64,000 nt of DNA, from positions 1,550,001 through 1,614,000 of the forward strand of contig NZ_LT906434.1 of the NCBI RefSeq assembly GCF_900187305.1. Reading direction: 5' to 3'. Position numbers and translations under genes: made by a program. Positions within the stretch are counted from its first letter, which is position 1. Each line of letters opens with the position of its first letter. This stretch comes from Neisseria zoodegmatis (GTDB taxonomy: Bacteria > Pseudomonadota > Gammaproteobacteria > Burkholderiales > Neisseriaceae). The notes below the pieces were generated by a model, which saw only the letters and a list, made by a program, of their open reading frames with translations, made no database searches and had not been told where the DNA came from. Shown here one piece after another: positions 1 to 64,000 of the stretch.

Positions 1-849
1 TTCAAACGGGCCGTGGTTCCAGCCCAAATGTTTGCGGGTGGCTTCGATTTCTTCGGTTCCCAGCGGTGCGCCGTGGGTTTTGTGGCTGCCTTCTTTGGTG
101 GCCGCGCCTTTGCCGATTAAGGTTTTGCAGCAGATGATGGAAGGTTTGCCGGTTTCGGCTTTGGCCGCTTCGATGGCCGTCTGAATGGCGGCGGTGTCGT
201 GGCCGTTTACGTTCGGCACCACATGCCAGCCGTAGCTTTCAAAGCGTTGCGGAATGTTTTCGGTAAACCAGCCGTCGACTTTGCCGTCGATAGAGATATT
301 GTTGTCGTCGTAGAGCACGATCAGTTTGCCCAAGCCCAAAGTGCCGGCCAGCGAGCAGGCTTCGTGCGACACGCCTTCCATCAGGCAGCCGTCGCCCAAG
401 AACACATAAGTGTGGTGGTCGACAATATCGAGGCCGTCTTTATTGAATTCGGCGGCGAGGATTTTTTCGGCCAACGCCATGCCGACTGCGTTGGCAATGC
501 CTTGCCCCAACGGGCCGGTGGTGGTTTCCACGCCGTCGGTGTAGCCGTATTCGGGGTGGCCGGGGGTTTTGCTGTGCAGTTGGCGGAAGTTTTTCAGGTC
601 TTCAATGGATACGTTGTAGCCGGTAAGGTGCAGTAGGCTGTAAAGAATCATTGATGCGTGGCCGTTGGATAATACGAAGCGGTCGCGGTTGTAGAATTTG
701 GGGTTGGCGGGGTTGTGGTTTAAAAATTTCGTCCACAGCACTTCGGCCATTTCAGCCATGCCCATCGGCGCACCGGGGTGGCCGGAATTGGCTTTTTGAA
801 CTGCGTCGACGGAAAGAAAACGGATGGCGTTTGCCAGTTGAGAAGCCAT
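1..849 (-). CDS. tkt: Transketolase, N-terminal part (gene runs off the left edge)
   Basis: Thiamine-diphosphate enzyme that moves two-carbon units between sugar phosphates in the non-oxidative pentose phosphate pathway; cytosolic. The 283 visible residues start with [18 protein letters not shown] and carry the family hallmarks GHPGAPMG (about residues 23-30), the ThDP/Mg-binding stretch [13 protein letters not shown], and DDNNISIDG. Full-length enzymes have about 660 residues, so the pyrimidine-binding and C-terminal domains lie outside the window. The start is the ATG at 849, in the normal place for the family. The gene is divergent from tadA. Confidence 0.95.
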
Positions 850-1060
850 TTGGATACCTTTGTTGTTTAGGGGTAAAAACGCTTGGATTATCGCCCGATT
901 CTCAAGGCGTTTCAAGGCGGTTTCAGACGGCCTGAAGGATTTTTGATGGGGATGGGCAAGGCAAACGGATGATTGTTTGGATACTTGCCGTTGCTCAAGT
1001 ATCTTGCCCGGCTTATATCTTGTAAAATCTTCCTCTTTCTTTTCAGACGGCCTGTTTCCG
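850..1060. promoter_or_regulatory. Divergent intergenic region between tkt and tadA
   Basis: About 210 bp separate the divergent starts. DUS-type sequences lie near 924-936 and 1042-1053, the second only a few bases before the tadA start. I see no convincing -10/-35 pair, so promoters for both genes are assumed rather than identified. Confidence 0.4.
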
Positions 1061-1777
1061 ATGCAGCTTACCCATCCTCCGCTCACGCTTAATGTTTTGC
1101 ACACGTTAAATTCGCTCGGCATTCAAACGCTTGAGGATTTGCACGCGCATGGTTCGGTTAAGGCATTTTTGCTGCTGAAGGCCGCTGGATTAACGATTAC
1201 CCGCAGCACTTTGTGGCAGCTTGAGGCTTTAATTCGTGGTGTTAAACCGCAAGACTTGAGGCCGTCTGAAAAAGCCGAGCTGCTGGAAAAGTTGAAGCAA
1301 CATCCGCCCGTTGATGTTTTTCCGCCATTGGCAGAGATGGAACATTTTATGCGCGAGGCGTTGGCGCAGGCCGAACAGTCGGCAGCGATGGGGGAAATAC
1401 CGGTCGGCGCGGTGGTGGTGCGTAACGGCGAAGTGATTGCCGCTGCGCACAATACTTGCGTTACCGGATGCAGTATCAGCCGACACGCTGAAATCAATGT
1501 GCTGTCGGCGGCGGGGGAAGTTTTGAAGAATTACCGTTTGGACGGCTGCGATGTGTATATCACTTTAGAGCCGTGCAGCATGTGTACGGGCGCGTTGATT
1601 CAGGCGCGGGTGCGGCGGGTTATTTATGGCGCGGCAGAACCGAAAACCGGTGCGGCAGGAAGCGTGTGCGATTTGTTTGCGAATAGCCGTCTTAACAGCC
1701 ATACGGCGGTCAAAGGCGGGATTTTGGCGGATGCGTGTGGCGAGATGTTGAAGCGGTTTTTTAGTAGTCGGCGTTAA
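1061..1777 (+). CDS. tadA: tRNA-specific adenosine deaminase with an N-terminal TfoX-C-like domain
   Basis: Zinc enzyme that converts adenosine to inosine at the wobble position of tRNA-Arg(ACG). The deaminase half (about 90-238) has the zinc and proton-transfer motif HAE at 142-144 and PCSMC at 171-175. The first about 80 residues ([20 protein letters not shown] and following) resemble the helix-rich C-terminal domain of TfoX/Sxy, so the protein is longer than the roughly 165 residues of the E. coli enzyme. I believe this layout occurs in other neisseriae. The frame is open back to 977, but that part translates a DUS (FFSDGLF), so ATG 1061 is preferred. 238 aa. Confidence 0.92.
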
Positions 1778-1790
1778 TACTATAAAGAAA

Positions 1791-1814
1791 GCGGAAAAGT
1801 ATTTACTTTTCCGC
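1791..1814. terminator. Hairpin between convergent genes
   Basis: An 11-bp stem GCGGAAAAGTA/TACTTTTCCGC with a two-base loop lies between tadA and the convergent small gene. No strong T-run follows on the plus strand, so its efficiency is uncertain. Confidence 0.55.
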
Positions 1815-1843
1815 AGCGGTTCTTATTTCTTTTCCTGCCCCAC

Positions 1844-2158
1844 TCAGGTGTTCTGATGATTTATGGAGAATTTTTCTTCTAATGACTTGGCTACAAAATC
1901 TATGCATTCTTGCGGGCTTTGAAAAGTCCTTACATCTAAATTTATTGAGTGGGAATGACCGTCTATAACGTAAATACTTTCATCAGGCCTATATCTCACA
2001 AAAGAACACTGCAGAGAATAGGTATCCAATCGAAACAATTCCCCCTTGAAGCCATTAGGCGTTTTAAGTATTTCAAGTCTGTACACCAGACCATCATCAG
2101 CAGTTTCAATGACATCGAATACGACAGTCTTTACCACTTCGTTGTAATGAATAGGCAT
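1844..2158 (-). CDS. Hypothetical protein, 104 aa
   Basis: Not recognised. The product starts MPIHYNEVVKTVVFDVIETA and looks like a small soluble, mainly beta-strand protein with no signal peptide or membrane segment; it ends SLEEKFSINHQNT. The ATG at 2158 has AAGGA eight bases upstream. The frame stays open to 2248, but its first codons translate a DUS (LSDGLLL), so the longer start is unlikely. It lies downstream of rnr on the same strand, behind a hairpin and a DUS. Composition is more AT-rich than its neighbours. It is called a gene because of the good RBS and coherent protein; function unknown. Confidence 0.6.
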   Translation of the reverse strand: MPIHYNEVVKTVVFDVIETADDGLVYRLEILKTPNGFKGELFRLDTYSLQCSFVRYRPDESIYVIDGHSHSINLDVRTFQSPQECIDFVAKSLEEKFSINHQNT

Positions 2159-2259
2159 ATTCAATTCCTTAAATTTCTTATCACAAACAGAGTGTTTGGC
2201 CTGTGTTTCACTCACTACAATAAATAGCAGAAGGCCGTCTGAAAGCAAGTTTTGTGAGC

Positions 2260-2290
2260 TTGGCGAAACCCACTAAGCGGGTCTCGCCAA
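2260..2290 (-). terminator. Hairpin just after rnr
   Basis: A long imperfect stem (TTGGCGA ... TCGCCAA, continued by GGG/CCC pairs) lies immediately after the rnr stop codon. A DUS follows at about 2231-2244. There is no clear U-run, so it may act as a 3' stabiliser or a weak terminator. Confidence 0.5.
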
Positions 2291-2298
2291 ATAAGCGG

Positions 2299-4659
2299 TT
2301 AACGCTTCTTACGATTGACTTTGGTGCTTTCACTACGGCTGCGTTTTTTCCGCTTTTCTTCGTGAGATTTATGGTCGGATGAAGCTTTAGCGCCCGACTT
2401 CACTTTAACCGTAATTCCCCGTTTGCTGCGTGCAGCCGGTGCTGCCGAGGCCGTCTGAACGCCGGCTTTTCTGTTTTTCTTTCGTGGCACTTCGCCGCCG
2501 CTGATCAGGGTTAAGTCAATTTTGCTGGTATCCAAATCGGCGCGTGCTACTTTCACGGTAACGCGGTCGCCCATATTGAAGCGCACGCCGCTGCGTTCGC
2601 CCTGCATGGCCATGATTTCGGGGCGGTAGTTGAAGTAGTCTTCGCCCAAATCGCTGATATGGATCATGCCTTCGATATGGAGGTTGTCTAAAGTGACGAA
2701 AATGCCGAAATTGGCCATGCCGCTGATACGGCCTTCAAACACTTCGCCGATCTTGTCGCGCATGTAGTAGGTTTTCAGCCAATTTTCCACATCGCGGCTG
2801 GCATCGTCGGCGCGGCGTTCGCAGAATGAAGTGTGTACGCCCAAAGCCTGCCAAGATTCCGGTTTGTACTGTTTGCCTTGCAGCACGGCTTTGATGGCAC
2901 GGTGTACGGTCAAATCGGGATAACGGCGGATGGGCGAAGTGAAGTGGGTATAGGCTTCATAAGCCAGCCCGAAATGGCCTTGGTTGCCGGGTTCGTAAAC
3001 CGCCTGCTGCATGGAGCGCAACAACATTACTTGAAGCAGTTCGGCATCGGGGCGCTCTGCAAACTGTTCGGCCAAGAGTGCGTAATCTTTCGGTGCCGGA
3101 TTGTCTCCGCCGCCCAGATGCAGGCCGAGTAAGCCGAGCTGTTCGCGTAAAACCGCCAGTTTTTCAGGCGTGGGGCCTAAGTGGTTGCGGAAAAGCGAAG
3201 GATGCTTGTGTTTCAGCAAGAATTCAGCCGCACACACATTGGCTGCCAACATACATTCTTCAATCAGCTTATGCGCATCATTACGGACAACCGGCACGAT
3301 ACGCTCGATTTTGCCGTTGTCGTCAAAAATCATCTGCGTTTCGGTGCTTTCAAACTCCATCGCGCCGCGTTTTTGGCGTTTGTCCTGCAAAATCTGAAAG
3401 AGTTTGTATAAGGGTTCGATTTGCGCTTTGTGCGGGTAATCGCCGCCCTGCTCTATCCAATCCCAAACCTGCGTGTAGGTTAAGCGTGCGTGCGAACGCA
3501 TTACTGCCGGATAGAATGTGTATTCTTTAATATTGCCGGCATACGTTACCACCATGTCGCACACCATACACAGACGGTCTACATCGGGATTCAGCGAACA
3601 AATGCCGTTGGATAGGCTTTCCGGCAACATCGGAATCACGCGGCGCGGAAAATACACGCTGGTGGCGCGTTCTTGGGCATCTTTATCGATTGCGTCGTTG
3701 GGGCGCACATAGTGGCTGACGTCGGCAATCGCCACAATCAGCCGGTAGTTGCGGCCTTGTTTTTCGGCATAAACCGCATCGTCGAAGTCGCGCGCGGTTT
3801 CGCCGTCTATCGTAACCAAAGGCAGGTCGCGCAAATCGATGCGGTCTTTGATGTCTTGCGGTGTAACGTGATCGGGAATGTTTTCGGCAGCCTGCAAACA
3901 GGCTTCGCTGAAAATATGCGGCAGTTGGTGTTTGCGAACGGCGATTTCGATTTCCATACCGCTGTCGGCATAATCGCCCAATACCTCAATCAGTTTGGCA
4001 ACCGCCGGGCGGTGGCCGTCGGGATAGCTTTCGATTTCCGCTACAACCACTTGGCCGGATTCGGGTTTCAGTTCGGCCAAGCCTTCAGGCTCCAGCACGA
4101 TGCTTTGGGTTAAGCGGTGGTCTTCAGGCTCGAGAATGGCGATGCCGCGTTCGACATAAAAACGCCCAACCACTTGTTTCTGGCCGCGTTCGACAATATC
4201 CAGCACCTGCCCTTCGCGGCGCCCGCGCCTGTCGGTACCCGCCGGACGCACGGTCACAATATCGCCGTGCATCAGGCCGCGCATTTGGCGTTCGTATAAC
4301 ACAAAATCGCCTTCACCGGTCGGCATTAAAGGTACGGCAAAGCCGAATCCGTCTTTATGGGCTTCGATACGGCATTTCACCAAAGCCAGTTTGTCTGCCG
4401 CACAAACGGCCCCGCGGCGGTTGATCAACACTTGCCCGTCGCGCGCCATCGCTTTGATGCGGCGTTCAAAAAATTCGTATTCTTCCCGAGTAACCGAGAG
4501 TTTCCCCGCTAAAACAGGAATCTGCAAAGGCACGCCTTCCTGCTCTAATAATTCGATAACCCATTCGCGGCTGGGCAGCGGATGCTCGTAACGTTGCTGC
4601 TCACGGCTCAAAAAAGGATCTTTCTCTCTTAAACTGAGAGACTTAGTATTTTTCTTCAT
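2299..4659 (-). CDS. rnr: Ribonuclease R
   Basis: Processive 3'-5' exoribonuclease of the RNase II/RNB family that degrades structured RNA and acts in mRNA, rRNA and tmRNA quality control. The N-terminus has the winged-helix and cold-shock OB regions. The central RNB domain carries the metal-binding IDGETARDFDDAVYAE stretch and the GNHLGPTPE/HFTSPIRRYPDL regions. An S1 domain (GRISGMANFGIFVTLDN) and a very basic lysine/arginine tail ending VNRKKR follow. Length 786 aa is normal for Neisseria. ATG 4659 (MKKNTKSLSLREKDPF) is chosen; an in-frame TTG at 4674 would add five residues but overlaps the -35 of the divergent tRNA promoter. Confidence 0.96.
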   Translation of the reverse strand: MKKNTKSLSLREKDPFLSREQQRYEHPLPSREWVIELLEQEGVPLQIPVLAGKLSVTREEYEFFERRIKAMARDGQVLINRRGAVCAADKLALVKCRIEAHKDGFGFAVPLMPTGEGDFVLYERQMRGLMHGDIVTVRPAGTDRRGRREGQVLDIVERGQKQVVGRFYVERGIAILEPEDHRLTQSIVLEPEGLAELKPESGQVVVAEIESYPDGHRPAVAKLIEVLGDYADSGMEIEIAVRKHQLPHIFSEACLQAAENIPDHVTPQDIKDRIDLRDLPLVTIDGETARDFDDAVYAEKQGRNYRLIVAIADVSHYVRPNDAIDKDAQERATSVYFPRRVIPMLPESLSNGICSLNPDVDRLCMVCDMVVTYAGNIKEYTFYPAVMRSHARLTYTQVWDWIEQGGDYPHKAQIEPLYKLFQILQDKRQKRGAMEFESTETQMIFDDNGKIERIVPVVRNDAHKLIEECMLAANVCAAEFLLKHKHPSLFRNHLGPTPEKLAVLREQLGLLGLHLGGGDNPAPKDYALLAEQFAERPDAELLQVMLLRSMQQAVYEPGNQGHFGLAYEAYTHFTSPIRRYPDLTVHRAIKAVLQGKQYKPESWQALGVHTSFCERRADDASRDVENWLKTYYMRDKIGEVFEGRISGMANFGIFVTLDNLHIEGMIHISDLGEDYFNYRPEIMAMQGERSGVRFNMGDRVTVKVARADLDTSKIDLTLISGGEVPRKKNRKAGVQTASAAPAARSKRGITVKVKSGAKASSDHKSHEEKRKKRSRSESTKVNRKKR

Positions 4660-4667
4660 TTTGATGA

Positions 4668-4695
4668 TTGACAATCTTTCATTTAAATATATAAT
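4668..4695 (+). promoter_or_regulatory. Sigma-70 promoter of the tRNA-Leu pair
   Basis: TTGACA at 4668-4673 and TATAAT at 4690-4695 are both perfect consensus hexamers with a 16-bp spacer. They lie about 50 bp upstream of the first tRNA-Leu and run back-to-back with the rnr start. The strength suits a stable-RNA promoter. Confidence 0.85.
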
Positions 4696-4746
4696 TCACA
4701 TCTCTTTGCAGACGACACTTTAACGTAAAGCAAAGATTAAAGCAAA

Positions 4747-4833
4747 GCCCAGGTGGCGGAATTGGTAGACGCGCTAGCTTCAGGTGCTAGTATCTTCACG
4801 GGTGTGGAAGTTCGAGTCTTCTCCTGGGCACCA
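4747..4833 (+). tRNA. tRNA-Leu (anticodon CAG), copy 1
   Basis: An 87-nt class II tRNA with acceptor stem GCCCAGG/CCTGGGC, discriminator A and encoded CCA. The anticodon stem ctagc/gctag frames the loop TTCAGGT, giving anticodon CAG, which reads the leucine codon CUG. The long variable arm and the T-arm TTCGAGTC are typical of tRNA-Leu. It differs from copy 2 by one base in the variable arm (T here, C in copy 2). Confidence 0.97.
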
Positions 4834-4836
4834 TCA

Positions 4837-4853
4837 GTTTCCGGTTAGGAAAC
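4837..4853 (+). terminator. Small hairpin between the two tRNA-Leu genes
   Basis: GTTTCC-GGTTA-GGAAAC is followed by a T-rich stretch (ATTATTTTT). It may be a weak terminator or a processing structure between the tRNA copies. Confidence 0.4.
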
Positions 4854-4898
4854 ATTATTTTTGCTTTAAGGCAGTAAAAACACAGAAAAATCAACGTG

Positions 4899-4985
4899 GC
4901 CCAGGTGGCGGAATTGGTAGACGCGCTAGCTTCAGGTGCTAGTATCCTCACGGGTGTGGAAGTTCGAGTCTTCTCCTGGGCACCA
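4899..4985 (+). tRNA. tRNA-Leu (anticodon CAG), copy 2
   Basis: An 87-nt near-identical duplicate of the preceding gene with encoded CCA. The only difference is one base in the long variable arm. It is probably co-transcribed with copy 1, since only one strong promoter is visible and a terminator follows this copy. Confidence 0.97.
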
Positions 4986-4993
4986 AAAAATAC

Positions 4994-5016
4994 TCCGGTT
5001 TGAAACCGGATTTTTT
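4994..5016 (+). terminator. Intrinsic terminator of the tRNA-Leu pair
   Basis: A hairpin TCCGGTT-TGA-AACCGGA is followed directly by six T residues. Confidence 0.85.
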
Positions 5017-5332
5017 ATTGCCTGTAAGGTATGGATTTTAATTATTTTTACATAAAGCAATTCAATATTCATAGCCAAACTGCCGCATTTTAGCTGCAAA
5101 GCAGTGGCAGACTATCTTCAGCTTGTTCTCATTTAAACGTTTTCATTTTTCGGCATTAAGATCGAAAACGGTTTTATTGGGCAATATTTAATCCGCCTCA
5201 ATACCTTACCTTGCTTTTTGAGCATGGTTTTTTCTACAATATCAAGGCCGTCTGAAAGCGAACTTTATAAGTTTTGCTAAAAGTTTTCAGACGGCCTTAT
5301 TCTATATAAACCCTGTATTGAAGGGAGTTGCC
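5017..5332 (+). promoter_or_regulatory. AT-rich spacer upstream of nnrE with a candidate promoter
   Basis: This 316-bp stretch holds no convincing gene. TTGCTT (5211-5216) and TACAAT (5235-5240), 18 bp apart, make a plausible sigma-70 promoter for nnrE. An inverted DUS pair (about 5249-5297) lies between that promoter and the gene and would form a hairpin in the leader. Confidence 0.5.
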
Positions 5333-5953
5333 ATGAAAATCTGCACTGCTGCCGAGATGCGCCGCTATGAACAGGAAGCTGTCGATGCGGGTACGAGTTT
5401 TGAGCAATTGATGGAAAATGCCGGTCAAGGTGCGGCGGCCGATATACTGAAACGCTACCCTAACGCCGGCCGCGCTTTGATTGTGTGCGGCAAGGGAAAC
5501 AACGGCGGCGACGGTTTGGTCATCGCGCGGGTTCTCCAACAGCACGGTTGGCAGGCCGACATTGTTTTTTTATTGGGCGATGAAGTATCGGAACTCGCTG
5601 CTTTAAACCGCAGTCGTTTGGAACATCTGCCGGGTATTGAGTTTATATTGCCGGATAAGCTGAAAGGCCGTCTGAAAGAACATTACGACTTGATTATCGA
5701 AGGGATTTTCGGCACCGGGTTCAGCGGTGATTTGCCTGCATCGGTGGCGCAAACCTGCCGATTGTTAAACGTTTCAGACGGCATCAAGATTGCCTTGGAT
5801 ATTCCCACGGGTTTAAACGGCGATACGGGTGAGGCGGATAAAGATGCGTTTAAGGCTGACCTCACTTATACCTTTGCCGCGTTCAAGCCGGGGCATTTCA
5901 GCCCGGCGGGAAAAGAGTTGTGTGGCGAGATTGTGTGCATTGATATTGTTTGA
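5333..5953 (+). CDS. nnrE: NAD(P)H-hydrate epimerase (YjeF N-terminal domain)
   Basis: Repairs the R-epimer of hydrated NAD(P)H to the S-form used by the ADP/ATP-dependent dehydratase. The 206-residue protein is a stand-alone YjeF_N domain; the dehydratase half present in E. coli YjeF/Nnr is absent and must be encoded elsewhere. Visible motifs are ENAGQGAA, CGKGNNGGDG (phosphate/nucleotide loop, about 57-66), GIFGTGFSG and DIPTGLNGDTG. ATG 5333 follows GGGAG; an upstream in-frame start at 5318 would precede the RBS. Two DUS copies lie inside the gene (near 5665 and 5779). Confidence 0.9.
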   Translation: MKICTAAEMRRYEQEAVDAGTSFEQLMENAGQGAAADILKRYPNAGRALIVCGKGNNGGDGLVIARVLQQHGWQADIVFLLGDEVSELAALNRSRLEHLPGIEFILPDKLKGRLKEHYDLIIEGIFGTGFSGDLPASVAQTCRLLNVSDGIKIALDIPTGLNGDTGEADKDAFKADLTYTFAAFKPGHFSPAGKELCGEIVCIDIV

Positions 5954-5957
5954 ATAA

Positions 5958-5998
5958 AAACCAAAGCCGTATGCAAACAAGCATACGGCTTTGGTTTA
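5958..5998. terminator. Bidirectional intrinsic terminator between nnrE and trmA
   Basis: A near-perfect hairpin, AAACCAAAGCCGTATGC with its complement around a short AAACAA loop, has A-tract and T-tract flanks. It lies between convergent genes and should work both ways. Confidence 0.85.
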
Positions 5999-6028
5999 AC
6001 TGCGGTTTGGGCGCATGCAATATCAGGC

Positions 6029-7120
6029 TTATTTTTTCTCCAGCCAAACGCCGCTTTCGATATGATGGGTAAACGGAAACTGGTCAAACAAGGCCATGCG
6101 GCGGACGTGGTGCGTGGCGGACAATACTTCCAAATTCTGATGCAAGGTTTCAGGGTTGCAGGAAATATAGATGATATTTTCGAACTGTTGCACCAGCTTT
6201 AAGGTTTCTTGGTCGATGCCGGCGCGCGGCGGGTCAACGAAAATTGTGGAAAAGCGGTAATCATCTAATGAAATCCCCTGCTCTTTCAGACGGCGGAATT
6301 CGCGTGCGCCGGTGTAGGCTTCGGTAAATTCTTCTGCCGACAATCTGGCTATTTTGACGTTGCTGCTGAGATTGGCTTCTATGTTCCATAATGCCGCCTG
6401 AACGGAGGTTTTCGACACTTCCGTTGCCAGCACTTGGTCAAAATAGCGTGCCAAAGGCAAAGTAAAATTGCCGTTGCCGCAATACAGTTCGAGCATGTCG
6501 CCGCCCAAAGGTTGCGCTACATTGCATGCCCAAGCCAGCATGTGTTCGCACATTTGCGCGTTGGGCTGGGTAAAGCTGCCTTCGTATTGGCGGTAAATAA
6601 AAGGCTCGCCGTTAACGTGCAGCGTTTCGGTCACAAAATCTTCAACCAACACGATTTTTTGCCCTTTGCTGCGGCCGATGATGCGGATACCGAGTTTTTC
6701 CTGCACATCGCGTGCTGCGGCCTGCCATGTTTCATCCAGTTTTTTGTGGTAAATCATGGTAACCAGCATCTCGCCGCTCAAGGTAGCCAAAAACTCAACC
6801 TGATACCAGCGGTTTTTCAATACCGGCACGCTATCGGCTGCCTGCATCAGCTGCGGCATCAGCCGATTGATGGCTTCACAGGCAGGGTCGAACGAATCGC
6901 AGCGCACCAGCGTAGCACCGCCTGCTTTGCGGCCGGCTTCAAACATGGCGTAAAACATTTCATCGCCTTCATGCCACACGCGGAATTCGGCGCGCATGCG
7001 GTAGTGTTTGGCCGGCGAGGCGAAGACTTCTAATTCGGGCGTGGGAACGGATGAAAATAATGCTTTGATATAATTGATTTTATCGTTTAGCTGTTGCTGA
7101 TAATCGGCTGGTTGCGTCAC
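6029..7120 (-). CDS. trmA: tRNA (uracil-5-)-methyltransferase
   Basis: SAM-dependent enzyme that makes m5U54 (ribothymidine) in the T-loop of tRNA. The 363-aa protein has the typical TrmA N-terminal part without an iron-sulfur TRAM domain, a SAM-binding motif LELYCGNGNFTLPLA, FVDPPRAG (about 300) and the catalytic nucleophile motif ISCNPET; it ends FTHHIESGVWLEKK as in the family. The start codon is GTG at 7120 with AAGGA upstream. It is convergent with nnrE across a shared terminator. A DUS-like copy lies inside the gene near 6285. Confidence 0.95.
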   Translation of the reverse strand: MTQPADYQQQLNDKINYIKALFSSVPTPELEVFASPAKHYRMRAEFRVWHEGDEMFYAMFEAGRKAGGATLVRCDSFDPACEAINRLMPQLMQAADSVPVLKNRWYQVEFLATLSGEMLVTMIYHKKLDETWQAAARDVQEKLGIRIIGRSKGQKIVLVEDFVTETLHVNGEPFIYRQYEGSFTQPNAQMCEHMLAWACNVAQPLGGDMLELYCGNGNFTLPLARYFDQVLATEVSKTSVQAALWNIEANLSSNVKIARLSAEEFTEAYTGAREFRRLKEQGISLDDYRFSTIFVDPPRAGIDQETLKLVQQFENIIYISCNPETLHQNLEVLSATHHVRRMALFDQFPFTHHIESGVWLEKK

Positions 7121-7280
7121 AACGGGAAGTCCTTACGGAGGAAACTGAAAGGGGCAATTATACAGGCAGCCGGACGGTCTAAGTAGCCGTTCGCTGCTTC
7201 ATAGTATTTTGGGGAACGCTATGTATTTTAGAAAATGTGTTTGAGATTGCTTTATGGGGCCGATGATTTGAGATGTTGAA

Positions 7281-8171
7281 TCAAACCAACTGCTCGCCCC
7301 AATGCAATTTTTGGCGCAATGTCTTGTAGTATTGGTAATCGGTGGGATGCAATACGCGCAGCGGGTGGCGGTAGCGGTGGATTTTTATGCGGTCGAAATT
7401 TTGCACGTCTATAAAGGACTGCCCGTCAAAATGAACACGGGCGTCGCCGCTTTTGGTAATCAGAATTTCAATTTCGCAAGTGTCGGCAATGGCAATCGGG
7501 CGGTTGGTCATCGACTGCGGACAAATCGGCACCAGTGTAAACGCCCGCAAGCTGGCCTGCATAATCGGCCCGCCTGCCGCCAGTGCATAGGCGGTGGAGC
7601 CTGTGGGCGTAGAAACGATGAGGCCGTCCGAACGCTGGGTATAGACAAATTCTCTGTCGATAAAGACTTCAAATTCAATCATCTGCCCTGCCCCGCCGCG
7701 GGATAAAACCACGTCGTTTAAGGCGAGAGAAGTCGTAACCGTTTCGCCGTTGCGGATTAAAGAGGTTTCGAGAAGAATCCGCTCTTCGGGCAGATATTTG
7801 CCCGACAGCATGCCGTTTAGAATCTGCGTCATCTGCTCGCGCGGCACTTGTGTCAGAAAGCCGAGATGGCCTTGGTTGACGCCGATGATCGGCACTCTGA
7901 ACGGGGCAATCACGCGGGCAACGGAGAGAAAGGTGCCGTCTCCGCCAAGCACGATCACCAAATCGCACTTCTTGCCGAACTCGGCTTTTTCGATCACCTT
8001 GCACACGTCAACGTCTTCAGCGCACACCGAGCCGTCGTCAATGCTGGCTTTGTCTAAATAAATATCCAGCTCTTTGCTGCCGAGAAACTCAACCAAGGTA
8101 TGCAGGGTTTCCTGAATATTGGGTGTCTGCGGGCGGGGAACGATGCCGATGTGTTTAAATTGGCTGATCAT
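7281..8171 (-). CDS. nadK: NAD kinase
   Basis: ATP- or polyphosphate-dependent phosphorylation of NAD to NADP; cytosolic. The 296-aa protein has the diagnostic GGDGT motif at 76-80, the GVNQGHLGFLT stretch, NDVVLSR, and the NAD-binding motif STPTGSTAYALAAGGPI. ATG at 8171. It lies upstream of trmA on the same strand, with about 160 bp between them. Confidence 0.96.
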   Translation of the reverse strand: MISQFKHIGIVPRPQTPNIQETLHTLVEFLGSKELDIYLDKASIDDGSVCAEDVDVCKVIEKAEFGKKCDLVIVLGGDGTFLSVARVIAPFRVPIIGVNQGHLGFLTQVPREQMTQILNGMLSGKYLPEERILLETSLIRNGETVTTSLALNDVVLSRGGAGQMIEFEVFIDREFVYTQRSDGLIVSTPTGSTAYALAAGGPIMQASLRAFTLVPICPQSMTNRPIAIADTCEIEILITKSGDARVHFDGQSFIDVQNFDRIKIHRYRHPLRVLHPTDYQYYKTLRQKLHWGEQLV

Positions 8172-8342
8172 GGCGGGAAAACCGTGCGGTCTGAGATGCT
8201 TGGATTATAGCGGTTTTTGTGCCGCTTCTGAAAGTGTATGCAGCTGAAATAGTGCTTGAAATCCATTTCAGACAGTCTCGAAAGATTTGGCAGAAACTGC
8301 CTGCATTAAGGCCGTCTGAAAAAGTATCGGAGCGGAAAAGTT

Positions 8343-8630
8343 TTATTGCTTAAACGGCAGCCAGATTCGTGCCAGAAAATACATCAGCGCACCGCCACCG
8401 CCAAGCACGGCGAAAATGATGCCTTTTTTGCGTGCATTCGGGCAAAACCAATATACGGCGAGGCTGAAGCTGAAAAACAGCGCGCTTACCACCCAAACCA
8501 GTTGTTTGTCTTTAAAGCGGTTGAGGGTGTAACTTTCGGTCATCATAACGTACATCTGCCACAAAGCCGCCATCGACATGCAGATAACGCCTGCGGGCAG
8601 AAAGAAAAGACCGATCAGTTCTTTATTCAT
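8343..8630 (-). CDS. Small membrane protein of unknown function, 95 aa
   Basis: Not recognised. It contains about three hydrophobic segments: residues 5-30 (LIGLFFLPAGVICMSMAALW), about 43-62 (LVWVVSALFFSFSLAVYWF) and about 70-88 (GIIFAVLGGGGALMYFLA). A short charged stretch, LNRFKDKQ, separates the first two. The start is ATG 8630; no strong RBS is visible and a DUS ends ten bases upstream. Single-gene unit on the minus strand between the YeiH-like gene and nadK. An inner-membrane location is inferred. Confidence 0.6.
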   Translation of the reverse strand: MNKELIGLFFLPAGVICMSMAALWQMYVMMTESYTLNRFKDKQLVWVVSALFFSFSLAVYWFCPNARKKGIIFAVLGGGGALMYFLARIWLPFKQ

Positions 8631-8672
8631 GATGAAAAGGCCGTCTGGAAAAATAAACGCAGATTATAGCAA

Positions 8673-8699
8673 AGGCCGTCTGAAAAGTTCAGACGGCCT
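8673..8699. terminator. Inverted DUS pair (terminator-like)
   Basis: AGGCCGTCTGAA-AAG-TTCAGACGGCCT, followed by TTTT on the plus strand. It lies after the YeiH-like gene on the minus strand. DUS pairs commonly serve as terminators in Neisseria. Confidence 0.7.
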
Positions 8700-8721
8700 G
8701 TTTTAACCGTGCATATTGTTG

Positions 8722-9747
8722 TCATTTAAGCAGCAAGTAAACCATATAAGACAACGCTCCTCCACCAGCAAGCAGCCACAAAGCCAATACGCCCGCCAGT
8801 AGCAGCGGCTTGATACCCGCCGCCCTTACCGCCTGCCAACGTGTCGTCAACCCCAATGCAAACATCGCCGTAGTAAGCAGCAAAGTATCCAAGGTCAATA
8901 TCGCTTTGTGGATTTCAGACGGCAGCGGAAACCAGCTGTTCCATGCCACCATAGCCAAAAATGCCGGTACAAACCACGGCATTACCAGCCTCCCGCCGCT
9001 TGTTTGCTTGCTGCGGTCACCCATCACAAAAGGCAATGCCATAATCAACGGTGCCAGCAACATGACCCGAATCATCTTGGTCATCACCGCCACATCCGCA
9101 ACAGTCGGATTCACCGCCGCGCCCGCCGCCGCAACCTGAGCCACTTCATGCACGGTTGAGCCGGTGTAAATGCCCCAAGCAAACCAAGCGGCGACAGAGG
9201 CATCGTTTGGCAGTAACCAAACGGCCAGCAGCGGATAAACAAACATCGCCAGCGTGCCGAACACCACCACGGTTGCCACGGCCACACCCACATCACGTTC
9301 CTGTGCTTTGAGTACGGGTTGCACGGCCAACACCGCCGCCGCTCCGCATACCGCACTGCCCGCACCGACCAAAGCGGCCGTTTTGTTTTCCAGCCCGAAC
9401 CGCCGCCCCAGCTTCAAGGCCAGCATCATCGTTCCGGCTACGATTGCTGCATCCACCAGCAATGCCGGCCAGCCTACATAAGCGATTTGCGCCAGAGTCA
9501 ACCTGAAGCCGTACAGCATGATGCCCACCCGCAGCAGATGGGTTTTACTCAACGCAATGCCTTGAGGCAACAAAGCCGGTGTGCGCAGAAAAACGGTGTT
9601 GCCCAGTAACATGCCTGCCACAATAGCCAATGTGAGCGGGCTGATGCCCCAACCGGCCAGCACGGGCGATTCTGCCAGCAGCATACACAGCAGCGACACC
9701 GCCGCCAGCGGCACTAGCTGGATAAGCCCAAACCTGCTTTTCTGCAC
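8722..9747 (-). CDS. YeiH-family putative sulfate exporter
   Basis: Polytopic inner-membrane protein, 341 aa, with about ten hydrophobic segments. It matches the YeiH/UPF0324 family (conserved hypothetical protein 698), seen in GISPLTLAIVAGMLLGN, LRVGIMLYGFRLT, VGAGSAVCGAAAVLA and GIYTGSTVHEVAQVAAAG. The family is often annotated as a putative sulfate exporter; the substrate is not proven here. Start GTG 9747 with AAGGAAA about seven bases upstream. It stands alone, bounded by DUS pairs on both sides. Confidence 0.85.
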   Translation of the reverse strand: MQKSRFGLIQLVPLAAVSLLCMLLAESPVLAGWGISPLTLAIVAGMLLGNTVFLRTPALLPQGIALSKTHLLRVGIMLYGFRLTLAQIAYVGWPALLVDAAIVAGTMMLALKLGRRFGLENKTAALVGAGSAVCGAAAVLAVQPVLKAQERDVGVAVATVVVFGTLAMFVYPLLAVWLLPNDASVAAWFAWGIYTGSTVHEVAQVAAAGAAVNPTVADVAVMTKMIRVMLLAPLIMALPFVMGDRSKQTSGGRLVMPWFVPAFLAMVAWNSWFPLPSEIHKAILTLDTLLLTTAMFALGLTTRWQAVRAAGIKPLLLAGVLALWLLAGGGALSYMVYLLLK

Positions 9748-9791
9748 TTCAGTTTCCTTTTGATTATAAGTATTTGTTTCATGTTGTTATG

Positions 9792-9834
9792 AGGCCGTCT
9801 GAATGAAGTTATGCTTTCTTTTTTCAGACGGCCT
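9792..9834. terminator. Inverted DUS pair upstream of the YeiH-like gene
   Basis: AGGCCGTCTGAA and TTCAGACGGCCT, 19 bases apart. It lies between the divergent YeiH-like and nucleotidase genes, so a terminator role is doubtful; it may simply be an uptake signal. Confidence 0.4.
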
Positions 9835-9883
9835 TCAGCGCTTCTTATTACTAGAGTTTTCACTCATTATTTGAGGAAAGGAT

Positions 9884-9913
9884 TTGCTAAATAATGTAAA
9901 CTGTTTCTATAGT
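9884..9913 (+). promoter_or_regulatory. Candidate promoter of the periplasmic nucleotidase gene
   Basis: TTGCTA (9884-9889) and TATAGT (9908-9913) are 18 bp apart and leave a leader of about 95 nt before ATG 10014. Confidence 0.4.
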
Positions 9914-10013
9914 AATATAAAATCTAAGTTCGCGGCTGTGTCATTGCGCGTCGTTTTGATTGTATTGTAAATCGGATTAGTCCCTATCACCTTAAAACGA
10001 AGGAAGTGCCGTC

Positions 10014-11591
10014 ATGAAAAAAATCCTGCTCATCACCCTGCTCGCTCCCGCTTTTGCCCAAGCTTACCAAAGCGGAAAAACCTACCACATTACCGTTTTG
10101 CACACTAACGACACCCACGGCCGTTTTTGGCCGAACGCCCGCGGTGAATACGGTATGGCCGCCCATCAGACTTTGGTCAAACAAATCAGGCAGGAAGTGA
10201 AACAGAAAGGCGGTTCGCTGCTGGTGCTGAGTGCCGGCGACATCAATACCGGCGTGCCTGAGTCGGACGTCAACAACGCCCGTCCCGACATCGAAGCCAT
10301 GAACGCCATCGGTTATCAGGCTATGGCTTTGGGTAATCACGAATTCGACAATCCGCTGCAAATGCTCGGCATGCAGGAAAAATGGGCGAAGTTTCCCTTT
10401 ATTTCCGCCAATATCCGCCACAAAAAAACCGGCAAATATCTGGTGAAACCCTATGTGATGATGCGTGAGAAAGGACTGCGCATCGCCGTGGTGGGCTTAA
10501 CCACTGAAGAAACCGCCACCGCCGCCAATTTGGTGTACACCGAAAACATCATTATCGACAACACCGAGCGCTCCGCATCGAAAGCCCTAAACAACCTCAA
10601 ACGCCGCAAGCCCGATATTAAAATCGCCCTCACCCACTTGGGTTACCGCAGCGACATCAAACTGGCCAATGCCTTGCCTTCAAAATCCTTCGACATGATT
10701 ATCGGCGGTCACAGCCATACCCCCGTGTGCGTAGATTCGGAAGGCCGTCTGAAAAAAGACTATCGCCCCGGCGAGGCTTGCCAACCCGATTTCCAAAACG
10801 GCACATGGATTATGCAGGCCGGCGAATGGGGCAAATATTTGGGGCGCGCCGACTTCACGTTTAAAGACGGCAAGCTGACGCTGAAATCCTACCAACTCAT
10901 TCCCGTTAACCTGAAATACAAAACCGAAACGGCCGACGGCAAAACCGAATACGTTTTATATCAAAAAGAGATACCGCAAGATGAAAAGCTGGCAGGCCGT
11001 CTGAAAAAATATCAAGACGAAGCGGATAAAAAACTCAGCATCGAAGTCGGCAGCGTAAACGGCAAGCTCGAAGGCGACCGCAGCGTTGTCCGCCACCAAC
11101 CCACCAACCTCGGCCGCTTGATTGCCCGCGCCCAACGCGAACGCACGGGTGCCGATGTATCGGTGATGAACGGCGGCGGCATCCGCGATTCCATCCAAGC
11201 CGGCAAAGTCAGCTACAAAGATATTCTGCGCGTACAGCCTTTCGGCAACATCATCAGCTATGTGGGGCTGACCGGCAGCGAGTTACGCGAATACCTGCAA
11301 ACCATCAGCAAAATCAAACCCGGCTCGGGCGGCTATCCGCAATTTGACAATGTTTCTTTCGACGTTGATAAAGAAGGCGTGATCAGCAATATCCTCATCG
11401 GCGGCAAACCCTTGCAAGAACAACAAGTTTACCGCCTCGCACTTTCCGATTTTCTGGCCAACGGCGGGGATCATTATCCCAAAGTGGCCGACAGACCTTC
11501 TTATGTGAACACAGGCTTCGTCGATGCCGATGTACTGAAACTCTACTTTGAACGGCATTCTCCGGTAGATGTGTCGCAGTTTGAGAAATAA
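10014..11591 (+). CDS. Periplasmic 5'-nucleotidase / UDP-sugar hydrolase (UshA/NadN family)
   Basis: Metallophosphoesterase that removes 5'-phosphate from nucleotides and may hydrolyse UDP-sugars or NAD; predicted periplasmic. A signal peptide (MKKILLITLLAPAFAQA) is followed by the two-metal domain with LHTNDTHGRFW, SAGDINTG, ALGNHEFDNP (about 105) and GGHSHTP, and then the C-terminal substrate domain with NGGGIRDSIQAG, QPFGN and ANGGDHYP. 525 aa is about the family norm. AAGGA lies about eight bases before ATG 10014. Whether its main substrate is UDP-sugar, AMP or NAD cannot be told from sequence; no gene symbol is assigned for that reason. Confidence 0.88.
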   Translation: MKKILLITLLAPAFAQAYQSGKTYHITVLHTNDTHGRFWPNARGEYGMAAHQTLVKQIRQEVKQKGGSLLVLSAGDINTGVPESDVNNARPDIEAMNAIGYQAMALGNHEFDNPLQMLGMQEKWAKFPFISANIRHKKTGKYLVKPYVMMREKGLRIAVVGLTTEETATAANLVYTENIIIDNTERSASKALNNLKRRKPDIKIALTHLGYRSDIKLANALPSKSFDMIIGGHSHTPVCVDSEGRLKKDYRPGEACQPDFQNGTWIMQAGEWGKYLGRADFTFKDGKLTLKSYQLIPVNLKYKTETADGKTEYVLYQKEIPQDEKLAGRLKKYQDEADKKLSIEVGSVNGKLEGDRSVVRHQPTNLGRLIARAQRERTGADVSVMNGGGIRDSIQAGKVSYKDILRVQPFGNIISYVGLTGSELREYLQTISKIKPGSGGYPQFDNVSFDVDKEGVISNILIGGKPLQEQQVYRLALSDFLANGGDHYPKVADRPSYVNTGFVDADVLKLYFERHSPVDVSQFEK

Positions 11592-11619
11592 AGATTGTTC
11601 TTTTCTATGAAACTTTTAA

Positions 11620-11652
11620 AGCAGCAGATACTGAAATTTCTGCTGCTTTAAT
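11620..11652 (+). terminator. Terminator after the nucleotidase gene
   Basis: A stem of about ten pairs, AAAGCAGCAGA and TCTGCTGCTTT, closes a short loop 30 bases after the stop codon. Confidence 0.75.
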
Positions 11653-11780
11653 GTTTGCTTATACAGCTCAGAAGTTGTTGCAGTTGCTATCAACTTTTTC
11701 AGACGGCCTCTTGCTTCCTTCGGTTTGTAGTCTGTTGCTGTTAAGTCGCCACCAAGTTTGCAAAGCAACCTTTTATAAAC

Positions 11781-11817
11781 AAAAGCACTTTTATCCAACC
11801 AGATAAAAGTGCTTTCT
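11781..11817. terminator. Terminator of the TonB-domain gene
   Basis: A 14-bp stem (AAAGCACTTTTATC and complement) around CAACCA, with T-rich flanks. It lies about 20 bases past the stop of the minus-strand gene at 11840. Its symmetry could serve both strands. Confidence 0.8.
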
Positions 11818-11839
11818 TATTGAACATCAGCAGCAATGC

Positions 11840-12190
11840 TTAGCGGCTCAAACCTGCATGTTGAATCGGAGCGGTTTTGCTGAAATTAATTTCTTTGATG
11901 GCGCTGAAATGGATTGAATCGCCATTCATGGTTACCGGGCGCATATATTGTGTACGGATCCAGCTCACTGCATCTGCATCGATTTTTTTGGAGCCGCTGC
12001 TGCGCACAACACGAGCATCATTAACTTGGCCTGACGCGTCGATATCGATGCTCAAAGCCAAATTACCGATAATCGGCTGAACGGCTTCAGAAGCTTTTTG
12101 ATGAAAGGTAATATCTTGGGCAAGAGTCGTTTGCGCGGCTGACAGGAGCATAAAAGCAAATACGGTGGAAAGAGCACGTTTGATTTTCAT
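11840..12190 (-). CDS. Small periplasmic protein with a TonB C-terminal-like domain
   Basis: 116 aa. An N-terminal signal peptide (MKIKRALSTVFAFMLLSAAQ, cleavage after about TTLA) is followed by a short TonB-C-type fold: LSIDIDASGQVNDARVVRSS, then DADAVSWIRTQYMRPVTMNG. Real TonB has a membrane anchor and a proline-rich linker; both are missing, so this is not an energy transducer in the usual sense. ATG 12190 has AAGGA upstream; longer in-frame starts back to 12289 fall in very AT-rich DNA and are rejected. It is monocistronic with its own terminator. Role unknown. Confidence 0.75.
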   Translation of the reverse strand: MKIKRALSTVFAFMLLSAAQTTLAQDITFHQKASEAVQPIIGNLALSIDIDASGQVNDARVVRSSGSKKIDADAVSWIRTQYMRPVTMNGDSIHFSAIKEINFSKTAPIQHAGLSR

Positions 12191-12760
12191 TATATTATCC
12201 TTGTTCGTAATGTGTTTGGCCATCTTTGAATCATTAAATGCCAAAATATTTAAATATATTGAGAAAAATATAATTATTTTGGTATTCAATTAAAATATTA
12301 CACTTTTCTTGTTATGTATTCTGCATGATGGTAAATAATATTGCAAGCACTAAATTGGGATAATCGGAAAATATTTTAGATATTCGGATTATTTGAAAGT
12401 TTGAAAATAATTTAATTTGAACTTATATCTCCAATAACTAATTCTTGAAATATTTTTATTTTGGTTATTTATTATTTAATAACAACAGCTTGATCAAGCC
12501 ACAATCTGTTACTTTTCTTGAGTTTAACGGCAATTCTAAAAGATACCGTTTGTTTCTTTTAAGTACCGATTGTCTCTTATATGCAACTCGTATAATCCGT
12601 CTTTATCCAAAGATTTTCCATTTTCGGAGAATGGAACTGCCGCCGCAAAATGAATCGATATGGTGTAGAATCCGCATTATTTAATTTTTCAGACGGCCTT
12701 AATTCCAGCTACTCCGAGTGTCTTATTCTCTACATAATAAACGGCCGAAAAAGGAAGATC
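12191..12760. promoter_or_regulatory. AT-rich 570-bp intergenic region with a candidate dapF promoter
   Basis: No convincing gene is present. The region is markedly more AT-rich than its surroundings. TTGTCT (12570-12575) and TATAAT (12591-12596), 15 bp apart, form a possible dapF promoter. One DUS lies at about 12688-12700. The remainder (about 12200-12560) may hold regulatory sequence for the TonB-domain gene, but I see no defined site. Confidence 0.4.
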
Positions 12761-13609
12761 ATGAAAAAGCTGAAGTTTACAAAAATGCACGGGTTGGGCA
12801 ATGACTTTATGGTGGTTGACGGAATCAACCAGCAGCTCGACCTGAGCAGCGCGCCTTTGGCGAAATGGGCAGACCGCCATACCGGTGTGGGGTTTGACCA
12901 ATTATTGTTGGTGGAAAAGCCGAGCTCTGATGCCGTAGATTTCCGCTACCGTATTTTCAATGCAGACGGTGGCGAAGTGGAGCAATGCGGCAATGGCGCG
13001 CGCTGTTTTGTTCGTTTCGTGGTGGACAAAGGCCTTACCGATAAAACGGAAATCGTGGTGGAAACCGCCCGCGGAATTATCTTGCCGCGCTTGGCGGAAA
13101 ACGGTTTGGTTATGGTCAATATGGGCAAACCGCATTTCATGCCGTCTGAAATTCCGTTTATCCCCGCAGCAGGAGAAGCTGCCGATTCTTTAACCCACAT
13201 TATCTTGCTCGGCTTGGAATCTGTGGCGGTAAGCTGCGTGAACATGGGCAATCCGCATGCGGTAATCGTGGTGGAAGATGTGGATACTGCTCCGGTTGAG
13301 GTATGGGGAGAGGCTGTGGAGTCGCACGAGCAATTCCCCGAGCGTGTGAATGTAGGTTTTATGCAGGTGGTCAATGATAAACATATCCGATTGAGAGTGT
13401 ATGAACGCGGTACGGGTGAAACGCAAGCTTGCGGTACCGGCGCTTGTGCGGCGGTGGTAACCGGTATGCGTTTGGGTTTGCTCGCAGAGGGAGAAGAAGT
13501 GCGCGTGAGCTTGCCGGGTGGAGATTTACTGATTACTTGGCAACCCGGCGCCGATGTGATGATGACCGGCCCCGTTGAAACTGTATATGAAGGTGAGCTG
13601 CAATACTGA
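12761..13609 (+). CDS. dapF: Diaminopimelate epimerase
   Basis: PLP-independent racemase that interconverts LL- and meso-diaminopimelate for lysine and peptidoglycan synthesis. 282 aa with the two catalytic cysteines: Cys76 in EQCGNGARC and the second in [12 protein letters not shown]. The N-terminus [16 protein letters not shown] is diagnostic. ATG 12761 follows AAGGAAGATC; the open frame upstream of it includes a translated DUS. An AT-type DUS (ATGCCGTCTGAA) lies inside at 13139-13150. The stop overlaps the start of the DUF484 gene (TGATG), which implies translational coupling. Confidence 0.97.
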
Positions 13610-14265
13610 TGAAAAAAGAAAACGTTTTGGATTTTTTAAGGGAGCATCCTGATTTTTTGGCAGAACACGCCGATGAGCTGGGCATACGTTTGCGCGATGA
13701 TAAAGTGCGTTCGTTTGCCCAAGCCCAATTGACGGCTTCACGGCTGAAAATCGAAAAAATGGCCGGCCAACTGCAAACCATGTTGGCCGATTCGGAAGCC
13801 AACCGCCGTATTATGCTGCGCCAACTGGCTTTGGACGTGAAATTGCTGCAAGCCAATACGGTGGCGCAGTTGGTGCAGGCCTTATATCAATCTTTGGAAG
13901 ACGATTTTGATATTCGCCGGTTTCGTTTGGTGTTGATTGCCAAACCGCAAAACAAAACGCGTATTCCTGAAAAGGTTTGCCTGCCTGCCGGAGCCGATAA
14001 GGTCAATATTGAAATTGCCGCTTTGGATGCGCCGGTTTTGGGCACCAAAATCAGCGCGGAAATGCGCGCACTGTTGCCGGATGACGGCATAGTGCTCGAA
14101 AGTTTTCTGCAACTGCCGATACCGATAGGCGGCAAAACCGGGGCAGTATTGTTGGCAGGCGATGAAGACGTGAACCGTTTTGCGGCCGATTTGGAAACAG
14201 AAACGGTGCGTTACATGGCGGATGCTATCGGCGCGGCTCTATCCCGCATGATGGGATACCGCTAA
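13609..14265 (+). CDS. DUF484 family protein
   Basis: 218 aa, matching DUF484 (YigA-like) proteins: an N-terminal FLREHPDFLAEHADELGIRL helix pair followed by a GAF-like C-terminal part. The family commonly follows dapF and precedes xerC in proteobacteria; here xerC does not follow. ATG 13609 overlaps the dapF stop by one base. Function unknown. Confidence 0.85.
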   Translation: MKKENVLDFLREHPDFLAEHADELGIRLRDDKVRSFAQAQLTASRLKIEKMAGQLQTMLADSEANRRIMLRQLALDVKLLQANTVAQLVQALYQSLEDDFDIRRFRLVLIAKPQNKTRIPEKVCLPAGADKVNIEIAALDAPVLGTKISAEMRALLPDDGIVLESFLQLPIPIGGKTGAVLLAGDEDVNRFAADLETETVRYMADAIGAALSRMMGYR

Positions 14266-14266
14266 C

Positions 14267-14872
14267 ATGGCCGTCGGTTTTGATTTATGGGTATTGGCTG
14301 TTTACATTACCGTATTTATTGTTGCCGCTTTTAAGGCGGGTGAATTTCAATGGCTTTGGGCAAGTGTTTTGCTGTGGTTGGGTTTCAGCGTGATCGGCGC
14401 TCAACTGCTCCCGGGTATATTGGGCATTACTTATCTGGCGCCTTTGTATATTCCGCATTTTTACATCGCTTTGGCGAGCCTGTTTTTTTTCATCAACCAC
14501 TGGAAAAAGCTGCCTGAAAAAGGTTGGTGGCAGGCGCAGGAAACCAACGGCTTTATCAGTTTGTTTGCCGTGAGCGGAATGCTGATGACCGCGGTGTTTT
14601 TGTTGTTGGCATTTTTGGTGTATCTCCGTTTTCCAACCGGCATCACGCCTTATGTGATGCCCGCCCTGCTGCAAATGTATGCGCTCAAACCTGCGTATTG
14701 GTTTGTTGCCCAAGCGTTGATTATGTTGATTTTCTATGTACACCGCAGTTTGATTTCAAAGGAGCCGGTTACGCGGTTTAGCGGCAAGCAGTTGCAGGCC
14801 GGTGTTTTGATGGCTTTTTTATTTCAGACGGCCTATGTATTCAATGAATTGCTGAATATCCGTTTCGGTTAG
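14267..14872 (+). CDS. Polytopic membrane protein of unknown function, 201 aa
   Basis: About six hydrophobic segments with short loops (for example LWVLAVYITVFIVAAFKAG, FYIALASLFFFINHW, MLMTAVFLLLAFLVYLRF). I do not recognise the family. The ATG at 14267 starts one base after the DUF484 stop, so it is the third gene of a dapF operon. A DUS near 14823 encodes FQTA in the last transmembrane segment. The protein ends ELLNIRFG. Confidence 0.75.
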   Translation: MAVGFDLWVLAVYITVFIVAAFKAGEFQWLWASVLLWLGFSVIGAQLLPGILGITYLAPLYIPHFYIALASLFFFINHWKKLPEKGWWQAQETNGFISLFAVSGMLMTAVFLLLAFLVYLRFPTGITPYVMPALLQMYALKPAYWFVAQALIMLIFYVHRSLISKEPVTRFSGKQLQAGVLMAFLFQTAYVFNELLNIRFG

Positions 14873-14918
14873 GTCTCGCCTTAACAACTAAAAGTTATAA
14901 CCTAAGAAACATAAGATA

Positions 14919-14946
14919 TTGGGCTTTCATATAATTTGAATATAGT
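14919..14946 (+). promoter_or_regulatory. Candidate cysK promoter
   Basis: TTGGGC (14919-14924) and TATAGT (14941-14946) with a 16-bp spacer, about 35 bp upstream of the RBS. Confidence 0.5.
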
Positions 14947-14988
14947 ATAAAAGTATCCGACATTTTGATTCATCAGGAGAGCAGAATT

Positions 14989-15921
14989 ATGAATATTGCA
15001 CGCAACATCACTGATTTAATCGGCAATACCCCGCTGGTAGAGCTGAACCGCCTCACAGAAGGCCTGCCCGGCCGCGTGGTTGCTAAACTAGAATTTTTCA
15101 ACCCCGGCAGCAGCGTTAAAGACCGCATTGCCGCTTCCATGCTGGACGCTGCGGAAAAAGCAGGCAAAATCAATCAAAACACCACCATCATCGAGGCCAC
15201 CAGCGGCAATACCGGTATCGGCTTGGCGATGGTTTGTGCCGCCCGCGGTTACAAATTGGTGATTACCATGCCGGAAAGCATGAGTAAAGAGCGTCGGATG
15301 TTGCTGCGTGCGTTTGGTGCGGAGTTGATTCTTACCCCCGCAGCGGAAGGTATGGGCGGCGCGATTGCCAAAGCTAAATCGCTGGTTGACGAAAATCCCG
15401 ACACTTACTTCATGCCACGTCAGTTTGATAATGAAGCGAATCCCCAAGTTCACCGCGAAACCACCGCAGAAGAAATTTGGCGCGATACCGACGGCCAAGT
15501 CGATATTTTTGTGGCCGGCGTAGGCACCGGCGGCACGGTAACGGGTGTGGGCGAAGTTTTGAAAGCCCGCAAACCCGAAGTGCAGGTAGTTGCGGTAGAG
15601 CCTGAAGCCTCTCCGGTTCTCAGCGGCGGCGAAAAAGGCCCCCACCCTATTCAAGGTATCGGTGCAGGCTTTGTGCCCAGCATTTTAAATACTCAGGTTT
15701 ACGACAGCATTATTAAAGCTTCTAACGAAGACGCTTTTACCACTGCGCGCGCTATGGCCGAGAAAGAAGGCATTTTGGTGGGCATTTCTTCTGGTGCGGC
15801 TGTTGCGGCTGCTTTGGAATTGGCCAAAAAACCTGAAAACGCAGGCAAGCTGATTGTGGTGCTGATTCCTTCTTACGGCGAGCGTTACCTTTCTACTCCA
15901 TTGTTTGCTGATTTGGCTTAA
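14989..15921 (+). CDS. cysK: Cysteine synthase A (O-acetylserine sulfhydrylase)
   Basis: PLP enzyme that joins sulfide and O-acetylserine to make cysteine. 310 aa. The PLP lysine is Lys44 in PGSSVKDR. The substrate loop TSGNTG, the phosphate loop GVGTGGT and the SSGAAVAAA segment are intact. ATG 14989 has AGGAG upstream. The gene is monocistronic, with its own candidate promoter and a strong terminator. Confidence 0.96.
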
Positions 15922-15942
15922 GGTCAATCTTGCAAACATGTT

Positions 15943-15970
15943 AAAGGCCGTCTGAAAACGGCCTTTTTTT
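15943..15970 (+). terminator. Terminator of cysK built from a DUS
   Basis: AAAGGCCGT-CTGAAA-ACGGCCTTT followed by a run of T. The loop and left arm contain one DUS; the right arm is only a partial complement. Confidence 0.85.
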
Positions 15971-16017
15971 ATATCTGTTTGAAATTTATATCTATACGTG
16001 TTGCGGCTTGTGTATGT

Positions 16018-16500
16018 TTAGAGATACTTTCTCATCAATTCGCATCGCACCGCCACTTCCCGGCTTAACGGCAAAACCGCTTCGCCCAGCGATTCGTATC
16101 CGTTGAGCTTATAAAATGCCACCGAATTTAACGACGCATAGAGTTTGATGAAACTCAAGCCCGCGTCGATGGCCAATTCTTCCGCCCGCTGCAACAAAGC
16201 CGTACCCAAGCCGTGATTGTGTACGAAGGGGTGAACATACAGGGCATCCAGCTGCGCTTCTTTGAAATCAAGCTGGAAAAAACCTTGAATATGGCCACGG
16301 TATTCCACCACCCATAAGGCTTTATTCGGATCGGCAATGGTATCCAGATAACCGGCAGGGCTGATCAGCTTGCTCCACACTTCCAATATTTTATTGTCGT
16401 AGCTGCGGGTGCAGGTGTATTGCACCGAATAGCGGTGGGCATTGTAAATGTGTTCGCAATCTTGGGCGGTGGCGGGGCGGAGTACGGTAATCAGGCTCAT
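16018..16500 (-). CDS. GNAT family N-acetyltransferase
   Basis: 160 aa with the GNAT fold: an N-terminal strand (VLRPATAQDCEHIYNAH), beta-4 (AQLDALYVHP) and the acetyl-CoA loop HNHGLGTALLQRAEELA, ending with NSVAFYKLNGYESLG, as in RimI/ElaA-like enzymes. The acceptor substrate cannot be told. ATG 16500. It is convergent with cysK and is followed on the other side by recR. Inverted DUS copies lie just upstream (16514-16551). Confidence 0.85.
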   Translation of the reverse strand: MSLITVLRPATAQDCEHIYNAHRYSVQYTCTRSYDNKILEVWSKLISPAGYLDTIADPNKALWVVEYRGHIQGFFQLDFKEAQLDALYVHPFVHNHGLGTALLQRAEELAIDAGLSFIKLYASLNSVAFYKLNGYESLGEAVLPLSREVAVRCELMRKYL

Positions 16501-16691
16501 CGTCGTCTCTTGGTTTTCAGACGGCCTGTATGAGGATAGAGGCCGTCTGAAAAAAGAAAGAAAAAAGGGAAAATTTCATGCGGAAAATACGCGTTTTTTT
16601 GCCGGCTGTGAAGTTATTTATACCAAGCGTAACTTTTTCTCTATAAACGGATATTTTTTCAATTCAGACGGCATCTTCGGCTCGTGCCGCA

Positions 16692-17297
16692 TCATTCTTT
16701 GAGCAAACGCCGTTCATAAACCGCCTGCGCCAAAGTGCCGGCATCTATGTATTCAAGCTCGCCGCCCAACGGAATGCCGCGCGCCAAACGGCTGACCTTA
16801 TAAGAAAGGTTTTTAAACAGTTCCGACAGCACATAAGCCGTGGCATCACCTTCTGCGGTGAAATTGGTAGCAATGATGATTTCTTCCACTTCGCTGTTTT
16901 GCAGCCGCTCGACCAGTTTGTCTAAAGCGATATGGCTCAAATCCATGCCCTGCGCCGGATTAACCTGCCCCATCAGCACAAAATACAAGCCGTCGTGGCA
17001 GTTGGCCGCTTCCATGCCCGACACATCGGCAGGCATGTGTACAATCATCAGGCGGCGTGGGTCGCGTTCGGGGTCGGCGCAGATGTCGCACAACTCACCT
17101 TCGCAAAACGTATTGCAGCGCGCGCAATGATGCACCTGCTTCAACGCGTGTTGTAGCGCATCTGCCAATTCCTGCGCACCGTCGCGGCTGTGCTGCAATA
17201 ATTGGTAAGCCATGCGCTGTGCAGATTTGGGGCCGACATTGGGCAGAATTTTCAGCGCGTTGATTAATCGGGTAAAAGCATCGGGATTTTTAGGCAT
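16692..17297 (-). CDS. recR: Recombination mediator RecR
   Basis: RecFOR-pathway protein that loads RecA on gapped DNA. 201 aa with the helix-hairpin-helix (ILPNVGPKSAQRMAY, about 17-31), the zinc-binding cysteines Cys58, Cys61, Cys70 and Cys73, and the Toprim region (MIVHMPADVSGMEA; IIIATNFTAEGDATA). ATG 17297. It lies downstream of glnB on the same strand, separated by a hairpin. A DUS directly abuts the start. Confidence 0.95.
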   Translation of the reverse strand: MPKNPDAFTRLINALKILPNVGPKSAQRMAYQLLQHSRDGAQELADALQHALKQVHHCARCNTFCEGELCDICADPERDPRRLMIVHMPADVSGMEAANCHDGLYFVLMGQVNPAQGMDLSHIALDKLVERLQNSEVEEIIIATNFTAEGDATAYVLSELFKNLSYKVSRLARGIPLGGELEYIDAGTLAQAVYERRLLKE

Positions 17298-17355
17298 TTT
17301 TCAGACGGCCTGTGGGATAGGGGCAAACAGCTCGGATTATATAGCACTTTAACTT

Positions 17356-17380
17356 AAAGGCCGTCTGAAAAACGGCCTTT
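17356..17380 (-). terminator. DUS-derived hairpin after glnB
   Basis: AAAGGCCGT and ACGGCCTTT arms enclose a DUS core. It lies between the glnB stop and recR. Confidence 0.65.
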
Positions 17381-17412
17381 GAAGTTTGATTCAACGGTTT
17401 TCAAGCAATCGC

Positions 17413-17811
<399 letters not shown>

Positions 17812-18009
17812 TCAATGGGCTGTTCAGGCCGTCTGAAAAGGAAAATCCGGCCAATCAAACGGGTTTTTAATACAAGCCAGCGAACCGCAGACAGTACGGC
17901 TAATACGGCTGGCACATTAAAAATTAATTCGGTTGATTGCAGCCGAGCAGACCATACTGATTTTGTGTACAATTACGCCCATTTCCAACCGCATGTGTGA
18001 GCTAGATTC

Positions 18010-21000
18010 ATGTCCGTCGTATTGCCCTTGCGCGGCGTTGCCGCCCTGTCTGATTTCCGCATCGAAAAACTCCTGCAAAAAGCTGTGGCCTCCGGCCTGC
18101 CGAAAGCAGAATTAAGCAGCGAATTTTGGTATTTTGTGAGCAGCGAATCCGCGCTGAACAACGAAACCGCAACGAAATTGCAGGCTTTGTTGGAAGCTGA
18201 ACGTGTCGAAAAAACACCCGAAGCCGAAAACAGCCTGCATTTGTTTTTAATCACCCCGCGCATCGGCACCATTTCGCCGTGGGCATCGAAAGCCACCGAC
18301 ATCGCACACAACTGCGGCTTGGGCGAAATCGAACGCATCGAGCGCGGCATGGCGGTGTGGGTGAAAGGCGAACTGAACGCCGGGCAAAAACAGCAATGGG
18401 CTGCCCTCTTGCACGACCGCATGACCGAAAGCGTGCTGCTTGATTTTCAGACGGCCTCGCAGCTCTTCGCCCACCCCGAAGCGCAAACTTTTGCCACCGT
18501 TGATGTTTTAGGCAAAGGCAAAGACGCTTTGATACAAGCCAACAGCGAACTGGGTTTGGCATTGTCGCCCGACGAAATCGACTACCTGCTGGAAAACTAC
18601 CAAGCCTTGCAGCGCAACCCAAGCGATGTCGAACTGATGATGTTCGCACAGGCCAACTCCGAACACTGCCGCCACAAAATCTTCAATGCCGACTTCATTT
18701 TAAACGGCGAAAAACAGCCCAAATCGCTGTTCGGCATGATTCGCGACACCCACAACGCCCACCCCGAAGGCACGATTGTGGCCTATAAAGACAACGCCTC
18801 CATCATCGAAGGCGCGAAAATCGAGCGTTTCTACCCGCGTGCGGACGAGCAGCAAGGCTACCGCTTCAGCGAAGAAGAAACGCATATTTTGATGAAAGTG
18901 GAAACCCACAACCATCCCACCGCCATCGCGCCTTTTGCAGGCGCGGCCACCGGTGCGGGCGGCGAAATCCGCGACGAAGGTGCCACCGGGCGCGGCGCGC
19001 GCCCGAAAGCAGGTTTAACCGGCTTTACCGTATCCAACCTCAATATTCCCGGCTTCAAACAACCGTGGGAAGGCGGCTACGGCAAGCCCGACCACATCAG
19101 CAGCCCGCTCGACATCATGATCGAAGGCCCCGTTGGCGGCGCGGCGTTCAACAACGAATTCGGCCGCCCCAACCTGTTGGGCTATTTCCGAACCTTTGAA
19201 GAAGAATTTGAAGGGCAAATGCGCGGCTACCACAAACCCATCATGATTGCCGGAGGCTTGGGCAACATTCAGGCAGGCCAAACCCATAAAGACCAAATCC
19301 CCGAAGGCGCGCTTTTGGTGCAACTCGGCGGCCCCGGCATGCTCATCGGTTTGGGTGGCGGTGCGGCTTCGTCTATGGATACCGGCAGCAACGCCGCCGA
19401 TTTGGACTTCAACTCGGTACAGCGCGGCAACCCCGAAATCGAACGCCGCGCACAGGAAGTGATCGACCGCTGCTGGCAGTTGGGCGCAGGCAATCCGATT
19501 ATCGCCATTCACGATGTCGGTGCAGGCGGCTTGTCGAACGCCTTTCCCGAATTGGTCAACGATGCAGGCCGCGGCGCAATATTCAAACTGCGCGACGTGC
19601 CGTTGGAAGAACACGGCCTAAGCCCGATGCAGATTTGGTGTAACGAAGCGCAAGAGCGTTATGTGTTGTCGATTTTGCCCGAACACTTAGACTTGTTCCG
19701 CGAAATCTGCGAGCGCGAACGCTGCCCGTTTGCCGTGGTCGGCACCGCCACCGACGACGGCCATCTGCAAGTGCGCGACGATTTGTACGGCAACAACCCC
19801 GTCGATTTGCCGCTGAACGTTTTGCTCGGCAAACCGCCCAAAACCACCCGCAGCGACAACACCGTAAGGCCGTCTGAAAAACCGTTTTCAGGTAGCCATA
19901 TCGACTTGAAAGAAGCCGCCTACCGCGTGTTGCGCCTGCCCACCGTGGCCGCCAAAAACTTCCTGATTACCATCGGCGACCGCAGCGTCGGCGGCATGAC
20001 CCACCGCGACCAAATGGTAGGGCGTTACCAAACCCCCGTAGCCGATGCCGCCGTCACCATGATGGGCTTCAACACCTACAAAGGCGAAACCATGGCCATG
20101 GGCGAAAAACCGACCGTCGCCCTCTTTGATGCGCCCGCTTCCGGCCGCATGGCCATCGGCGAAACGCTGACCAACCTCGCCGGCGTGAATATCGGCGACA
20201 TCGGCAACATCAAACTTTCCGCCAACTGGATGGCCGCCTGCGGCAACACCGGTGAAGACGAAAAACTCTACCGCACCGTCGAAGCCGTGTCGCAAGCCTG
20301 TCAGGAACTGGGCATCAGCATTCCCGTGGGAAAAGATTCGCTGTCGATGAAAACCGTGTGGAAAGACAACGGCGCGCAAAAATCGGTAACTTCGCCGTTG
20401 AGCCTGATTATTACCGGCTTCGCACCGGTGCAGGACGTGCGCAAAACCGTTACGCCCAAATTGAAAAACACGGCAGACAGCATATTGCTGACCGTGGACT
20501 TGGGCTTCGGCAAAGCACGCATGGGCGGCTCGGCCTTAAGCCAAGTGTATAACGATATGGCAGGCGAAGCGCCGGATATCGAAGCAGGCCGTCTGAAAGC
20601 GTTTTACCAAGTGATTCAGCAGCTTGTGGCCGAAGATAAACTTTTGGCTTATCATGACCGCAGCGACGGCGGCCTGTTTGCTACGTTGGCGGAAATGGCA
20701 TTTGCGGCACGTTGCGGCTTGGATGTACGGCTACCTGAAAACGCAGACGCACTCTCCGTACTGTTTAACGAGGAATTAGGCGCAGTGCTGCAAGTGCGCC
20801 GAGCCGATGTCGAAGCGATACAGCAAGCCTTTTCCGCCGCAGATTTGCTGGATGCGGTGTCCGAAATCGCCGTACCGAACAATACCGACATTCTGCACAT
20901 CTCCAAAGATGGCGAAGTGATTTTCGACGAAAGCCGTCTGAAATTACAGCAAACCTGGCAAGAAACCAGCCATCAAATCCAACGCCTGCGCGACAACCCC

Positions 21001-21891
21001 GAATGTGCCGACAGCGAATTTGCCCTGTTGGCAGACAACCAACGCAGCGCGCTGTTTGCCGACCTGAAATTCGACCTTAAAGAAGACATCGCCGCGCCGT
21101 TTATCGTAAGCGGTGCCAAGCCGAAAATCGCCGTGTTGCGCGAACAAGGCGTGAACGGACAGGTGGAAATGGCCGCCGCCTTTACCCGCGCCGGCTTCGA
21201 CGCTTACGACGTACACATGAGCGACTTGATGGCAGGCCGTGTGAAACTCGCCGACTTCCAAATGCTCACCGCGTGCGGCGGTTTCAGCTACGGCGACGTA
21301 TTGGGTGCGGGCGCAGGCTGGGCGAAATCCATCCTGTTCCACCCCGAACTGCGCGACCAGTTCAGCGCCTTCTTCGAGCGCGGCGACACGCTCACTTTGG
21401 GTGTGTGCAACGGCTGCCAAATGGTGAGCAACTTGGCGGAAATCATCCCCGGCACGCAAGGCTGGCCGAAGTTCAAACGCAACCGAAGCGAACAGTTTGA
21501 AGCCCGCCTGAGCATGGTCAACGTGCCCAAATCGCCCTCGCTGATTCTGGCCGAAATGCAAGGCAGCCATCTCCCCGTAGTCGTGAGCCACGGCGAAGGC
21601 CGCGCCGATTTCGCCCATATCGGCGGCAAAATTTCAGACGGCCTCAACATCGCCCTGCAATATGTGGACGGCTTGGGCGCAGTTACCCAAACCTACCCGC
21701 TCAACCCCAACGGCTCGCCCCAAGGCATCGCAGGCGTCACCAACGCCGACGGCCGCGTCACCATCATGATGCCGCACCCCGAGCGCGTGTATCGCACCGC
21801 CCAAATGAGCTGGCACCCCGACGATTGGCAAGACAGCGAACTTTCCGGCTGGTACAGAATGTTTGCCGGCGCGCGCAAGGCTTTGGGTTAA
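18010..21891 (+). CDS. purL: Phosphoribosylformylglycinamidine synthase
   Basis: Single-chain enzyme (1293 aa) that converts FGAR, glutamine and ATP to FGAM in purine synthesis. It has the N-terminal PurS-like region, two AIRS-like ATP-binding halves ([36 protein letters not shown] and [20 protein letters not shown]) and a C-terminal class I glutamine amidotransferase domain with nucleophile Cys in GVCNGCQMV and the His/Glu pair in PHPERV. At least five DUS-like copies lie in frame and are read as FQTA, RPSE, GRLK or SDGL. ATG 18010. Monocistronic. Confidence 0.97.
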
Positions 21892-21902
21892 GCAGAGCAA
21901 AC

Positions 21903-21939
21903 AAACAAGGCCGTCTGAAATTTTCAGACGGCCTTGTTT
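21903..21939. terminator. Terminator after purL (inverted DUS)
   Basis: An 18-bp perfect stem with an inverted DUS core lies 12 bases after the purL stop; the right arm ends in TTT. Confidence 0.8.
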
Positions 21940-22014
21940 CATGCCAACACCTTCGATATGCTTGTATAAAACCAAGTGCCGTTCAAACCCATATATTTCA
22001 GGAACCTAAACCCA

Positions 22015-22764
22015 ATGAATATCCACCCTATCCCCGCTTTTTCCGATAACTATATCTGGCTTATTGAACATCAGGGAGAAGCTGTGTGCGTTGATCCCGG
22101 CGAAGCCGATGCTGTGATAGCCTACCTCAAACAGCACCGCCTTTCGCTCTCTCAAATCTGGATTACCCATCATCACAACGACCACACCGGCGGCATTGCT
22201 GCGTTGAAGCAGGCGTTTCCCGAGTGCACGGTTTACGGCAATCTTGATATTCCGACTGCCGACATAAACGTCGATGAAGGCGCCAAACTAAGCTTCGGCG
22301 GCAACACGGTTGAAGTATGGGCGACGCCCGGGCACACCGGCACCCATCTCGGCTATGTGCTGCATTTTTCAGACGGCCTTCATGTGTTTTGCGGAGACAC
22401 TTTATTTTCAGCAGGCTGCGGCCGTGTCTTCACCGGCACCGCGGCGCAACTTTTTGCTTCTCTGCAACGGTACAAAAGCCTGCCTGACGAAACACTGTTT
22501 TATCCGGCACACGAATACACGGCTGCAAACTTGCGCTTTGCCGCCCACATCGAACCGGATAATGCCCATATTCAGACGGCACTTGAGGAAGCCCGCAATA
22601 TTCCCACGCTGCCGGTGAGCCTTGCTCGGGAACGGAATATCAATCCTTTTTTACGAACCGACCTCTGCGAAATAGCCGCGCGGGTTCGTACTCTCAGCGG
22701 AATAAACAGTGAAGATGAAGTTGAGATATTCGCTGCAATGAGGGAATTGAAAAACCATTTTTGA
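22015..22764 (+). CDS. gloB: Hydroxyacylglutathione hydrolase (glyoxalase II)
   Basis: Hydrolyses S-lactoylglutathione to lactate and glutathione, the second step of methylglyoxal detoxification. 249 aa, metallo-beta-lactamase fold: ITHHHNDHTGG binuclear zinc motif (about 55-65), GHTGTHLGY, CGDTLFSAGCGR and the HEYT motif. ATG 22015 with AGGA upstream. Two DUS copies lie inside the gene (near 22369 and 22573). Convergent with nhaA. Confidence 0.94.
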   Translation: MNIHPIPAFSDNYIWLIEHQGEAVCVDPGEADAVIAYLKQHRLSLSQIWITHHHNDHTGGIAALKQAFPECTVYGNLDIPTADINVDEGAKLSFGGNTVEVWATPGHTGTHLGYVLHFSDGLHVFCGDTLFSAGCGRVFTGTAAQLFASLQRYKSLPDETLFYPAHEYTAANLRFAAHIEPDNAHIQTALEEARNIPTLPVSLARERNINPFLRTDLCEIAARVRTLSGINSEDEVEIFAAMRELKNHF

Positions 22765-22837
22765 TGTTGGCAATCGCGTTTGCGGTTGATGGGTTTTATT
22801 GCCAAAACATGAGTTTCGTAAACAGCTTCACTTTAGC

Positions 22838-22875
22838 ATTGAGGCCGTCTGAAAAAGTTTTCAGACGGCCTCAAT
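22838..22875. terminator. Bidirectional terminator between gloB and nhaA
   Basis: An 18-bp perfect inverted repeat with DUS core (ATTGAGGCCGTCTGAAAA and complement) with A/T runs on both sides of the loop. Confidence 0.8.
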
Positions 22876-22883
22876 AACACGAT

Positions 22884-24038
22884 TTAATACTTGATTTTAA
22901 TTCTCTCAAACGGTGCGAATTTCAACACGAGATAACCCGAAACGCCCGCAAACAGCGAGCCTAAAAACACACCTACTTTGCTGTAATCCTGTATGGCGGG
23001 GTCAACAAACGCCAGCAGGCTGATAAACAGGCTCATGGTAAAACCGATGCCGCACAACAGCGCCACGCCATACACCTGCAACCAGCTTGCCCCTTCCGGC
23101 AGTTGGGTCCAGCCGAGTTTCACCGTTACCCAAACCACGCCGAAAATGCCCAACTGTTTACCCAAAAACAAACCGGCAAAAATGCCTACTACCACGGGGT
23201 TGAAAAGTACCGAGCTGTCCAAGCCCGCAAAAGATACGCCTGCATTGGCAAAGCCGAACACCGGCACCACGAAAAACGCCACCGGATTTTCCAAAGCGTG
23301 CTCCCACTTGAGCAGCGGCGCTTCCTGAATAGAATCCTGCACCCGCAGAGGAATGGCAAAAGCCAGCAACACGCCCGCAAGCGTGGCATGGAGACCGGAT
23401 TTCAAAACGAAAAACCACAGCAACAAGCCCAACAGCAGATACGGAAGGCTTTTCAATATGCCTTTTTTATTCAAGGAAAACAGAGCGACCAAAGTTGCGG
23501 CGGCCAAAGCCAGATAAACGAAACTGATGCTGCTGCTGTAAAACAGGGCAATAATCACAATAACGGCCAAGTCGTCCATAATCGCCAGCGCCGTCAGAAA
23601 AATTTTCAAAGACACCGGCACGCGGCTGCCCAACAAGGCCAACACGCCCAGCGCAAAAGCGATATCGGTGGCGGCGGGCACGGCCCAACCTTTCAATGTT
23701 TCGGGGTTGCCGCTGTTAAACAAAACATAAAACAGCGCGGGCATCATCAAACCGCCCAACGCGGCCAAGCCGGGCAATATCCGCTTGGCGTTGGTATTCA
23801 ATTCGCCCTGCAACAATTCGCGTTTCACTTCCAAGCCGACAAACAGGAAAAACACTGCCATCAAACCGTCGTTAATCCAATGCGAAATGCTCAAGCCGGC
23901 AACATAAGCGCCGAGCATGCTGAAATAATGTTCCGAAGCGGGCGAATTCGCCACGATGATGCCGAGCACCGCCGCAATCATCAATACGATACCTGCCGCG
24001 GGTTCCGAACTGAAAAAATGAGTTAATTTATCCTTCAC
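22884..24038 (-). CDS. nhaA: Na+/H+ antiporter NhaA
   Basis: Inner-membrane antiporter that expels Na+ in exchange for H+; 384 aa with about 12 transmembrane helices. The paired ion-binding aspartates are in LAIMDDLAVIVIIALFY (about 163-164), and the N-terminal SSEPAAGIVLMIAA and AVFFLFVGLEVKRELLQGE stretches are typical. Start GTG 24038 with GGAAGG in front. A hairpin lies in the leader (see 24088-24126). Confidence 0.95.
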   Translation of the reverse strand: MKDKLTHFFSSEPAAGIVLMIAAVLGIIVANSPASEHYFSMLGAYVAGLSISHWINDGLMAVFFLFVGLEVKRELLQGELNTNAKRILPGLAALGGLMMPALFYVLFNSGNPETLKGWAVPAATDIAFALGVLALLGSRVPVSLKIFLTALAIMDDLAVIVIIALFYSSSISFVYLALAAATLVALFSLNKKGILKSLPYLLLGLLLWFFVLKSGLHATLAGVLLAFAIPLRVQDSIQEAPLLKWEHALENPVAFFVVPVFGFANAGVSFAGLDSSVLFNPVVVGIFAGLFLGKQLGIFGVVWVTVKLGWTQLPEGASWLQVYGVALLCGIGFTMSLFISLLAFVDPAIQDYSKVGVFLGSLFAGVSGYLVLKFAPFERIKIKY

Positions 24039-24087
24039 TAACCTTCCTTTCTCTTAAAAGTCTGTTGATGGGTTGACTACTGAATAC

Positions 24088-24126
24088 AAACCTACTGCGG
24101 GAACAGATGCGCCCAACAGTAGGTTT
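24088..24126. promoter_or_regulatory. Hairpin in the nhaA upstream region
   Basis: A perfect 10-bp stem AAACCTACTG/CAGTAGGTTT with a 19-nt loop lies about 50 bp upstream of the nhaA start. On the plus strand it is followed by TTTT. It may be a leader structure of nhaA or part of the hemE terminator region; no known riboswitch class is recognised. Confidence 0.4.
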
Positions 24127-24135
24127 TTCTCTCAA

Positions 24136-24167
24136 AGGCCGTCTGAAAACAGTTTTTCAGACGGCCT
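24136..24167. terminator. Inverted DUS pair after hemE
   Basis: AGGCCGTCTGAAAA-CAGT-TTTTCAGACGGCCT lies 20 bp past the hemE stop on the minus strand, with the T-rich arm and loop expected of a neisserial terminator. Confidence 0.75.
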
Positions 24168-24188
24168 CAATGCTATTTCAAACGCGGA

Positions 24189-25250
24189 TTAACGGTGATA
24201 CTGTCGAGACAATTCGTGCACCGTGTCCACCAGCAATTTAGCGTGTTCGGGGTCGGCATGTTGGTTGATGCCGTGGCCGAGGTTGAACACATGGCCGCTG
24301 CCGTTACCGTATGCTTCCAGAATGCGGGCGGCTTCGGCACGGATGCTCTCCGGCGTGCCGAACAGGGCGAACGGGTCGAAATTGCCTTGCAGCGCCACTT
24401 TATCCCCTACGCGCTTGCGGGCTTCGCCGATGTTGCACGTCCAATCCAAGCCGAGGGCGTCGGCACCGGTGTCGGCCATTTTTTCCAGCCACAAACCGCC
24501 GCCTTTGGTAAACACAATTACCGGCACGCGGCGGCCTTCGCTTTCGCGTTTCAAACCGCCGACAATCTGCTTCATATAATGCAGGCTGAATGCTTCAAAC
24601 GCCGCATCGCTCAACACGCCGCCCCATGTATCGAAAATCTGCACCGCCTGCGCACCCGCATCGATTTGCGCATTTAAATATGCGGTTACGGCTTGGGCGT
24701 TGACATCCAAAATCTTGTGCAGCAAGTCGGGGCGCGAATACATCATGGTTTTGATGGTGCGGAATTCCTTGCTGCTGCCGCCTTCCACCATATAGCAGGC
24801 GAGCGTGAACGGGCTGCCGGAAAAACCGATTAAAGGCACGCGGCCGTCTAAGGCTTGGCGGATAGACGTAACGGCATCAAACACATATTGCAGCTTGCCC
24901 ATGTCCGGCACTTCCAGCTTGGCGATGTCGGCTTCATGCTGCAAAGCACGCTCGAATTTTGGGCCTTCGCCTTCGGCAAAATACAAGCCCAAACCCATCG
25001 CATCGGGCACGGTTAAGATGTCGGAAAACAGAATTGCCGCGTCCAAATCGAAACGTTCCAGCGGCTGAATGGTCACTTCGGTGGCCAGCTCAGTGTTTTT
25101 GCACAAATCTAGAAAACTGCCTGCGCGGGCGCGGGTGGCTTTGTATTCGGGCAGATAGCGGCCTGCTTGGCGCATCATCCAAATTGGTGTGTATTCAACG
25201 GGTTGCTTAAGCAAGGCACGCAAAAAGGTGTCGTTTTTCAAAGGAGTCAT
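24189..25250 (-). CDS. hemE: Uroporphyrinogen decarboxylase
   Basis: Decarboxylates the four acetate arms of uroporphyrinogen III to give coproporphyrinogen III in haem synthesis. 353 aa with the signature [15 protein letters not shown] (about 22-36), the active-site [27 protein letters not shown] and GNFDP. ATG 25250 with AAGGAG upstream. It follows hemY by about 150 bp with a DUS-pair hairpin between, so it may be transcribed separately from hemDXY. Confidence 0.97.
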
Positions 25251-25333
25251 TTTATTTTCTCGTGAAATTTTGCAGTGATTACGGCTGTAAACGTGAACTT
25301 GTATTCAAAACATCAACAGCCGGCTGTTATTTT

Positions 25334-25373
25334 AAGAGGCCGTCTGAAAGACTGTTTTTTCAGACGGCCTCTT
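25334..25373. terminator. Terminator between hemY and hemE
   Basis: AAGAGGCCGTCTGAAA and its complement (16-bp arms, 8-nt loop) directly after hemY. Confidence 0.75.
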
Positions 25374-25398
25374 CATTGAAGCGGATAAGAAAACGCGT

Positions 25399-26625
25399 TT
25401 AACGGCTTTCTACGGGCAGCAGGTTTTCGCCTTCATCGCGCGCAACGGCTTCCAAAACCAGTTTGCGCTGCAATTCGGCTTTCTGCGGCTGCTCGGTTTC
25501 TTCAAACACTTTGGCCAAAGCCAAACGTGCAGGCACTTCGGGGTTGAGGGCGATGCTGGCTTCCAAATAGCCTTGCGCTTTGCCCCACAGTTTTTTGTCG
25601 TAAGCAAGCTGGCCCAAATACATCAACAAAACGGCATTGTCGGGATGGGTTTTCAGCCAAGCGTCGGCAGTATCAATTGCCTTGCGCTGCTCTTTGTCGC
25701 TCAAAAAGCGCACGCTTTCCACGAAAGGCTCCAGCAGTTCGAGTTGGCGGGTTTTCGGATAATATTCTTCCACCCACTTCACCGCCTGCTGATACAAGCC
25801 CAAACGCTGATATTTTTCGGCGATGACTACGCACAATTCTCCTGCTTTCAAATGCTCGGGAATGCGTTTCAAGCAGGCTTTCAAGCCGCCCGCGTCGGAA
25901 ACCAAGGCCAGCAAACGGCGGTAAGCCCAGTTGTGGTATTGGTCGGATTCGTAATCGCTGATGGCGCCCGCTTTCACCAGCTTTTCAGACTTATCCAACA
26001 CATCAAGTGCATTGCCTTTGTCGAAAGCGTAGCGAAGCTGCAAACGCACCAAGCGCGTTAAGGTCGGATTGATTTGGGTAGAGGCGGCAAGATGGTTTTC
26101 TGCGGCCGTGTAGTCGCGGCGGGTAAGTGCCGATTCTGCCAGCAGCAAATGGCGCGAAAGCTGCTGTTTGGCAGGTAAGGCTTGGATGTCGGTCAGATAG
26201 CGGTCGCGCAAGGCCATGTCGTCCATCTGGTCGGCGGCGTGTGCGCCCAGCATCAAGGCCAATGTGCGGTTGTCGCCCGCTTCTTTATTGGCCAATACCT
26301 TAGCCGCTTCCTGTTCGGCTTTTTGAAACTTGCCTTCAAAAAACGCCAATCCGGCATTGTTCAGCGCCAAAGAAGCTTGGCGGCCTTTACGTGCCGTGCC
26401 AAAACGTTGGATGCGGCCGGGCACGTTGAGAATGCCGGCAATCAGGCGCACCAGCAGATACAGTACGATCACCAGCGCAATCAAGCCGATAATAAATGCG
26501 TGCAGGTTAACGCGCATCATGGTTTGCTCAACCACCACATACACGTTGCCGCTGTAAGAACCCGCCGCAATCGCCAAGCCGACGGCAACGGCGAATAAAA
26601 CGATAATCCAGATTAAGCCTCTCAT
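25399..26625 (-). CDS. hemY: HemY-like TPR membrane protein
   Basis: 408 aa. Two N-terminal transmembrane helices (LIWIIVLFAVAVGLAIAAG and LHAFIIGLIALVIVLYLLVRLI) carry the HemY N-terminal domain; the rest is a TPR-like helical array (for example VLLMYLGQLAYDKKLWGKAQ and EVPARLALAKVFEETEQPQK). The proteobacterial hemY gene lies in the hem operon, but its biochemical role is unsettled; it is not the protoporphyrinogen oxidase of Gram-positives. ATG 26625 overlaps the hemX stop by four bases (ATGA). Confidence 0.92.
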   Translation of the reverse strand: MRGLIWIIVLFAVAVGLAIAAGSYSGNVYVVVEQTMMRVNLHAFIIGLIALVIVLYLLVRLIAGILNVPGRIQRFGTARKGRQASLALNNAGLAFFEGKFQKAEQEAAKVLANKEAGDNRTLALMLGAHAADQMDDMALRDRYLTDIQALPAKQQLSRHLLLAESALTRRDYTAAENHLAASTQINPTLTRLVRLQLRYAFDKGNALDVLDKSEKLVKAGAISDYESDQYHNWAYRRLLALVSDAGGLKACLKRIPEHLKAGELCVVIAEKYQRLGLYQQAVKWVEEYYPKTRQLELLEPFVESVRFLSDKEQRKAIDTADAWLKTHPDNAVLLMYLGQLAYDKKLWGKAQGYLEASIALNPEVPARLALAKVFEETEQPQKAELQRKLVLEAVARDEGENLLPVESR

Positions 26626-28166
26626 GCCCGCTCCCCTTTCACCGCCGGAGACGAAGCCGGTTTGTTTTCACGCGGTACTGTAGAAGGTTTTACGTTTTTC
26701 GGCGCATCTTCTTTTTTCGGGCTTAACGTTGAGGGAGAAGACGGAACGACAACGGGGGCAGAAGCCGCTTCTTCTTTTTTCTCTGCGGAATCCGATGCCG
26801 CCGGAGCAGAAGCTGAAGCTTCAGGCGCAACGGCGGGCGCGGAAGCCGCTTCGGGCAGCGTAGAAGGACGGCTCGGGCGCACGACTTCCTGATAATTGCG
26901 CACGGCGTTTAAGCTGTTTTTCAACACGTCGTCGGATACGGAACGCAAATCCAAAGCTTTCAATTCGCCCAGCTCGCGCAACCAAGATTGTGTGGCCGGA
27001 GAAGCGGTATCGAAATACTGTTTGACGGCGGTTTCGGCATTGTTCAAATCGTTCAGATACACTTCGCCGTTGTGTTGAAGCAAGGCGGTGCGAGCATCCA
27101 AAAGGCGCAATCTCAGGTTTTCACGCACGAAATACACTTGCTCAGGGGCAATCAGCATGGCGTCGTTGTTGTCCAAGCGGCGCACTTCGACCATGCCTTT
27201 CAATGCGGCGAGGGTTTTCTGCCAAGCGTTTTCCCACCAAGAAAGGTTGGCGGCGGGCGCGGCTGCCGGTTGGGCGGTTTGACCCGGTTTGAGCGCGCCG
27301 TCCACCATCAGCGGCAAGCCGGCAACAGCGGTTTCCAAGCGGTCAAGGCGCAGGGATACGGCGGAAACGTCAAGATAAGGGCGGTTTTTCAAAGCGGTTA
27401 AATCGGCGCTCACGGCTTGCTTGATCGGCAGCAGCTCGGGATGGTCGAAACGGCTTAGGCGGCTTTCGATATTTTCCAGCACGTTAACCGCGGCGGGCAC
27501 ATTGCCGGTAAGCAGTAATTGCTGCGAACCCATATTGAGCATGGTTTCGGTTTCGTCCACCAGCCAATCGGCGCGGCCTTTGAGCAATTCTTGATAGGCT
27601 TTGTTGGCCGCGGCGATTTTATCGGCATTTTGTTTTTGGTTGCCGACAATTTGGTCTAGTACGTTTTGGTTGTTGTTTTGTTTACGCAAAATTTCTTGCA
27701 GCAGCGCGGCGTTTTGCGATTCGCCCAATGCGGCTTTGTCGATTTTTTGGTTGAAATCCATTTCTTGCGTTTTGAGCAGGTTTTGCCCCTGCACAAACAA
27801 AAAGCCGCCCGCGCCCAAAGCCAACAGTGAAAAAGCCAGCGCCACAACGGCTACCGCCCGGCCTGATGATTGTTTCACCACCACCGGAGTGACTAGGGGT
27901 TGGGTATTTTTGGAGTCAGACATAAGATTTCCTGCGGGTTCGGGATTATTCGGTGCCGCTGCGGCAAAGCCTGTTTTCGGTTCGGACGGCTTTTCTGCCG
28001 CAGAGGCTGTTTCTTTTTCGGATGATTTCGGCGTGGTATTTTCGGATACGGTTTCAGACGGCCTCACCGTGCCGTCTTTCGATACCACCAAGAGTTGTTT
28101 GGACTGCCCGCTTTGCTGGGTGTCGGGTAATTCGTTTTCGGGGGTGTTTCCGTTGGATTCGCTCAT
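26622..28166 (-). CDS. hemX: HemX-like membrane protein
   Basis: 514 aa with a single transmembrane helix at about residues 105-128 (AVAVVALAFSLLALGAGGFLF). A cytoplasmic charged N-terminus precedes it and a long coiled-coil-rich periplasmic region (ILRKQNNNQNVLDQIVGNQK and following) comes after. The C-terminus is low-complexity Ala/Pro/Ser (about 440-514). Often annotated as uroporphyrinogen-III C-methyltransferase, but it lacks that catalytic domain. ATG 28166 overlaps the hemD stop (ATGA); the frame is open to 28187 but inside hemD. A DUS near 28053 encodes RPSE. Confidence 0.9.
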   Translation of the reverse strand: MSESNGNTPENELPDTQQSGQSKQLLVVSKDGTVRPSETVSENTTPKSSEKETASAAEKPSEPKTGFAAAAPNNPEPAGNLMSDSKNTQPLVTPVVVKQSSGRAVAVVALAFSLLALGAGGFLFVQGQNLLKTQEMDFNQKIDKAALGESQNAALLQEILRKQNNNQNVLDQIVGNQKQNADKIAAANKAYQELLKGRADWLVDETETMLNMGSQQLLLTGNVPAAVNVLENIESRLSRFDHPELLPIKQAVSADLTALKNRPYLDVSAVSLRLDRLETAVAGLPLMVDGALKPGQTAQPAAAPAANLSWWENAWQKTLAALKGMVEVRRLDNNDAMLIAPEQVYFVRENLRLRLLDARTALLQHNGEVYLNDLNNAETAVKQYFDTASPATQSWLRELGELKALDLRSVSDDVLKNSLNAVRNYQEVVRPSRPSTLPEAASAPAVAPEASASAPAASDSAEKKEEAASAPVVVPSSPSTLSPKKEDAPKNVKPSTVPRENKPASSPAVKGERA

Positions 28167-28894
28167 TCGTCGCTCCGTGTAACACATTCGTCTGTGCGCC
28201 CGATCATGCGGATATGGCGGGCGCCTGCTTTGCGTAAGGCTTCGGCAATACGCGGATGATGGGTGAAGTATAGCAAGGTTCGCAGCGGTTGGGCGAATCT
28301 ATCGGGTACTTGCCGGAACAATAAATCCACCATTTCGGCAGAGGTAATATAGGCGGCTTGCGGCTCTACGGTTTCCCATACCGACCAATCGGGCGGGTAA
28401 GGCCGTCTGAAATAGGCTTCGGCCAGCCTGACCTGAAAACCGCGCTGAATCAAAGCGTTTCTTAAAAAATCGCGCCCGCCGTGGCCGCGCACAATCAGGA
28501 TTTCGGCACCGGGTTTGAGTGTGTTCCACACGGGCAGAGCCAGCACGGCTTCGCTGTCGTTGCCCTCTTCGGGGCAGATGATGTTGTGAGGGTAAAACTT
28601 TGCTAAGGCTTTGCGGCTGCCCTGCCCTACGGTGATTTGGATGGGAAGGCCGTCTGAAAAATCAATGTGCGGCGCGGCGGTTTCGACGGCGCTGGGGCTG
28701 ACCCAGAAAACGGCATCCGCGTTGTGAAACTGCCGGTTGAGATGCCGCAAGGCTTCGTGATCCGGCTCAATCTGCATCGGGCTGAACGGCACGGCACGCC
28801 AACCTTGCGCTTCAAGTGTGGCCGCATCCGCCGAGGCTTGCGAGGGGGGGCGGACAATCAAAATGGCTGGACGGTGTTCAGACGGCCTGTTCAT
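28163..28894 (-). CDS. hemD: Uroporphyrinogen-III synthase
   Basis: Cyclises hydroxymethylbilane with inversion of ring D. The family is poorly conserved; this 243-aa protein shows the expected bilobed pattern with the segments AILIVRPPSQASADAATLEA, DAVFWVSPSAVETA and AAYITSAEMVDLLF. Its place at the head of hemD-hemX-hemY supports the call. ATG 28894 has AGGAAA upstream and its second to fifth codons (NRPSE) are formed by a DUS. A run of seven C on the coding strand (28844-28850) lies about 15 codons into the gene. hemC is not in the window. Confidence 0.88.
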   Translation of the reverse strand: MNRPSEHRPAILIVRPPSQASADAATLEAQGWRAVPFSPMQIEPDHEALRHLNRQFHNADAVFWVSPSAVETAAPHIDFSDGLPIQITVGQGSRKALAKFYPHNIICPEEGNDSEAVLALPVWNTLKPGAEILIVRGHGGRDFLRNALIQRGFQVRLAEAYFRRPYPPDWSVWETVEPQAAYITSAEMVDLLFRQVPDRFAQPLRTLLYFTHHPRIAEALRKAGARHIRMIGRTDECVTRSDE

Positions 28895-29011
28895 GCTGTT
28901 TCCTGTTTCGTTTCGGTTTTTATTCAACAATCAAAGCATGTGTTGAAAAACGCATTACGGGCGTTTCAGACGGCCTTCAGTGTAGATTCCTATACATGGC
29001 AGTCTGAACAC

Positions 29012-30037
29012 TCACAACGGCCCATCGGCTTCGTAAGGCAAGCCGTTTGCTTCGGCCACTTCTTTCCAAGCCTGCAAAATCAGGCTGCCGTCGTTGTCTT
29101 TCAATAAAGCGGCATCCGACAGCATCCGCCGCCATACGCGCGCTTTGTTTAAGCCGTGCATCAAGCCTAAATAATGGCGGACGGTGTGCCGCAATAAAGC
29201 GCCTCCGCCGGCCTGAACGCGGTCGCGGCTGTATCGATACAGGCGGTGCACCAAATCGGCGTATTCGATGGGCGCTTCGTGGCTGCCGTAAAACAGCGCA
29301 TCCCAATCGCGCATAATCATGGGGTTGTGGTACGCCTCGCGCCCGACCATCACGCCGTCCACATGCTGTAAGTGGGCGGCAATCTGTTCGTTGGTGGTGA
29401 TGCCGCCGTTGATGATGATTTCCAAATCGGGAAAATCGCGCTTGAGTTGGTACACATATTCGTATTTCAACGGCGGCACTTCGCGGTTTTCTTTCGGCGA
29501 CAAGCCGTCCAGCCAAGCGTTGCGCGCATGGACGATAAACGTGGTGCACGCGGTTTTCTGCGACAGCGTGCCGACAAAATCCCGCACGGTGCTGTATTCG
29601 GTTTGGCGGTCGACGCCGATGCGGTGCTTAACCGTAACGGGAATCTGCACCGCATCCTGCATGGCTTTGATGCAGTCGGCCACCAGCTCTACTTCGTTCA
29701 TCAAACACGCGCCGAATGCACCTTTTTGCACCCGCGGGCTGGGGCAGCCGCAGTTGAGGTTGATTTCATTGTAGCCGTAGTTTTCGCCTGCTTTGGCGGC
29801 TTTGGCCAAATCGGCCGGTTCGCTGCCGCCAAGCTGCAAGGCCACCGGCTGCTCGCCTTCGTTAAACTTCAAAAAACGGTCTTGATCGCCGTGAATAATC
29901 GCGCCGGCATTGATCATTTCACTATACAGCCAAGTATAACGAGTGATTTGGCGGGCAAGGTAACGATAGTGAGTATCCGTCCAATCGAGCATGGGCGCCA
30001 CGGAAAGGCGGCGCGGCGGTAAAGAAGCAGAAGTCAT
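29012..30037 (-). CDS. dusA: tRNA-dihydrouridine(20/20a) synthase DusA
   Basis: FMN enzyme that reduces uridine in the tRNA D-loop. 341 aa, starting RRLSVAPMLDWTDTHYRYLAR, with MINAGAIIHGD (about 41-51) typical of DusA, the catalytic cysteine in NLNCGCPSPRVQKGAFGACL (Cys98), KHRIGVD and INGGITT. ATG 30037. Monocistronic; the DUS near 28967-28980 and a degenerate copy near 28999 follow it. Confidence 0.95.
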   Translation of the reverse strand: MTSASLPPRRLSVAPMLDWTDTHYRYLARQITRYTWLYSEMINAGAIIHGDQDRFLKFNEGEQPVALQLGGSEPADLAKAAKAGENYGYNEINLNCGCPSPRVQKGAFGACLMNEVELVADCIKAMQDAVQIPVTVKHRIGVDRQTEYSTVRDFVGTLSQKTACTTFIVHARNAWLDGLSPKENREVPPLKYEYVYQLKRDFPDLEIIINGGITTNEQIAAHLQHVDGVMVGREAYHNPMIMRDWDALFYGSHEAPIEYADLVHRLYRYSRDRVQAGGGALLRHTVRHYLGLMHGLNKARVWRRMLSDAALLKDNDGSLILQAWKEVAEANGLPYEADGPL

Positions 30038-30117
30038 GAAAACGCATCACATTTAAAAATCCGAAGCCGTGCATTATAAAGCTTTTGGCCTGCTTTCGTG
30101 CAAAACAGGCCGCTCGC

Positions 30118-30603
30118 TCAGCTTCCGGTGGCAACGTTGACATCTTGCGCGTTCAAAGTATCTAAAGCCTGTGGCGCGACGGCAACCAGAAAACCGCGTT
30201 TGCCGCCGTTGATGTAGATAAGGTCTAAATCGCGTATCGTGCGCTCTACATACACCGGCAATGCGGTTTTGGTGCCAAAAGGGCTGGTGCCGCCGACTAA
30301 ATAACCCGTCCATTTATTGGCCTGCTTCGGGTCGGCCGGTTCGATATGTTTCATGCCCAATTCGCGGGCGAGATTGCGGGTGGAAATCTGCTTGTCGCCG
30401 TGCATCAGCACAATCATGCCCTGTTTATGCTCGTTTTGCAGCACGATGGTTTTCACCACTTGATGCTCCGGCACGCCCAAACATTCCGCCGAGTGCGCCG
30501 TGCCTCCGTGTTCGACATAGGGATAAAGATGCGGTGTAAAAGGAATATTGTGACCGCGCAGAAAGCGGACGGCAGTCGTGATGGGGTAATCGGTTTTGCT
30601 CAT
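30118..30603 (-). CDS. ybaK: YbaK/EbsC-type Cys-tRNA(Pro) deacylase
   Basis: Hydrolyses Cys-tRNA(Pro) mischarged by prolyl-tRNA synthetase. 161 aa with YbaK features: TTAVRFLRGHNIPFTPHLYP, HQVVKTIVLQNE with the conserved lysine, and the GYLVGGTSPFGTKTALPVYV segment. ATG 30603; a DUS (AGGCCGTCTGAA) starts right before it. Divergent from the RidA gene. Confidence 0.92.
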   Translation of the reverse strand: MSKTDYPITTAVRFLRGHNIPFTPHLYPYVEHGGTAHSAECLGVPEHQVVKTIVLQNEHKQGMIVLMHGDKQISTRNLARELGMKHIEPADPKQANKWTGYLVGGTSPFGTKTALPVYVERTIRDLDLIYINGGKRGFLVAVAPQALDTLNAQDVNVATGS

Positions 30604-30791
30604 AAGGCCGTCTGAAAAAATCGTATAGAAAAATCGCCGAACCTAAACCGCTTCAATCGGCTATCGACACGCTTGACGGCGGTTAGAATATGTTGCCGGC
30701 TATGTTACCATAAGCGCCTCGACCGACACGCAGTATCTGCCTTTCGGACATTTTCAACACCGGTTTTCCTCCACGCAAAAAGGACAGCAAC

Positions 30792-31148
30792 ATGACCATC
30801 CAATACTTCGGCCAAACGCCCCGCCTTTCAGAAGCCACCGTCGCCAACGGTTTCGTTTTCCTCTCAGGCATGGTGCCGGAACGTACCGATGTCGGCGTAA
30901 CCGAACAAACCCGCGACGTGCTGGCGCAAATTGACAAATGGCTGGCCGAATGCGGTTCCGATAAAAAACACATTTTGGAAGCCACTATTTTTCTGCCAAA
31001 CTTATCCCACTACGCTGCCATGAACGAAGCTTGGGACGAATGGGTAGCCCCCGGCCACGCCCCTGCCCGCGCTTGTGTAGAAGCGAAACTGGCTAATCCC
31101 GACTGGGCTGTGGAAATCAAAGTTTCAGCCGTGCAGATTCGGAAATAA
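30792..31148 (+). CDS. RidA family protein (YjgF/YER057c/UK114)
   Basis: 118 aa. Family features: NGFVFLSGMVPE, TRDVLAQIDKWLAECGSDK, ATIFLPNLSHYAAMNEAWDEW, and the conserved arginine in PARACVEAKLANPDWAVEIK. RidA itself hydrolyses reactive enamine/imine intermediates. This sequence looks like a divergent paralogue (RutC/TdcF-like subgroup), so the substrate is open. ATG 30792 with AAGGA upstream. Convergent with hisI. Confidence 0.88.
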   Translation: MTIQYFGQTPRLSEATVANGFVFLSGMVPERTDVGVTEQTRDVLAQIDKWLAECGSDKKHILEATIFLPNLSHYAAMNEAWDEWVAPGHAPARACVEAKLANPDWAVEIKVSAVQIRK

Positions 31149-31171
31149 TTTAGGTATGGATAGATGAATCT

Positions 31172-31201
31172 AGGCCGTCTGAAAAGGTTTTCAGACGGCC
31201 T
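31172..31201. terminator. Bidirectional terminator between ridA-like gene and hisI
   Basis: AGGCCGTCTGAAAA-GG-TTTTCAGACGGCCT lies between convergent genes, with T/A tracts on both strands. Confidence 0.8.
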
Positions 31202-31204
31202 CAA

Positions 31205-31603
31205 TCAACCGTGCGTATGCCCGTAAATCTCTTTTTCGTCTTTCAATACCGCATCCACAATCTGCCACGCTCCATCGCGCCACACGCGGTAGAAGCAGCT
31301 TTCGCGGCCGGTATGGCAAGCAATGCCGCCGGCTTGGTCTATCAGCATAATCACCGCATCGCCGTCGCAATCCAAACGCAGCTCGTGCACTTTTTGCGTA
31401 TGCCCCGACTCTTCGCCTTTCATCCATTGCTTTTGGCGCGAACGGCTGTAATAGTGGGCATAACCCGTTTCGGCGGTTTTTTGCAGCGCTTCGGCGTTCA
31501 TCCAAGCCACCATCAGCACGCGCAGGGTTTCCGCGTCTTGTGCGATGGCGCAAACTAAGCCTTTTTCATCGAATTTAACGGCATCCAGCAGTGGGTTCGG
31601 CAT
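31205..31603 (-). CDS. hisI: Phosphoribosyl-AMP cyclohydrolase
   Basis: Third step of histidine synthesis. 132 aa with [30 protein letters not shown], the metal-binding [14 protein letters not shown] and the [11 protein letters not shown] motif. Only the cyclohydrolase domain is present; the HisE pyrophosphohydrolase is separate. ATG 31603 with AAGGAG about nine bases upstream. It lies about 2 kb from hisF, separated by three unrelated genes. Confidence 0.96.
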
Positions 31604-31700
31604 GTTTGTTACTCCTTGTTTTCAGACAGCCTTGTTGTTGCAGGCTTTCTTATACGACATTTTTAAGGTTGGTGATTTTATCTTATATCTAACTGGCTGC

Positions 31701-32165
31701 TTACAGCCCCGGCACAAAACTGCCGGTTTTTGCCAAACCGCAGATTTTCCCTTTGCCGTTGGGATAGGCTTTGCCGTCGTTGCCGCGCATTTGCAGGCCT
31801 TTTTCGTGAGCGAAAAACACCATATTGTCGCCCGCCGCATCCAATTGCAGCAGGCCGTCGTCGCGCCAATGGAAGGTGCCGCGTTTTTCAGACGGCAATA
31901 CGCCGGCCACCCTGCCGACATGTCGGGTAGTCAGGCTGTAATGCAGATTATCGCGCAAAACGATGGTGGCTTCGATGTAATCGCAGTCGGCGCAAGGCAG
32001 TTCGCCGCGATAGATGCCGACCCAAGAAGCCGAATCTTTGGCGGCAACTGCGGATAAAACTTCGCGTTCGGCTTGGGATTGGCTGCTGCTTTCGGGCGCA
32101 CAGGCCGTCTGAAATAAGGCTGAGGCAAGCAGAATGTAGCGGTAGGATTTTGCGGGCATGTTCAT
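31701..32165 (-). CDS. NlpE-like lipoprotein
   Basis: 154 aa. An N-terminal signal with a probable lipobox (LFQTAC, Cys22) is followed by an NlpE N-terminal-like domain: SASWVGIYRGELPCADCDYI, including the CxxC pair CADC, and then TIVLRDNLHYSLTTRH. NlpE in enterics senses surface/lipoprotein stress and copper; here only the N-terminal domain is present. Two in-frame ATGs (32165, 32159) are possible. A DUS encodes FQTA at the lipobox, an unusual place for an uptake sequence. Confidence 0.8.
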   Translation of the reverse strand: MNMPAKSYRYILLASALFQTACAPESSSQSQAEREVLSAVAAKDSASWVGIYRGELPCADCDYIEATIVLRDNLHYSLTTRHVGRVAGVLPSEKRGTFHWRDDGLLQLDAAGDNMVFFAHEKGLQMRGNDGKAYPNGKGKICGLAKTGSFVPGL

Positions 32166-32205
32166 GAATTTACCTTTTGAAATCTGTGTTTTCAGACGGC
32201 CTCAT

Positions 32206-32964
32206 TTACTTTAAAAACGCCGCGGCCACGGCCACAACCGTCATCACAAACAAAATCGTGCGCAAGGTGTTGGGCGAAAGTTTCAGCGCAATTTTCACGC
32301 CGATCATTGAGCCGAGTATATTGCCGGCCGCCAGCACGAGGCCGACATCCCACCAAATCTGCCCCTGCACGATAAATACGGCCAATGCCACGACGGTAAA
32401 CGCCAGCGTGCACACCAGTTTCAAGGCGTTGGCGCGCAGCAGGTTGTATTGCAGCACGCCCGCCAGTACGGGCAGCAGGATAAACGCGGTGCTGGCCTGC
32501 ACAAAACCGCCGTAAATACCGACGGCAAACAGCAAAGCCGCCGAGCCGCGCGTGTCGGACACTTTGCGTTCCTGCACGTTTTGCGGCGGCAATAAAAGCT
32601 GCGGTTTGAGAAAAGTGAGCGTGGCCACGCCGAGAATGCAGACGAGCAAAGCGGGTTTCAGAATTTGATTGGGCAATACCGAAGCCAACACGGAGCCGAC
32701 CAAACCGCCGAATACCATCGGCAGCAAAATGCCGCGTAAATCGTGTGTAGGCAACGCGCCGGCGTTTCTAAACCCTCTGATGCCGGTGAGCGACTGGAAA
32801 AAAATGCCGACGCGGTTGCTGGCGTTGGCAATATCGGGCGGAACGCCGAAGGCCATCAACAGCGGCAGAATCAGATTAGAACCGCCGCCCGCCAAAATGT
32901 TGATGATGCTGGCTAAAATGCCCAGCACGGCAATCGCCGCATAATGCCAAAGGGTTAAATCCAT
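32206..32964 (-). CDS. TSUP family permease (TauE/SafE)
   Basis: 252-aa inner-membrane protein with about seven to eight helices and the TauE/SafE pattern: GILASIINILAGGGSNLILP near the N-terminus, ANASNRVGIFFQSLTG, and the second-half repeat GIYGGFVQASTAFILLPVLAG. The family exports or imports sulfur- or carbon-containing anions (sulfite, taurine, sulfoacetate); substrate not inferable. ATG 32964. DUS copies lie on both sides. Confidence 0.9.
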   Translation of the reverse strand: MDLTLWHYAAIAVLGILASIINILAGGGSNLILPLLMAFGVPPDIANASNRVGIFFQSLTGIRGFRNAGALPTHDLRGILLPMVFGGLVGSVLASVLPNQILKPALLVCILGVATLTFLKPQLLLPPQNVQERKVSDTRGSAALLFAVGIYGGFVQASTAFILLPVLAGVLQYNLLRANALKLVCTLAFTVVALAVFIVQGQIWWDVGLVLAAGNILGSMIGVKIALKLSPNTLRTILFVMTVVAVAAAFLK

Positions 32965-33019
32965 GCTGCTCCGATCTGTTTGTAGCTTGGTAGAAGCCTA
33001 CGGCTTTCAGACGGCCTGT

Positions 33020-33568
33020 TTATTTTTGGGCAAGCGTAACGATGCACGAGCCGTGAATCTGCTGGTTGGGCTGCACACTCACTTTGGCAGCGTCCAGCGG
33101 CGCGCCAGTGTAGCAGGAGAAAGCGTCCATCGAGTTTTTCGGCGAACCTTGAATCACCTTATCGCTGTATACCATGTATGAAAACACTTTACGCGCAGGG
33201 TCGTAATAGCGCATCACTTGCAGGGTTTTGAAAATAAAGCTGGAGCCTTTTTTGAAAATTTTCTGCGGTTTGGCCACTTCGGCTTCGTTGAAAGTGATTT
33301 GCGGCGCGGTCTGCACGCAGGATACGGAAGCGTCGGAAGCATCTTCTTCCAAGTTCACCGTTTCTTTCAGGCCGCCTTTTTTGGCGTAGGAAATATAGCA
33401 GGTAACGCCTTTGATTTGCGGGTCGTCGAACGCATGGATTTCAATGCGGTCGTTTTTGCCGAGCATGTTGAACACGGTGCTCGCCTCGCCGATTTTATCG
33501 GTATCCCCACCGCCGCCGCACGCGGCCAGCAGGGCAGACATCAATACAATTGGAATGAACTTTTTCAT
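33020..33568 (-). CDS. CreA family lipoprotein
   Basis: 182 aa. Lipoprotein signal MKKFIPIVLMSALLAACGGG with lipid-acceptor Cys17, then the CreA pattern: STVFNMLGKNDRIEIHAFDD, KGVTCYISYAKKGG, DASDASVSCVQTAPQITF, and YDPARKVFSYMVYSDKVIQG. E. coli CreA is a periplasmic protein of unknown function. Most CreA proteins have a cleaved signal peptide, so the lipobox is a local variation. ATG 33568 is chosen; the frame continues to 33598 through a translated DUS (RPSEKK). Confidence 0.88.
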   Translation of the reverse strand: MKKFIPIVLMSALLAACGGGGDTDKIGEASTVFNMLGKNDRIEIHAFDDPQIKGVTCYISYAKKGGLKETVNLEEDASDASVSCVQTAPQITFNEAEVAKPQKIFKKGSSFIFKTLQVMRYYDPARKVFSYMVYSDKVIQGSPKNSMDAFSCYTGAPLDAAKVSVQPNQQIHGSCIVTLAQK

Positions 33569-33625
33569 ATCGGTTTCTTTCTTTTCAGACGGCCTCAAGG
33601 GTTAAGAGGCCGTCTGAAATCAATA

Positions 33626-34393
33626 TCACAAACGCATTTCGATACCTGCCGCACGCATGGCTTCTTTGGCTTCGCGTATGCTCACTTCGCCGAAGTGGAA
33701 AATGCTGGCGGCCAGCACCGCATCGGCCTTGCCTTCTTTTACGCCTTCAATCAGGTGCTGTACGTTACCCACGCCGCCGGAAGCGATAACGGGAATATCC
33801 ACCGCTTCGCTGATGGCGCGGGTAAGCGGCAGGTTAAAGCCGATTTTGGTGCCGTCTCTGTCCATGCTGGTAAGCAGAATCTCGCCCGCCCCGCGCGCCT
33901 GCATGTTTTTCGCCCATTCGACCGCATCAATGCCGGTGGCTTTGCGTCCGCCGTGGGTAAACACTTCCCAGCGGGTGTTTTCGGGGTTGACGGCTTTGGC
34001 ATCAATCGCCACCACAATCGCTTGCGAGCCGAAAAAGCTGCTGGCTTCGTTTACCAAATCGGGGTTGGTTACGGCGGCAGTGTTGATGCTGGCTTTGTCG
34101 GCACCCGCGTTGAGCAGGCGGCGCACATCGGCTACGGAGCGCACGCCGCCGCCAACGGTGAGCGGTATAAACACTTGCGAGGCCACTTCTTCAATCACAT
34201 GCAGAATGGTGTCGCGGTTGTCGGAAGAGGCGGTGATGTCGAGAAAGGTCAGCTCGTCGGCACCTTCGTCGTTGTAGCGTTTGGCTACGTCGACCGGATT
34301 GCCCGCATCGCGCAGGCCGACGAAGTTGACACCTTTGACAACGCGGCCGTTGTCCACGTCCAAACAGGGGATAATGCGTTTTGCTAATGCCAT
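33626..34393 (-). CDS. hisF: Imidazole glycerol phosphate synthase subunit HisF
   Basis: Cyclase half of the HisH-HisF complex; closes the imidazole ring using ammonia from HisH. 255-aa TIM barrel with catalytic Asp11 ([16 protein letters not shown]), [12 protein letters not shown], the second aspartate in VVAIDAK, and ASGGVGN. ATG 34393. Upstream lies the AT-rich glycosyltransferase gene rather than another his gene. Confidence 0.97.
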
Positions 34394-34484
34394 TTCAGTA
34401 TATTTCTGTGTAGTTAATTACTTAATAAAACATAAAATAAAACAGATAGTGTTTAAAACGCTATCTGTAGGTTTTAATAACTGT

Positions 34485-35615
34485 TTATTTACCATCGAGC
34501 AAGTATTTATAAACTTCCAATGTTTTTTGAGCCATAATCTCGCTGGTAAAAGATGCCAAAGCTTTGTTTTGACCAGCCTCTGCGAAAGCTGCCCTTTTAT
34601 CGGCATCCAAAACAAGTTCGCTCAGATATTGCCTTAATTGGTCGGCATCGCCGTTTTCAAAAATGTATCCGGTACGACCATGCTCAATTTGTTCGTATGC
34701 GCCGCCGGTATTGCTTCTAACAACACAACAGCCCATTAACATTGCCTCCACCACCACTAAACCAAAGCCTTCGACTCGAGACGGCAGAACCATAATATCA
34801 ATAATAGGATAAATTTCCGTTAAAGGTTGGAAAGGCAGAATTTTAACTTTTTCGCTTAACTGCAATTCGTCTATGGTTTTTTTAACATTGGCGAGATAGC
34901 TTTCGGCGGAAGAACCGACAAAAACAATTTCTATTTTTTCTTTAATTTCATCCGGAAGGCCGTGAACGGCTTTCAATAAAATATCGTGTCCTTTGTTGTA
35001 CTCGAAAGAAGCCACCAAGCCGATAACGGTTTTGTCGGCAGATATATTCTGCTTCGCTTTGAAAGCAGCTTTTTCACTAGCTGTAAATTTTTTATAGTAT
35101 TTGTCTTTAGAAACGCCGTTATGGATAAGGCAGAGTTCTTTTTCGCTATAGTTATAGCGTTTTTTTAGAATGTCGTACACTTCACGGCTAATCGCGATTT
35201 CTTTATCGGCAGGATAATCCAAAATGGGCAATTTATTATCAATGCCGTGTCGGGTGCGGACAAATTTTCGTTTCAAGTATCTGGGTACAAACGACAAAAT
35301 AGGAGTATGGATATGAATGATGTCGAAGCGGTGTTTTTTGAGAACACTTTGAAATTTGATGAAGCTACGGATTAAATTAAATACATAAACAACTTTACTG
35401 GTTTTATTGATGGGAAAATCAATTTCAATGAATTTAATTCCTGTTGCAAGCAAACGGTTGAATTGTCCTGCATTTTCTGGAGAGTCTTTGTATCTGGCAC
35501 CATAAGACAACAAATAAACGTCATGTCCTTGTTTAATTAACTCTTCGGTTAAGTCAATCAGATAATTGGTTACTCCACCTAAAAAGATAACTCTGGATAC
35601 CATCGCAATCTTCAT
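34485..35615 (-). CDS. Glycosyltransferase family 4 (GT-B)
   Basis: 376 aa. The N-terminal domain starts MKIAMVSRVIFLGGVTNYLI with DIIHIHTPILSF. The C-terminal nucleotide-sugar domain has VIGLVASFEYNKGHDILLKA, LPSRVEGFGLVVVEAMLMG (EX7E-type motif) and a GGAYEQI loop. It most resembles GT4 enzymes of surface polysaccharide or LOS synthesis; donor and acceptor are unknown. The DNA is clearly more AT-rich than hisF and hisA on either side and holds no DUS, so import is likely. ATG 35615 with GGGAGAG upstream. Confidence 0.88.
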   Translation of the reverse strand: MKIAMVSRVIFLGGVTNYLIDLTEELIKQGHDVYLLSYGARYKDSPENAGQFNRLLATGIKFIEIDFPINKTSKVVYVFNLIRSFIKFQSVLKKHRFDIIHIHTPILSFVPRYLKRKFVRTRHGIDNKLPILDYPADKEIAISREVYDILKKRYNYSEKELCLIHNGVSKDKYYKKFTASEKAAFKAKQNISADKTVIGLVASFEYNKGHDILLKAVHGLPDEIKEKIEIVFVGSSAESYLANVKKTIDELQLSEKVKILPFQPLTEIYPIIDIMVLPSRVEGFGLVVVEAMLMGCCVVRSNTGGAYEQIEHGRTGYIFENGDADQLRQYLSELVLDADKRAAFAEAGQNKALASFTSEIMAQKTLEVYKYLLDGK

Positions 35616-35661
35616 GCCGCTCTCCCATCAATCAATAAAATTCCGCCTCCCTTATCCAAAG

Positions 35662-35964
35662 CTATATCCACCCGGGCAGCCGTTCGGAAAGTTGGTAAAA
35701 ACCTACCGCAGCAGCCGAAGCGATAACCATTGTAGTCACAAAGCTGTTGGAATAGCGGTTAACCAATGTTAATACGGCCGCTACATACATCCACAAAATG
35801 CCCATAACCAACACCCATTCGCCGTCGATCATGGGCATGGAGAAGTTCACACCTATGCTGATCAGCACGGCGAGAATCATGAAACTTAAACTTTCACTGA
35901 TTGCGTGAACGTCGCGGTCGTAAGACCATACTGCCCAAAAGCCAAGCAAAAAAGCCTGAAACAT
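35662..35964 (-). CDS. Small membrane protein of unknown function, 100 aa
   Basis: Starts MFQAFLLGFWAVWSYDRDVHAIS at ATG 35964, with AAGGAAA seven bases upstream; longer starts extend into hisA and a translated DUS. Three hydrophobic stretches follow: SLSFMILAVLISIGVNF, VLVMGILWMYVAAVLTLV and FVTTMVIASAAAVGFYQL. Family not recognised. It sits between hisA and the glycosyltransferase gene on the same strand. Confidence 0.7.
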   Translation of the reverse strand: MFQAFLLGFWAVWSYDRDVHAISESLSFMILAVLISIGVNFSMPMIDGEWVLVMGILWMYVAAVLTLVNRYSNSFVTTMVIASAAAVGFYQLSERLPGWI

Positions 35965-36085
35965 GTTTTTCCTTAAATTTAAGAGAGTAGTCCGTGTGTG
36001 TTTTGTTTTCGCAGGCAGAACGGGACTGGGAATTCCGTCTGCCTGCATAGCCGTTTCAGACGGCCTTTTCTTTATTGCTGTATTT

Positions 36086-36823
36086 TTATGCCAACGAATC
36101 TGCCAACTGTTGCGCTTCGGCAAAATCGATGCTGCCTTCGTAAATAGCCCGGCCGGTAATCGCGCCCGCTACACCGCTTTTTTCTACGGCACACAAGGCA
36201 CGGATGTCGTTCAAATCGGTCAGGCCGCCGGAAGCGATCACGGGGATGTTCACGGCTTCGGCCAGCTTAACGGTGGCTTCGATGTTCACGCCGCTCATCA
36301 TGCCGTCGCGGCCGATGTCGGTATAGATGATGCTGTTTACGCCGTCGTCTTCAAACTGTTTACTCAAGTCGATAACGTGATGATCGGTTACGGTTGCCCA
36401 GCCGTCGATGGCTACCATGCCGTCTTTAGCGTCCAAGCCGACGATAATGTGACCGGGGAATTGTTTGCAGGCTTCGCGTACGAACTCGGGATTTTTTACC
36501 GCCGCCGTGCCGATAATCACATCAGTCAAACCCAAATCAAGATATTTTTCAATGGTTTCCAGATTGCGGATACCGCCGCCAAGCTGCACGGGAATGTTTT
36601 TGGACACTTCTTGCAGGATTTCGGTAATGGCTTCGAGGTTTTTCGGTTTGCCTGCAAAAGCGCCGTCCAAATCCACCAAATGCAGGCGGCGCGCGCCTTG
36701 TTTAACCCAATGCAGGGCGGTTTCGGCGGGGTTGTCGGAAAACACGGTGGCTTGATCCATCAAACCTTGTTTCAGGCGCACGCAGCGGCCTTCTTTCAAA
36801 TCTATGGCGGGAATCAGTAACAT
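36086..36823 (-). CDS. hisA: Phosphoribosylformimino-5-aminoimidazole carboxamide ribotide isomerase
   Basis: Amadori isomerase of histidine synthesis. 245-aa TIM barrel: [19 protein letters not shown] with Asp8, [26 protein letters not shown] and [15 protein letters not shown] 36823. Downstream of hisH on the same strand. The stop is followed by a DUS near 36056. Confidence 0.97.
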
Positions 36824-36846
36824 TTTATTTCCATTGGTTTAGGTAT

Positions 36847-36887
36847 TTTCAGACGGCCTTGTAGAATGGCTTGAGGCCGTCTGAAAA
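36847..36887. terminator. Inverted DUS pair between hisH and hisA
   Basis: TTTTCAGACGGCCT and AGGCCGTCTGAAAA, 13 bases apart, in the gap between the two genes. It may reduce read-through. Confidence 0.5.
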
Positions 36888-36920
36888 AAGTGGCGCTATA
36901 TTTTATGTATTTTACACAAC

Positions 36921-37565
36921 TTACCCATTCCAGCGTAAAAAATTACGCAGGAGCAACAAGCCGCCGTCGTGGCTTTTTTCGGTGTGGAATTGGGTGGCAA
37001 ACACGTTGTCTTTGCCGACGATACAGGCAAACTCGTCGGGATAGGCGCTGGTGCCGAGTACGATGTCGTTATCGGCGGGCGCAAAATAGTAGCTGTGCAC
37101 GAAATAAAAACGGGTGTCTTGCGGAATATCTTGGAACAGCGGATGAGCTTGCGTTTGGTGTACGTTGTTCCAGCCCATGTGGGGCACTTTCAGTTTGCAG
37201 CCCTCTTCGTCGTGAAGATTGGCGGCAAAGCGTTTGACGTCGCCTTTAAACCAACCCAAACCGGCGGTGTCGCCCTCTTCGCTGTGGTCAAACAAAAGCT
37301 GTGCGCCCACGCAGATGCCGAAGAAAGGTTTGTTTTTGAGGCCGTCTGAAACCGCTTCGCCCAAGCCGCTTTTTTTCAGGGCGTTCATACAGTCGGGCAT
37401 GGCGCCCTGCCCCGGAAAAATGATTTTATCGGCGGCAAAAACCTCTTCGGGGCGGTCGGTGAGTTTGATTTCGGCCTCAACTCCGGCAAGTTTTTGCGCG
37501 GCCAGCACGGATTTAAGCACGGAATGCAGATTACCCATACCGTAATCTACGATGGCGATGTTCAT
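36921..37565 (-). CDS. hisH: Imidazole glycerol phosphate synthase subunit HisH
   Basis: Class I glutamine amidotransferase that feeds ammonia to HisF. 214 aa: MNIAIVDYGMGNLHSVLKSV, FPGQGAMPDCM, the nucleophile Cys85 in FFGICVGAQLLF, and the FATQFHTEKSHDGG His/Glu region. ATG 37565 with AAAGGA upstream. An in-frame DUS near 37340 reads SDGL in this gene. It is the first gene of the minus-strand his run and is divergent from dapC. Confidence 0.96.
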   Translation of the reverse strand: MNIAIVDYGMGNLHSVLKSVLAAQKLAGVEAEIKLTDRPEEVFAADKIIFPGQGAMPDCMNALKKSGLGEAVSDGLKNKPFFGICVGAQLLFDHSEEGDTAGLGWFKGDVKRFAANLHDEEGCKLKVPHMGWNNVHQTQAHPLFQDIPQDTRFYFVHSYYFAPADNDIVLGTSAYPDEFACIVGKDNVFATQFHTEKSHDGGLLLLRNFLRWNG

Positions 37566-37827
37566 GTGGAAGTATCCTTTCAGACGGCCTGAAACCTCTG
37601 TTGCGCCGCCGTTATCCGATGCGGCGGGCGTACTGAGATTCCTGATTTTTTTGTTTGCCGCATCATAGCAGAAATTAACACTTCCTCGGAATATGCGCCA
37701 TGAAAAGAAACGGCAGCAGCGTTTTTTTTGCACGAGCGTTTTATCCGCCTGCCCTCATGGCCGAATAATGCTAAGATACGCTTTCTTTAACATAACTTAT
37801 CGGACATGCGCCGAACCATCCCACACC

Positions 37828-39015
37828 ATGAATCCATTGCTCGAACTTTTGAAACCTTATCCTTTCGCCCGTTTGCGTGAAGCCATGGAAGGTATCGATG
37901 CGCCGGAAGGTTTGCAGCCCGTGCCTTTGCATATCGGCGAACCGAAACACCCTGCGCCCAAAGTTGTTACCGACGCATTAACCGCCGCTTTGCCCGAGTT
38001 GGAAAAATACCCGCTGTCTGCCGGTTTGCCCGAACTGCGCCAAGCCTGTGCCGATTGGGTGTTCCGCCGCTACGACGGCCTGAAACTCAACCCCGACACG
38101 GAAATCCTGCCCGTGCTAGGCAGCCGCGAAGCCTTGTTTTCCTTTACCCAAACCGTGCTGAATCCCGTTTCAGACGGCCTCAAGCCGGTTGTGGTCAGCC
38201 CCAATCCTTTTTATCAGATATACGAAGGAGCAACCCTGCTCGGTGGCGGCAAAATCTATTTTGCCAACAGCCGCGCGCCGCGTTTTCAGCCAGATTGGTC
38301 GGAAGTGCCCGAAGCAGTTTGGACGCGTACCCGCATCGTGTTTGTCTGCTCGCCTGATAATCCCAGCGGCAGCGTGATGCAGCTGGAAGACTGGCAAAAG
38401 CTGTTTGATTTGCAAGACCGCTACGGCTTCGTGATTGCGTCTGACGAGTGCTATTCCGAGATTTACTTCGACGGTAAAAAACCGTTGGGCGGCCTGCAAG
38501 CAGCGCAGCAGCTGGGCAGAAGCAACAAAGGCATTGTGATGTTTACCAGCCTTTCCAAACGCTCCAACGTACCCGGCCTGCGTTCGGGCTTTGTGGCCGG
38601 AGACGCCGACATTCTCAAGGCATTCCTGCTCTACCGCACCTACCACGGCAGCGCCATGAGCATTCCCGTCCAACGCGCCAGCATCGCCGCGTGGAACGAC
38701 GAAGCGCACGTTATCGAAAACCGCCGTCTGTATCAGGAAAAATTCGACAAAGTATTGCCGGTATTGCAACAAGTATTCGACGTGAGCCTGCCCGAAGCCT
38801 CGTTTTATATCTGGCTGAAAGTGCCGGACGGCGACGATTTGGCGTTTGCACGCAAACTCTGGCAAGAAGCGGCTATTCAAGTGTTGCCCGGCCGCTTCCT
38901 CGCTCGGGATACCGATAGAGGCAATCCGGGTATGGGCTATGTGCGCATCGCTTTGGTTGCCGATGTGGGCACTTGCGTGAAAGCGGCGGAAACAATTGTT
39001 TCGCTTTACCGCTAA
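37828..39015 (+). CDS. dapC: Succinyldiaminopimelate transaminase
   Basis: PLP aminotransferase (fold type I) of the succinylase branch of lysine/DAP synthesis. 395 aa starting MNPLLELLKPYPFARLREAM, with GSREALFSFTQ, CSPDNPSGSVM, SDECYSEIYFDGK and the PLP lysine in FTSLSKRSNVPGLRSGFV. The N-terminus and the proteobacterial DapC-type core favour DapC over other aspartate aminotransferase relatives. ATG 37828; the frame upstream to 37693 lacks coding character. Confidence 0.88.
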   Translation: MNPLLELLKPYPFARLREAMEGIDAPEGLQPVPLHIGEPKHPAPKVVTDALTAALPELEKYPLSAGLPELRQACADWVFRRYDGLKLNPDTEILPVLGSREALFSFTQTVLNPVSDGLKPVVVSPNPFYQIYEGATLLGGGKIYFANSRAPRFQPDWSEVPEAVWTRTRIVFVCSPDNPSGSVMQLEDWQKLFDLQDRYGFVIASDECYSEIYFDGKKPLGGLQAAQQLGRSNKGIVMFTSLSKRSNVPGLRSGFVAGDADILKAFLLYRTYHGSAMSIPVQRASIAAWNDEAHVIENRRLYQEKFDKVLPVLQQVFDVSLPEASFYIWLKVPDGDDLAFARKLWQEAAIQVLPGRFLARDTDRGNPGMGYVRIALVADVGTCVKAAETIVSLYR

Positions 39016-39040
39016 AATTATGTTTTGCATGAATCATGCC

Positions 39041-39183
39041 GAGGCCTTTGCAAAGCCCTCATCTGCGGCGCATTTCTGCGTTGTGTGCTGCTCGCTCGTT
39101 TGCCTATCTATGTGATATGTCTGCACTCGCTGTGCTGCTACGCCTTGAACTGCATCCACATCTAAGGGTTTTGCAAAGGTCTC
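39041..39183. repeat. 143-bp element with IS-type terminal inverted repeats, copy 1
   Basis: Ends GAGGCCTTTGCAAAGCCCT and (complement) GAGACCTTTGCAAAACCCT, 19-bp arms with two mismatches. It is the same length as, and differs at 8 of 143 positions from, the element at 41138-41280. The ends resemble the terminal repeats of the IS5/IS1106 group of neisserial insertion sequences (from memory). No ORF for a transposase, so a non-autonomous (MITE-like) element is inferred. A DUS follows immediately after its right end. Confidence 0.75.
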
Positions 39184-39203
39184 AGGCCGTCTGAAAGTCT
39201 GAG
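39181..39203. terminator. DUS-centred hairpin beside the 143-bp element
   Basis: CTCAG ... CTGAG arms enclose a complete DUS. It lies between the convergent dapC and helicase genes. Confidence 0.45.
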
Positions 39204-39324
39204 TAGCAAGAATAACAAACAGATAAAAAAATCCCGCATCAGAAATCATGCTTGCAGGCAGTTTTTCTGAATGCGGGAAATTTATTGCGTGTGTGTTTGA
39301 GTTTGTTCAGATTTTGAATCTGTT

Positions 39325-40671
39325 TTATTTTTTAGCGAATCCGCCGACAGGCTTTTTCTTGCCGCCGAAGCCTTCGCCTTTCGGCTTCACGCCGGGTTTC
39401 TTGCCGGAAAATTTTTTGGCATCCGGTTTCTTATCGCCAAACTTTTTGTCGCCGAATTTTTTATCGCCAAACTTGCGCTCGCCCCAACCGCCTTTGCCTT
39501 TCGGCTTCAAGGCTTTAGTAGCGCGCTTGCGGGTCGGCTCCATGCCTTCGATGGTCATTTCGGGCAGTTTGCGGTTAATGTATTTTTCGATTTTGTGGAC
39601 TTTAACGTACTCGTTAACCTCGGCAAAAGAAATCGCCAAGCCTGTGCGGCCTGCGCGACCGGTGCGGCCGATGCGGTGAACGTAATCTTCTGCTTGTTTG
39701 GGCAAATCGTAGTTGATCACATGCGTGATGGTCGGCACGTCGATACCGCGCGCGGCAACGTCGGTGGCAACCAAAATTTTGCAGCGGCCTTTGCGCAGAT
39801 CCATCAGCGTGCGGTTACGCCAACCTTGCGGCATATCGCCATGCAAACAGTTAGCAGCAAAGCCTTTTTCGTACAAATCATCGGCCAGTTGCTCGGTCAT
39901 GGCTTTGGTGGAGGTGAAAATCACGCACTGGTTAATGTTGGCATCGCGCAAAATGTGGTCGAGCAGGCGGTTTTTGTGGCGCATATCGTCGCAATACAGA
40001 AGCTGCTCTTCGATTTTGCCTTGGTCATCCACGCGCTCTACTTCAACTACTTCGGGATTTTTGGTGAGTTTGCGCGCCAGCTTGCCGACTGCGCCGTCCC
40101 AAGTGGCCGAGAACAGCAGGGTTTGGCGGTCTTCGGGGGTGGCGGCAACAATGGTTTCGATGTCGTCGATAAAGCCCATATCGAGCATACGGTCGGCTTC
40201 GTCCAAAATCAGCACTTCGAGGCGGTTGAAATCGACTTTACCGCTGTCCATCAAGTCCATCAAACGGCCGGGCGTGGCCACAATCAGGTCAATCGGTTTG
40301 CTTAAGGCTCTGATTTGGTAGCCGAAAGAAGACCCGCCGACGATGCTGACGGTGCGGAACCATTTCATGTTTTGGGCGTAGGTGAGTGCGTTTTTTTCTA
40401 CTTGGGCAGCCAATTCGCGCGTGGGCGTCAGCACCAGCGCGCGCGGGCCTTTGCCGGATTTTTCGCTGCGCTTGCCCAAGCGTTGCAGCGTCGGCAAAAG
40501 AAAGGCGGCGGTTTTGCCCGAGCCGGTTTGCGCCGAAGCCATGATGTCGCGCCCGTCGAGCGCGTGGGGAATGGATTGTGCCTGAATCGGTGTGGGCGAA
40601 TCGTAACCGGCTTGGGTTAAGGCGGATAACAGGTTTTTATCGAGATTTAAATCGCTAAATTTTACAGACAT
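39325..40671 (-). CDS. DEAD-box ATP-dependent RNA helicase (RhlE-like)
   Basis: 448 aa. All DEAD-box motifs are present: PTPIQAQ (Q motif), AQTGSGKT (48-55), PTRELA, DEAD, SAT, ARGID and HRIGRTGR. The C-terminus is a basic, low-complexity tail of repeated KFGDK units followed by KKPxxKKFSGKK, as in RhlE-type helicases active in ribosome assembly and RNA turnover in the cold. ATG 40671 with AGGAAA upstream. A leader of about 300 nt with strong hairpins precedes it. The gene is flanked by two copies of the 143-bp element. Confidence 0.93.
   Translation of the reverse strand: MSVKFSDLNLDKNLLSALTQAGYDSPTPIQAQSIPHALDGRDIMASAQTGSGKTAAFLLPTLQRLGKRSEKSGKGPRALVLTPTRELAAQVEKNALTYAQNMKWFRTVSIVGGSSFGYQIRALSKPIDLIVATPGRLMDLMDSGKVDFNRLEVLILDEADRMLDMGFIDDIETIVAATPEDRQTLLFSATWDGAVGKLARKLTKNPEVVEVERVDDQGKIEEQLLYCDDMRHKNRLLDHILRDANINQCVIFTSTKAMTEQLADDLYEKGFAANCLHGDMPQGWRNRTLMDLRKGRCKILVATDVAARGIDVPTITHVINYDLPKQAEDYVHRIGRTGRAGRTGLAISFAEVNEYVKVHKIEKYINRKLPEMTIEGMEPTRKRATKALKPKGKGGWGERKFGDKKFGDKKFGDKKPDAKKFSGKKPGVKPKGEGFGGKKKPVGGFAKK
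39426..39478 (-). repeat. Tandem 15-bp repeats encoding KFGDK units
   Basis: Three consecutive 15-bp units within the helicase C-terminal tail encode KFGDK-type pentapeptides. Copy number could change by slippage without loss of frame. Confidence 0.7.
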
Positions 40672-40979
40672 GGGTTTCCTGAACGGAACAACAACACTTT
40701 TTCCGCCTGAAGTTTTTTCAGACGGCCTTGAAGCAAAGACGGCGTATGGAAATCACTAAAGAGTGGTTTACGCAGGGTTGTCGCAGGTATTTTTAGACCT
40801 GTGGTTAACATCGGCGACAACCTGCAAGTATGCCCGGCTCTGGCAAAGAAAACATAGCTTATGCGGCATGCGCCGACTGATATTTCTTTGTTGTACCAAG
40901 CAAATCAGAGAAGCTCCGCTCGGGCGGGCTTGAATAATATGAAGTTGGCTGAAGACGATGGCTTCAAAAAGACAAGGGT
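40672..40979 (-). ncRNA. Candidate structured 5' leader of the DEAD-box helicase mRNA
   Basis: About 308 nt between the promoter at 40986-41012 and the start codon contain no ORF worth calling but several hairpins. The strongest pairs GCAGGGTTGTCGC (40772-40784) with GCGACAACCTGC (40814-40825), with one bulge and an inner AGGT/ACCT stem. Others are CACT-AAAG-AGTG (about 40754-40765), CGGC-ATGC-GCCG (about 40864-40875) and AAGCTC/GGGCTT (40911-40931). Cold-shock helicase genes in other bacteria have long regulatory leaders. Inference only; no known Rfam family is recognised. Confidence 0.5.
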
Positions 40980-40985
40980 GCGGAT

Positions 40986-41012
40986 AGTATAGAATTTCTG
41001 ATTCAAGGTCAA
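40986..41012 (-). promoter_or_regulatory. Promoter of the DEAD-box helicase gene
   Basis: On the minus strand TTGACC (41012-41007) and TATACT (40991-40986) are close to consensus, 15 bp apart. They lie about 310 bp from the start codon, implying a long leader. Confidence 0.6.
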
Positions 41013-41104
41013 GAAAAATGACTGTTTTTCTTAGAAAAGCTGTTAGGAAAGCGGTGAAAAAGGCGCATCTGCTTTCAGGCGTTTTGTGTGGTTTATAAAG
41101 ATGA

Positions 41105-41138
41105 AAGGCCGTCTGAAATATGTTTTTCAGACGGCCTT
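41105..41138. terminator. Inverted DUS pair between fkpA-like gene and the helicase promoter
   Basis: AGGCCGTCTGAAA and TTTCAGACGGCCT arms about 8 bases apart, abutting the left end of the second 143-bp element. Confidence 0.6.
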
Positions 41139-41280
41139 AGACCTTTGCAAAACCCCCATCTGCGGCGCATTTCTGCGTTGTGCGCTGCTCGCTCGTTTGC
41201 CTATCTATATGATATGTCTGCACTCGCTGCGCTGCTACGCCTTGAACTGCATCCACATCTGAGGGTTTTGCAAAGGTCTC
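41138..41280. repeat. 143-bp element with IS-type terminal inverted repeats, copy 2
   Basis: Same orientation and length as copy 1, about 94% identical by eye. Ends TAGACCTTTGCAAAACCCC and GAGACCTTTGCAAAACCCT (complement of right end). A DUS ends exactly where the element begins. It lies 30 bp downstream of the Mip/FkpA-like gene. No clear target duplication is seen. Confidence 0.75.
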
Positions 41281-41310
41281 AGCCTCTTAATATCATCTCA
41301 TGAAGATGTT

Positions 41311-42105
41311 TTATTTTTTAGCGGGAGCCGGAGCTTTGGGCGGCTCTTTTTCGATTTTCAGCAGTTTCACGTCGAATACCAAAACGGAGTTCGGGCCGAT
41401 TTTTTCACTGGGGCTGTTTTCGCCGTAAGCCATTTCAGCCGGTACGAACAAGGTATATTCGGCGCCTTCTTTCATCAGCTGCAAGCCTTCCGTCCAGCCT
41501 TTGATCACTTGGTTGAGCGGGAAGGTAACCGGCTGGTCGCCGTGCTGTTTGCTGCTGTCGAACACGGTACCGTCGATCAGGCGGCCTTCGTATTCCACGG
41601 TAACGATATCGCTGGCTTTAGGCTGTGCGCCGGTGCCTTCGCTTTTCACTTTGTATTGCAGGCCGGAAGCGGTGGTTTTCACGCCTTCTTTGGTGGTGTT
41701 TTCTTTCAGGAAGGCTTGGCCTTTTTCAAGATTTTTCTTGGCATCTTCTACCATTTTCGCTTGGGCTTTTTTCTGCTGTTCGGCCAAAAACGCCATCATC
41801 ACTTCTTGGGCTTTTTGGTCGCTTATTTTAGGCTCTTTGCCGTCAAGCACGGTTTGCAGGGCTTCGTTGAATACTTTCATATCCACTTCGGTGCCGTGGT
41901 CTTTCATTTGTTTGAGCGAACGGCCGATGTCCATACCCATAGCGTAGCTGGCTTGCTGGGTTGCATTGCCGATGTCGGAAGCGGCGGCGGATGCGGCTTT
42001 TTCGCCCGATGCTGCCGGTGCATTTCCCGTGGTTTGCTTGTTACATGCGGCCAAAGCCAATGCTGCGGTAACTGCCAATGCGCTCATTTTGAAAGTTTTC
42101 GTCAT
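41311..42105 (-). CDS. FKBP-type peptidyl-prolyl isomerase, Mip/FkpA-like lipoprotein
   Basis: 264 aa. Lipoprotein signal MTKTFKMSALAVTAALALAA with acceptor Cys21. An N-terminal helical dimerisation domain (QQASYAMGMDIGRSLKQM through FLAEQQKKAQAK) precedes an FKBP domain (DIVTVEYEGRLIDGTVFDSS, GWTEGLQLMKEG, PAEMAYGE). Related neisserial Mip is surface-exposed and contributes to survival in phagocytes. The C-terminus EKEPPKAPAPAKK is a short Pro/Ala/Lys tail. ATG 42105 with AGGA upstream; a longer frame to 42207 is rejected. Confidence 0.92.
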   Translation of the reverse strand: MTKTFKMSALAVTAALALAACNKQTTGNAPAASGEKAASAAASDIGNATQQASYAMGMDIGRSLKQMKDHGTEVDMKVFNEALQTVLDGKEPKISDQKAQEVMMAFLAEQQKKAQAKMVEDAKKNLEKGQAFLKENTTKEGVKTTASGLQYKVKSEGTGAQPKASDIVTVEYEGRLIDGTVFDSSKQHGDQPVTFPLNQVIKGWTEGLQLMKEGAEYTLFVPAEMAYGENSPSEKIGPNSVLVFDVKLLKIEKEPPKAPAPAKK

Positions 42106-42142
42106 TGTTTTATTCCTGAGTAACTGGATAAAGGAAGCTGGG

Positions 42143-42148
42143 ATTATA
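42143..42148 (-). promoter_or_regulatory. -10 box of the Mip/FkpA-like gene
   Basis: A perfect TATAAT on the minus strand lies about 40 bp upstream of ATG 42105; the -35 region is weak (ATTTCA at 17 bp). Confidence 0.45.
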
Positions 42149-42331
42149 ACCAAGTTTGCGTTAATTGAAATTAAGGCCGTCTGAAAAAACCAAGTTTCAG
42201 ACGGCATTCTGTTAAAGCCGAACCGGTTTGCCGTTCTGCATAAAGCCGAATGTGCCGCCTTCTCTTTTCAGACGGCCTGCCCTACAATGCAGGCCGTCTG
42301 AATCTTATCCAACTCAAACAGCAACCCGACC

Positions 42332-43237
42332 ATGATAATACCCGAACTCAACCGCCATCCCGCCGCCATGCTGATTGTGGGCTGTGTACTTTTCGGGCTG
42401 GGCAGCCTGATTGTTAAATTCGTATCCGTAGGGCCGTATGCCATCGCCTTTTGGCGGCTTTCCATCGCAGCGGTTATTTTTTGGGGTTTGTCGCGTTTTT
42501 TCGGACAAAAACTGCCGAAAAGTAGAAAAGCCACAGGTTTGGCAATGCTTTCGGGCGCATTTTTAGGTATGGAGCTGGCTTTGTGGCACGAAAGTATTTA
42601 TGCAGTCGGCCCGGGTATTTCGACTTTACTCAACAGCCTGCAAATCTTTTTTCTCACGGCCATCGGCGCGGCCTTTTTCGGCGAAAAACCGGGGAAAGCC
42701 CAATTATTGAGCCTGATTGTCGCCGTGGTCGGCGTAGCCTTGATTGCCAGCCCCGAATTCGGCCGCAACGAAGCGGCAGGCTGGGGGTTTTCCAGCGGGA
42801 TTATCTCGGGCGCAATGCTGGCATTATCGATGGTGTTTGTGCGCCAAACCCACCAAGCCGAACCGACGCCGCTGTTTCCGATGATGCTGTTGGTAAGCTT
42901 GGGCGGTATGGCGGCTTTGTTGTTGCCGACTTTATTATTGGATGCGCACAACCTCTTCCCCACTACCCTTAGCGATCTCGGCTTGGTATTAGTTTACGGC
43001 GCGGTCATACAATGTATTGCATGGGGTTTGATTGCGTATTCCATCCCGCTGCTGCCGCTCTCTCTGGCAGGCCTGCTGTTGTTGAGCGAACCGGTTGCGG
43101 CGCTGCTTATCGACTATTTTCTGCTCGATAAACCCATCAATATGCTGCAATGGACGGGGGCGGCACTCACGCTTTTTGCCATTTATCTCGGTTCGCCCCG
43201 CACGAAAACCGCCATGCGTAAACCGGCGGAATCGTGA
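42332..43237 (+). CDS. EamA/DMT family transporter
   Basis: 301-aa inner-membrane protein with ten predicted helices in two EamA repeats (MLIVGCVLFGLGSLIVKFV ... FRIs in the first, SGIISGAMLALSMVFVRQTH ... LSLAGLLLLSEPVAALLIDY in the second). The drug/metabolite transporter superfamily includes amino acid and nucleoside exporters; substrate not inferable. ATG 42332. DUS pairs lie upstream (42172-42206 and 42248-42300). It is followed closely by the DUF2185 gene. Confidence 0.88.
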   Translation: MIIPELNRHPAAMLIVGCVLFGLGSLIVKFVSVGPYAIAFWRLSIAAVIFWGLSRFFGQKLPKSRKATGLAMLSGAFLGMELALWHESIYAVGPGISTLLNSLQIFFLTAIGAAFFGEKPGKAQLLSLIVAVVGVALIASPEFGRNEAAGWGFSSGIISGAMLALSMVFVRQTHQAEPTPLFPMMLLVSLGGMAALLLPTLLLDAHNLFPTTLSDLGLVLVYGAVIQCIAWGLIAYSIPLLPLSLAGLLLLSEPVAALLIDYFLLDKPINMLQWTGAALTLFAIYLGSPRTKTAMRKPAES

Positions 43238-43279
43238 TAAAATCCAGCCCTTACTTTATCTGCCACAGGCCGTCTGAAC

Positions 43280-43603
43280 ATGAATATTTTTGCCAATGCC
43301 CTGTCAACCGCGCTAGGCCGCTGCATTGCCGCCAAAACAGTGAGCGAAGAAGGCCGCCCGGTCGGTTTTATGTACCGCGAAGAGCCGGTGTTTGAACAAG
43401 ACAGCGGCTGGCGCTTTTTCAGCGGCGACGAAACCGACGAATACACCGCCAATCCCGACAACTTCGGCGTGTACAGCATCAGCGACATTACCCGCAGCAA
43501 CCCCGCCGTTGCCGAGTGGTTAAATCAGCCCGCAGGCTCGGCGTGGGAAACCGACGAAGACGGCGCGTTTCAAAGCGTTGAAGACTGGCAGCCGAAAGAC
43601 TAA
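43280..43603 (+). CDS. DUF2185 (Imm33-like) protein
   Basis: 107 aa. The core RPVGFMYREEP ... DSGWRFFSGDETDEYTANPD ... NFGVYSISDITRSNPAVAEW matches the DUF2185 pattern, which is also catalogued as an immunity-protein family (Imm33) in polymorphic-toxin loci. No toxin gene is nearby, so a housekeeping or orphan role is as likely. ATG 43280 directly follows a DUS. The product is acidic and cytosolic. Confidence 0.8.
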   Translation: MNIFANALSTALGRCIAAKTVSEEGRPVGFMYREEPVFEQDSGWRFFSGDETDEYTANPDNFGVYSISDITRSNPAVAEWLNQPAGSAWETDEDGAFQSVEDWQPKD

Positions 43604-43708
43604 GCTGCCCTGCACCCCGCTTCTTTTCAGACGGCCTTTCGCCTGATGCCGCCGTTAAGCACCCTATTCCATTTATATTGACACATTAACCTCAACGGAC
43701 ACCGAATC

Positions 43709-44200
43709 ATGAACATCATCGAACCCAGTCACAACGGTACCCATTTGCGTATCGGCATCGTGCAAGCCCGCTTCAGCAACGAAATCGGCAGCGCCATGCT
43801 CAAAGTCTGCACCGACAAACTGATTGCTTTGGGCGTGGACACCGACAACATCACCGTCGCCACCGTACCCGGCGCATTGGAAGTGGCGCTCGTGCTGCAA
43901 AACATGGCTTCTTCGCAACAATATGATGCCCTGATCGCCCTCGGCGCCGTCATCCGCGGCGAAACCTACCATTTCGAGCTGGTGGCCAACGAATCCGGCG
44001 CCGCCATTACCCGCGTCGGCCTCGACTACAATATTCCGATTGCCAACGCCATCCTCACTACCGAAAACGACGAGCAGGCGCACGTTCGCATCGAAGAGAA
44101 AGCCACCGATGCCGCCATCGTGGCCGTCGAATGCGGCAATCTGATCAACCTCTTGCTGGAAGATCAAATCGATGACGCTTTCGAAGAAGACGACGAATAA
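43709..44200 (+). CDS. ribH: 6,7-dimethyl-8-ribityllumazine synthase
   Basis: Penultimate step of riboflavin synthesis. 163 aa with [50 protein letters not shown] (catalytic His) and [11 protein letters not shown]. The C-terminus is unusually acidic ([13 protein letters not shown]). ATG 43709. It is followed by nusB 63 bp downstream, the common ribH-nusB pair. Confidence 0.96.
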
Positions 44201-44263
44201 TCTGATTCAGACGGCCTCAACCAAGCTGAGGCCGCCTGAAAAAAAAACATTAAGGATTTACCC

Positions 44264-44698
44264 ATGAAACAACCATCATCTCCCCGTCGCCGCGCACGGG
44301 AATTTACCGTACAGGCTTTGTATCAAGCCGCCCTCACGGATTCCCCCGCCGCCGAAACCGCCAAAAACATCCGCGAAAGCAAAGATTTCAAAAAAGCCGA
44401 CGGCGACCTTTTTGCCGCGCTCTTTTTCGGTGCGCACAGCAACCAAAGCACCTACATGCAGCAAATCCGCCCCCTGCTCGACCGCGACGAAAACGAACTC
44501 AGCCCCATCGAGCGCGCGGTATTGCTGATGGCTTGCCACGAGCTGAATGCCATGCCCGAAACCCCCTACCCGGTAATCATCAACGAAGCCATCGAAGTAA
44601 CCAAAACCTTCGGCGGCACCGACGGGCACAAATTCGTTAACGGTATTCTCGACAAACTCGCCCTGCAACTGCGCCCAAACGACCCCAAGCGCAACTAA
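44264..44698 (+). CDS. nusB: Transcription antitermination protein NusB
   Basis: Binds boxA RNA with NusE (S10) in rRNA antitermination. 144 aa: RRRAREFTVQALYQAALT, DENELSPIERAVLLMACHEL, PYPVIINEAIEVTKTFGG and HKFVNGILDKLA. ATG 44264. A DUS pair, one member degenerate, lies between ribH and nusB. Confidence 0.95.
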   Translation: MKQPSSPRRRAREFTVQALYQAALTDSPAAETAKNIRESKDFKKADGDLFAALFFGAHSNQSTYMQQIRPLLDRDENELSPIERAVLLMACHELNAMPETPYPVIINEAIEVTKTFGGTDGHKFVNGILDKLALQLRPNDPKRN

Positions 44699-44750
44699 AA
44701 AGCGCAACTAAAAGCAAAAATTTTTTTAATCAGTTTCACAGATTTAAAAC

Positions 44751-44790
44751 ATAAAAAACCGATGCCGTTTCTGAGCATCGGTTTTTTTAA
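44751..44790. terminator. Terminator after nusB
   Basis: AAAAAACCGATGC ... GCATCGGTTTTTT: 13-bp arms with T/A tracts that can act in both directions, between convergent nusB and hemA. Confidence 0.85.
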
Positions 44791-44814
44791 TCACATTTTT
44801 CAGACGGCCTCAAT

Positions 44815-46074
44815 TCAGCCCTGCTTCAAATGCTCCAAATCATAAATCTGCGCTACCGCATCCACCAGTTCACTGCTTTGCGAACCGGCTTTATTCAATG
44901 TACGCGATGGCGAATGCAGCAGTTTATTGGTCAGCTGTACCGATAATCTTTCCAACACCTCTTCGGGTGGTGTACCTTTGGCGAGCTGCTTCATGGCATT
45001 TTCCAAAACCTGACGGCGCGCCCGTTCACCTTCGTCGCGCAAAGCACGGATCATGGGCACGTTTTGGCGGCTTTTCTGCCATTCGACAAACTCGCCCACT
45101 TTCTGCTCAACCATAGCCTCCGCCGCTTCGGCAGCCTGCTTACGGGCTTTTTGGCCGGTTTGGACGATATTGGCAATGTCGTCCACCGTGTAGAGATAAG
45201 CGTCGTTCAAATCGCCGACTTCCGCTTCAATATCGCGCGGCACGGCCAAATCCAGCATAAATACAGGCATATTTTGGCGCTGCTTCAATGCGCGCTCAAC
45301 CATGCCTTTGCCGACAATCGGAAGCTGGCTGGCCGTGGAAGAAACCACCACATCGTATTCATACAAAATATCAGGCAATTCGGAAAGCAAGTGCGGCTCG
45401 GCATTGACGCTGAGTTTTTCGCACAACTCTTGGGCGCGCGGCAAGGTGCGGTTGGCTACCGTAATCAGGCGGGGCGTTTTGGCGGCAAAGTAAGTGGCTA
45501 CCAATTCAATCATTTCGCCTGCGCCGATAAACAGCACGTTTAAATCGGCGATATCGGGAAAAATCTGCTCGGCCATTTTCACCGACGCAGCCGCCATGGA
45601 AACTGAATTTTCTCCCACCGCCGTGCCGGTGCGCACTTCTTTAGCCACGGCAAATGTTTTCTGAAACAGCGCGTTCAGCCAAGTATCAACGGTGTGCTGC
45701 TCTTGGGCAACGCGCACCGCATCTTTAATCTGACCGAGAATCTGCGGTTCGCCCAAAACCATAGAATCCAAGCCGCAAGCCACACGGAAGGCATGGCGGA
45801 TGGCGGCATTGTTATCCAAGGTGTAAAGATACGGGCGGATTTCATCTAAGTTAACGCCGTGATATTGCGACAACCATTTGATGATGTATTCTTCATCGCC
45901 CACACAATAAAGCTCAGTGCGGTTGCAGGTAGAAAGAATCACGGCCTCTTGCACACCCTCGCCCGCAGTCAGCGCGCGCACGGCTTCGGGCAGGCTTTTG
46001 GCGGTGAAAGCCAGCTTTTCACGAATGCTGAGAGGTGCGGTTTGATGATTAAGGCCGACAGCAGTAAGTTGCAT
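44815..46074 (-). CDS. hemA: Glutamyl-tRNA reductase
   Basis: NADPH-dependent reduction of Glu-tRNA to glutamate-1-semialdehyde, first committed step of C5 haem synthesis. 419 aa with nucleophile Cys50 in VILSTCNRTELYCVGDEEY, LDSMVLGEPQILGQIKDA, FIGAGEMIELVATYFA (Rossmann) and the C-terminal dimerisation helices. ATG 46074; a clear RBS is not seen. Confidence 0.97.
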   Translation of the reverse strand: MQLTAVGLNHQTAPLSIREKLAFTAKSLPEAVRALTAGEGVQEAVILSTCNRTELYCVGDEEYIIKWLSQYHGVNLDEIRPYLYTLDNNAAIRHAFRVACGLDSMVLGEPQILGQIKDAVRVAQEQHTVDTWLNALFQKTFAVAKEVRTGTAVGENSVSMAAASVKMAEQIFPDIADLNVLFIGAGEMIELVATYFAAKTPRLITVANRTLPRAQELCEKLSVNAEPHLLSELPDILYEYDVVVSSTASQLPIVGKGMVERALKQRQNMPVFMLDLAVPRDIEAEVGDLNDAYLYTVDDIANIVQTGQKARKQAAEAAEAMVEQKVGEFVEWQKSRQNVPMIRALRDEGERARRQVLENAMKQLAKGTPPEEVLERLSVQLTNKLLHSPSRTLNKAGSQSSELVDAVAQIYDLEHLKQG

Positions 46075-46106
46075 GAGAGGGTGTGGAGTGAATCTGCGAA
46101 CGCATC

Positions 46107-46112
46107 ATTATA
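46107..46112 (-). promoter_or_regulatory. -10 box of hemA
   Basis: A perfect TATAAT on the minus strand, about 33 bp upstream of ATG 46074. The -35 region is A/T-only and not consensus. Confidence 0.45.
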
Positions 46113-46140
46113 GCTTAAGTTGCGCTTGAAAAAAATCCGA

Positions 46141-46187
46141 AAACCATAGCGGTGTTTGATGGAAAGCTATGTTAAATGCTATGGTTT
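46141..46187. other. 10-bp inverted repeat upstream of the hemA promoter
   Basis: AAACCATAGC (46141-46150) and GCTATGGTTT (46178-46187) are perfect complements with a 27-nt loop, just beyond the expected -35 of hemA. Could be an operator or an unrelated hairpin. Confidence 0.35.
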
Positions 46188-46276
46188 ACCTAAAATTTTC
46201 AACTGCTTGCTGTTGTTTAAGCAAAGCACGACAAGCAATAGACAATGGCTTGGCGTTGATTTTGTATCGCACCAAT

Positions 46277-46320
46277 CTCAAGAGGCCGTCTGAAAAAATA
46301 TTTTCAGACGGCCTCTTGAG
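46277..46320. terminator. DUS-pair terminator after the AlgZ-like kinase gene
   Basis: CTCAAGAGGCCGTCTGAAAA and its complement form 20-bp arms with a 3-4 nt loop. Confidence 0.75.
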
Positions 46321-46350
46321 ACTCAAAGCAGACAAGAAATGCCGGCGCTT

Positions 46351-47388
46351 TTAACCGAACAGTTTTTTCAAATCGGAAGATTTTTTGCGGTAAGGCAAGC
46401 GGATATCGACGCGGAAAATGCCGTCGAGCTGGCGGCTTTTAATCACGGCATCGTTGTCGTACATCAGCGCCAAACGTTCTTTCAAATTACGCAATGCCAT
46501 CGAATTTCCTTTGTGCGGCTTGGCATTTTCTTGGCTGTCGGTCGGTACATACGGGTTTTCAATGCGGATATAAATCCAGTGTTTTTGGCGGGTGGTCAAT
46601 ACCGAAATACAACCCGGTCGGTGGGTGGATTCAATACCGTGAAATACCGCATTTTCCAGCAGAGGTTGCAGCAGCAAATGAGGGGTTTCGGCATCGTCGG
46701 GCGCGTGGTGCTGCCACATCACCTGAACGCGTGTGTGCCCCATGCGGATTTGTTCGATGGCGATATATTCCTGCGCCCATTCGATTTCCTGCCCCAACGT
46801 GCTGTTTTGACTGCCGTCGCGCAGTTGGGCACGGAAAAGGTTGGCGAGGTTTTCCAGCAGCGTTTCCGCGTCGTAAGGGCGGAGCCTGATCAAACTGATG
46901 GCCGCGTTTAAGCTGTTAAACAAAAAATGCGGGCGGATACGGGCGGTGAGCGCGCTCAAACGCGCTTCCGAAAGCGAAGGCGCCAAGCTGTAACGGCGCG
47001 AAGCTTCGGTGTACATAAAGCCCAAAGCAAAAAAGTTGAACAAAAAGAAATGCTGCCAAAAATACATGCGCTCGCCGAGGATAACGTAATCGACGATGGT
47101 AAAGATAATCAGGTTGCTGATGTGCACGATAAGCACGGCAAAGCGCGATTCGGTAATGCGCGGCAAGGTGTTGGCGAGCAAATAGCCTTTAATCAGAATG
47201 GCTAATAAAGTCGGCGCGGCCCAAGCCGCGTTGTGATAAAGCTGGTCGGTATAACTTTCAGTAGAGAGGCTGATTAAAGGGAAAGCCATCAATCCGAATA
47301 TGCTGGACAAAATCAAACGCGAGATGGTGCCGAAATTCCGTAAATCAGGAAGTGCAAACCAAGATTGTATTTGGCGTATAATAGGCAT
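46351..47388 (-). CDS. LytS/AlgZ-type sensor histidine kinase (orphan)
   Basis: 345 aa. About four N-terminal transmembrane helices (ISRLILSSIFGLMAFPLISL, AAPTLLAILIKGYLLANTL, FAVLIVHISNLIIFTIVDYV, FFLFNFFALGFMYTEA) precede a His_kinase domain with the phospho-acceptor motif RIRPHFLFNSLNAAISLIRL and an ATPase part (LLLQPLLENAVFHGIE and NSMALRNLKERLALMYDND). LytTR-type response regulators usually pair with this class; none is in the window. ATG 47388, 45 bp from divergent argH; the frame upstream lies antisense to argH. Confidence 0.85.
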   Translation of the reverse strand: MPIIRQIQSWFALPDLRNFGTISRLILSSIFGLMAFPLISLSTESYTDQLYHNAAWAAPTLLAILIKGYLLANTLPRITESRFAVLIVHISNLIIFTIVDYVILGERMYFWQHFFLFNFFALGFMYTEASRRYSLAPSLSEARLSALTARIRPHFLFNSLNAAISLIRLRPYDAETLLENLANLFRAQLRDGSQNSTLGQEIEWAQEYIAIEQIRMGHTRVQVMWQHHAPDDAETPHLLLQPLLENAVFHGIESTHRPGCISVLTTRQKHWIYIRIENPYVPTDSQENAKPHKGNSMALRNLKERLALMYDNDAVIKSRQLDGIFRVDIRLPYRKKSSDLKKLFG

Positions 47389-47433
47389 CTTTACAACAAA
47401 CTCTCTAAATGCGACAACTGAGTGGATGAATTT

Positions 47434-48816
47434 ATGAATGATAATAAAACCTGGTCGGGGCGTTTTAATGAACCCGTATCCGAGCTGGTAAAAAAATATA
47501 CCGGCTCCATCGATTTCGACAAACGCTTGGCGAAGTGGGATATACAAGGCTCTCTGGCTCATGCGCAGATGCTGCAACAGGCAGGAGTATTGAGTGAGGA
47601 AGACTTAACCGCCATCCGACAGGGAATGGCCGACATTATAGCAGAAATCGAATCCGGCCGAATGGCTTGGTCGCTCGATCTCGAAGACGTACACATGAAT
47701 ATCGAACGCCGCCTGACCGACAAAATCGGCGATGCGGGCAAGCGTCTCCATACCGGCCGCAGCCGCAACGATCAGGTAGCTACCGACATCCGCTTATGGC
47801 TGCGCGACCAGATTACCGACATCCAAGCCCTCATTCGCGACCTGCAAGCCGCGTTGGTTGATTTGGCGGAAGGCAACGCCGATGTTGTGATGCCCGGTTT
47901 CACCCATCTTCAAGTAGCCCAGCCGGTAAGTTTCGGCCACCACATGCTTGCTTATGTGGAAATGTTGGGACGCGATTTCGAGCGCATGGCCGACTGCCGC
48001 AAACGCGTAAACCGTATGCCTTTGGGAGCAGCTGCGCTAGCCGGCACAACCTACCCCATCCGTCGCGAAACCACCGCCGAACTGCTCGGCTTTGAGCAAA
48101 TCTGCCAAAACTCGCTGGATGCCGTTTCCGACCGCGATTTTGCGATTGAGTTTACCGCTGCGGCCAGCCTGATTATGGTGCATTTGAGCCGCTTGAGCGA
48201 AGAATTGATTTTGTGGATGAGCCCGCGTTTCGGTTTCATCGACATCGCCGACCGCTTCTGCACCGGCTCTTCCATCATGCCGCAGAAGAAAAATCCCGAC
48301 GTGCCCGAGCTGGTACGCGGCAAATCCGGCAGAGTTATCGGCCACCTTACCGGCCTGATTATGTTGATGAAATCCCAACCTTTGGCCTACAACAAAGACA
48401 ATCAGGAAGACAAAGAACCGCTGTTTGACACGGCAGATACTTTGATTGACACCTTGCGCATTTACGCCGACATGATGCGCGGCGTAACCGTTAAACCGGA
48501 AAACATGCGCGCCGCCGTGATGCAGGGCTTTGCGACTGCTACGGATTTGGCCGACTATTTAGTGAAAAAAGGTATGCCTTTCCGCGACAGCCATGAAGTG
48601 GTTGCTTTGGCCGTGCGCCATGCCGACACACAAGGTGTGGATTTGAGCGAACTGCCGTTAAGCATCTTGCAAGGTTTCAGCGGTTTGATTGCCGAAGACG
48701 TGTACGGCGTGCTGACACCTGAAGGCAGCTTAAATGCCCGCAACCACTTGGGTGGCACCGCGCCGGAGCAAGTGCGTTTGCAGGTAAAACGCTGGCGCGA
48801 CATTTTGGCTGATTGA
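47434..48816 (+). CDS. argH: Argininosuccinate lyase
   Basis: Last step of arginine synthesis: argininosuccinate to arginine and fumarate. 460 aa: [40 protein letters not shown], and the lyase signature [23 protein letters not shown] 47434 is preferred; an in-frame GTG at 47422 is possible. Monocistronic with a strong DUS-pair terminator. Confidence 0.97.
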
Positions 48817-48842
48817 TTTCTGAATCAATAAAGCGATAACTT

Positions 48843-48886
48843 AAAGAGGCCGTCTGAAAAATCTTTTCAGACGGCCTCTTCTTAAT
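48843..48886. terminator. DUS-pair terminator between argH and the aminotransferase gene
   Basis: AAGAGGCCGTCTGAAAA-ATC-TTTTCAGACGGCCTCTT between convergent genes. Confidence 0.8.
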
Positions 48887-48909
48887 CAAAGCTCAATCAG
48901 GCTTGAGCC

Positions 48910-50103
48910 TTACAGCACTTTCACAATGCTTTCACACAGATAACGGATGTTGTCTTCCGTGATGCCTGCCACGTTGATGCGGCCTGAACGCACGGCGTAA
49001 ATGGCAAATTCGTCTTTCAGGCGGTCAACTTGCTCCGGGCTTAAACCTGAAAACGAGAACATGCCGTTTTGTTTCACGATAAAGCTGAAATCTTGTTCCG
49101 CGCCGTATTCTTTCAGCAAATCCACGAATTTTTGGCGCATTTCTTTAATGCGGCCGCGCATTTCGTCCAGCTCGGCAATCCATTGTGCTTTCAGCGCTTC
49201 GTCTTTCAACACCAAAGCCACGGTCGAACCGCCGTGAGAAGCGGGGTTGGAATACAGGGTACGGATGATGGTTTTCACTTGGCTGAAAGCACGGTTGGCA
49301 GTTTCTTCGTCGGCAGCTACCAAAGTGAACGCGCCTACGCGCTCGTTGTACATGCCGAAGTTTTTGGAATAAGAGCTGGCTACCAGCAATTCTTTGTTCA
49401 GCTTGGCAAAGGCGCGCAAGCCGTAAGCGTCTTCTTCCAAGCCGTTGGCAAAGCCTTGGTAAGCGAAGTCAAACAGCGGCAACCAGCCTTTTTCGGCAGA
49501 CATTTTCGCCAAGGTTTCCCATTGCTCGGGGGTCGGATCGATACCGGTGGGGTTGTGGCAGCAGCCGTGCAGCAGCACCACGTCGCCTTCTTCAGCTTGG
49601 CTCAAATCTTCAATCAGGCCGTTCCAATCCAAGCCGTGGGTGTTTTTATCGTAGTAGCGGTAATCGCGGATATTGATGCCTGCGGCTTTGAAAATGGCGT
49701 TGTGGTTCGGCCAAGTGGGGGTGGAAATCCACACGTTTTTCGCACCGGTTTGGCGTTTGATAAATTCGGCAGCCACGCGCAAAGCACCGGTACCGCCCAA
49801 GCTTTGCGCGGTTTTGGCGCGTTTGGACGTAACGATTTCGCTGTCGGCACCAAACAGCAATTTTTGCGTTTGGGCGTTGTATTCGGCCACGCCGTCGATG
49901 GTCAGGTAGTTTTTGGTGTTTTCGGTTTCCAGCAGGCGTTTTTCGGCTTCTTTTACCGCTTTCACAATCGGGGTTTGGCCTTGGGCGTCTTTGTAAACGC
50001 CGATACCTAAGTTCACTTTATTTTCACGGGTCTCTGCTTTGAATGCTTCGCCCAAACCCAAAATCGGGTCGGCAGGTGCGGCTTCGATCTTATCGAAAAA
50101 CAT
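48910..50103 (-). CDS. Aspartate/aromatic amino acid aminotransferase (class I)
   Basis: PLP enzyme of the AspC/TyrB subgroup (fold type I, Ia-alpha). 397 aa starting [20 protein letters not shown], with [13 protein letters not shown], the [19 protein letters not shown] loop, [11 protein letters not shown] and the PLP lysine in [16 protein letters not shown]. The C-terminal arginine that binds the alpha-carboxylate is in [11 protein letters not shown]. Aspartate or tyrosine preference cannot be told from sequence. ATG 50103. Confidence 0.93.
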
Positions 50104-50197
50104 GGCGGTACCTTTCTACAATTAAAATGGGAAACTGATGAAGATTAGAAAATTCCAGCTATCTATCTTACGCTTTTTAACATAAGATGAAAACAAA

Positions 50198-50245
50198 AAA
50201 ACCAAGCAGGCCGTCTGAAAATTTTCAGACGGCCTGCTTGGTTTT
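50198..50245. terminator. 48-bp perfect palindrome between moaA and the aminotransferase gene
   Basis: Two 24-bp arms (AAAACCAAGCAGGCCGTCTG plus AAAA, and complement) meet without a spacer. It contains an inverted DUS pair and T-rich ends, and lies 50 bp past the moaA stop. Confidence 0.8.
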
Positions 50246-50298
50246 ATAACGGATATTACGCCATTGAAACTTGATGAAATCTCAAGCAGATTGAAACC

Positions 50299-51276
50299 TT
50301 ATCCGCCAATCATCGAAAGGTCGCGTATCAAGCCGAATTTTTTGTTGTGAAGGAAGTGATGCTCCGGTTTTTCGGCCATCAATTCGTGCAGGTGCTGCTG
50401 CAAGCCTTCGGTGTCGCCTTGTTGCAGCCATGGGCGGAGGTCGTAGGCTGTGCCGCCGAACAGGCATAAGTGCATTTTGCCTTGGGCGCTGACGCGCAAT
50501 CGGTTGCAGCTGCGGCAGAAATCTTTGCTGTACGGGGCGATAAAGCCGATGCCGCCGGCGAAATCGCGATGGCGGTATTCCCGCGCGGGGCCGGCGTGTG
50601 CTTGACGCGGTAAAAGCTGCCAGCCTTGCGCCTGCAAATCGGCTTCCAATCCTGCGGCGGAAAGGTGTTGTGCGTTGAAGAGTGAAAAATTATCGCGGGT
50701 CTGCATCAATTCGATAAAACGCAGGGTGACGGGGCGGTGGCGCACAAACTCCAATGCGTCAGCGAGCGTTCTGTCGATGTAGCGGCGCATTAATAAGGTG
50801 TTCACTTTTATCGAGTAGAAACCTTCGGCCAAAATATCGTCTAATGCGCGCAAGATATTGCGGCATTCGCGCTTGCCGGTGATTTGGTAAAACACTTCGG
50901 GGTCGAAACTGTCGATGCTGATGTTGAGTTTGTCTAAGCCTGCCGCGCGGTAGGCGGGGAAAAGTTTGGCGAGTTTGAAGGCGTTGGTGGTTAAGGCGAC
51001 GTTTTCGATTTCGGGCTGTGCTTTGCAGACGGCAATGATGTCGGCCAAATCTCGGCGCAAGGTCGGCTCTCCGCCGGTTAGACGGATTTTGCGCGTGCCG
51101 TTACGGGCGAATGTTTGCACCAGCGTTTCGATTTCGCGCAGGCTTAATTCGTCGGGTTTGGCCTTGCCTTGATAGCCGTCGGGCAGGCAATACACGCAGC
51201 GGTAGTTGCACAAATCGGTAACGGACAAACGCAGGTAAGTCAGACGGCGTTGGAAAGGGTCGGTCAGTGCGTTCAT
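50299..51276 (-). CDS. moaA: GTP 3',8-cyclase (molybdenum cofactor biosynthesis protein A)
   Basis: Radical SAM enzyme, first step of molybdopterin synthesis. 325 aa with the SAM [4Fe-4S] motif Cys23/Cys27/Cys30 (DLCNYRCVYC), IRLTGGEPTLRRDL, a second cluster (FCRSCNRLRVSAQGKMHLCL) and the C-terminal catalytic Gly-Gly (MIGG end). ATG 51276 overlaps the moeA stop by four bases (ATGA). The two Moco genes lie beside the nar genes, on the same strand. Confidence 0.97.
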   Translation of the reverse strand: MNALTDPFQRRLTYLRLSVTDLCNYRCVYCLPDGYQGKAKPDELSLREIETLVQTFARNGTRKIRLTGGEPTLRRDLADIIAVCKAQPEIENVALTTNAFKLAKLFPAYRAAGLDKLNISIDSFDPEVFYQITGKRECRNILRALDDILAEGFYSIKVNTLLMRRYIDRTLADALEFVRHRPVTLRFIELMQTRDNFSLFNAQHLSAAGLEADLQAQGWQLLPRQAHAGPAREYRHRDFAGGIGFIAPYSKDFCRSCNRLRVSAQGKMHLCLFGGTAYDLRPWLQQGDTEGLQQHLHELMAEKPEHHFLHNKKFGLIRDLSMIGG

Positions 51277-52499
51277 AAGAAAGCCTCCGTAAAAGGCTGG
51301 ACGGTTACGAGCGTGCCGGCGGGCAAATCGCCTGCCTCACACGGCAGAATCATGTAGCCGTTGGCGCGACTCACGCCCCATACGCGGTGGGAATCCTGCG
51401 CGCCGGAGGGTGCGGCCGACCAGCTTCCGTCGGCTTCTTGCTGCAAAAGCGCGCGCTGGATGTCGGTGCGGCCGGGCGATTTTTTCACGGGCTGGGTTAA
51501 GACGGCCGAAAAACGCAATGGCTGCGGCACGTCGGTTGCGCCGCACAGCAGCCACAAGGCTTCTTTGATAAACAAGTCGAAGCCCACAAAGCCGGACACG
51601 GGGTTGCCGGGCAAACCGAAATACCATGTGTTCAACATTTTGCCGAACACGAAAGGCTTTCCGGGCTTCACAGCAACTTTGTAATGATGGATGGCGCCCA
51701 AACGCAATACGGCTTCGCGAACGTAATCATAATCGCCCACGGACACGCCGCCTGAAGTAATCACCACATCGGCTTGCTGGGCGGCTTCGTCGAGCACATG
51801 CAGCACGCCTTCCAAATCGTCGGCGGCCTGCCCCAAATCGAGCACTTCCACCGGCAGCAGGTTCAGCCGCGCCATCAGCGTGTGGCGGTTGCTGTCGTAC
51901 ACTTGGTCGGATCTGCCCACCGGTGTGCCGGGTTCGTGCAGTTCGTCGCCGGTGGATAACACCGCCACTTTGATTTTGCGGTACACCGGCACTTCGCCGA
52001 CGCCCAGCGCAGCCAGCAGCATGATATCGGCCGTGCGCAGAATACGCCCAGCTTGCAGCACGGTATTGCCGATGGCGACTTCTTCGCCGCAATAGCGGAT
52101 GTTGTCGCCTGCGCGGGCGGCTTGGTTGAGCACGATGCTGTTTTCTTCGACGGTTACGTTTTCTTTCAACACCACGCACGCGCCGCCTGTCGGCACAACC
52201 GCACCGGTCATAATCCGAACGCATCCGCCTTCGGGTACATTATCTGCAAACGGTTTGCCCGCCGCCGATTCTCCCGCCACCTGCCAACGGCTGCCCGCTT
52301 CAGCTGCGGCCGGCAAAGTGTAGCCGTCCATAGCGGAAATATCGGCGCACGGAATATTCAAGGGCGACGTAATGTCTTGCGCCAAAACGCGTCCTGCGGC
52401 ACAGGCAACGGCTACGGTTTCAATCTCGGGGCGGTATTTGCTTTTATCGATATGCGCCCGAATCAGGGTTTGCAGTTCGGTAACGGATGTGAGCGACAT
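51273..52499 (-). CDS. moeA: Molybdopterin molybdenumtransferase
   Basis: Inserts molybdate into adenylylated molybdopterin. 408 aa: PCADISAMDGYTL, VRIMTGAVVPTGG, STGDELHEPGTPVG, SGGVSVGDYDYVREA and GLPGNPVSGFV are all MoeA hallmarks; a C-terminal beta-barrel domain follows. ATG 52499 with AAGGA upstream. First gene of a moeA-moaA operon. Confidence 0.96.
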   Translation of the reverse strand: MSLTSVTELQTLIRAHIDKSKYRPEIETVAVACAAGRVLAQDITSPLNIPCADISAMDGYTLPAAAEAGSRWQVAGESAAGKPFADNVPEGGCVRIMTGAVVPTGGACVVLKENVTVEENSIVLNQAARAGDNIRYCGEEVAIGNTVLQAGRILRTADIMLLAALGVGEVPVYRKIKVAVLSTGDELHEPGTPVGRSDQVYDSNRHTLMARLNLLPVEVLDLGQAADDLEGVLHVLDEAAQQADVVITSGGVSVGDYDYVREAVLRLGAIHHYKVAVKPGKPFVFGKMLNTWYFGLPGNPVSGFVGFDLFIKEALWLLCGATDVPQPLRFSAVLTQPVKKSPGRTDIQRALLQQEADGSWSAAPSGAQDSHRVWGVSRANGYMILPCEAGDLPAGTLVTVQPFTEAFL

Positions 52500-52856
52500 G
52501 GTTTATCCTTGATTGCAAAATAAAAATAACAGCGTGCGGTATGCCGGATGATATACCAAGACAGGTTGCGCTTTATATGTTTTTGGCGCAACGGCATACG
52601 GCGGTGTGATGCGGTGTGTACCCGCCCGCTTGAGAGTTTGCGGGTAATGACATCATAAGGCTGTGATAGCGCATACAGAATGCCCCTAAAGCATGAACCC
52701 AAACCGCAAAGGCATAGCCCGTATGCTACTTTGGGAGTATTTCCGCCCTATCCGAGGGATTAGTTGCCCGCTGCCGTGAAAGGTTTGCACAAGACATTAA
52801 GGCCGTCTGAAAAAGGCCGTCTGAACTTTTTCAGACGGCTTCATATACTTCATTGA
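52500..52856. promoter_or_regulatory. moeA upstream region with partial nar-type elements
   Basis: 357 bp without a gene. TTTGGGAGTAT (52730-52740) is identical to the element upstream of narH (62310-62320), and GGCATAGCCCGTAT (about 52711-52724) resembles GGCATAGCCCCGTAT upstream of narK (55689-55703). An inverted repeat GTTGCGC/GCGCAAC lies at 52565-52592. Three DUS cores lie within 52801-52840. Confidence 0.45.
52798..52845. repeat. Cluster of three DUS copies after narK2
   Basis: Two direct GCCGTCTGAA copies in tandem are followed at once by an inverted copy (TTCAGACGGC). The arrangement can form a terminator for the narK2 gene. Confidence 0.75.
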
Positions 52857-54239
52857 TCAGCACTTGGCTTCCGCACCTTTACGGGCGTAATACCACCAGT
52901 TCAACACCAAACAAATAGCATAGAAAATGATGAAGCCGATTAAAGCCGCATTCACACCGCCGGTGAGGTCGATAGACGTGCCGTAGCTTTTCGGAATAAA
53001 GAAACCGCCGTAAGCCGCAAACGCCGCCGTAAAGCCGATGACCGCCGCGCCTTCTTTGGTGGCATCGAGACGGGCTTGCTCCGCATCGACTTTGCCTTCG
53101 TCGGCAAACTTTTGATGCATGTTGAGGAAAATTACCGGCACCTGCATAAAGGTTGAACCGTTGCCGATGCCCGTCAGCGCAAACAAGGCCAAGAAGCAGG
53201 CGAAGAAGCCCCAGAAATTACCGCCCTGCCCGTTGCTCGGCAGGAAAGCGATCACACCGAACACGGCGATAATCATGCCTGCGAATACGATTTGGGTAAC
53301 GGCCGCGCCGCTTTTGATTTTATCGGAAATCCAACCGCCGAACGGACGCACCAGCGCACCCACCAACGGCCCTAAAAAGGCGTATTTCACCGGGTCGATG
53401 CCGGTAAACTGGCTTTTAATCAGCAGCGGGAAACCTGCCGCGAAGCCGATAAACGAGCCGAACGTGCCCAAATAGAGAATGCACATAATCCAGTTGTGCT
53501 TGCGGCTGAAAATGATGGCTTGGTCTTTAAAGCTGGCTTTCGCGCTGGCCAAGTCGTTCATGCCGAACCATGCCGCCAAAGTGGAAAGAATGATAAACGG
53601 CACCCAAATAAAGCCCGCATTTTGCAGCCACATTTGTTTGGTAACGTCGCCTTTGACCCAAGTTTGCGGTTCGCCGCCGAACGCACCGAAAATACCGGCG
53701 GTAATCACCAGCGGCACGACAAATTGAACGGTGGAAACGCCCAAATTACCCAAGCCCGCGTTCAAGCCCAAAGCCGTGCCTTTTTCCGCTTTGGGATAGA
53801 AAAAGCTGATATTGGCCATGCTCGACGAGAAATTGCCGCCGCCGAAGCCGCACAGCAAGGCCAACACCATCATGGTGATGTAGTCGGTATCGGGGTTTTG
53901 CACGGCGAAGCCCAAGCCGATGGCGGGCAGCAGCAGGCTGGCTGTCGATAAAGCCGTCCATTTGCGTCCGCCGAATATCGGCACCATAAACGAGTAAAAA
54001 ATACGCAGGGTCGCGCCGGAAAGCGCAGGCAGCGCCGCCAGCCAGAAAAGCTGGTTTTCGCTGTATTTAAAGCCGATATTGGGCAGGTTAACCACCGCCA
54101 CGCTCCACACCTGCCAAATGGCAAAGGCCAGCAGAAGGGCGGGAATGGAAATCCACAGGTTGCGGGTGGCGATTTTTTTACCGGTTTTCTGCCAGAATGC
54201 TTTGTCTTCCGGCTGCCAGTGTTCGATCAAATGCGACAT
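52857..54239 (-). CDS. Nitrate/nitrite transporter, NarK2-like (MFS)
   Basis: 460 aa with twelve predicted helices and the NNP-family signatures: GFGGGNFSSSMANISFFYP (first nitrate signature) and GIGNGSTFMQVPVIF (second). NarK2-type proteins exchange nitrate for nitrite. ATG 54239. It follows the narK1-like gene by about 80 bp and ends before a DUS cluster. Its neighbours are the Moco genes. Confidence 0.92.
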   Translation of the reverse strand: MSHLIEHWQPEDKAFWQKTGKKIATRNLWISIPALLLAFAIWQVWSVAVVNLPNIGFKYSENQLFWLAALPALSGATLRIFYSFMVPIFGGRKWTALSTASLLLPAIGLGFAVQNPDTDYITMMVLALLCGFGGGNFSSSMANISFFYPKAEKGTALGLNAGLGNLGVSTVQFVVPLVITAGIFGAFGGEPQTWVKGDVTKQMWLQNAGFIWVPFIILSTLAAWFGMNDLASAKASFKDQAIIFSRKHNWIMCILYLGTFGSFIGFAAGFPLLIKSQFTGIDPVKYAFLGPLVGALVRPFGGWISDKIKSGAAVTQIVFAGMIIAVFGVIAFLPSNGQGGNFWGFFACFLALFALTGIGNGSTFMQVPVIFLNMHQKFADEGKVDAEQARLDATKEGAAVIGFTAAFAAYGGFFIPKSYGTSIDLTGGVNAALIGFIIFYAICLVLNWWYYARKGAEAKC

Positions 54240-54317
54240 AACGATACTCCGTAAAAAGAAACCTGTTGAGGCCGTCTAAAAAAAACCGCTGCGCTTTCAG
54301 ACGGCCTGATATAAGGA

Positions 54318-55574
54318 TTACGACTGTTTCTGATTCAAGGCTTTCAATTCTTGGTCGCGCTTGGCTTTAAACGAGAAGTGCATCCAAATCAGCGATACGC
54401 ACACCGTGCCGTAAAGCAGCATGAACGATGTCGAACGTATGCCCGTCCAGTCTTCCAGCGCGCCGAACATAATCGGCAGCAAAAATCCGCCCATACCGCC
54501 GGCCAAGCCCACGATGCCCGATACCGCGCCGATGTTGTCGGGATAGTCGTCGGCCACGAATTTGAATACCGATGCTTTGCCCACAGCCGTTGCCACGCCC
54601 ACGGTAAACATCAGCACGGTAAACAGGGTAACGCCCAAGCCGATATGCATGCTCAAAGGGCCGTTTTTGGTTTGGATAACCAAGTCGGTTTGCGGGTAAG
54701 AAAGCAGGAAGAAGCACACCCAACACACCCACATCACCGCCCACGTTACCTTATACGCACCGAATTTGTCGGAAAGATAACCGCCGAACGCACGCAGCAC
54801 GCCGCCGGGCAGCGAGAAACACGCCGCCAGAAACGCCGCCGTTTTCAGCTCCATGCCGTATTCGCCCACATAATATTTGGTCATCCACAAGGCCAGCGCC
54901 ACATAGCCGCCGAACACCACCGAATAATATTGGCTGTAACGCAGCACGCCGGGGTCTTTCAGCAAAGCCAACTGTTCGCGCAACGTTACGCTCGACGACA
55001 CCAAATGTTTCGGATCGTGGTAGCTGGTAAACCAGAAAATCACCGCCATTGCCAGCATAATCGCCGAATATACGGTCGGCACAATCTGCCAAGTGCCGTA
55101 AGTGGTGATCAACCAAGCGGCCAAAAATTTGTTAACGGCAGAACCCGCGTTACCCGCGCCGAACACCCCCATCGCCATCCCTTGCTGATGTTTGGGAAAC
55201 CAGCGCGCCACATAAGGCGTACCCACCGAGAAAGAGCCGCCCGCCAAGCCCATCAACAGGCCGATAATCAGGAAATGCCAGTATTGGTTGGCATAGCTCA
55301 TCAAGAAAATCGCCGGTACAGAAATCGCCATCAGTGCAAACAGCACGACACGTCCGCCGTATTTATCGGTAAGAATGCCCAGCGGCACCCGAATCAGCGA
55401 GCCGGACAACACCGGCAGCGCGATCAAGATGCCGTATTGGGTTTGGTTGAAGCCCATTTCTTCCTGCACCTTGATGCCGACCACCGCCAGCATCATCCAC
55501 ACCATAAAGCACACCGTAAACGAAAGCGTGCTCGACACCAACACCGAATAGCGTTTGTAAGTTTCCGAGGCCAT
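54318..55574 (-). CDS. Nitrate transporter, NarK1-like (MFS)
   Basis: 418 aa with twelve helices: CFMVWMMLAVVGIKVQEEMG, the NNP signature GLAGGSFSVGTPYVARWFP and GLAGGMGGFLLPIMFG. It belongs to the shorter NarK1 subgroup, which takes up nitrate with protons; the next gene is of the NarK2 subgroup. ATG 55574 follows AAGGGAGGGG; the frame upstream to 55658 is not coding. The DUS-type hairpin at about 54270-54306 has one degenerate arm. Confidence 0.92.
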   Translation of the reverse strand: MASETYKRYSVLVSSTLSFTVCFMVWMMLAVVGIKVQEEMGFNQTQYGILIALPVLSGSLIRVPLGILTDKYGGRVVLFALMAISVPAIFLMSYANQYWHFLIIGLLMGLAGGSFSVGTPYVARWFPKHQQGMAMGVFGAGNAGSAVNKFLAAWLITTYGTWQIVPTVYSAIMLAMAVIFWFTSYHDPKHLVSSSVTLREQLALLKDPGVLRYSQYYSVVFGGYVALALWMTKYYVGEYGMELKTAAFLAACFSLPGGVLRAFGGYLSDKFGAYKVTWAVMWVCWVCFFLLSYPQTDLVIQTKNGPLSMHIGLGVTLFTVLMFTVGVATAVGKASVFKFVADDYPDNIGAVSGIVGLAGGMGGFLLPIMFGALEDWTGIRSTSFMLLYGTVCVSLIWMHFSFKAKRDQELKALNQKQS

Positions 55575-55756
55575 CTTGCCGCCCCTCCCTTTCTTAGTTG
55601 ATAACAAAATGAAATTTCTGCTTAATGCTACGTTACTCTCTTGGAATCTGCGGCGCATTCACTTGAAGCATCGAAGACACAAGGCATTGGCATAGCCCCG
55701 TATCCACCGAATGGGCATCGGAGTAGTTATTTAGTCGTATCTCTATTTGCCGCAAA
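55575..55756 (-). promoter_or_regulatory. narK upstream region with a nar-type motif
   Basis: The 21-bp element at 55719-55739 (core GTAGTTATTTAG on the plus strand) matches 15 of 21 positions with the one at 62299-62319 upstream of narH. It contains half-sites resembling the NarL heptamer TACYYMT. It lies about 155 bp before ATG 55574. Confidence 0.45.
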
Positions 55757-55800
55757 CACATCAGGCCGTCTGAAAAATATTTTCAGACGGCCTGATGTGC
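55757..55800. terminator. DUS-pair terminator after the Mop gene
   Basis: CACATCAGGCCGTCTGAAAA and complement, about 20-bp arms with a 3-nt loop. Confidence 0.8.
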
Positions 55801-55827
55801 CCGAATACGGTAAACGCTTACGGCAGC

Positions 55828-56253
55828 TTAAACCAAAACGCCCAACATCACTTGGTTGGCATTGAATACGGCAACGGCAGGTTTGCCCGGCTCCAGCGCC
55901 AAAGTTTCGCTGCTGTAGAGCGTAATCGTGGCGCACAGATGATGGCCGCCGATATCCAGCGTAACCACATTGTTCACCGCGCCCTGCTCCACCCGCTTAA
56001 CCTTGCCGGGCAAGCAGTTTTCCGCCGACAGCACCATCGGCGCCAAATCGGTGGTAATCACAATCGAGGCCGCCTTAACCATCACCACGACCATGCTGCC
56101 CGTTGCCAGTTTCAGACGGCGGCGGCTGAAGCTGCTGATCTGTGCCTGTATCTCGATACCCGAATCCGTTGCCACGGTAACCAAACAGCTGCCGCCCTCT
56201 TCTTCGAGCGCGGTCACTTTGCCTACCAATTGGTTGCGCGCACTGCTTTTCAT
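55828..56253 (-). CDS. Molybdenum-pterin/molybdate-binding protein with two Mop (TOBE) domains
   Basis: 141 aa made of two about 65-residue Mop repeats: SARNQLVGKVTALEEEGGSC ... IVITTDLAPMVLSAENCLPG, then KVKRVEQGAVNNVVTLDIGG. Di-Mop proteins store or buffer molybdate in the cytosol. It is placed between narK and narL. ATG 56253 with AAAGGAAA upstream; the codon before it is GTG and is also possible. Context suggests supply of molybdate for Moco of nitrate reductase. Confidence 0.9.
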   Translation of the reverse strand: MKSSARNQLVGKVTALEEEGGSCLVTVATDSGIEIQAQISSFSRRRLKLATGSMVVVMVKAASIVITTDLAPMVLSAENCLPGKVKRVEQGAVNNVVTLDIGGHHLCATITLYSSETLALEPGKPAVAVFNANQVMLGVLV

Positions 56254-56325
56254 CACATTTCCTTTATCGTTTCGCTAACAGCCCGACCGTTTTTCAGACG
56301 GCCTCAAGGCACGATTTGATTGTTT

Positions 56326-56991
56326 TTAATCGTTAGGTTGCGGCACATTATGCTGCACCGCATACACCGCCGCCTGCACGCGGCTGGTCAGCTCCAGCTT
56401 GCGCAAAATGCTCTGCACATGCACTTTGATGGTGGACTCGGCCAAATCCAGCTTGCGGGCAATGATTTTGTTGCTGTGTCCGGCAGCGAGGTGGCCGAGA
56501 ATTTCCATCTCGCGCGGCGTGAGCGTATCCAAAGCCCCTGCGGCGGCGGGCGCGGCGGGGCGTATCAGCGACTGCACCAGCCGCGCGGTCATTTCGGGCG
56601 AAAACACGTTATCGCCGGCAGCGGCCTTCTTGATGGCATCCACCAAAAACTCGGCGTTGATGTTTTTCAGCAGAAAACCGCGCGCGCCCAAGCGCATACA
56701 TTCGGTTAAATCTTCGCTGTCTTCGGAGACGGTCAGCATCACCACCGTTTGGTCGGGGCGGCTGCTGAGTATCTGTGCTAAGGCTTCGCGGCCGTTCATT
56801 ACCGGCATGTCCAAATCCAAAAGCACCACGTCGGGATTAAGCTGCTCCGCCAGTTTCACGCCGCTCAAGCCGTCGGCCGCTTCGCCGATCACTTCGCAAT
56901 CTTCCTGCCGCGCCAGCAAAGCCTTGATGCCGCTGCGGAACAAAGTATGGTCGTCCACCAAAATGATGCTGATTTTTTCGTTTGTATCCAT
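56326..56991 (-). CDS. narL: Nitrate/nitrite response regulator NarL
   Basis: 221 aa. Receiver domain with acceptor Asp59 in VVLLDLDMPVMNG and Lys in GFLLKN, then a LuxR-type HTH (LTPREMEILGHLAAGHSNKI ... TIKVHVQSILRKL). NarL or NarP role is inferred from pairing with narX and position among nar genes. ATG 56991 is 2 nt past the narX stop; a TTG at 56997 is an alternative. Confidence 0.92.
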   Translation of the reverse strand: MDTNEKISIILVDDHTLFRSGIKALLARQEDCEVIGEAADGLSGVKLAEQLNPDVVLLDLDMPVMNGREALAQILSSRPDQTVVMLTVSEDSEDLTECMRLGARGFLLKNINAEFLVDAIKKAAAGDNVFSPEMTARLVQSLIRPAAPAAAGALDTLTPREMEILGHLAAGHSNKIIARKLDLAESTIKVHVQSILRKLELTSRVQAAVYAVQHNVPQPND

Positions 56992-56993
56992 AA

Positions 56994-58892
56994 TCAAATC
57001 AAAATTCTTTCTTCTTGCGGCAGTGTCAAACGCACCTGCGTATATTGCCCGGGTTGTGAATCCAAATCCAAACGCGCATGAATACGCAATGCCCGTTCGC
57101 GCATAATGTTCAGGCCTACATGGCCGCCCGACAGGTTTTCCAATGAAGCGGGGTCGAAGCCGTTGCCGTCGTCGGTAATCGTCATCACGAAATCGCGCTC
57201 GTTATCCAGCGTTACCTTTACCGATTTGGCTTGGGCGTGTTTGCGGATATTGGAAAGGCTTTCCTGCAAAATAAAAATAAACTGCAACTGCTGTTCGCTG
57301 CTCAAATTGGGGCCGTCGCCGTGCCACACCACTTCGATATCGGTTTGGGTTTGCTGGCGGAAACGCGCCGCCAGCGTTTGCACGGCTTCGGCAAATTCTT
57401 TTTTGCTGATTTTGGTGCGGAAATTCAGCAGCAATTCGCGCACGTCTTCATAGCATTCCTGCACGCCGTCTTTGATGAATTGCAGGTTTTCCGACATCTG
57501 GTTTTGGTTGCCCGCCGCCATCGCGCTTTCCAACATCTGCACCTGCAAATTCAGAAAAGTCAGCGTTTGGGCGATGCTGTCGTGCAACCCTTGCGCCATC
57601 AGATTGCGCTCTTGCAATACCGCCAGCTGCCTGCTTTCGTCGGCCAAGCGGATATTGGTCAGCACCAGCCCCAACAGGTTGCATAAAGAATCGAGCAGAT
57701 GGGTGGTGTTGGTGTTAAAGGCATATTCTTCGTCGAAATACAAAGTCATGATGCCCAAGTCTTTGTGGCTGTGGCGGATTTTGAACACCTGAAGGTAATG
57801 GAAACCCGATTTTTCGCAGCCCGTAGTGTGCATAGCCACCGACGTTTCCGTGCGCCCGTCGAAATGAATCGGCTGCCAGCCGCTCTGCTGCACGGTTTTG
57901 CCGCAAAAGCAGTCTTCCAGACGCTGGCAGGCTTCAGCGTTTTGCAAAGTGTCGGGCAAGCCTTGATGCGCCACCAAATCCATACGATGCCGTCTGAAAT
58001 CAAGCAGGCGGATGCTGCCGGCGCGGGCGGGAATCAGGCGCATGATTTTTTCTAAAAACATCGTGCCGGCTTCGGCCGCGGTTTGTGTTTGGTTCAGGAA
58101 GCGCGAAAACGAATACAGGGTTTGCAGCGTATAGTTTTTATCGGCCAAATCACGGGTTTTTTCAGCGACTTCGTGTTCCAGATTGGCATAAAGCTGCTGC
58201 AAGCGCTTACTCATCTGGTTGAAGCCTTTATCAAGCTGGGCAAACTCGGCCAGCTCGTTAATCGGCACCTGCGTACCCAGCTTGCCGTCGTGAATCCTTT
58301 CCACGCCGTTTTGCAGCTCTTCCATCGGGCGGATAATCCACAAATACAGCAGCACCACCATCACGCCCGCACCGATCAGCACCATCGCCATCAGCCCGCT
58401 TTGAAACAGGCGCAGCCAATAAGTGTGGCGGGAATTGACGATTTCCACGGCGGAAACCAAATCGTCAATCGACGCCACAAACTGGTTCAAATATTTTTCT
58501 TCCACGCCCGTGCGGTTGTGTGCGGCACTTTGCAACTGCAGCTTGATGTGCTGCCATTCCGCTTTCAAACTTTCCATGTGCTGCCGCACTTCGGGCGTAT
58601 CGGGCAACGACAGCGGCCGCACGGGGTCGCCGCGTTCCAACTGCTGCAAAGTCGTATCGAATTGGGCGATTTTCCGGTCGATGTGCTCAACATTGTGCTG
58701 TTCGCGCAACATCAAGCCCAAGCGGTATGCCTGCATACGCAAACTGCCGGCATCGTTAATCGCCGCCGCGCTGCCTTCCAGCCGCCACGACAGCAGCAAG
58801 GTAAAAATAATCGATGCCAACGCCGCCGACACCCACACCACAGTGAGAAATTTCAAGCGTGCCGACAAGCTGTTGAGAAAAGTGAAACGCAA
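56994..58892 (-). CDS. narX: Nitrate/nitrite sensor histidine kinase NarX
   Basis: 632 aa. A transmembrane helix (FLTVVWVSAALASIIFTLLL) is followed by a periplasmic domain with the P-box nitrate motif NDAGSLRMQAYRLGLM, a second helix (LMAVLIGAGVMVVLLYLWII region), HAMP, a GAF-like domain with Cys residues, the HPK7 phospho-acceptor in QGLHDSIAQTLTFLNLQVQM, and the ATPase lid (DDGNGFD, GLNIMRERA). The start is TTG 58892: an in-frame stop lies 12 bases before it and GGAG precedes it; the next ATG would delete the first helix. Confidence 0.93.
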   Translation of the reverse strand: MRFTFLNSLSARLKFLTVVWVSAALASIIFTLLLSWRLEGSAAAINDAGSLRMQAYRLGLMLREQHNVEHIDRKIAQFDTTLQQLERGDPVRPLSLPDTPEVRQHMESLKAEWQHIKLQLQSAAHNRTGVEEKYLNQFVASIDDLVSAVEIVNSRHTYWLRLFQSGLMAMVLIGAGVMVVLLYLWIIRPMEELQNGVERIHDGKLGTQVPINELAEFAQLDKGFNQMSKRLQQLYANLEHEVAEKTRDLADKNYTLQTLYSFSRFLNQTQTAAEAGTMFLEKIMRLIPARAGSIRLLDFRRHRMDLVAHQGLPDTLQNAEACQRLEDCFCGKTVQQSGWQPIHFDGRTETSVAMHTTGCEKSGFHYLQVFKIRHSHKDLGIMTLYFDEEYAFNTNTTHLLDSLCNLLGLVLTNIRLADESRQLAVLQERNLMAQGLHDSIAQTLTFLNLQVQMLESAMAAGNQNQMSENLQFIKDGVQECYEDVRELLLNFRTKISKKEFAEAVQTLAARFRQQTQTDIEVVWHGDGPNLSSEQQLQFIFILQESLSNIRKHAQAKSVKVTLDNERDFVMTITDDGNGFDPASLENLSGGHVGLNIMRERALRIHARLDLDSQPGQYTQVRLTLPQEERILI

Positions 58893-59177
58893 CGCCGTGC
58901 TCCATCATTGTTTTCGGCAAGACAAACCGCCTTCCCGCCATGCGTAACTATGCGGCATTTTATCTACATCGGAAATAGGCCAACCGCCTTTTCGGTCTAG
59001 TTACTTAGAACTATAAACAGCAAGCCTGCCCTGCCTCACCCTATGCTTTATCTGCTATCCATATAGCAAAGCTCAAATCATAAGTCATGAAGGCCGTCTG
59101 AAAAGTTCCAGACGGCCTTCATGCTTTTGTTTTATGTCAAAGATATTGAATTTATCGAAGATATCGATTTCCCGTGC
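58893..59177 (-). promoter_or_regulatory. narX upstream region with a nar-type motif
   Basis: 285 bp. CTAGTTACTTAGAACTAT (58997-59014) matches 14 of 18 positions of the narK element. A DUS pair (59091-59115, one arm degenerate) is a likely terminator for narI. No clear -10/-35 seen. Confidence 0.4.
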
Positions 59178-59861
59178 TTAACGGCGGCGAACCAGCTGCC
59201 ATGCGCGGCCGAGATAGGCGACGCTGGCGAAGCCACTCCACACGTGTACCAAGCGGGTGAACGGGAAAATCACAAACAAACCCATACCCATTACCATATG
59301 CAGTTTGAACAGGAAGTTCACGTCTTCGATATGGCTGGCGGCTTCACCGCGGAAGGTAACGATGTGCTGCGCCCAAGTCATCAGTTTCACCATTTCGTGG
59401 CCGTCGGTATGGCCCATGCTCACGAAGATGGTCAGCAAGCCCAAGCCTAAGGTGATGATGAGCCAAATCAATACCAATTTGTCGCGCCATGTGGTGTTGG
59501 CGGCCAAGCGGTCGCATTTCAGACGGCGTTGCAGCAGGATAATCAAACCGATCATCGCCATCACGCCGAAGATGCCGCCCATTACCATCGCGAAAATCTG
59601 CTTGGCACTGTGGGAAACGCCCAACGCGTCCCAAAACCATAAAGGCGTGAGCAGGCCGAACAGATGCCCGAAAAACACGGCCAAAATGCCGACGTGAAAC
59701 AGAATGTTGCCCAAGCGCAATTGGCCTTCGTAAAGGATTTGGCTGGATTCGCTTTTCCACGAATATTGCTCGCGGTCGAAGCGCACGAGGCTGCCGAAGA
59801 AGAAAATCGCGAGGGCAATGTAGGGGAAGATGCCGAAGAAGAATTGGTGCAGGGTATTCAT
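59178..59861 (-). CDS. narI: Respiratory nitrate reductase, gamma subunit
   Basis: Membrane cytochrome b that passes quinol electrons to NarH. 227 aa with five helices and the haem-ligating histidines expected (for example LFHVGILAVFFGHLFG, KLHMVMGMGLFVIFPFTRLVH). ATG 59861 begins 2 nt past narJ. It ends the narHJI run. Confidence 0.95.
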   Translation of the reverse strand: MNTLHQFFFGIFPYIALAIFFFGSLVRFDREQYSWKSESSQILYEGQLRLGNILFHVGILAVFFGHLFGLLTPLWFWDALGVSHSAKQIFAMVMGGIFGVMAMIGLIILLQRRLKCDRLAANTTWRDKLVLIWLIITLGLGLLTIFVSMGHTDGHEMVKLMTWAQHIVTFRGEAASHIEDVNFLFKLHMVMGMGLFVIFPFTRLVHVWSGFASVAYLGRAWQLVRRR

Positions 59862-59863
59862 GT

Positions 59864-60532
59864 TTATGCTCCTGTTTGGGCCGTCTGAAAAGCGGCTTTA
59901 GGATAAAACTGTACGGTTTCGACGCTCGGTTTCAAGAGCGGCTCGGTGCCGGAAATATCGGGGCCGAACGTTTCCATCGCTTCGTCCATATCGCGCACGG
60001 GCGGCTCGATGAGGGGCTGCGGTGCTACCGGGCTGAGGGCTGTGATGCCTTGCAGCAGCACGGCATAGGGCGAACCGTTTTTCTCGAGTTTGCCGCCGAT
60101 GTGGGCGATCACATGCACGGCATCGCCCAACAGTTTTTGCGCGTGTTCGGGCGGCACTTGGCTCAGGTATTCCAGCAATACGGGCAGGTAATCGGGCAGC
60201 TCATCGTTGCCCAGCTCGAAACCGTGGTTACGGTATTCTTGCAGCAAGTCCACCATGGCGCTGCCGCGGTCGCGGTCTTCGCCGTACACATGCTCGAAAA
60301 TGTAGAGCGCGTGGTTGCGGTTGCGGTCGAAAGTGGCGACGTAGTTTTCCTGCAATTCGCGCAGGCTGTGGCTGTTTAAATAGTCTAAAAAGCTGTTCAG
60401 ACGGCCTGCTTGTGTTTGCAGCTCGGGCCATTCTTGTAAGGCCGTCTGAAATTCAGACAGGGCTCCGATCAGCTCGGCTTCGGGGTAGCACAGCAGAGCG
60501 GAAAACCATTTGTAAACAGGATTCGCGCTCAT
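59864..60532 (-). CDS. narJ: Nitrate reductase molybdenum cofactor assembly chaperone NarJ
   Basis: Chaperone that binds the NarG N-terminus during Moco insertion. 222 aa with YKWFSALLCYPEAELIGAL, the conserved ENYVATFDRNRNHALYIFEHVYGEDRDRG stretch and DELPDYLPVLLEYLS. ATG 60532 overlaps the narH stop by one base. Its presence is notable because no NarG client is encoded at the locus. Confidence 0.95.
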   Translation of the reverse strand: MSANPVYKWFSALLCYPEAELIGALSEFQTALQEWPELQTQAGRLNSFLDYLNSHSLRELQENYVATFDRNRNHALYIFEHVYGEDRDRGSAMVDLLQEYRNHGFELGNDELPDYLPVLLEYLSQVPPEHAQKLLGDAVHVIAHIGGKLEKNGSPYAVLLQGITALSPVAPQPLIEPPVRDMDEAMETFGPDISGTEPLLKPSVETVQFYPKAAFQTAQTGA

Positions 60533-62091
60533 CAGCGTACTCCTTCTTCACGGTTTTTCTCGGCATCTTTGCGCAGGCCGTGGAAGATAATCGGCGCGCC
60601 TTTGCGTTTGCCGAACAAGCTCTCTTCGCTGCTGCCGCCAGAGCAGCCGTTGCCGAAGGTAAAGCCGCAGCCGGCTTTGTCGCCGAAGCTGTTTTCCACC
60701 ATTTCTTTGTGCGAAGTCGGAATCACAAAGCGGTCTTCATAATTGGCAATCGCCATGATTTGATACATGTCTTCCACCATCTCGGGCGTGAGGCCGGTGC
60801 CTTCCAGCGTTTGCGCCAGCGTTTCGCCGTGAACCACCTGCCCGCGTTTGAAGCGGCGCATGGCAATCATGCGTTCCAGCGCGAATTTGATCGGCTCGAC
60901 TTTGCCCGCAGTGAGCAGGTTGGCCAGATATTTCAACGGGATGCGCATTTCGTCCACGCTCGGGATGATGCCGTTTTCGCCCACCAAACCGTTTTCGATG
61001 GCAGATTGAATCGGCGAGAGCGGCGGGATATACCAAACCATCGGCAAGGTACGGTATTCGGGGTGCAGCGGGAACGCCACTTTCCATTCCATCGCCATTT
61101 TGTATACAGGCGATTGTTTCGCCGCATCAATCCAGCTTTGGCTGATGCCTTGTTTCAAGGCTTCGCGTTGCACTTCAGGATCGTGCGGATTCAAGAACAC
61201 CCCCAGTTGTTGCTCGTACAAATCTTGCGGATTTTCCACCGAAGCGGCTTGTTCGATTTTGTCCGCGTCGTACAGCAGCACGCCCAAATAACGGATGCGG
61301 CCCACGCAGGTTTCGGAACACACGGTCGGCTGGCCGCCTTCGATACGCGGATAGCAGAACGTACATTTTTCGGCCTTGCCTGAAGTCCAGTTGTAGTAGA
61401 TTTTTTTGTAAGGGCAGCCGGATACGCACATGCGCCAGCCGCGGCATTTGTCTTGGTCTATCAATACGATGCCGTCGTCTTCGCGCTTGTAAATACTGCC
61501 GGACGGGCAGGAAGCCACACAGGTCGGGTTCAAACAATGCTCGCACAGGCGCGGCAGATACATCATGAAGGTTTGCTCGAATGCGGCGTGCATGTCTTTC
61601 TGAATGCCTTCAAACAGCACGTCTTTCGCCCGCTTCTCAAACTCGCCCGCCAAATCGTCTTCCCAGTTCGGGCCCCATTCCACCTTGTCCATTTTTTTGC
61701 CGGTGAGCACGGAAATCGGACGCGCGGTCGGCGGCGTTTTCATTTTCGGCGCGTTTTGCAGATGTTCGTAATCGTAGGTGAACGGCTCGTAGTAGTCGTC
61801 GATTTTCGGCATATTCGGGTTGGCAAAAATATTCGCCAAAATCTTCAACTTACCGCCCTGCTTCGGCACCAGTTTGCCATCGGGCTTGCGCACCCAGCCG
61901 CCGTTCCATTTGTTTTGGTCTTCCCAGTTTTTCGGAAAACCGATGCCGGGCTTGGTTTCCACGTTGTTGAACCAAGCATATTCCACGCCGTCGCGCGAAG
62001 TCCACACGTTTTTACAGGTAACGGAGCAGGTGTGGCAGCCGATACATTTGTCTAAGTTCAGAACCATGCCGACTTGTGCTCTGATTTTCAT
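60532..62091 (-). CDS. narH: Respiratory nitrate reductase, beta (iron-sulfur) subunit
   Basis: Electron-transfer subunit with one [3Fe-4S] and three [4Fe-4S] clusters. 519 aa, complete. The cysteine groups are visible: CIGCHTCSVTCKNVW (about 16-30), CEHCLNPTCVASCPSG, CRGWRMCVSGCPYKK (with Trp in the [3Fe-4S] position) and CTFCYPRIEGGQPTVCSETC. ATG 62091 with AGGAA upstream. In all nar operons I know, narG immediately precedes narH; here a DUS pair and non-coding DNA precede it. Confidence 0.96.
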   Translation of the reverse strand: MKIRAQVGMVLNLDKCIGCHTCSVTCKNVWTSRDGVEYAWFNNVETKPGIGFPKNWEDQNKWNGGWVRKPDGKLVPKQGGKLKILANIFANPNMPKIDDYYEPFTYDYEHLQNAPKMKTPPTARPISVLTGKKMDKVEWGPNWEDDLAGEFEKRAKDVLFEGIQKDMHAAFEQTFMMYLPRLCEHCLNPTCVASCPSGSIYKREDDGIVLIDQDKCRGWRMCVSGCPYKKIYYNWTSGKAEKCTFCYPRIEGGQPTVCSETCVGRIRYLGVLLYDADKIEQAASVENPQDLYEQQLGVFLNPHDPEVQREALKQGISQSWIDAAKQSPVYKMAMEWKVAFPLHPEYRTLPMVWYIPPLSPIQSAIENGLVGENGIIPSVDEMRIPLKYLANLLTAGKVEPIKFALERMIAMRRFKRGQVVHGETLAQTLEGTGLTPEMVEDMYQIMAIANYEDRFVIPTSHKEMVENSFGDKAGCGFTFGNGCSGGSSEESLFGKRKGAPIIFHGLRKDAEKNREEGVR

Positions 62092-62585
62092 GGTAGTGTT
62101 CCTTTTGGTTTGGTTTTCAGACGGCCTCTCCGGTAGTGGCAGGCCGTCTGAAAAACGGCTTCGTCAAGTGGTTGCTATCGCTGTATTAAAACTTTTTCAC
62201 AGATAGAAGCTTAGTAGATGGCGTGCAAGAAAAACATGCGTCTAAAGAGCAGGCGCAGGCAGCAAAGGAATGTAGGCCGGCTAGCTGAAAAGGGGAACGG
62301 AGGTAGTTATTTGGGAGTATGGCGGGCAGTTGGAATACCTATTTGAATGCACGGGCAGCACCCGATCCGAGCGAATAAAACCAATCGTTTCGGCATACGA
62401 TTGAACTTGAGTATTCACCCGCCTGCCTGAAATACGCCGCAAAAATATTCAGACGGCCTCAACCGCTACGGCAGGCTATATACCCATCAGGCCGTCTGAA
62501 AGCCCGATGAAAACTTTTTCGGAAAGCAGCGATTTATGCGATAATCTGCGCCGAAATCCTTACCATCATTCCACACGGAAACATC
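62092..62585. promoter_or_regulatory. narH-recA intergenic region: nar promoter elements but no narG
   Basis: 494 bp between divergent narH and recA. Near narH lies a DUS pair (about 62117-62154). A nar-type element is at 62299-62319, related to those upstream of narK and narX and partly to that of moeA. I find no stretch that translates to NarG (about 1,200 residues expected), not even a C-terminal remnant in the frames I read. A DUS lies at about 62450-62461 and another at about 62489-62500. Confidence 0.7.
62537..62545 (+). promoter_or_regulatory. Candidate recA extended -10 promoter
   Basis: TGCGATAAT gives an extended -10 box (TGN plus GATAAT) about 40 bp before ATG 62586. The -35 region is weak. 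No LexA-type SOS box is apparent, as expected in Neisseria. Confidence 0.45.
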
Positions 62586-63632
62586 ATGTCAGACGAAAAA
62601 AGCAAAGCACTAGCCGCCGCGCTCGCGCAAATCGAAAAAAACTTCGGCAAAGGCTCCATCATGAAGATGGACGGCAGCCATAAAGACGAAAATTTAGAAG
62701 TCATCTCCACCGGCTCGCTCGGTTTGGACTTGGCGCTCGGCGTGGGCGGCCTGCCCCGCGGCCGTATCGTCGAAATCTTCGGTCCCGAATCATCCGGTAA
62801 AACCACCCTGTGTTTGGAAGCCATCGCCCAATGTCAGAAAAACGGCGGTACCTGCGCCTTTATCGATGCCGAAAACGCATTCGACCCTATCTACGCCCGC
62901 AAACTCGGCGTGAAAGTGGAAGAACTGCTGGTTTCCCAACCCGACACCGGCGAGCAGGCGCTTGAAATCTGCGACATGCTGGTACGCTCCGGCGGCGTGG
63001 ATATGGTCGTAGTCGATTCGGTCGCCGCGCTCGTGCCCAAAGCCGAAATCGAAGGCGAAATGGGCGACAGCCACGTCGGCCTGCAAGCCCGCCTGATGAG
63101 CCAAGCCCTGCGCAAACTCACCGGCCACATCAAAAAAACCAACACCTTAGTCGTATTCATCAACCAAATCCGCATGAAAATCGGCGTGATGTTCGGCAGC
63201 CCCGAAACCACCACCGGCGGTAACGCGCTGAAATTCTACGCCTCCGTGCGCCTCGACATCCGCCGCACTGGTTCCATCAAAAAAGGCGACGACGTTTTGG
63301 GTAACGAAACCAAAGTCAAAGTCATCAAAAACAAAGTCGCCCCACCCTTCCGCCAAGCTGAATTCGATATCCTTTACGGCGAGGGCATCAGCTGGGAAGG
63401 CGAACTGGTCGATTTGGGCGTGAAATACGATATCGTTGAAAAATCAGGCGCATGGTACAGCTACAACGGTGCCAAAATCGGCCAAGGCAAAGACAACGTG
63501 CGCGTATGGCTGAAAGAAAACCCCGAAGTCGCCAACGAAATCGACGCCAAAATCCGCGCCAAAGTCGGTGTGAATGTGCAAATCACCGAAGGCACGCTGG
63601 ACGATACCGACGGCGAACAGCCTGAAGAATAA
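62586..63632 (+). CDS. recA: Recombinase A
   Basis: DNA strand exchange, repair and transformation. 348 aa with Walker A GPESSGKT (66-73), catalytic Glu96 in [10 protein letters not shown], Walker [11 protein letters not shown]1/L2 loops ([40 protein letters not shown]) and an acidic C-terminal tail ending [10 protein letters not shown]. Position 97 is Asn where E. coli has His (and I recall His in other neisseriae). ATG 62586. Confidence 0.97.
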
Positions 63633-63652
63633 TCGGCAAAGCAAATCCATTC

Positions 63653-63679
63653 AGGCCGTCTGAATTTTCAGACGGCCTT
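63653..63679. terminator. DUS-pair terminator after recA
   Basis: AGGCCGTCTGAA and TTCAGACGGCCT around a 2-nt centre, 20 bp past the recA stop, followed by a T-containing stretch. Confidence 0.75.
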
Positions 63680-63774
63680 CTCTTACGCCTCAAACTAAGA
63701 AAAAATTTAGCTGACTAAATAAAATCTCACAACTATAATAAAAAAACATGATTTTCTTTAATCAAAGCTAAGCT

Positions 63775-64000
63775 ATGGACTATCAAAAAATCAGCCGCAA
63801 GCTCGAAATTTTAGCCGACGCGGCCAAATACGACGTTTCCTGCTCGTCAAGCGGCGGTTCGCGCAGCAACGACGGGCAAGGCTTGGGCAACGCTTCGCGT
63901 GCGGGCATCTGCCACAGCTTCACCGAAGACGGCCGCTGCGTATCGCTGCTGAAAATCCTGCTGACCAACCATTGCATCTACGACTGCGCCTACTGCGCTT
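63775..64000 (+). CDS. Putative DNA modification/repair radical SAM protein (partial, runs off the right edge)
   Basis: The first 75 residues are visible: MDYQKISRKLEILADAAKYD, then CSSSGGSRSNDGQGLGNA, GICHSFTEDGRCVSLLKILL and the start of a radical SAM cluster motif NHCIYDCAYC. This matches the TIGR03916-type radical SAM family (with helix-hairpin-helix C-terminus) that usually pairs with a TIGR03915-type DNA metabolism gene. The partner, if present, would lie beyond the window. ATG 63775. Confidence 0.85.
   Translation, partial: MDYQKISRKLEILADAAKYDVSCSSSGGSRSNDGQGLGNASRAGICHSFTEDGRCVSLLKILLTNHCIYDCAYCA

Follow-up and report, generated by a model that had tools for sequence, protein, structure and literature searches.

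The analysis indicated that this Neisseria genome encodes a complete, ordinary membrane-bound nitrate reductase in two co-regulated transcription units, narG and narHJI, which lie 13.27 kb apart, a reading to which we assign a probability of about 0.85. In the window (the whole 64 kb stretch of DNA that was analysed), narH, narJ and narI are intact open reading frames in the usual order, as the earlier note had described, and each scores above its NCBIfam equivalog cut-off. On the same strand they are followed by genes for a NarX/NarQ-type sensor, a NarL-type regulator, a Mop protein and two NarK-type transporters, and by moeA and moaA, both named from sequence. The main genes are as follows.

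59178..59861, minus strand: narI, cytochrome b (gamma) subunit, 227 aa, complete ORF (TIGR00351, 251.2 bits; cut-off 105.55)
59864..60532, minus strand: narJ, Mo-cofactor assembly chaperone, 222 aa, complete ORF (TIGR00684, 123.5 bits; cut-off 59.35)
60532..62091, minus strand: narH, nitrate reductase beta (Fe-S) subunit, 519 aa, complete ORF (TIGR01660, 930.4 bits; cut-off 524.05)
56994..58892, minus strand: NarX/NarQ-type nitrate sensor kinase (top NCBIfam models NF008184 NarQ, 284.8 bits, cut-off 553, and NF007896 NarX, 214 bits, cut-off 578; both below cut-off)
56326..56997, minus strand: NarL-type response regulator (NF007935 NarL, 232.9 bits, slightly under the cut-off of 250)
62586..63632, plus strand: recA, named from sequence, first gene of the 13.27 kb narH-to-narG interval
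Genome C1:1625362-1629039 (L003 15362-19039), minus strand: narG (TIGR01580, 2101.6 bits, residues 2-1221; PF00384)

The 494 bp spacer from the start of narH (62091) to that of recA (62586) contains no narG, as had been observed from the window, and is entered by two ORFs of at least 80 aa (61820-62206, antisense to narH, and 62534-62824, antisense to recA). The canonical layout, a single transcription unit in which narH comes straight after narG, was not found in this genome. A genome search located a full-length narG of 1225 aa on the same contig and the same strand, 13.27 kb upstream of narH and 11.4 to 15.0 kb past the window end, so that the first of three earlier proposals, narG encoded elsewhere, proved correct. 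Its Mo-bisMGD domain was identified by the PF00384 match together with TIGR01580 over residues 2-1221, and an H-x3-C-x3-C motif and a WYCDLPPASPQ stretch, which we take to be NarG motifs, were seen by eye. The other two proposals, narG loss and a collapsed assembly, are unsupported, because narG is full length on a single contig (100% complete, 0.04% contamination) and narG and narH are also apart in 11 further genomes of the genus. That narG truly adjoins narH in a wrongly assembled genome is hardly credible: no evidence for an artefact was found, and although the abundant DUS repeats could confuse an assembler, the separation recurs in those genomes and in G049, and the leaders of split narH genes differ from joined narG-narH spacers.

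Nine genes, recA and eight others, separate narG from narH, and eight of them lie on the opposite strand; the interval from recA to lemA consists mostly of housekeeping-like genes. After the narG stop lies a terminator-like hairpin with a 20-pair stem and a T tail, which is weak evidence alone (one found vs. 0.6 expected); a comparable hairpin was seen by eye after narG in most other split genomes. As this hairpin is followed mostly by opposite-strand genes, narH is very probably independent of the narG transcript.

The earlier statement that only non-coding DNA lies between narH and recA was right as to coding content and incomplete otherwise, since the gap holds a conserved promoter-like module. 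The features of the narH leader are listed below.

62204..62321, minus strand: whole conserved narH promoter-like module, matched by the narH-promoter and narG-promoter profiles
62304..62319, minus strand: distal 7-2-7 NarL-type site TACTCCCAAATAACTA, a match to TACYYMTNNAKRRNTA
62231..62247, minus strand: proximal element CTTTAGACGCATGTTTT, which begins 72 bp downstream of the distal-site start
62208..62213, minus strand: probable -10 hexamer TAAGCT, spaced from the proximal element as TATATT is at narG
62114..62154, no strand: DUS inverted pair TTTTCAGACGGCCT / AGGCCGTCTGAAAA

The narH module has the design of the narG module, namely a 7-2-7 NarL-type site, 72 bp, a CTTT....GCATRTTTT element and a -10-spaced TAAGCT. 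No other sequence in the window matches TACYYMTNNAKRRNTA with one mismatch or fewer, but the distal site is not significant alone because 0.65 such matches are expected from shuffles. Scored against a 7-2-7 NarL consensus that we assume from general knowledge, the putative heptamer pair agrees at 12 of 14 positions before both narG and narH. The proximal element of narH is centred near -41.5, provided that the -10 assignment holds. Nitrate reductase promoters are usually FNR-dependent. Neither the narH nor the narG promoter of this genome contains an FNR box (TTGATNNNNATCAA) with one mismatch or fewer, and a different element occupies the position about -41.5. FNR-box match counts resembled those of shuffles (13 vs. 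11.6 in the narG locus L003, 31 vs. 30.5 in the window), the only perfect match in L003 (14651-14664) falls inside a lemA-like ORF, and a match with two mismatches overlaps the narG distal site. The DUS inverted pair lacks a T-run on its narH-facing side and so is not an obvious terminator; by eye, many joined narG-narH spacers were seen to hold similar hairpins. The narH leader may have originated through recombination at the DUS pair. The genus name Neisseria, taken from the earlier note, fits the presence of DUS.

From these sequence features, we infer that the module functions as a promoter, is bound by NarL and descends from a narG promoter. In the proposed mechanism, narHJI would have its own promoter, in which a distal NarL-type 7-2-7 site is followed after 70-72 bp by a CTTT....GCATATTTT-type element and, at a fixed distance, by a -10. 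Nitrate signals passed through the NarX/NarL-type system would induce narG and narHJI together, and the subunits would assemble in trans.

Among 46 genomes of the genus, 21 carry a full-length narG (12 split, nine joined) and 22 lack any narG match at E≤0.001; in G013 a narH'-narG' remnant is all that is left. Beyond the genus, 21 of the 22 genomes with narG have it joined to narH, and G049 has the two genes apart. The separation seen here recurs in 11 others of the genus, and narHJI and narG occupy several different chromosomal sites among the split genomes. The module was present at all 14 split-type narH loci, with 13-16 of 16 positions matched in the proximal element, 10-13 of 14 in the distal site and a spacing of 71-72 bp. 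Unlike here, it preceded narH at none of the 17 joined loci examined (best proximal match 10/16), a sample drawn from 30 joined genomes (9/9 in the genus, 8/21 outside). Good proximal elements (at least 13/16) were found in narG promoters of 13/13 split genomes vs. 6/17 joined genomes, these six having the same element types as here. In 14 of the 17 joined loci narH directly follows narG with a spacer of about 54-143 bp; in G004, G022 and G048 the spacer is about 490-560 bp and holds an additional cupin-like gene.

This distribution bears on whether an inversion or translocation simply placed the 13 kb recA-lemA block into an intact narGHJI, a nearby promoter then reading narH. The mostly housekeeping-like content of the interposed block would fit such an event, and rearrangement is evidently common, given the several sites of narHJI and narG among split genomes. 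However, the narH module of about 118 bp is common to 13 other split-type loci at several chromosomal sites, and narG is followed by a terminator-like hairpin, which makes a simple rearrangement quite improbable. The shared module indicates that the split is older than this recA-narH junction, and the idea that the recA block entered this strain in one recent event is disfavoured.

The likeness of the two promoters was evaluated using profiles. A profile from the 14 narH modules found 13 of 30 narG upstream regions (E 3.8e-10 to 1.3e-3) in 0.9 Mb of DNA, with no match below E 0.05 besides narH and narG regions, and recovered the narH module of this genome, a training member, at E 1.3e-24. The reciprocal narG-promoter profile detected the narH module at 12 of the 14 loci (E≤1.7e-3), including the present one over 62229-62321 at E 7.6e-6. 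Neither profile gave a match at E≤1 in a reversed-database control. The narG promoter nearest the narH type is that of G054, which belongs to another genus and has the joined arrangement (E 3.8e-10; -10 TAAGCT). In this genome (G000), a composite pattern occurred at two places, before narH and before narG (backward control, one). It matched both places in 12/12 split genomes of the genus, and narH in 0/9 and narG in 2/9 joined ones, with additional scattered matches in several other genomes. Recovery of narG and narH is partly built in because the pattern was drawn from these promoters, and the independent part of the result is only its rarity elsewhere in G000. The proximal element with up to three mismatches is uninformative alone, as it occurs at 20 places in the G000 genome vs. 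18 in the control; narG is the sole perfect match, and narH has three mismatches.

Pairwise likeness is modest, with narG-narH promoter identity of 43.0% in G000 and 43.0-53.1% across four genomes compared. The G000 score was matched by 10/300 shuffles and 5/360 control upstream regions. Shuffles (of 300) reaching the score in other genomes numbered 6 (G002), 0 (G003), 4 (G006), 97 (G007), 6 (G011), 17 (G012), 4 (G026), 0 (G028), 17 (G030), 2 (G041), 0 (G045) and 0 (G049), and only G003, G045 and G049 exceeded all 360 control regions. The pairwise alignment, weak in several genomes, may be confounded by DUS repeats. This low identity favours convergence, in which narHJI acquired sites for the same regulators, by relocating behind them or by evolving them, and no narG promoter was copied; weak profile matches before narK2 (E about 0.1-0.9) are also what a shared regulon predicts. 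Nevertheless, the blocks of the two modules agree in order and spacing and also in bases beyond the 7-2-7 consensus (CATATTTT), profile matches below E 0.05 run reciprocally only between narG and narH promoters, and the joined G054 has a narH-like narG promoter. Convergence was considered rather unlikely.

The earlier note had also raised a split or altered enzyme, or a strain on the way to losing nitrate reductase. Pairwise dN/dS of narG and narH was 0.013-0.088 in ten split-pair comparisons, from a hand-picked sample of five split and five joined pairs with one saturated narH dS (1.58); G000 pairs were omitted for narJ, which L003 cuts. These values suggest that both genes are functional and under purifying selection in split genomes, so there is no sign of an altered protein or a fading pathway: the gene arrangement is split, and neither the altered protein nor the impending loss was borne out. 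Decay, with narHJI as a relic, could draw on the 22 genomes lacking a narG match, the remnant in G013 and the slightly higher narG dN/dS in split pairs (0.038-0.088) than in joined pairs (0.024-0.058). Against it, all four nar genes are intact, dN/dS is still low and the regulator, transporter and cofactor genes are present; a decaying enzyme is unsupported and highly improbable.

The origin of the two units was assessed using gene trees. In the rpoB tree (quick-type; G035, with no rpoB match, is absent), split and joined species interleave and six state changes are needed. A single clade of all split alleles was not rejected for narH (p-AU 0.076) and was rejected for narG (p 2e-141) owing to G007 and G003, the other 11 of 13 forming a clade; G013 and G029 were excluded from the AU-test trees, and in the other gene trees G013 was omitted for narG and G029 for narH. 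When included, the joined G029 falls within the narG split clade of 11. A single old split fails to explain G029, which has a joined spacer, yet a narG and narH start nearly identical to those of split G011/G012. Moreover, narG and narH tell conflicting histories in at least one species, G007, whose narG and narHJI parts differ in ancestry. The split arrangement, common to related species, seems able to move between them as two separate pieces, and spread by recombination is the best reading.

The two units could have arisen if a second narGHJI operon, acquired by transfer, lost its narG and was reduced to promoter-narHJI, and the other copy lost narHJI; a full operon plus a half operon was not found in any one genome searched within or outside the genus. 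In a fuller joint reading, which we hold only tentatively, narG would have been deleted once from a second, G054-like operon between leader and spacer hairpins, giving the module a single origin and leaving narG's own promoter to drive narHJI. The narG and narHJI cassettes would then have been transferred separately by transformation, landing at different chromosomal sites, and remixing would have combined catalytic and electron-transfer subunits of different ancestry, as in G007.

The E. coli type narGHJI is one operon controlled by NarX/NarL. The locus described here resembles it in the four same proteins, all over NCBIfam equivalog cut-offs, and in the NarX/NarQ- and NarL-type regulators and NarK-type transporters alongside; it differs in that narG is separate, 13.27 kb off with a terminator-like hairpin behind it, and that narHJI has its own narG-like promoter module. 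Compared with the joined narGHJI of other Neisseriaceae (G008, G039, G044 and G054), NarG is 86-87% and NarH 93-96% identical. An ancestral operon broken into separate parts is reported for trp (PMC2395257). The nar operon is likewise divided; unlike those of trp, its segments specify subunits of a single membrane enzyme, have a promoter design in common and differ in ancestry in at least one genome (G007). In the parts of the literature available to our search, no account of narG split from narHJI was found, and an earlier description may exist.

There is medical interest in the reduction of nitrate by oral commensal Neisseria (PMC12054151, PMC12607641). Gene-neighbourhood pipelines could misjudge such species as non-nitrate-respiring, or their operon as incomplete, despite the whole gene set. 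The arrangements also form a natural series (joined, split near, split far, remixed and lost) for asking how the operon of a tightly assembled enzyme can be dismantled while co-regulation is kept.

The earlier note, made from the sequence alone, described narHJI in normal order with only non-coding DNA, and no narG, between narH and recA. This description proved correct from the ORF coordinates, and 494 bp separate narH from recA, which lies upstream on the opposite strand. The note's alternative that narG was lost was not borne out, since a full 1225-aa narG was located upstream of narH in the source genome, which is one contig of 2,552,522 bases with the window at positions 1550001–1614000. 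The relevant genes are as follows.

Window 59178–59861, minus strand: narI, passes its family cut-off
Window 59864–60532, minus strand: narJ, passes its family cut-off
Window 60532–62091, minus strand: narH, passes its family cut-off
Contig NZ_LT906434.1 1625362–1629039, minus strand: narG, 1225-aa ORF on the same strand as narH, 13.27 kb upstream

A whole-genome Molybdopterin-domain search matched two places, this ORF and contig positions 245292–246302, confirming the note's alternative that narG is encoded elsewhere. NarG scored 2101.6 bits against TIGR01580 (cut-off 1084.15), with residues 2–1221 covered. Nine genes, eight of them on the opposite strand, occupy the interval (names read from sequence: recA, radical-SAM-like, a 261-aa gene, tex, MoxR-type ATPase, VWA-type, mltD, methyltransferase, and lemA-like), and one terminator-like hairpin was found 3' of narG versus 0.6 expected in shuffles. 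narI is followed on the minus strand by genes for a NarX/NarQ-type sensor, a NarL-type regulator, a Mop protein, and two NarK-type transporters, then moeA and moaA. The transporters form a tandem pair (window 52857–55658), of which only the one at 52857–54239 passed the NarK-family cut-off (TIGR00886).

The distribution of the split was evaluated across the genus, where narG was matched in 24 of 46 genomes and was full-length in 21, the others being fragments in G013 and G032 and a distant weak match in G018. From the positions of narG and narH, 12 of the 21 were split (source genome G000, G002, G003, G006, G007, G011, G012, G026, G028, G030, G041, and G045) and nine were joined (G004, G008, G016, G022, G029, G035, G039, G043, and G044), the G029 assignment reaching only to the contig end, 69 residues into narH. 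Among other family genomes, 22 of 37 carried narG, 21 joined and one split (G049). In G012, G026, G028, and G030 the two genes lie on separate contigs and neither adjoins the other; in the nine same-contig split genomes the distance was 8.8–14.7 kb in five (G000, G002, G007, G011, and G049) and 460–930 kb in four (G003, G006, G041, and G045). Gene order and orientation also vary: narHJI lies upstream of narG in G007 and G049, with the narK–moeA–moaA cluster in between, and narG is inverted in G011.

Several neighbouring genes were observed. An mltD–methyltransferase pair lies near narG in G000 and G003 and beside narH in G045 (stretches L003 11510–14396, L093 4287–7240, and L090 5463–8513), and may mark an old nar site. 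A second Mop-type protein, 38–51% identical to that of the window, is encoded divergently beside narG in several genomes of either arrangement (L066 13914–14342; similar places in L071, L073, L075, L077, L082, L091, and L096). A cupin-like gene, recognised by eye and oriented as narH, lies between narG and narH in G022, G004, and G048 (L069 about 9587–10039, where the frame listing shows an antisense frame; also L070 and L149), and is perhaps a fifth operon member.

All 14 split-type narH leaders (12 split genus genomes, G049, and a remnant in G013) contain a conserved promoter-like module, composed of a 7-2-7 NarL-type site (10–13 of 14 positions), 71–72 bp, and a CTTT....GCATATTTT-type element (13–16 of 16), then a hexamer at fixed spacing, for instance TAAGCT, TAAACT, or TACACT. 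Of the joined narH leaders, 17 were examined and all lacked the module, their best proximal element reaching 10/16. narG promoters often share this design, with a proximal element of at least 13/16 in 19 of 30 (split 13/13; joined 6/17) and the best distal site at 70–72 bp in nine of 30; once the reading was extended further upstream, the G011, G012, and G029 promoters fitted as well, with a spacing of 70 bp. The narG leaders of these three genomes contain a Correia-element-like repeat of ~100 bp with ATAGTGAATTCACT / AGTGAATTCACTAT ends (L086, L087, and L084).

When 0.9 Mb of DNA was scanned with a profile made from the 14 narH modules, 13 of the 30 regions upstream of narG matched (E 3.8e-10 to 1.3e-3), and outside the narH and narG regions nothing fell below E 0.05. 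Reciprocally, the narG profile recovered 12 of the 14 narH modules with E-values no higher than 1.7e-3, the other two at E 0.047 and 0.052. Weak leftover matches included narK2 promoters (E 0.1–0.9), and reversed sequences gave no match. A composite pattern matched two places in the whole G000 genome, narH and narG (one match in the backward control), and since it was derived from these promoters, only the lack of further places is independent. In the genus it matched both genes in 12/12 split genomes and, in the nine joined genomes, narH in none and narG in two (G029 and G039), with additional scattered matches in several genomes. The G000 narG and narH promoters are 43.0% identical, and 10 of 300 shuffles did as well; this likeness is modest, and therefore the case for a shared design rests on the whole set.

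Among narG promoters, the narH profile matched best in G054 (E 3.8e-10), a genome from a different genus with the joined arrangement; the G054 promoter carries TAAGCT, not TATATT, and shows 47.9–55.9% identity to seven narH modules versus 43.1–47.7% to six narG promoters. In their 3' part (a DUS-type hairpin, then AAGGAACAC), most split narH leaders resemble, by eye, the 3' part of joined narG–narH spacers. These sequence likenesses fit a fusion in which a narG promoter would have come to adjoin narHJI when narG was lost, perhaps between hairpins, and another copy would have lost narHJI. No intermediate of this route was found among the 46 genus and 37 further family genomes searched. Constraining split narH with narH of G054, G039, and G035 gave p-AU 0.16, which neither shows nor rejects that grouping.

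Split and joined genomes are intermixed on a quick rpoB tree, which requires six changes. With G013 and G029 excluded from the p-AU tests, a single group of all split narH was not rejected (p-AU 0.076) and one of all split narG was rejected (p 2e-141), owing to G007 and G003; the remaining 11 form a clade (support 100/99.9), within which G029 falls when included in the tree. When G007 narG was divided into 12 windows of 300 bases, 11 were nearest to joined G022/G048 and the first was nearest to G000; G007 narH is nearest the split clade. Forcing narH to follow narG was rejected (p 0.005), as was the reverse (p 2e-7), for groups picked after the trees had been seen. In at least one genome, therefore, the subunits differ in ancestry.

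G029 counts against a simple story of the split. Its narG is 96–100% identical per window to that of G011/G012, and its narH, over the initial 207 bases, is 99.5% identical to both; despite this near-identity to split genomes, its spacer is of the joined type, without the module (L084 12700–16995). The contig ends inside narH, and the rest of the gene was not found in the assembly. The G029 operon may have been re-joined, G029 may be a recent donor, or the assembly may be at fault. In the G013 remnant (L083 about 9400–11074), the first 300 or so residues of narH are fused directly to narG residues from about 1005 to 1224, and its flanks are those of the G007 narHJI...narG block (left c17, right c9). 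It looks like the trace of a single deletion that took out an entire nitrate-respiration cluster.

Published work treats NarGHIJ in Neisseria as an operon, present or absent by species (PMC12054151), and reports no gain from nitrate without oxygen when narG is mutated in N. mucosa ATCC 19696 (PMC12607641). A figure legend of the latter gives narG and narHIJ as separate entries, and the word operon is absent from its main text. No report of the narG/narHJI split was found in the literature searched, which covers older work incompletely.

In five split pairs, dN/dS was 0.038–0.088 for narG and 0.013–0.056 for narH, compared with 0.024–0.058 and 0–0.057 in five joined pairs; narG values are slightly higher in split pairs, yet constraint is strong. 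A NarX-type match was present in 21/21 genus genomes with full-length narG, G007 having only two lower-identity pieces in one frame. Because 39/46 genus genomes have such a match, many without nar genes, the match does not track nar and some may be NarQ-type sensors. We infer regulator binding and expression of both units: they would form one regulon, with the NarX/NarL-type system encoded beside narI acting on both promoters, and NarG, NarH, and NarI would assemble in trans, in the usual way with NarJ.
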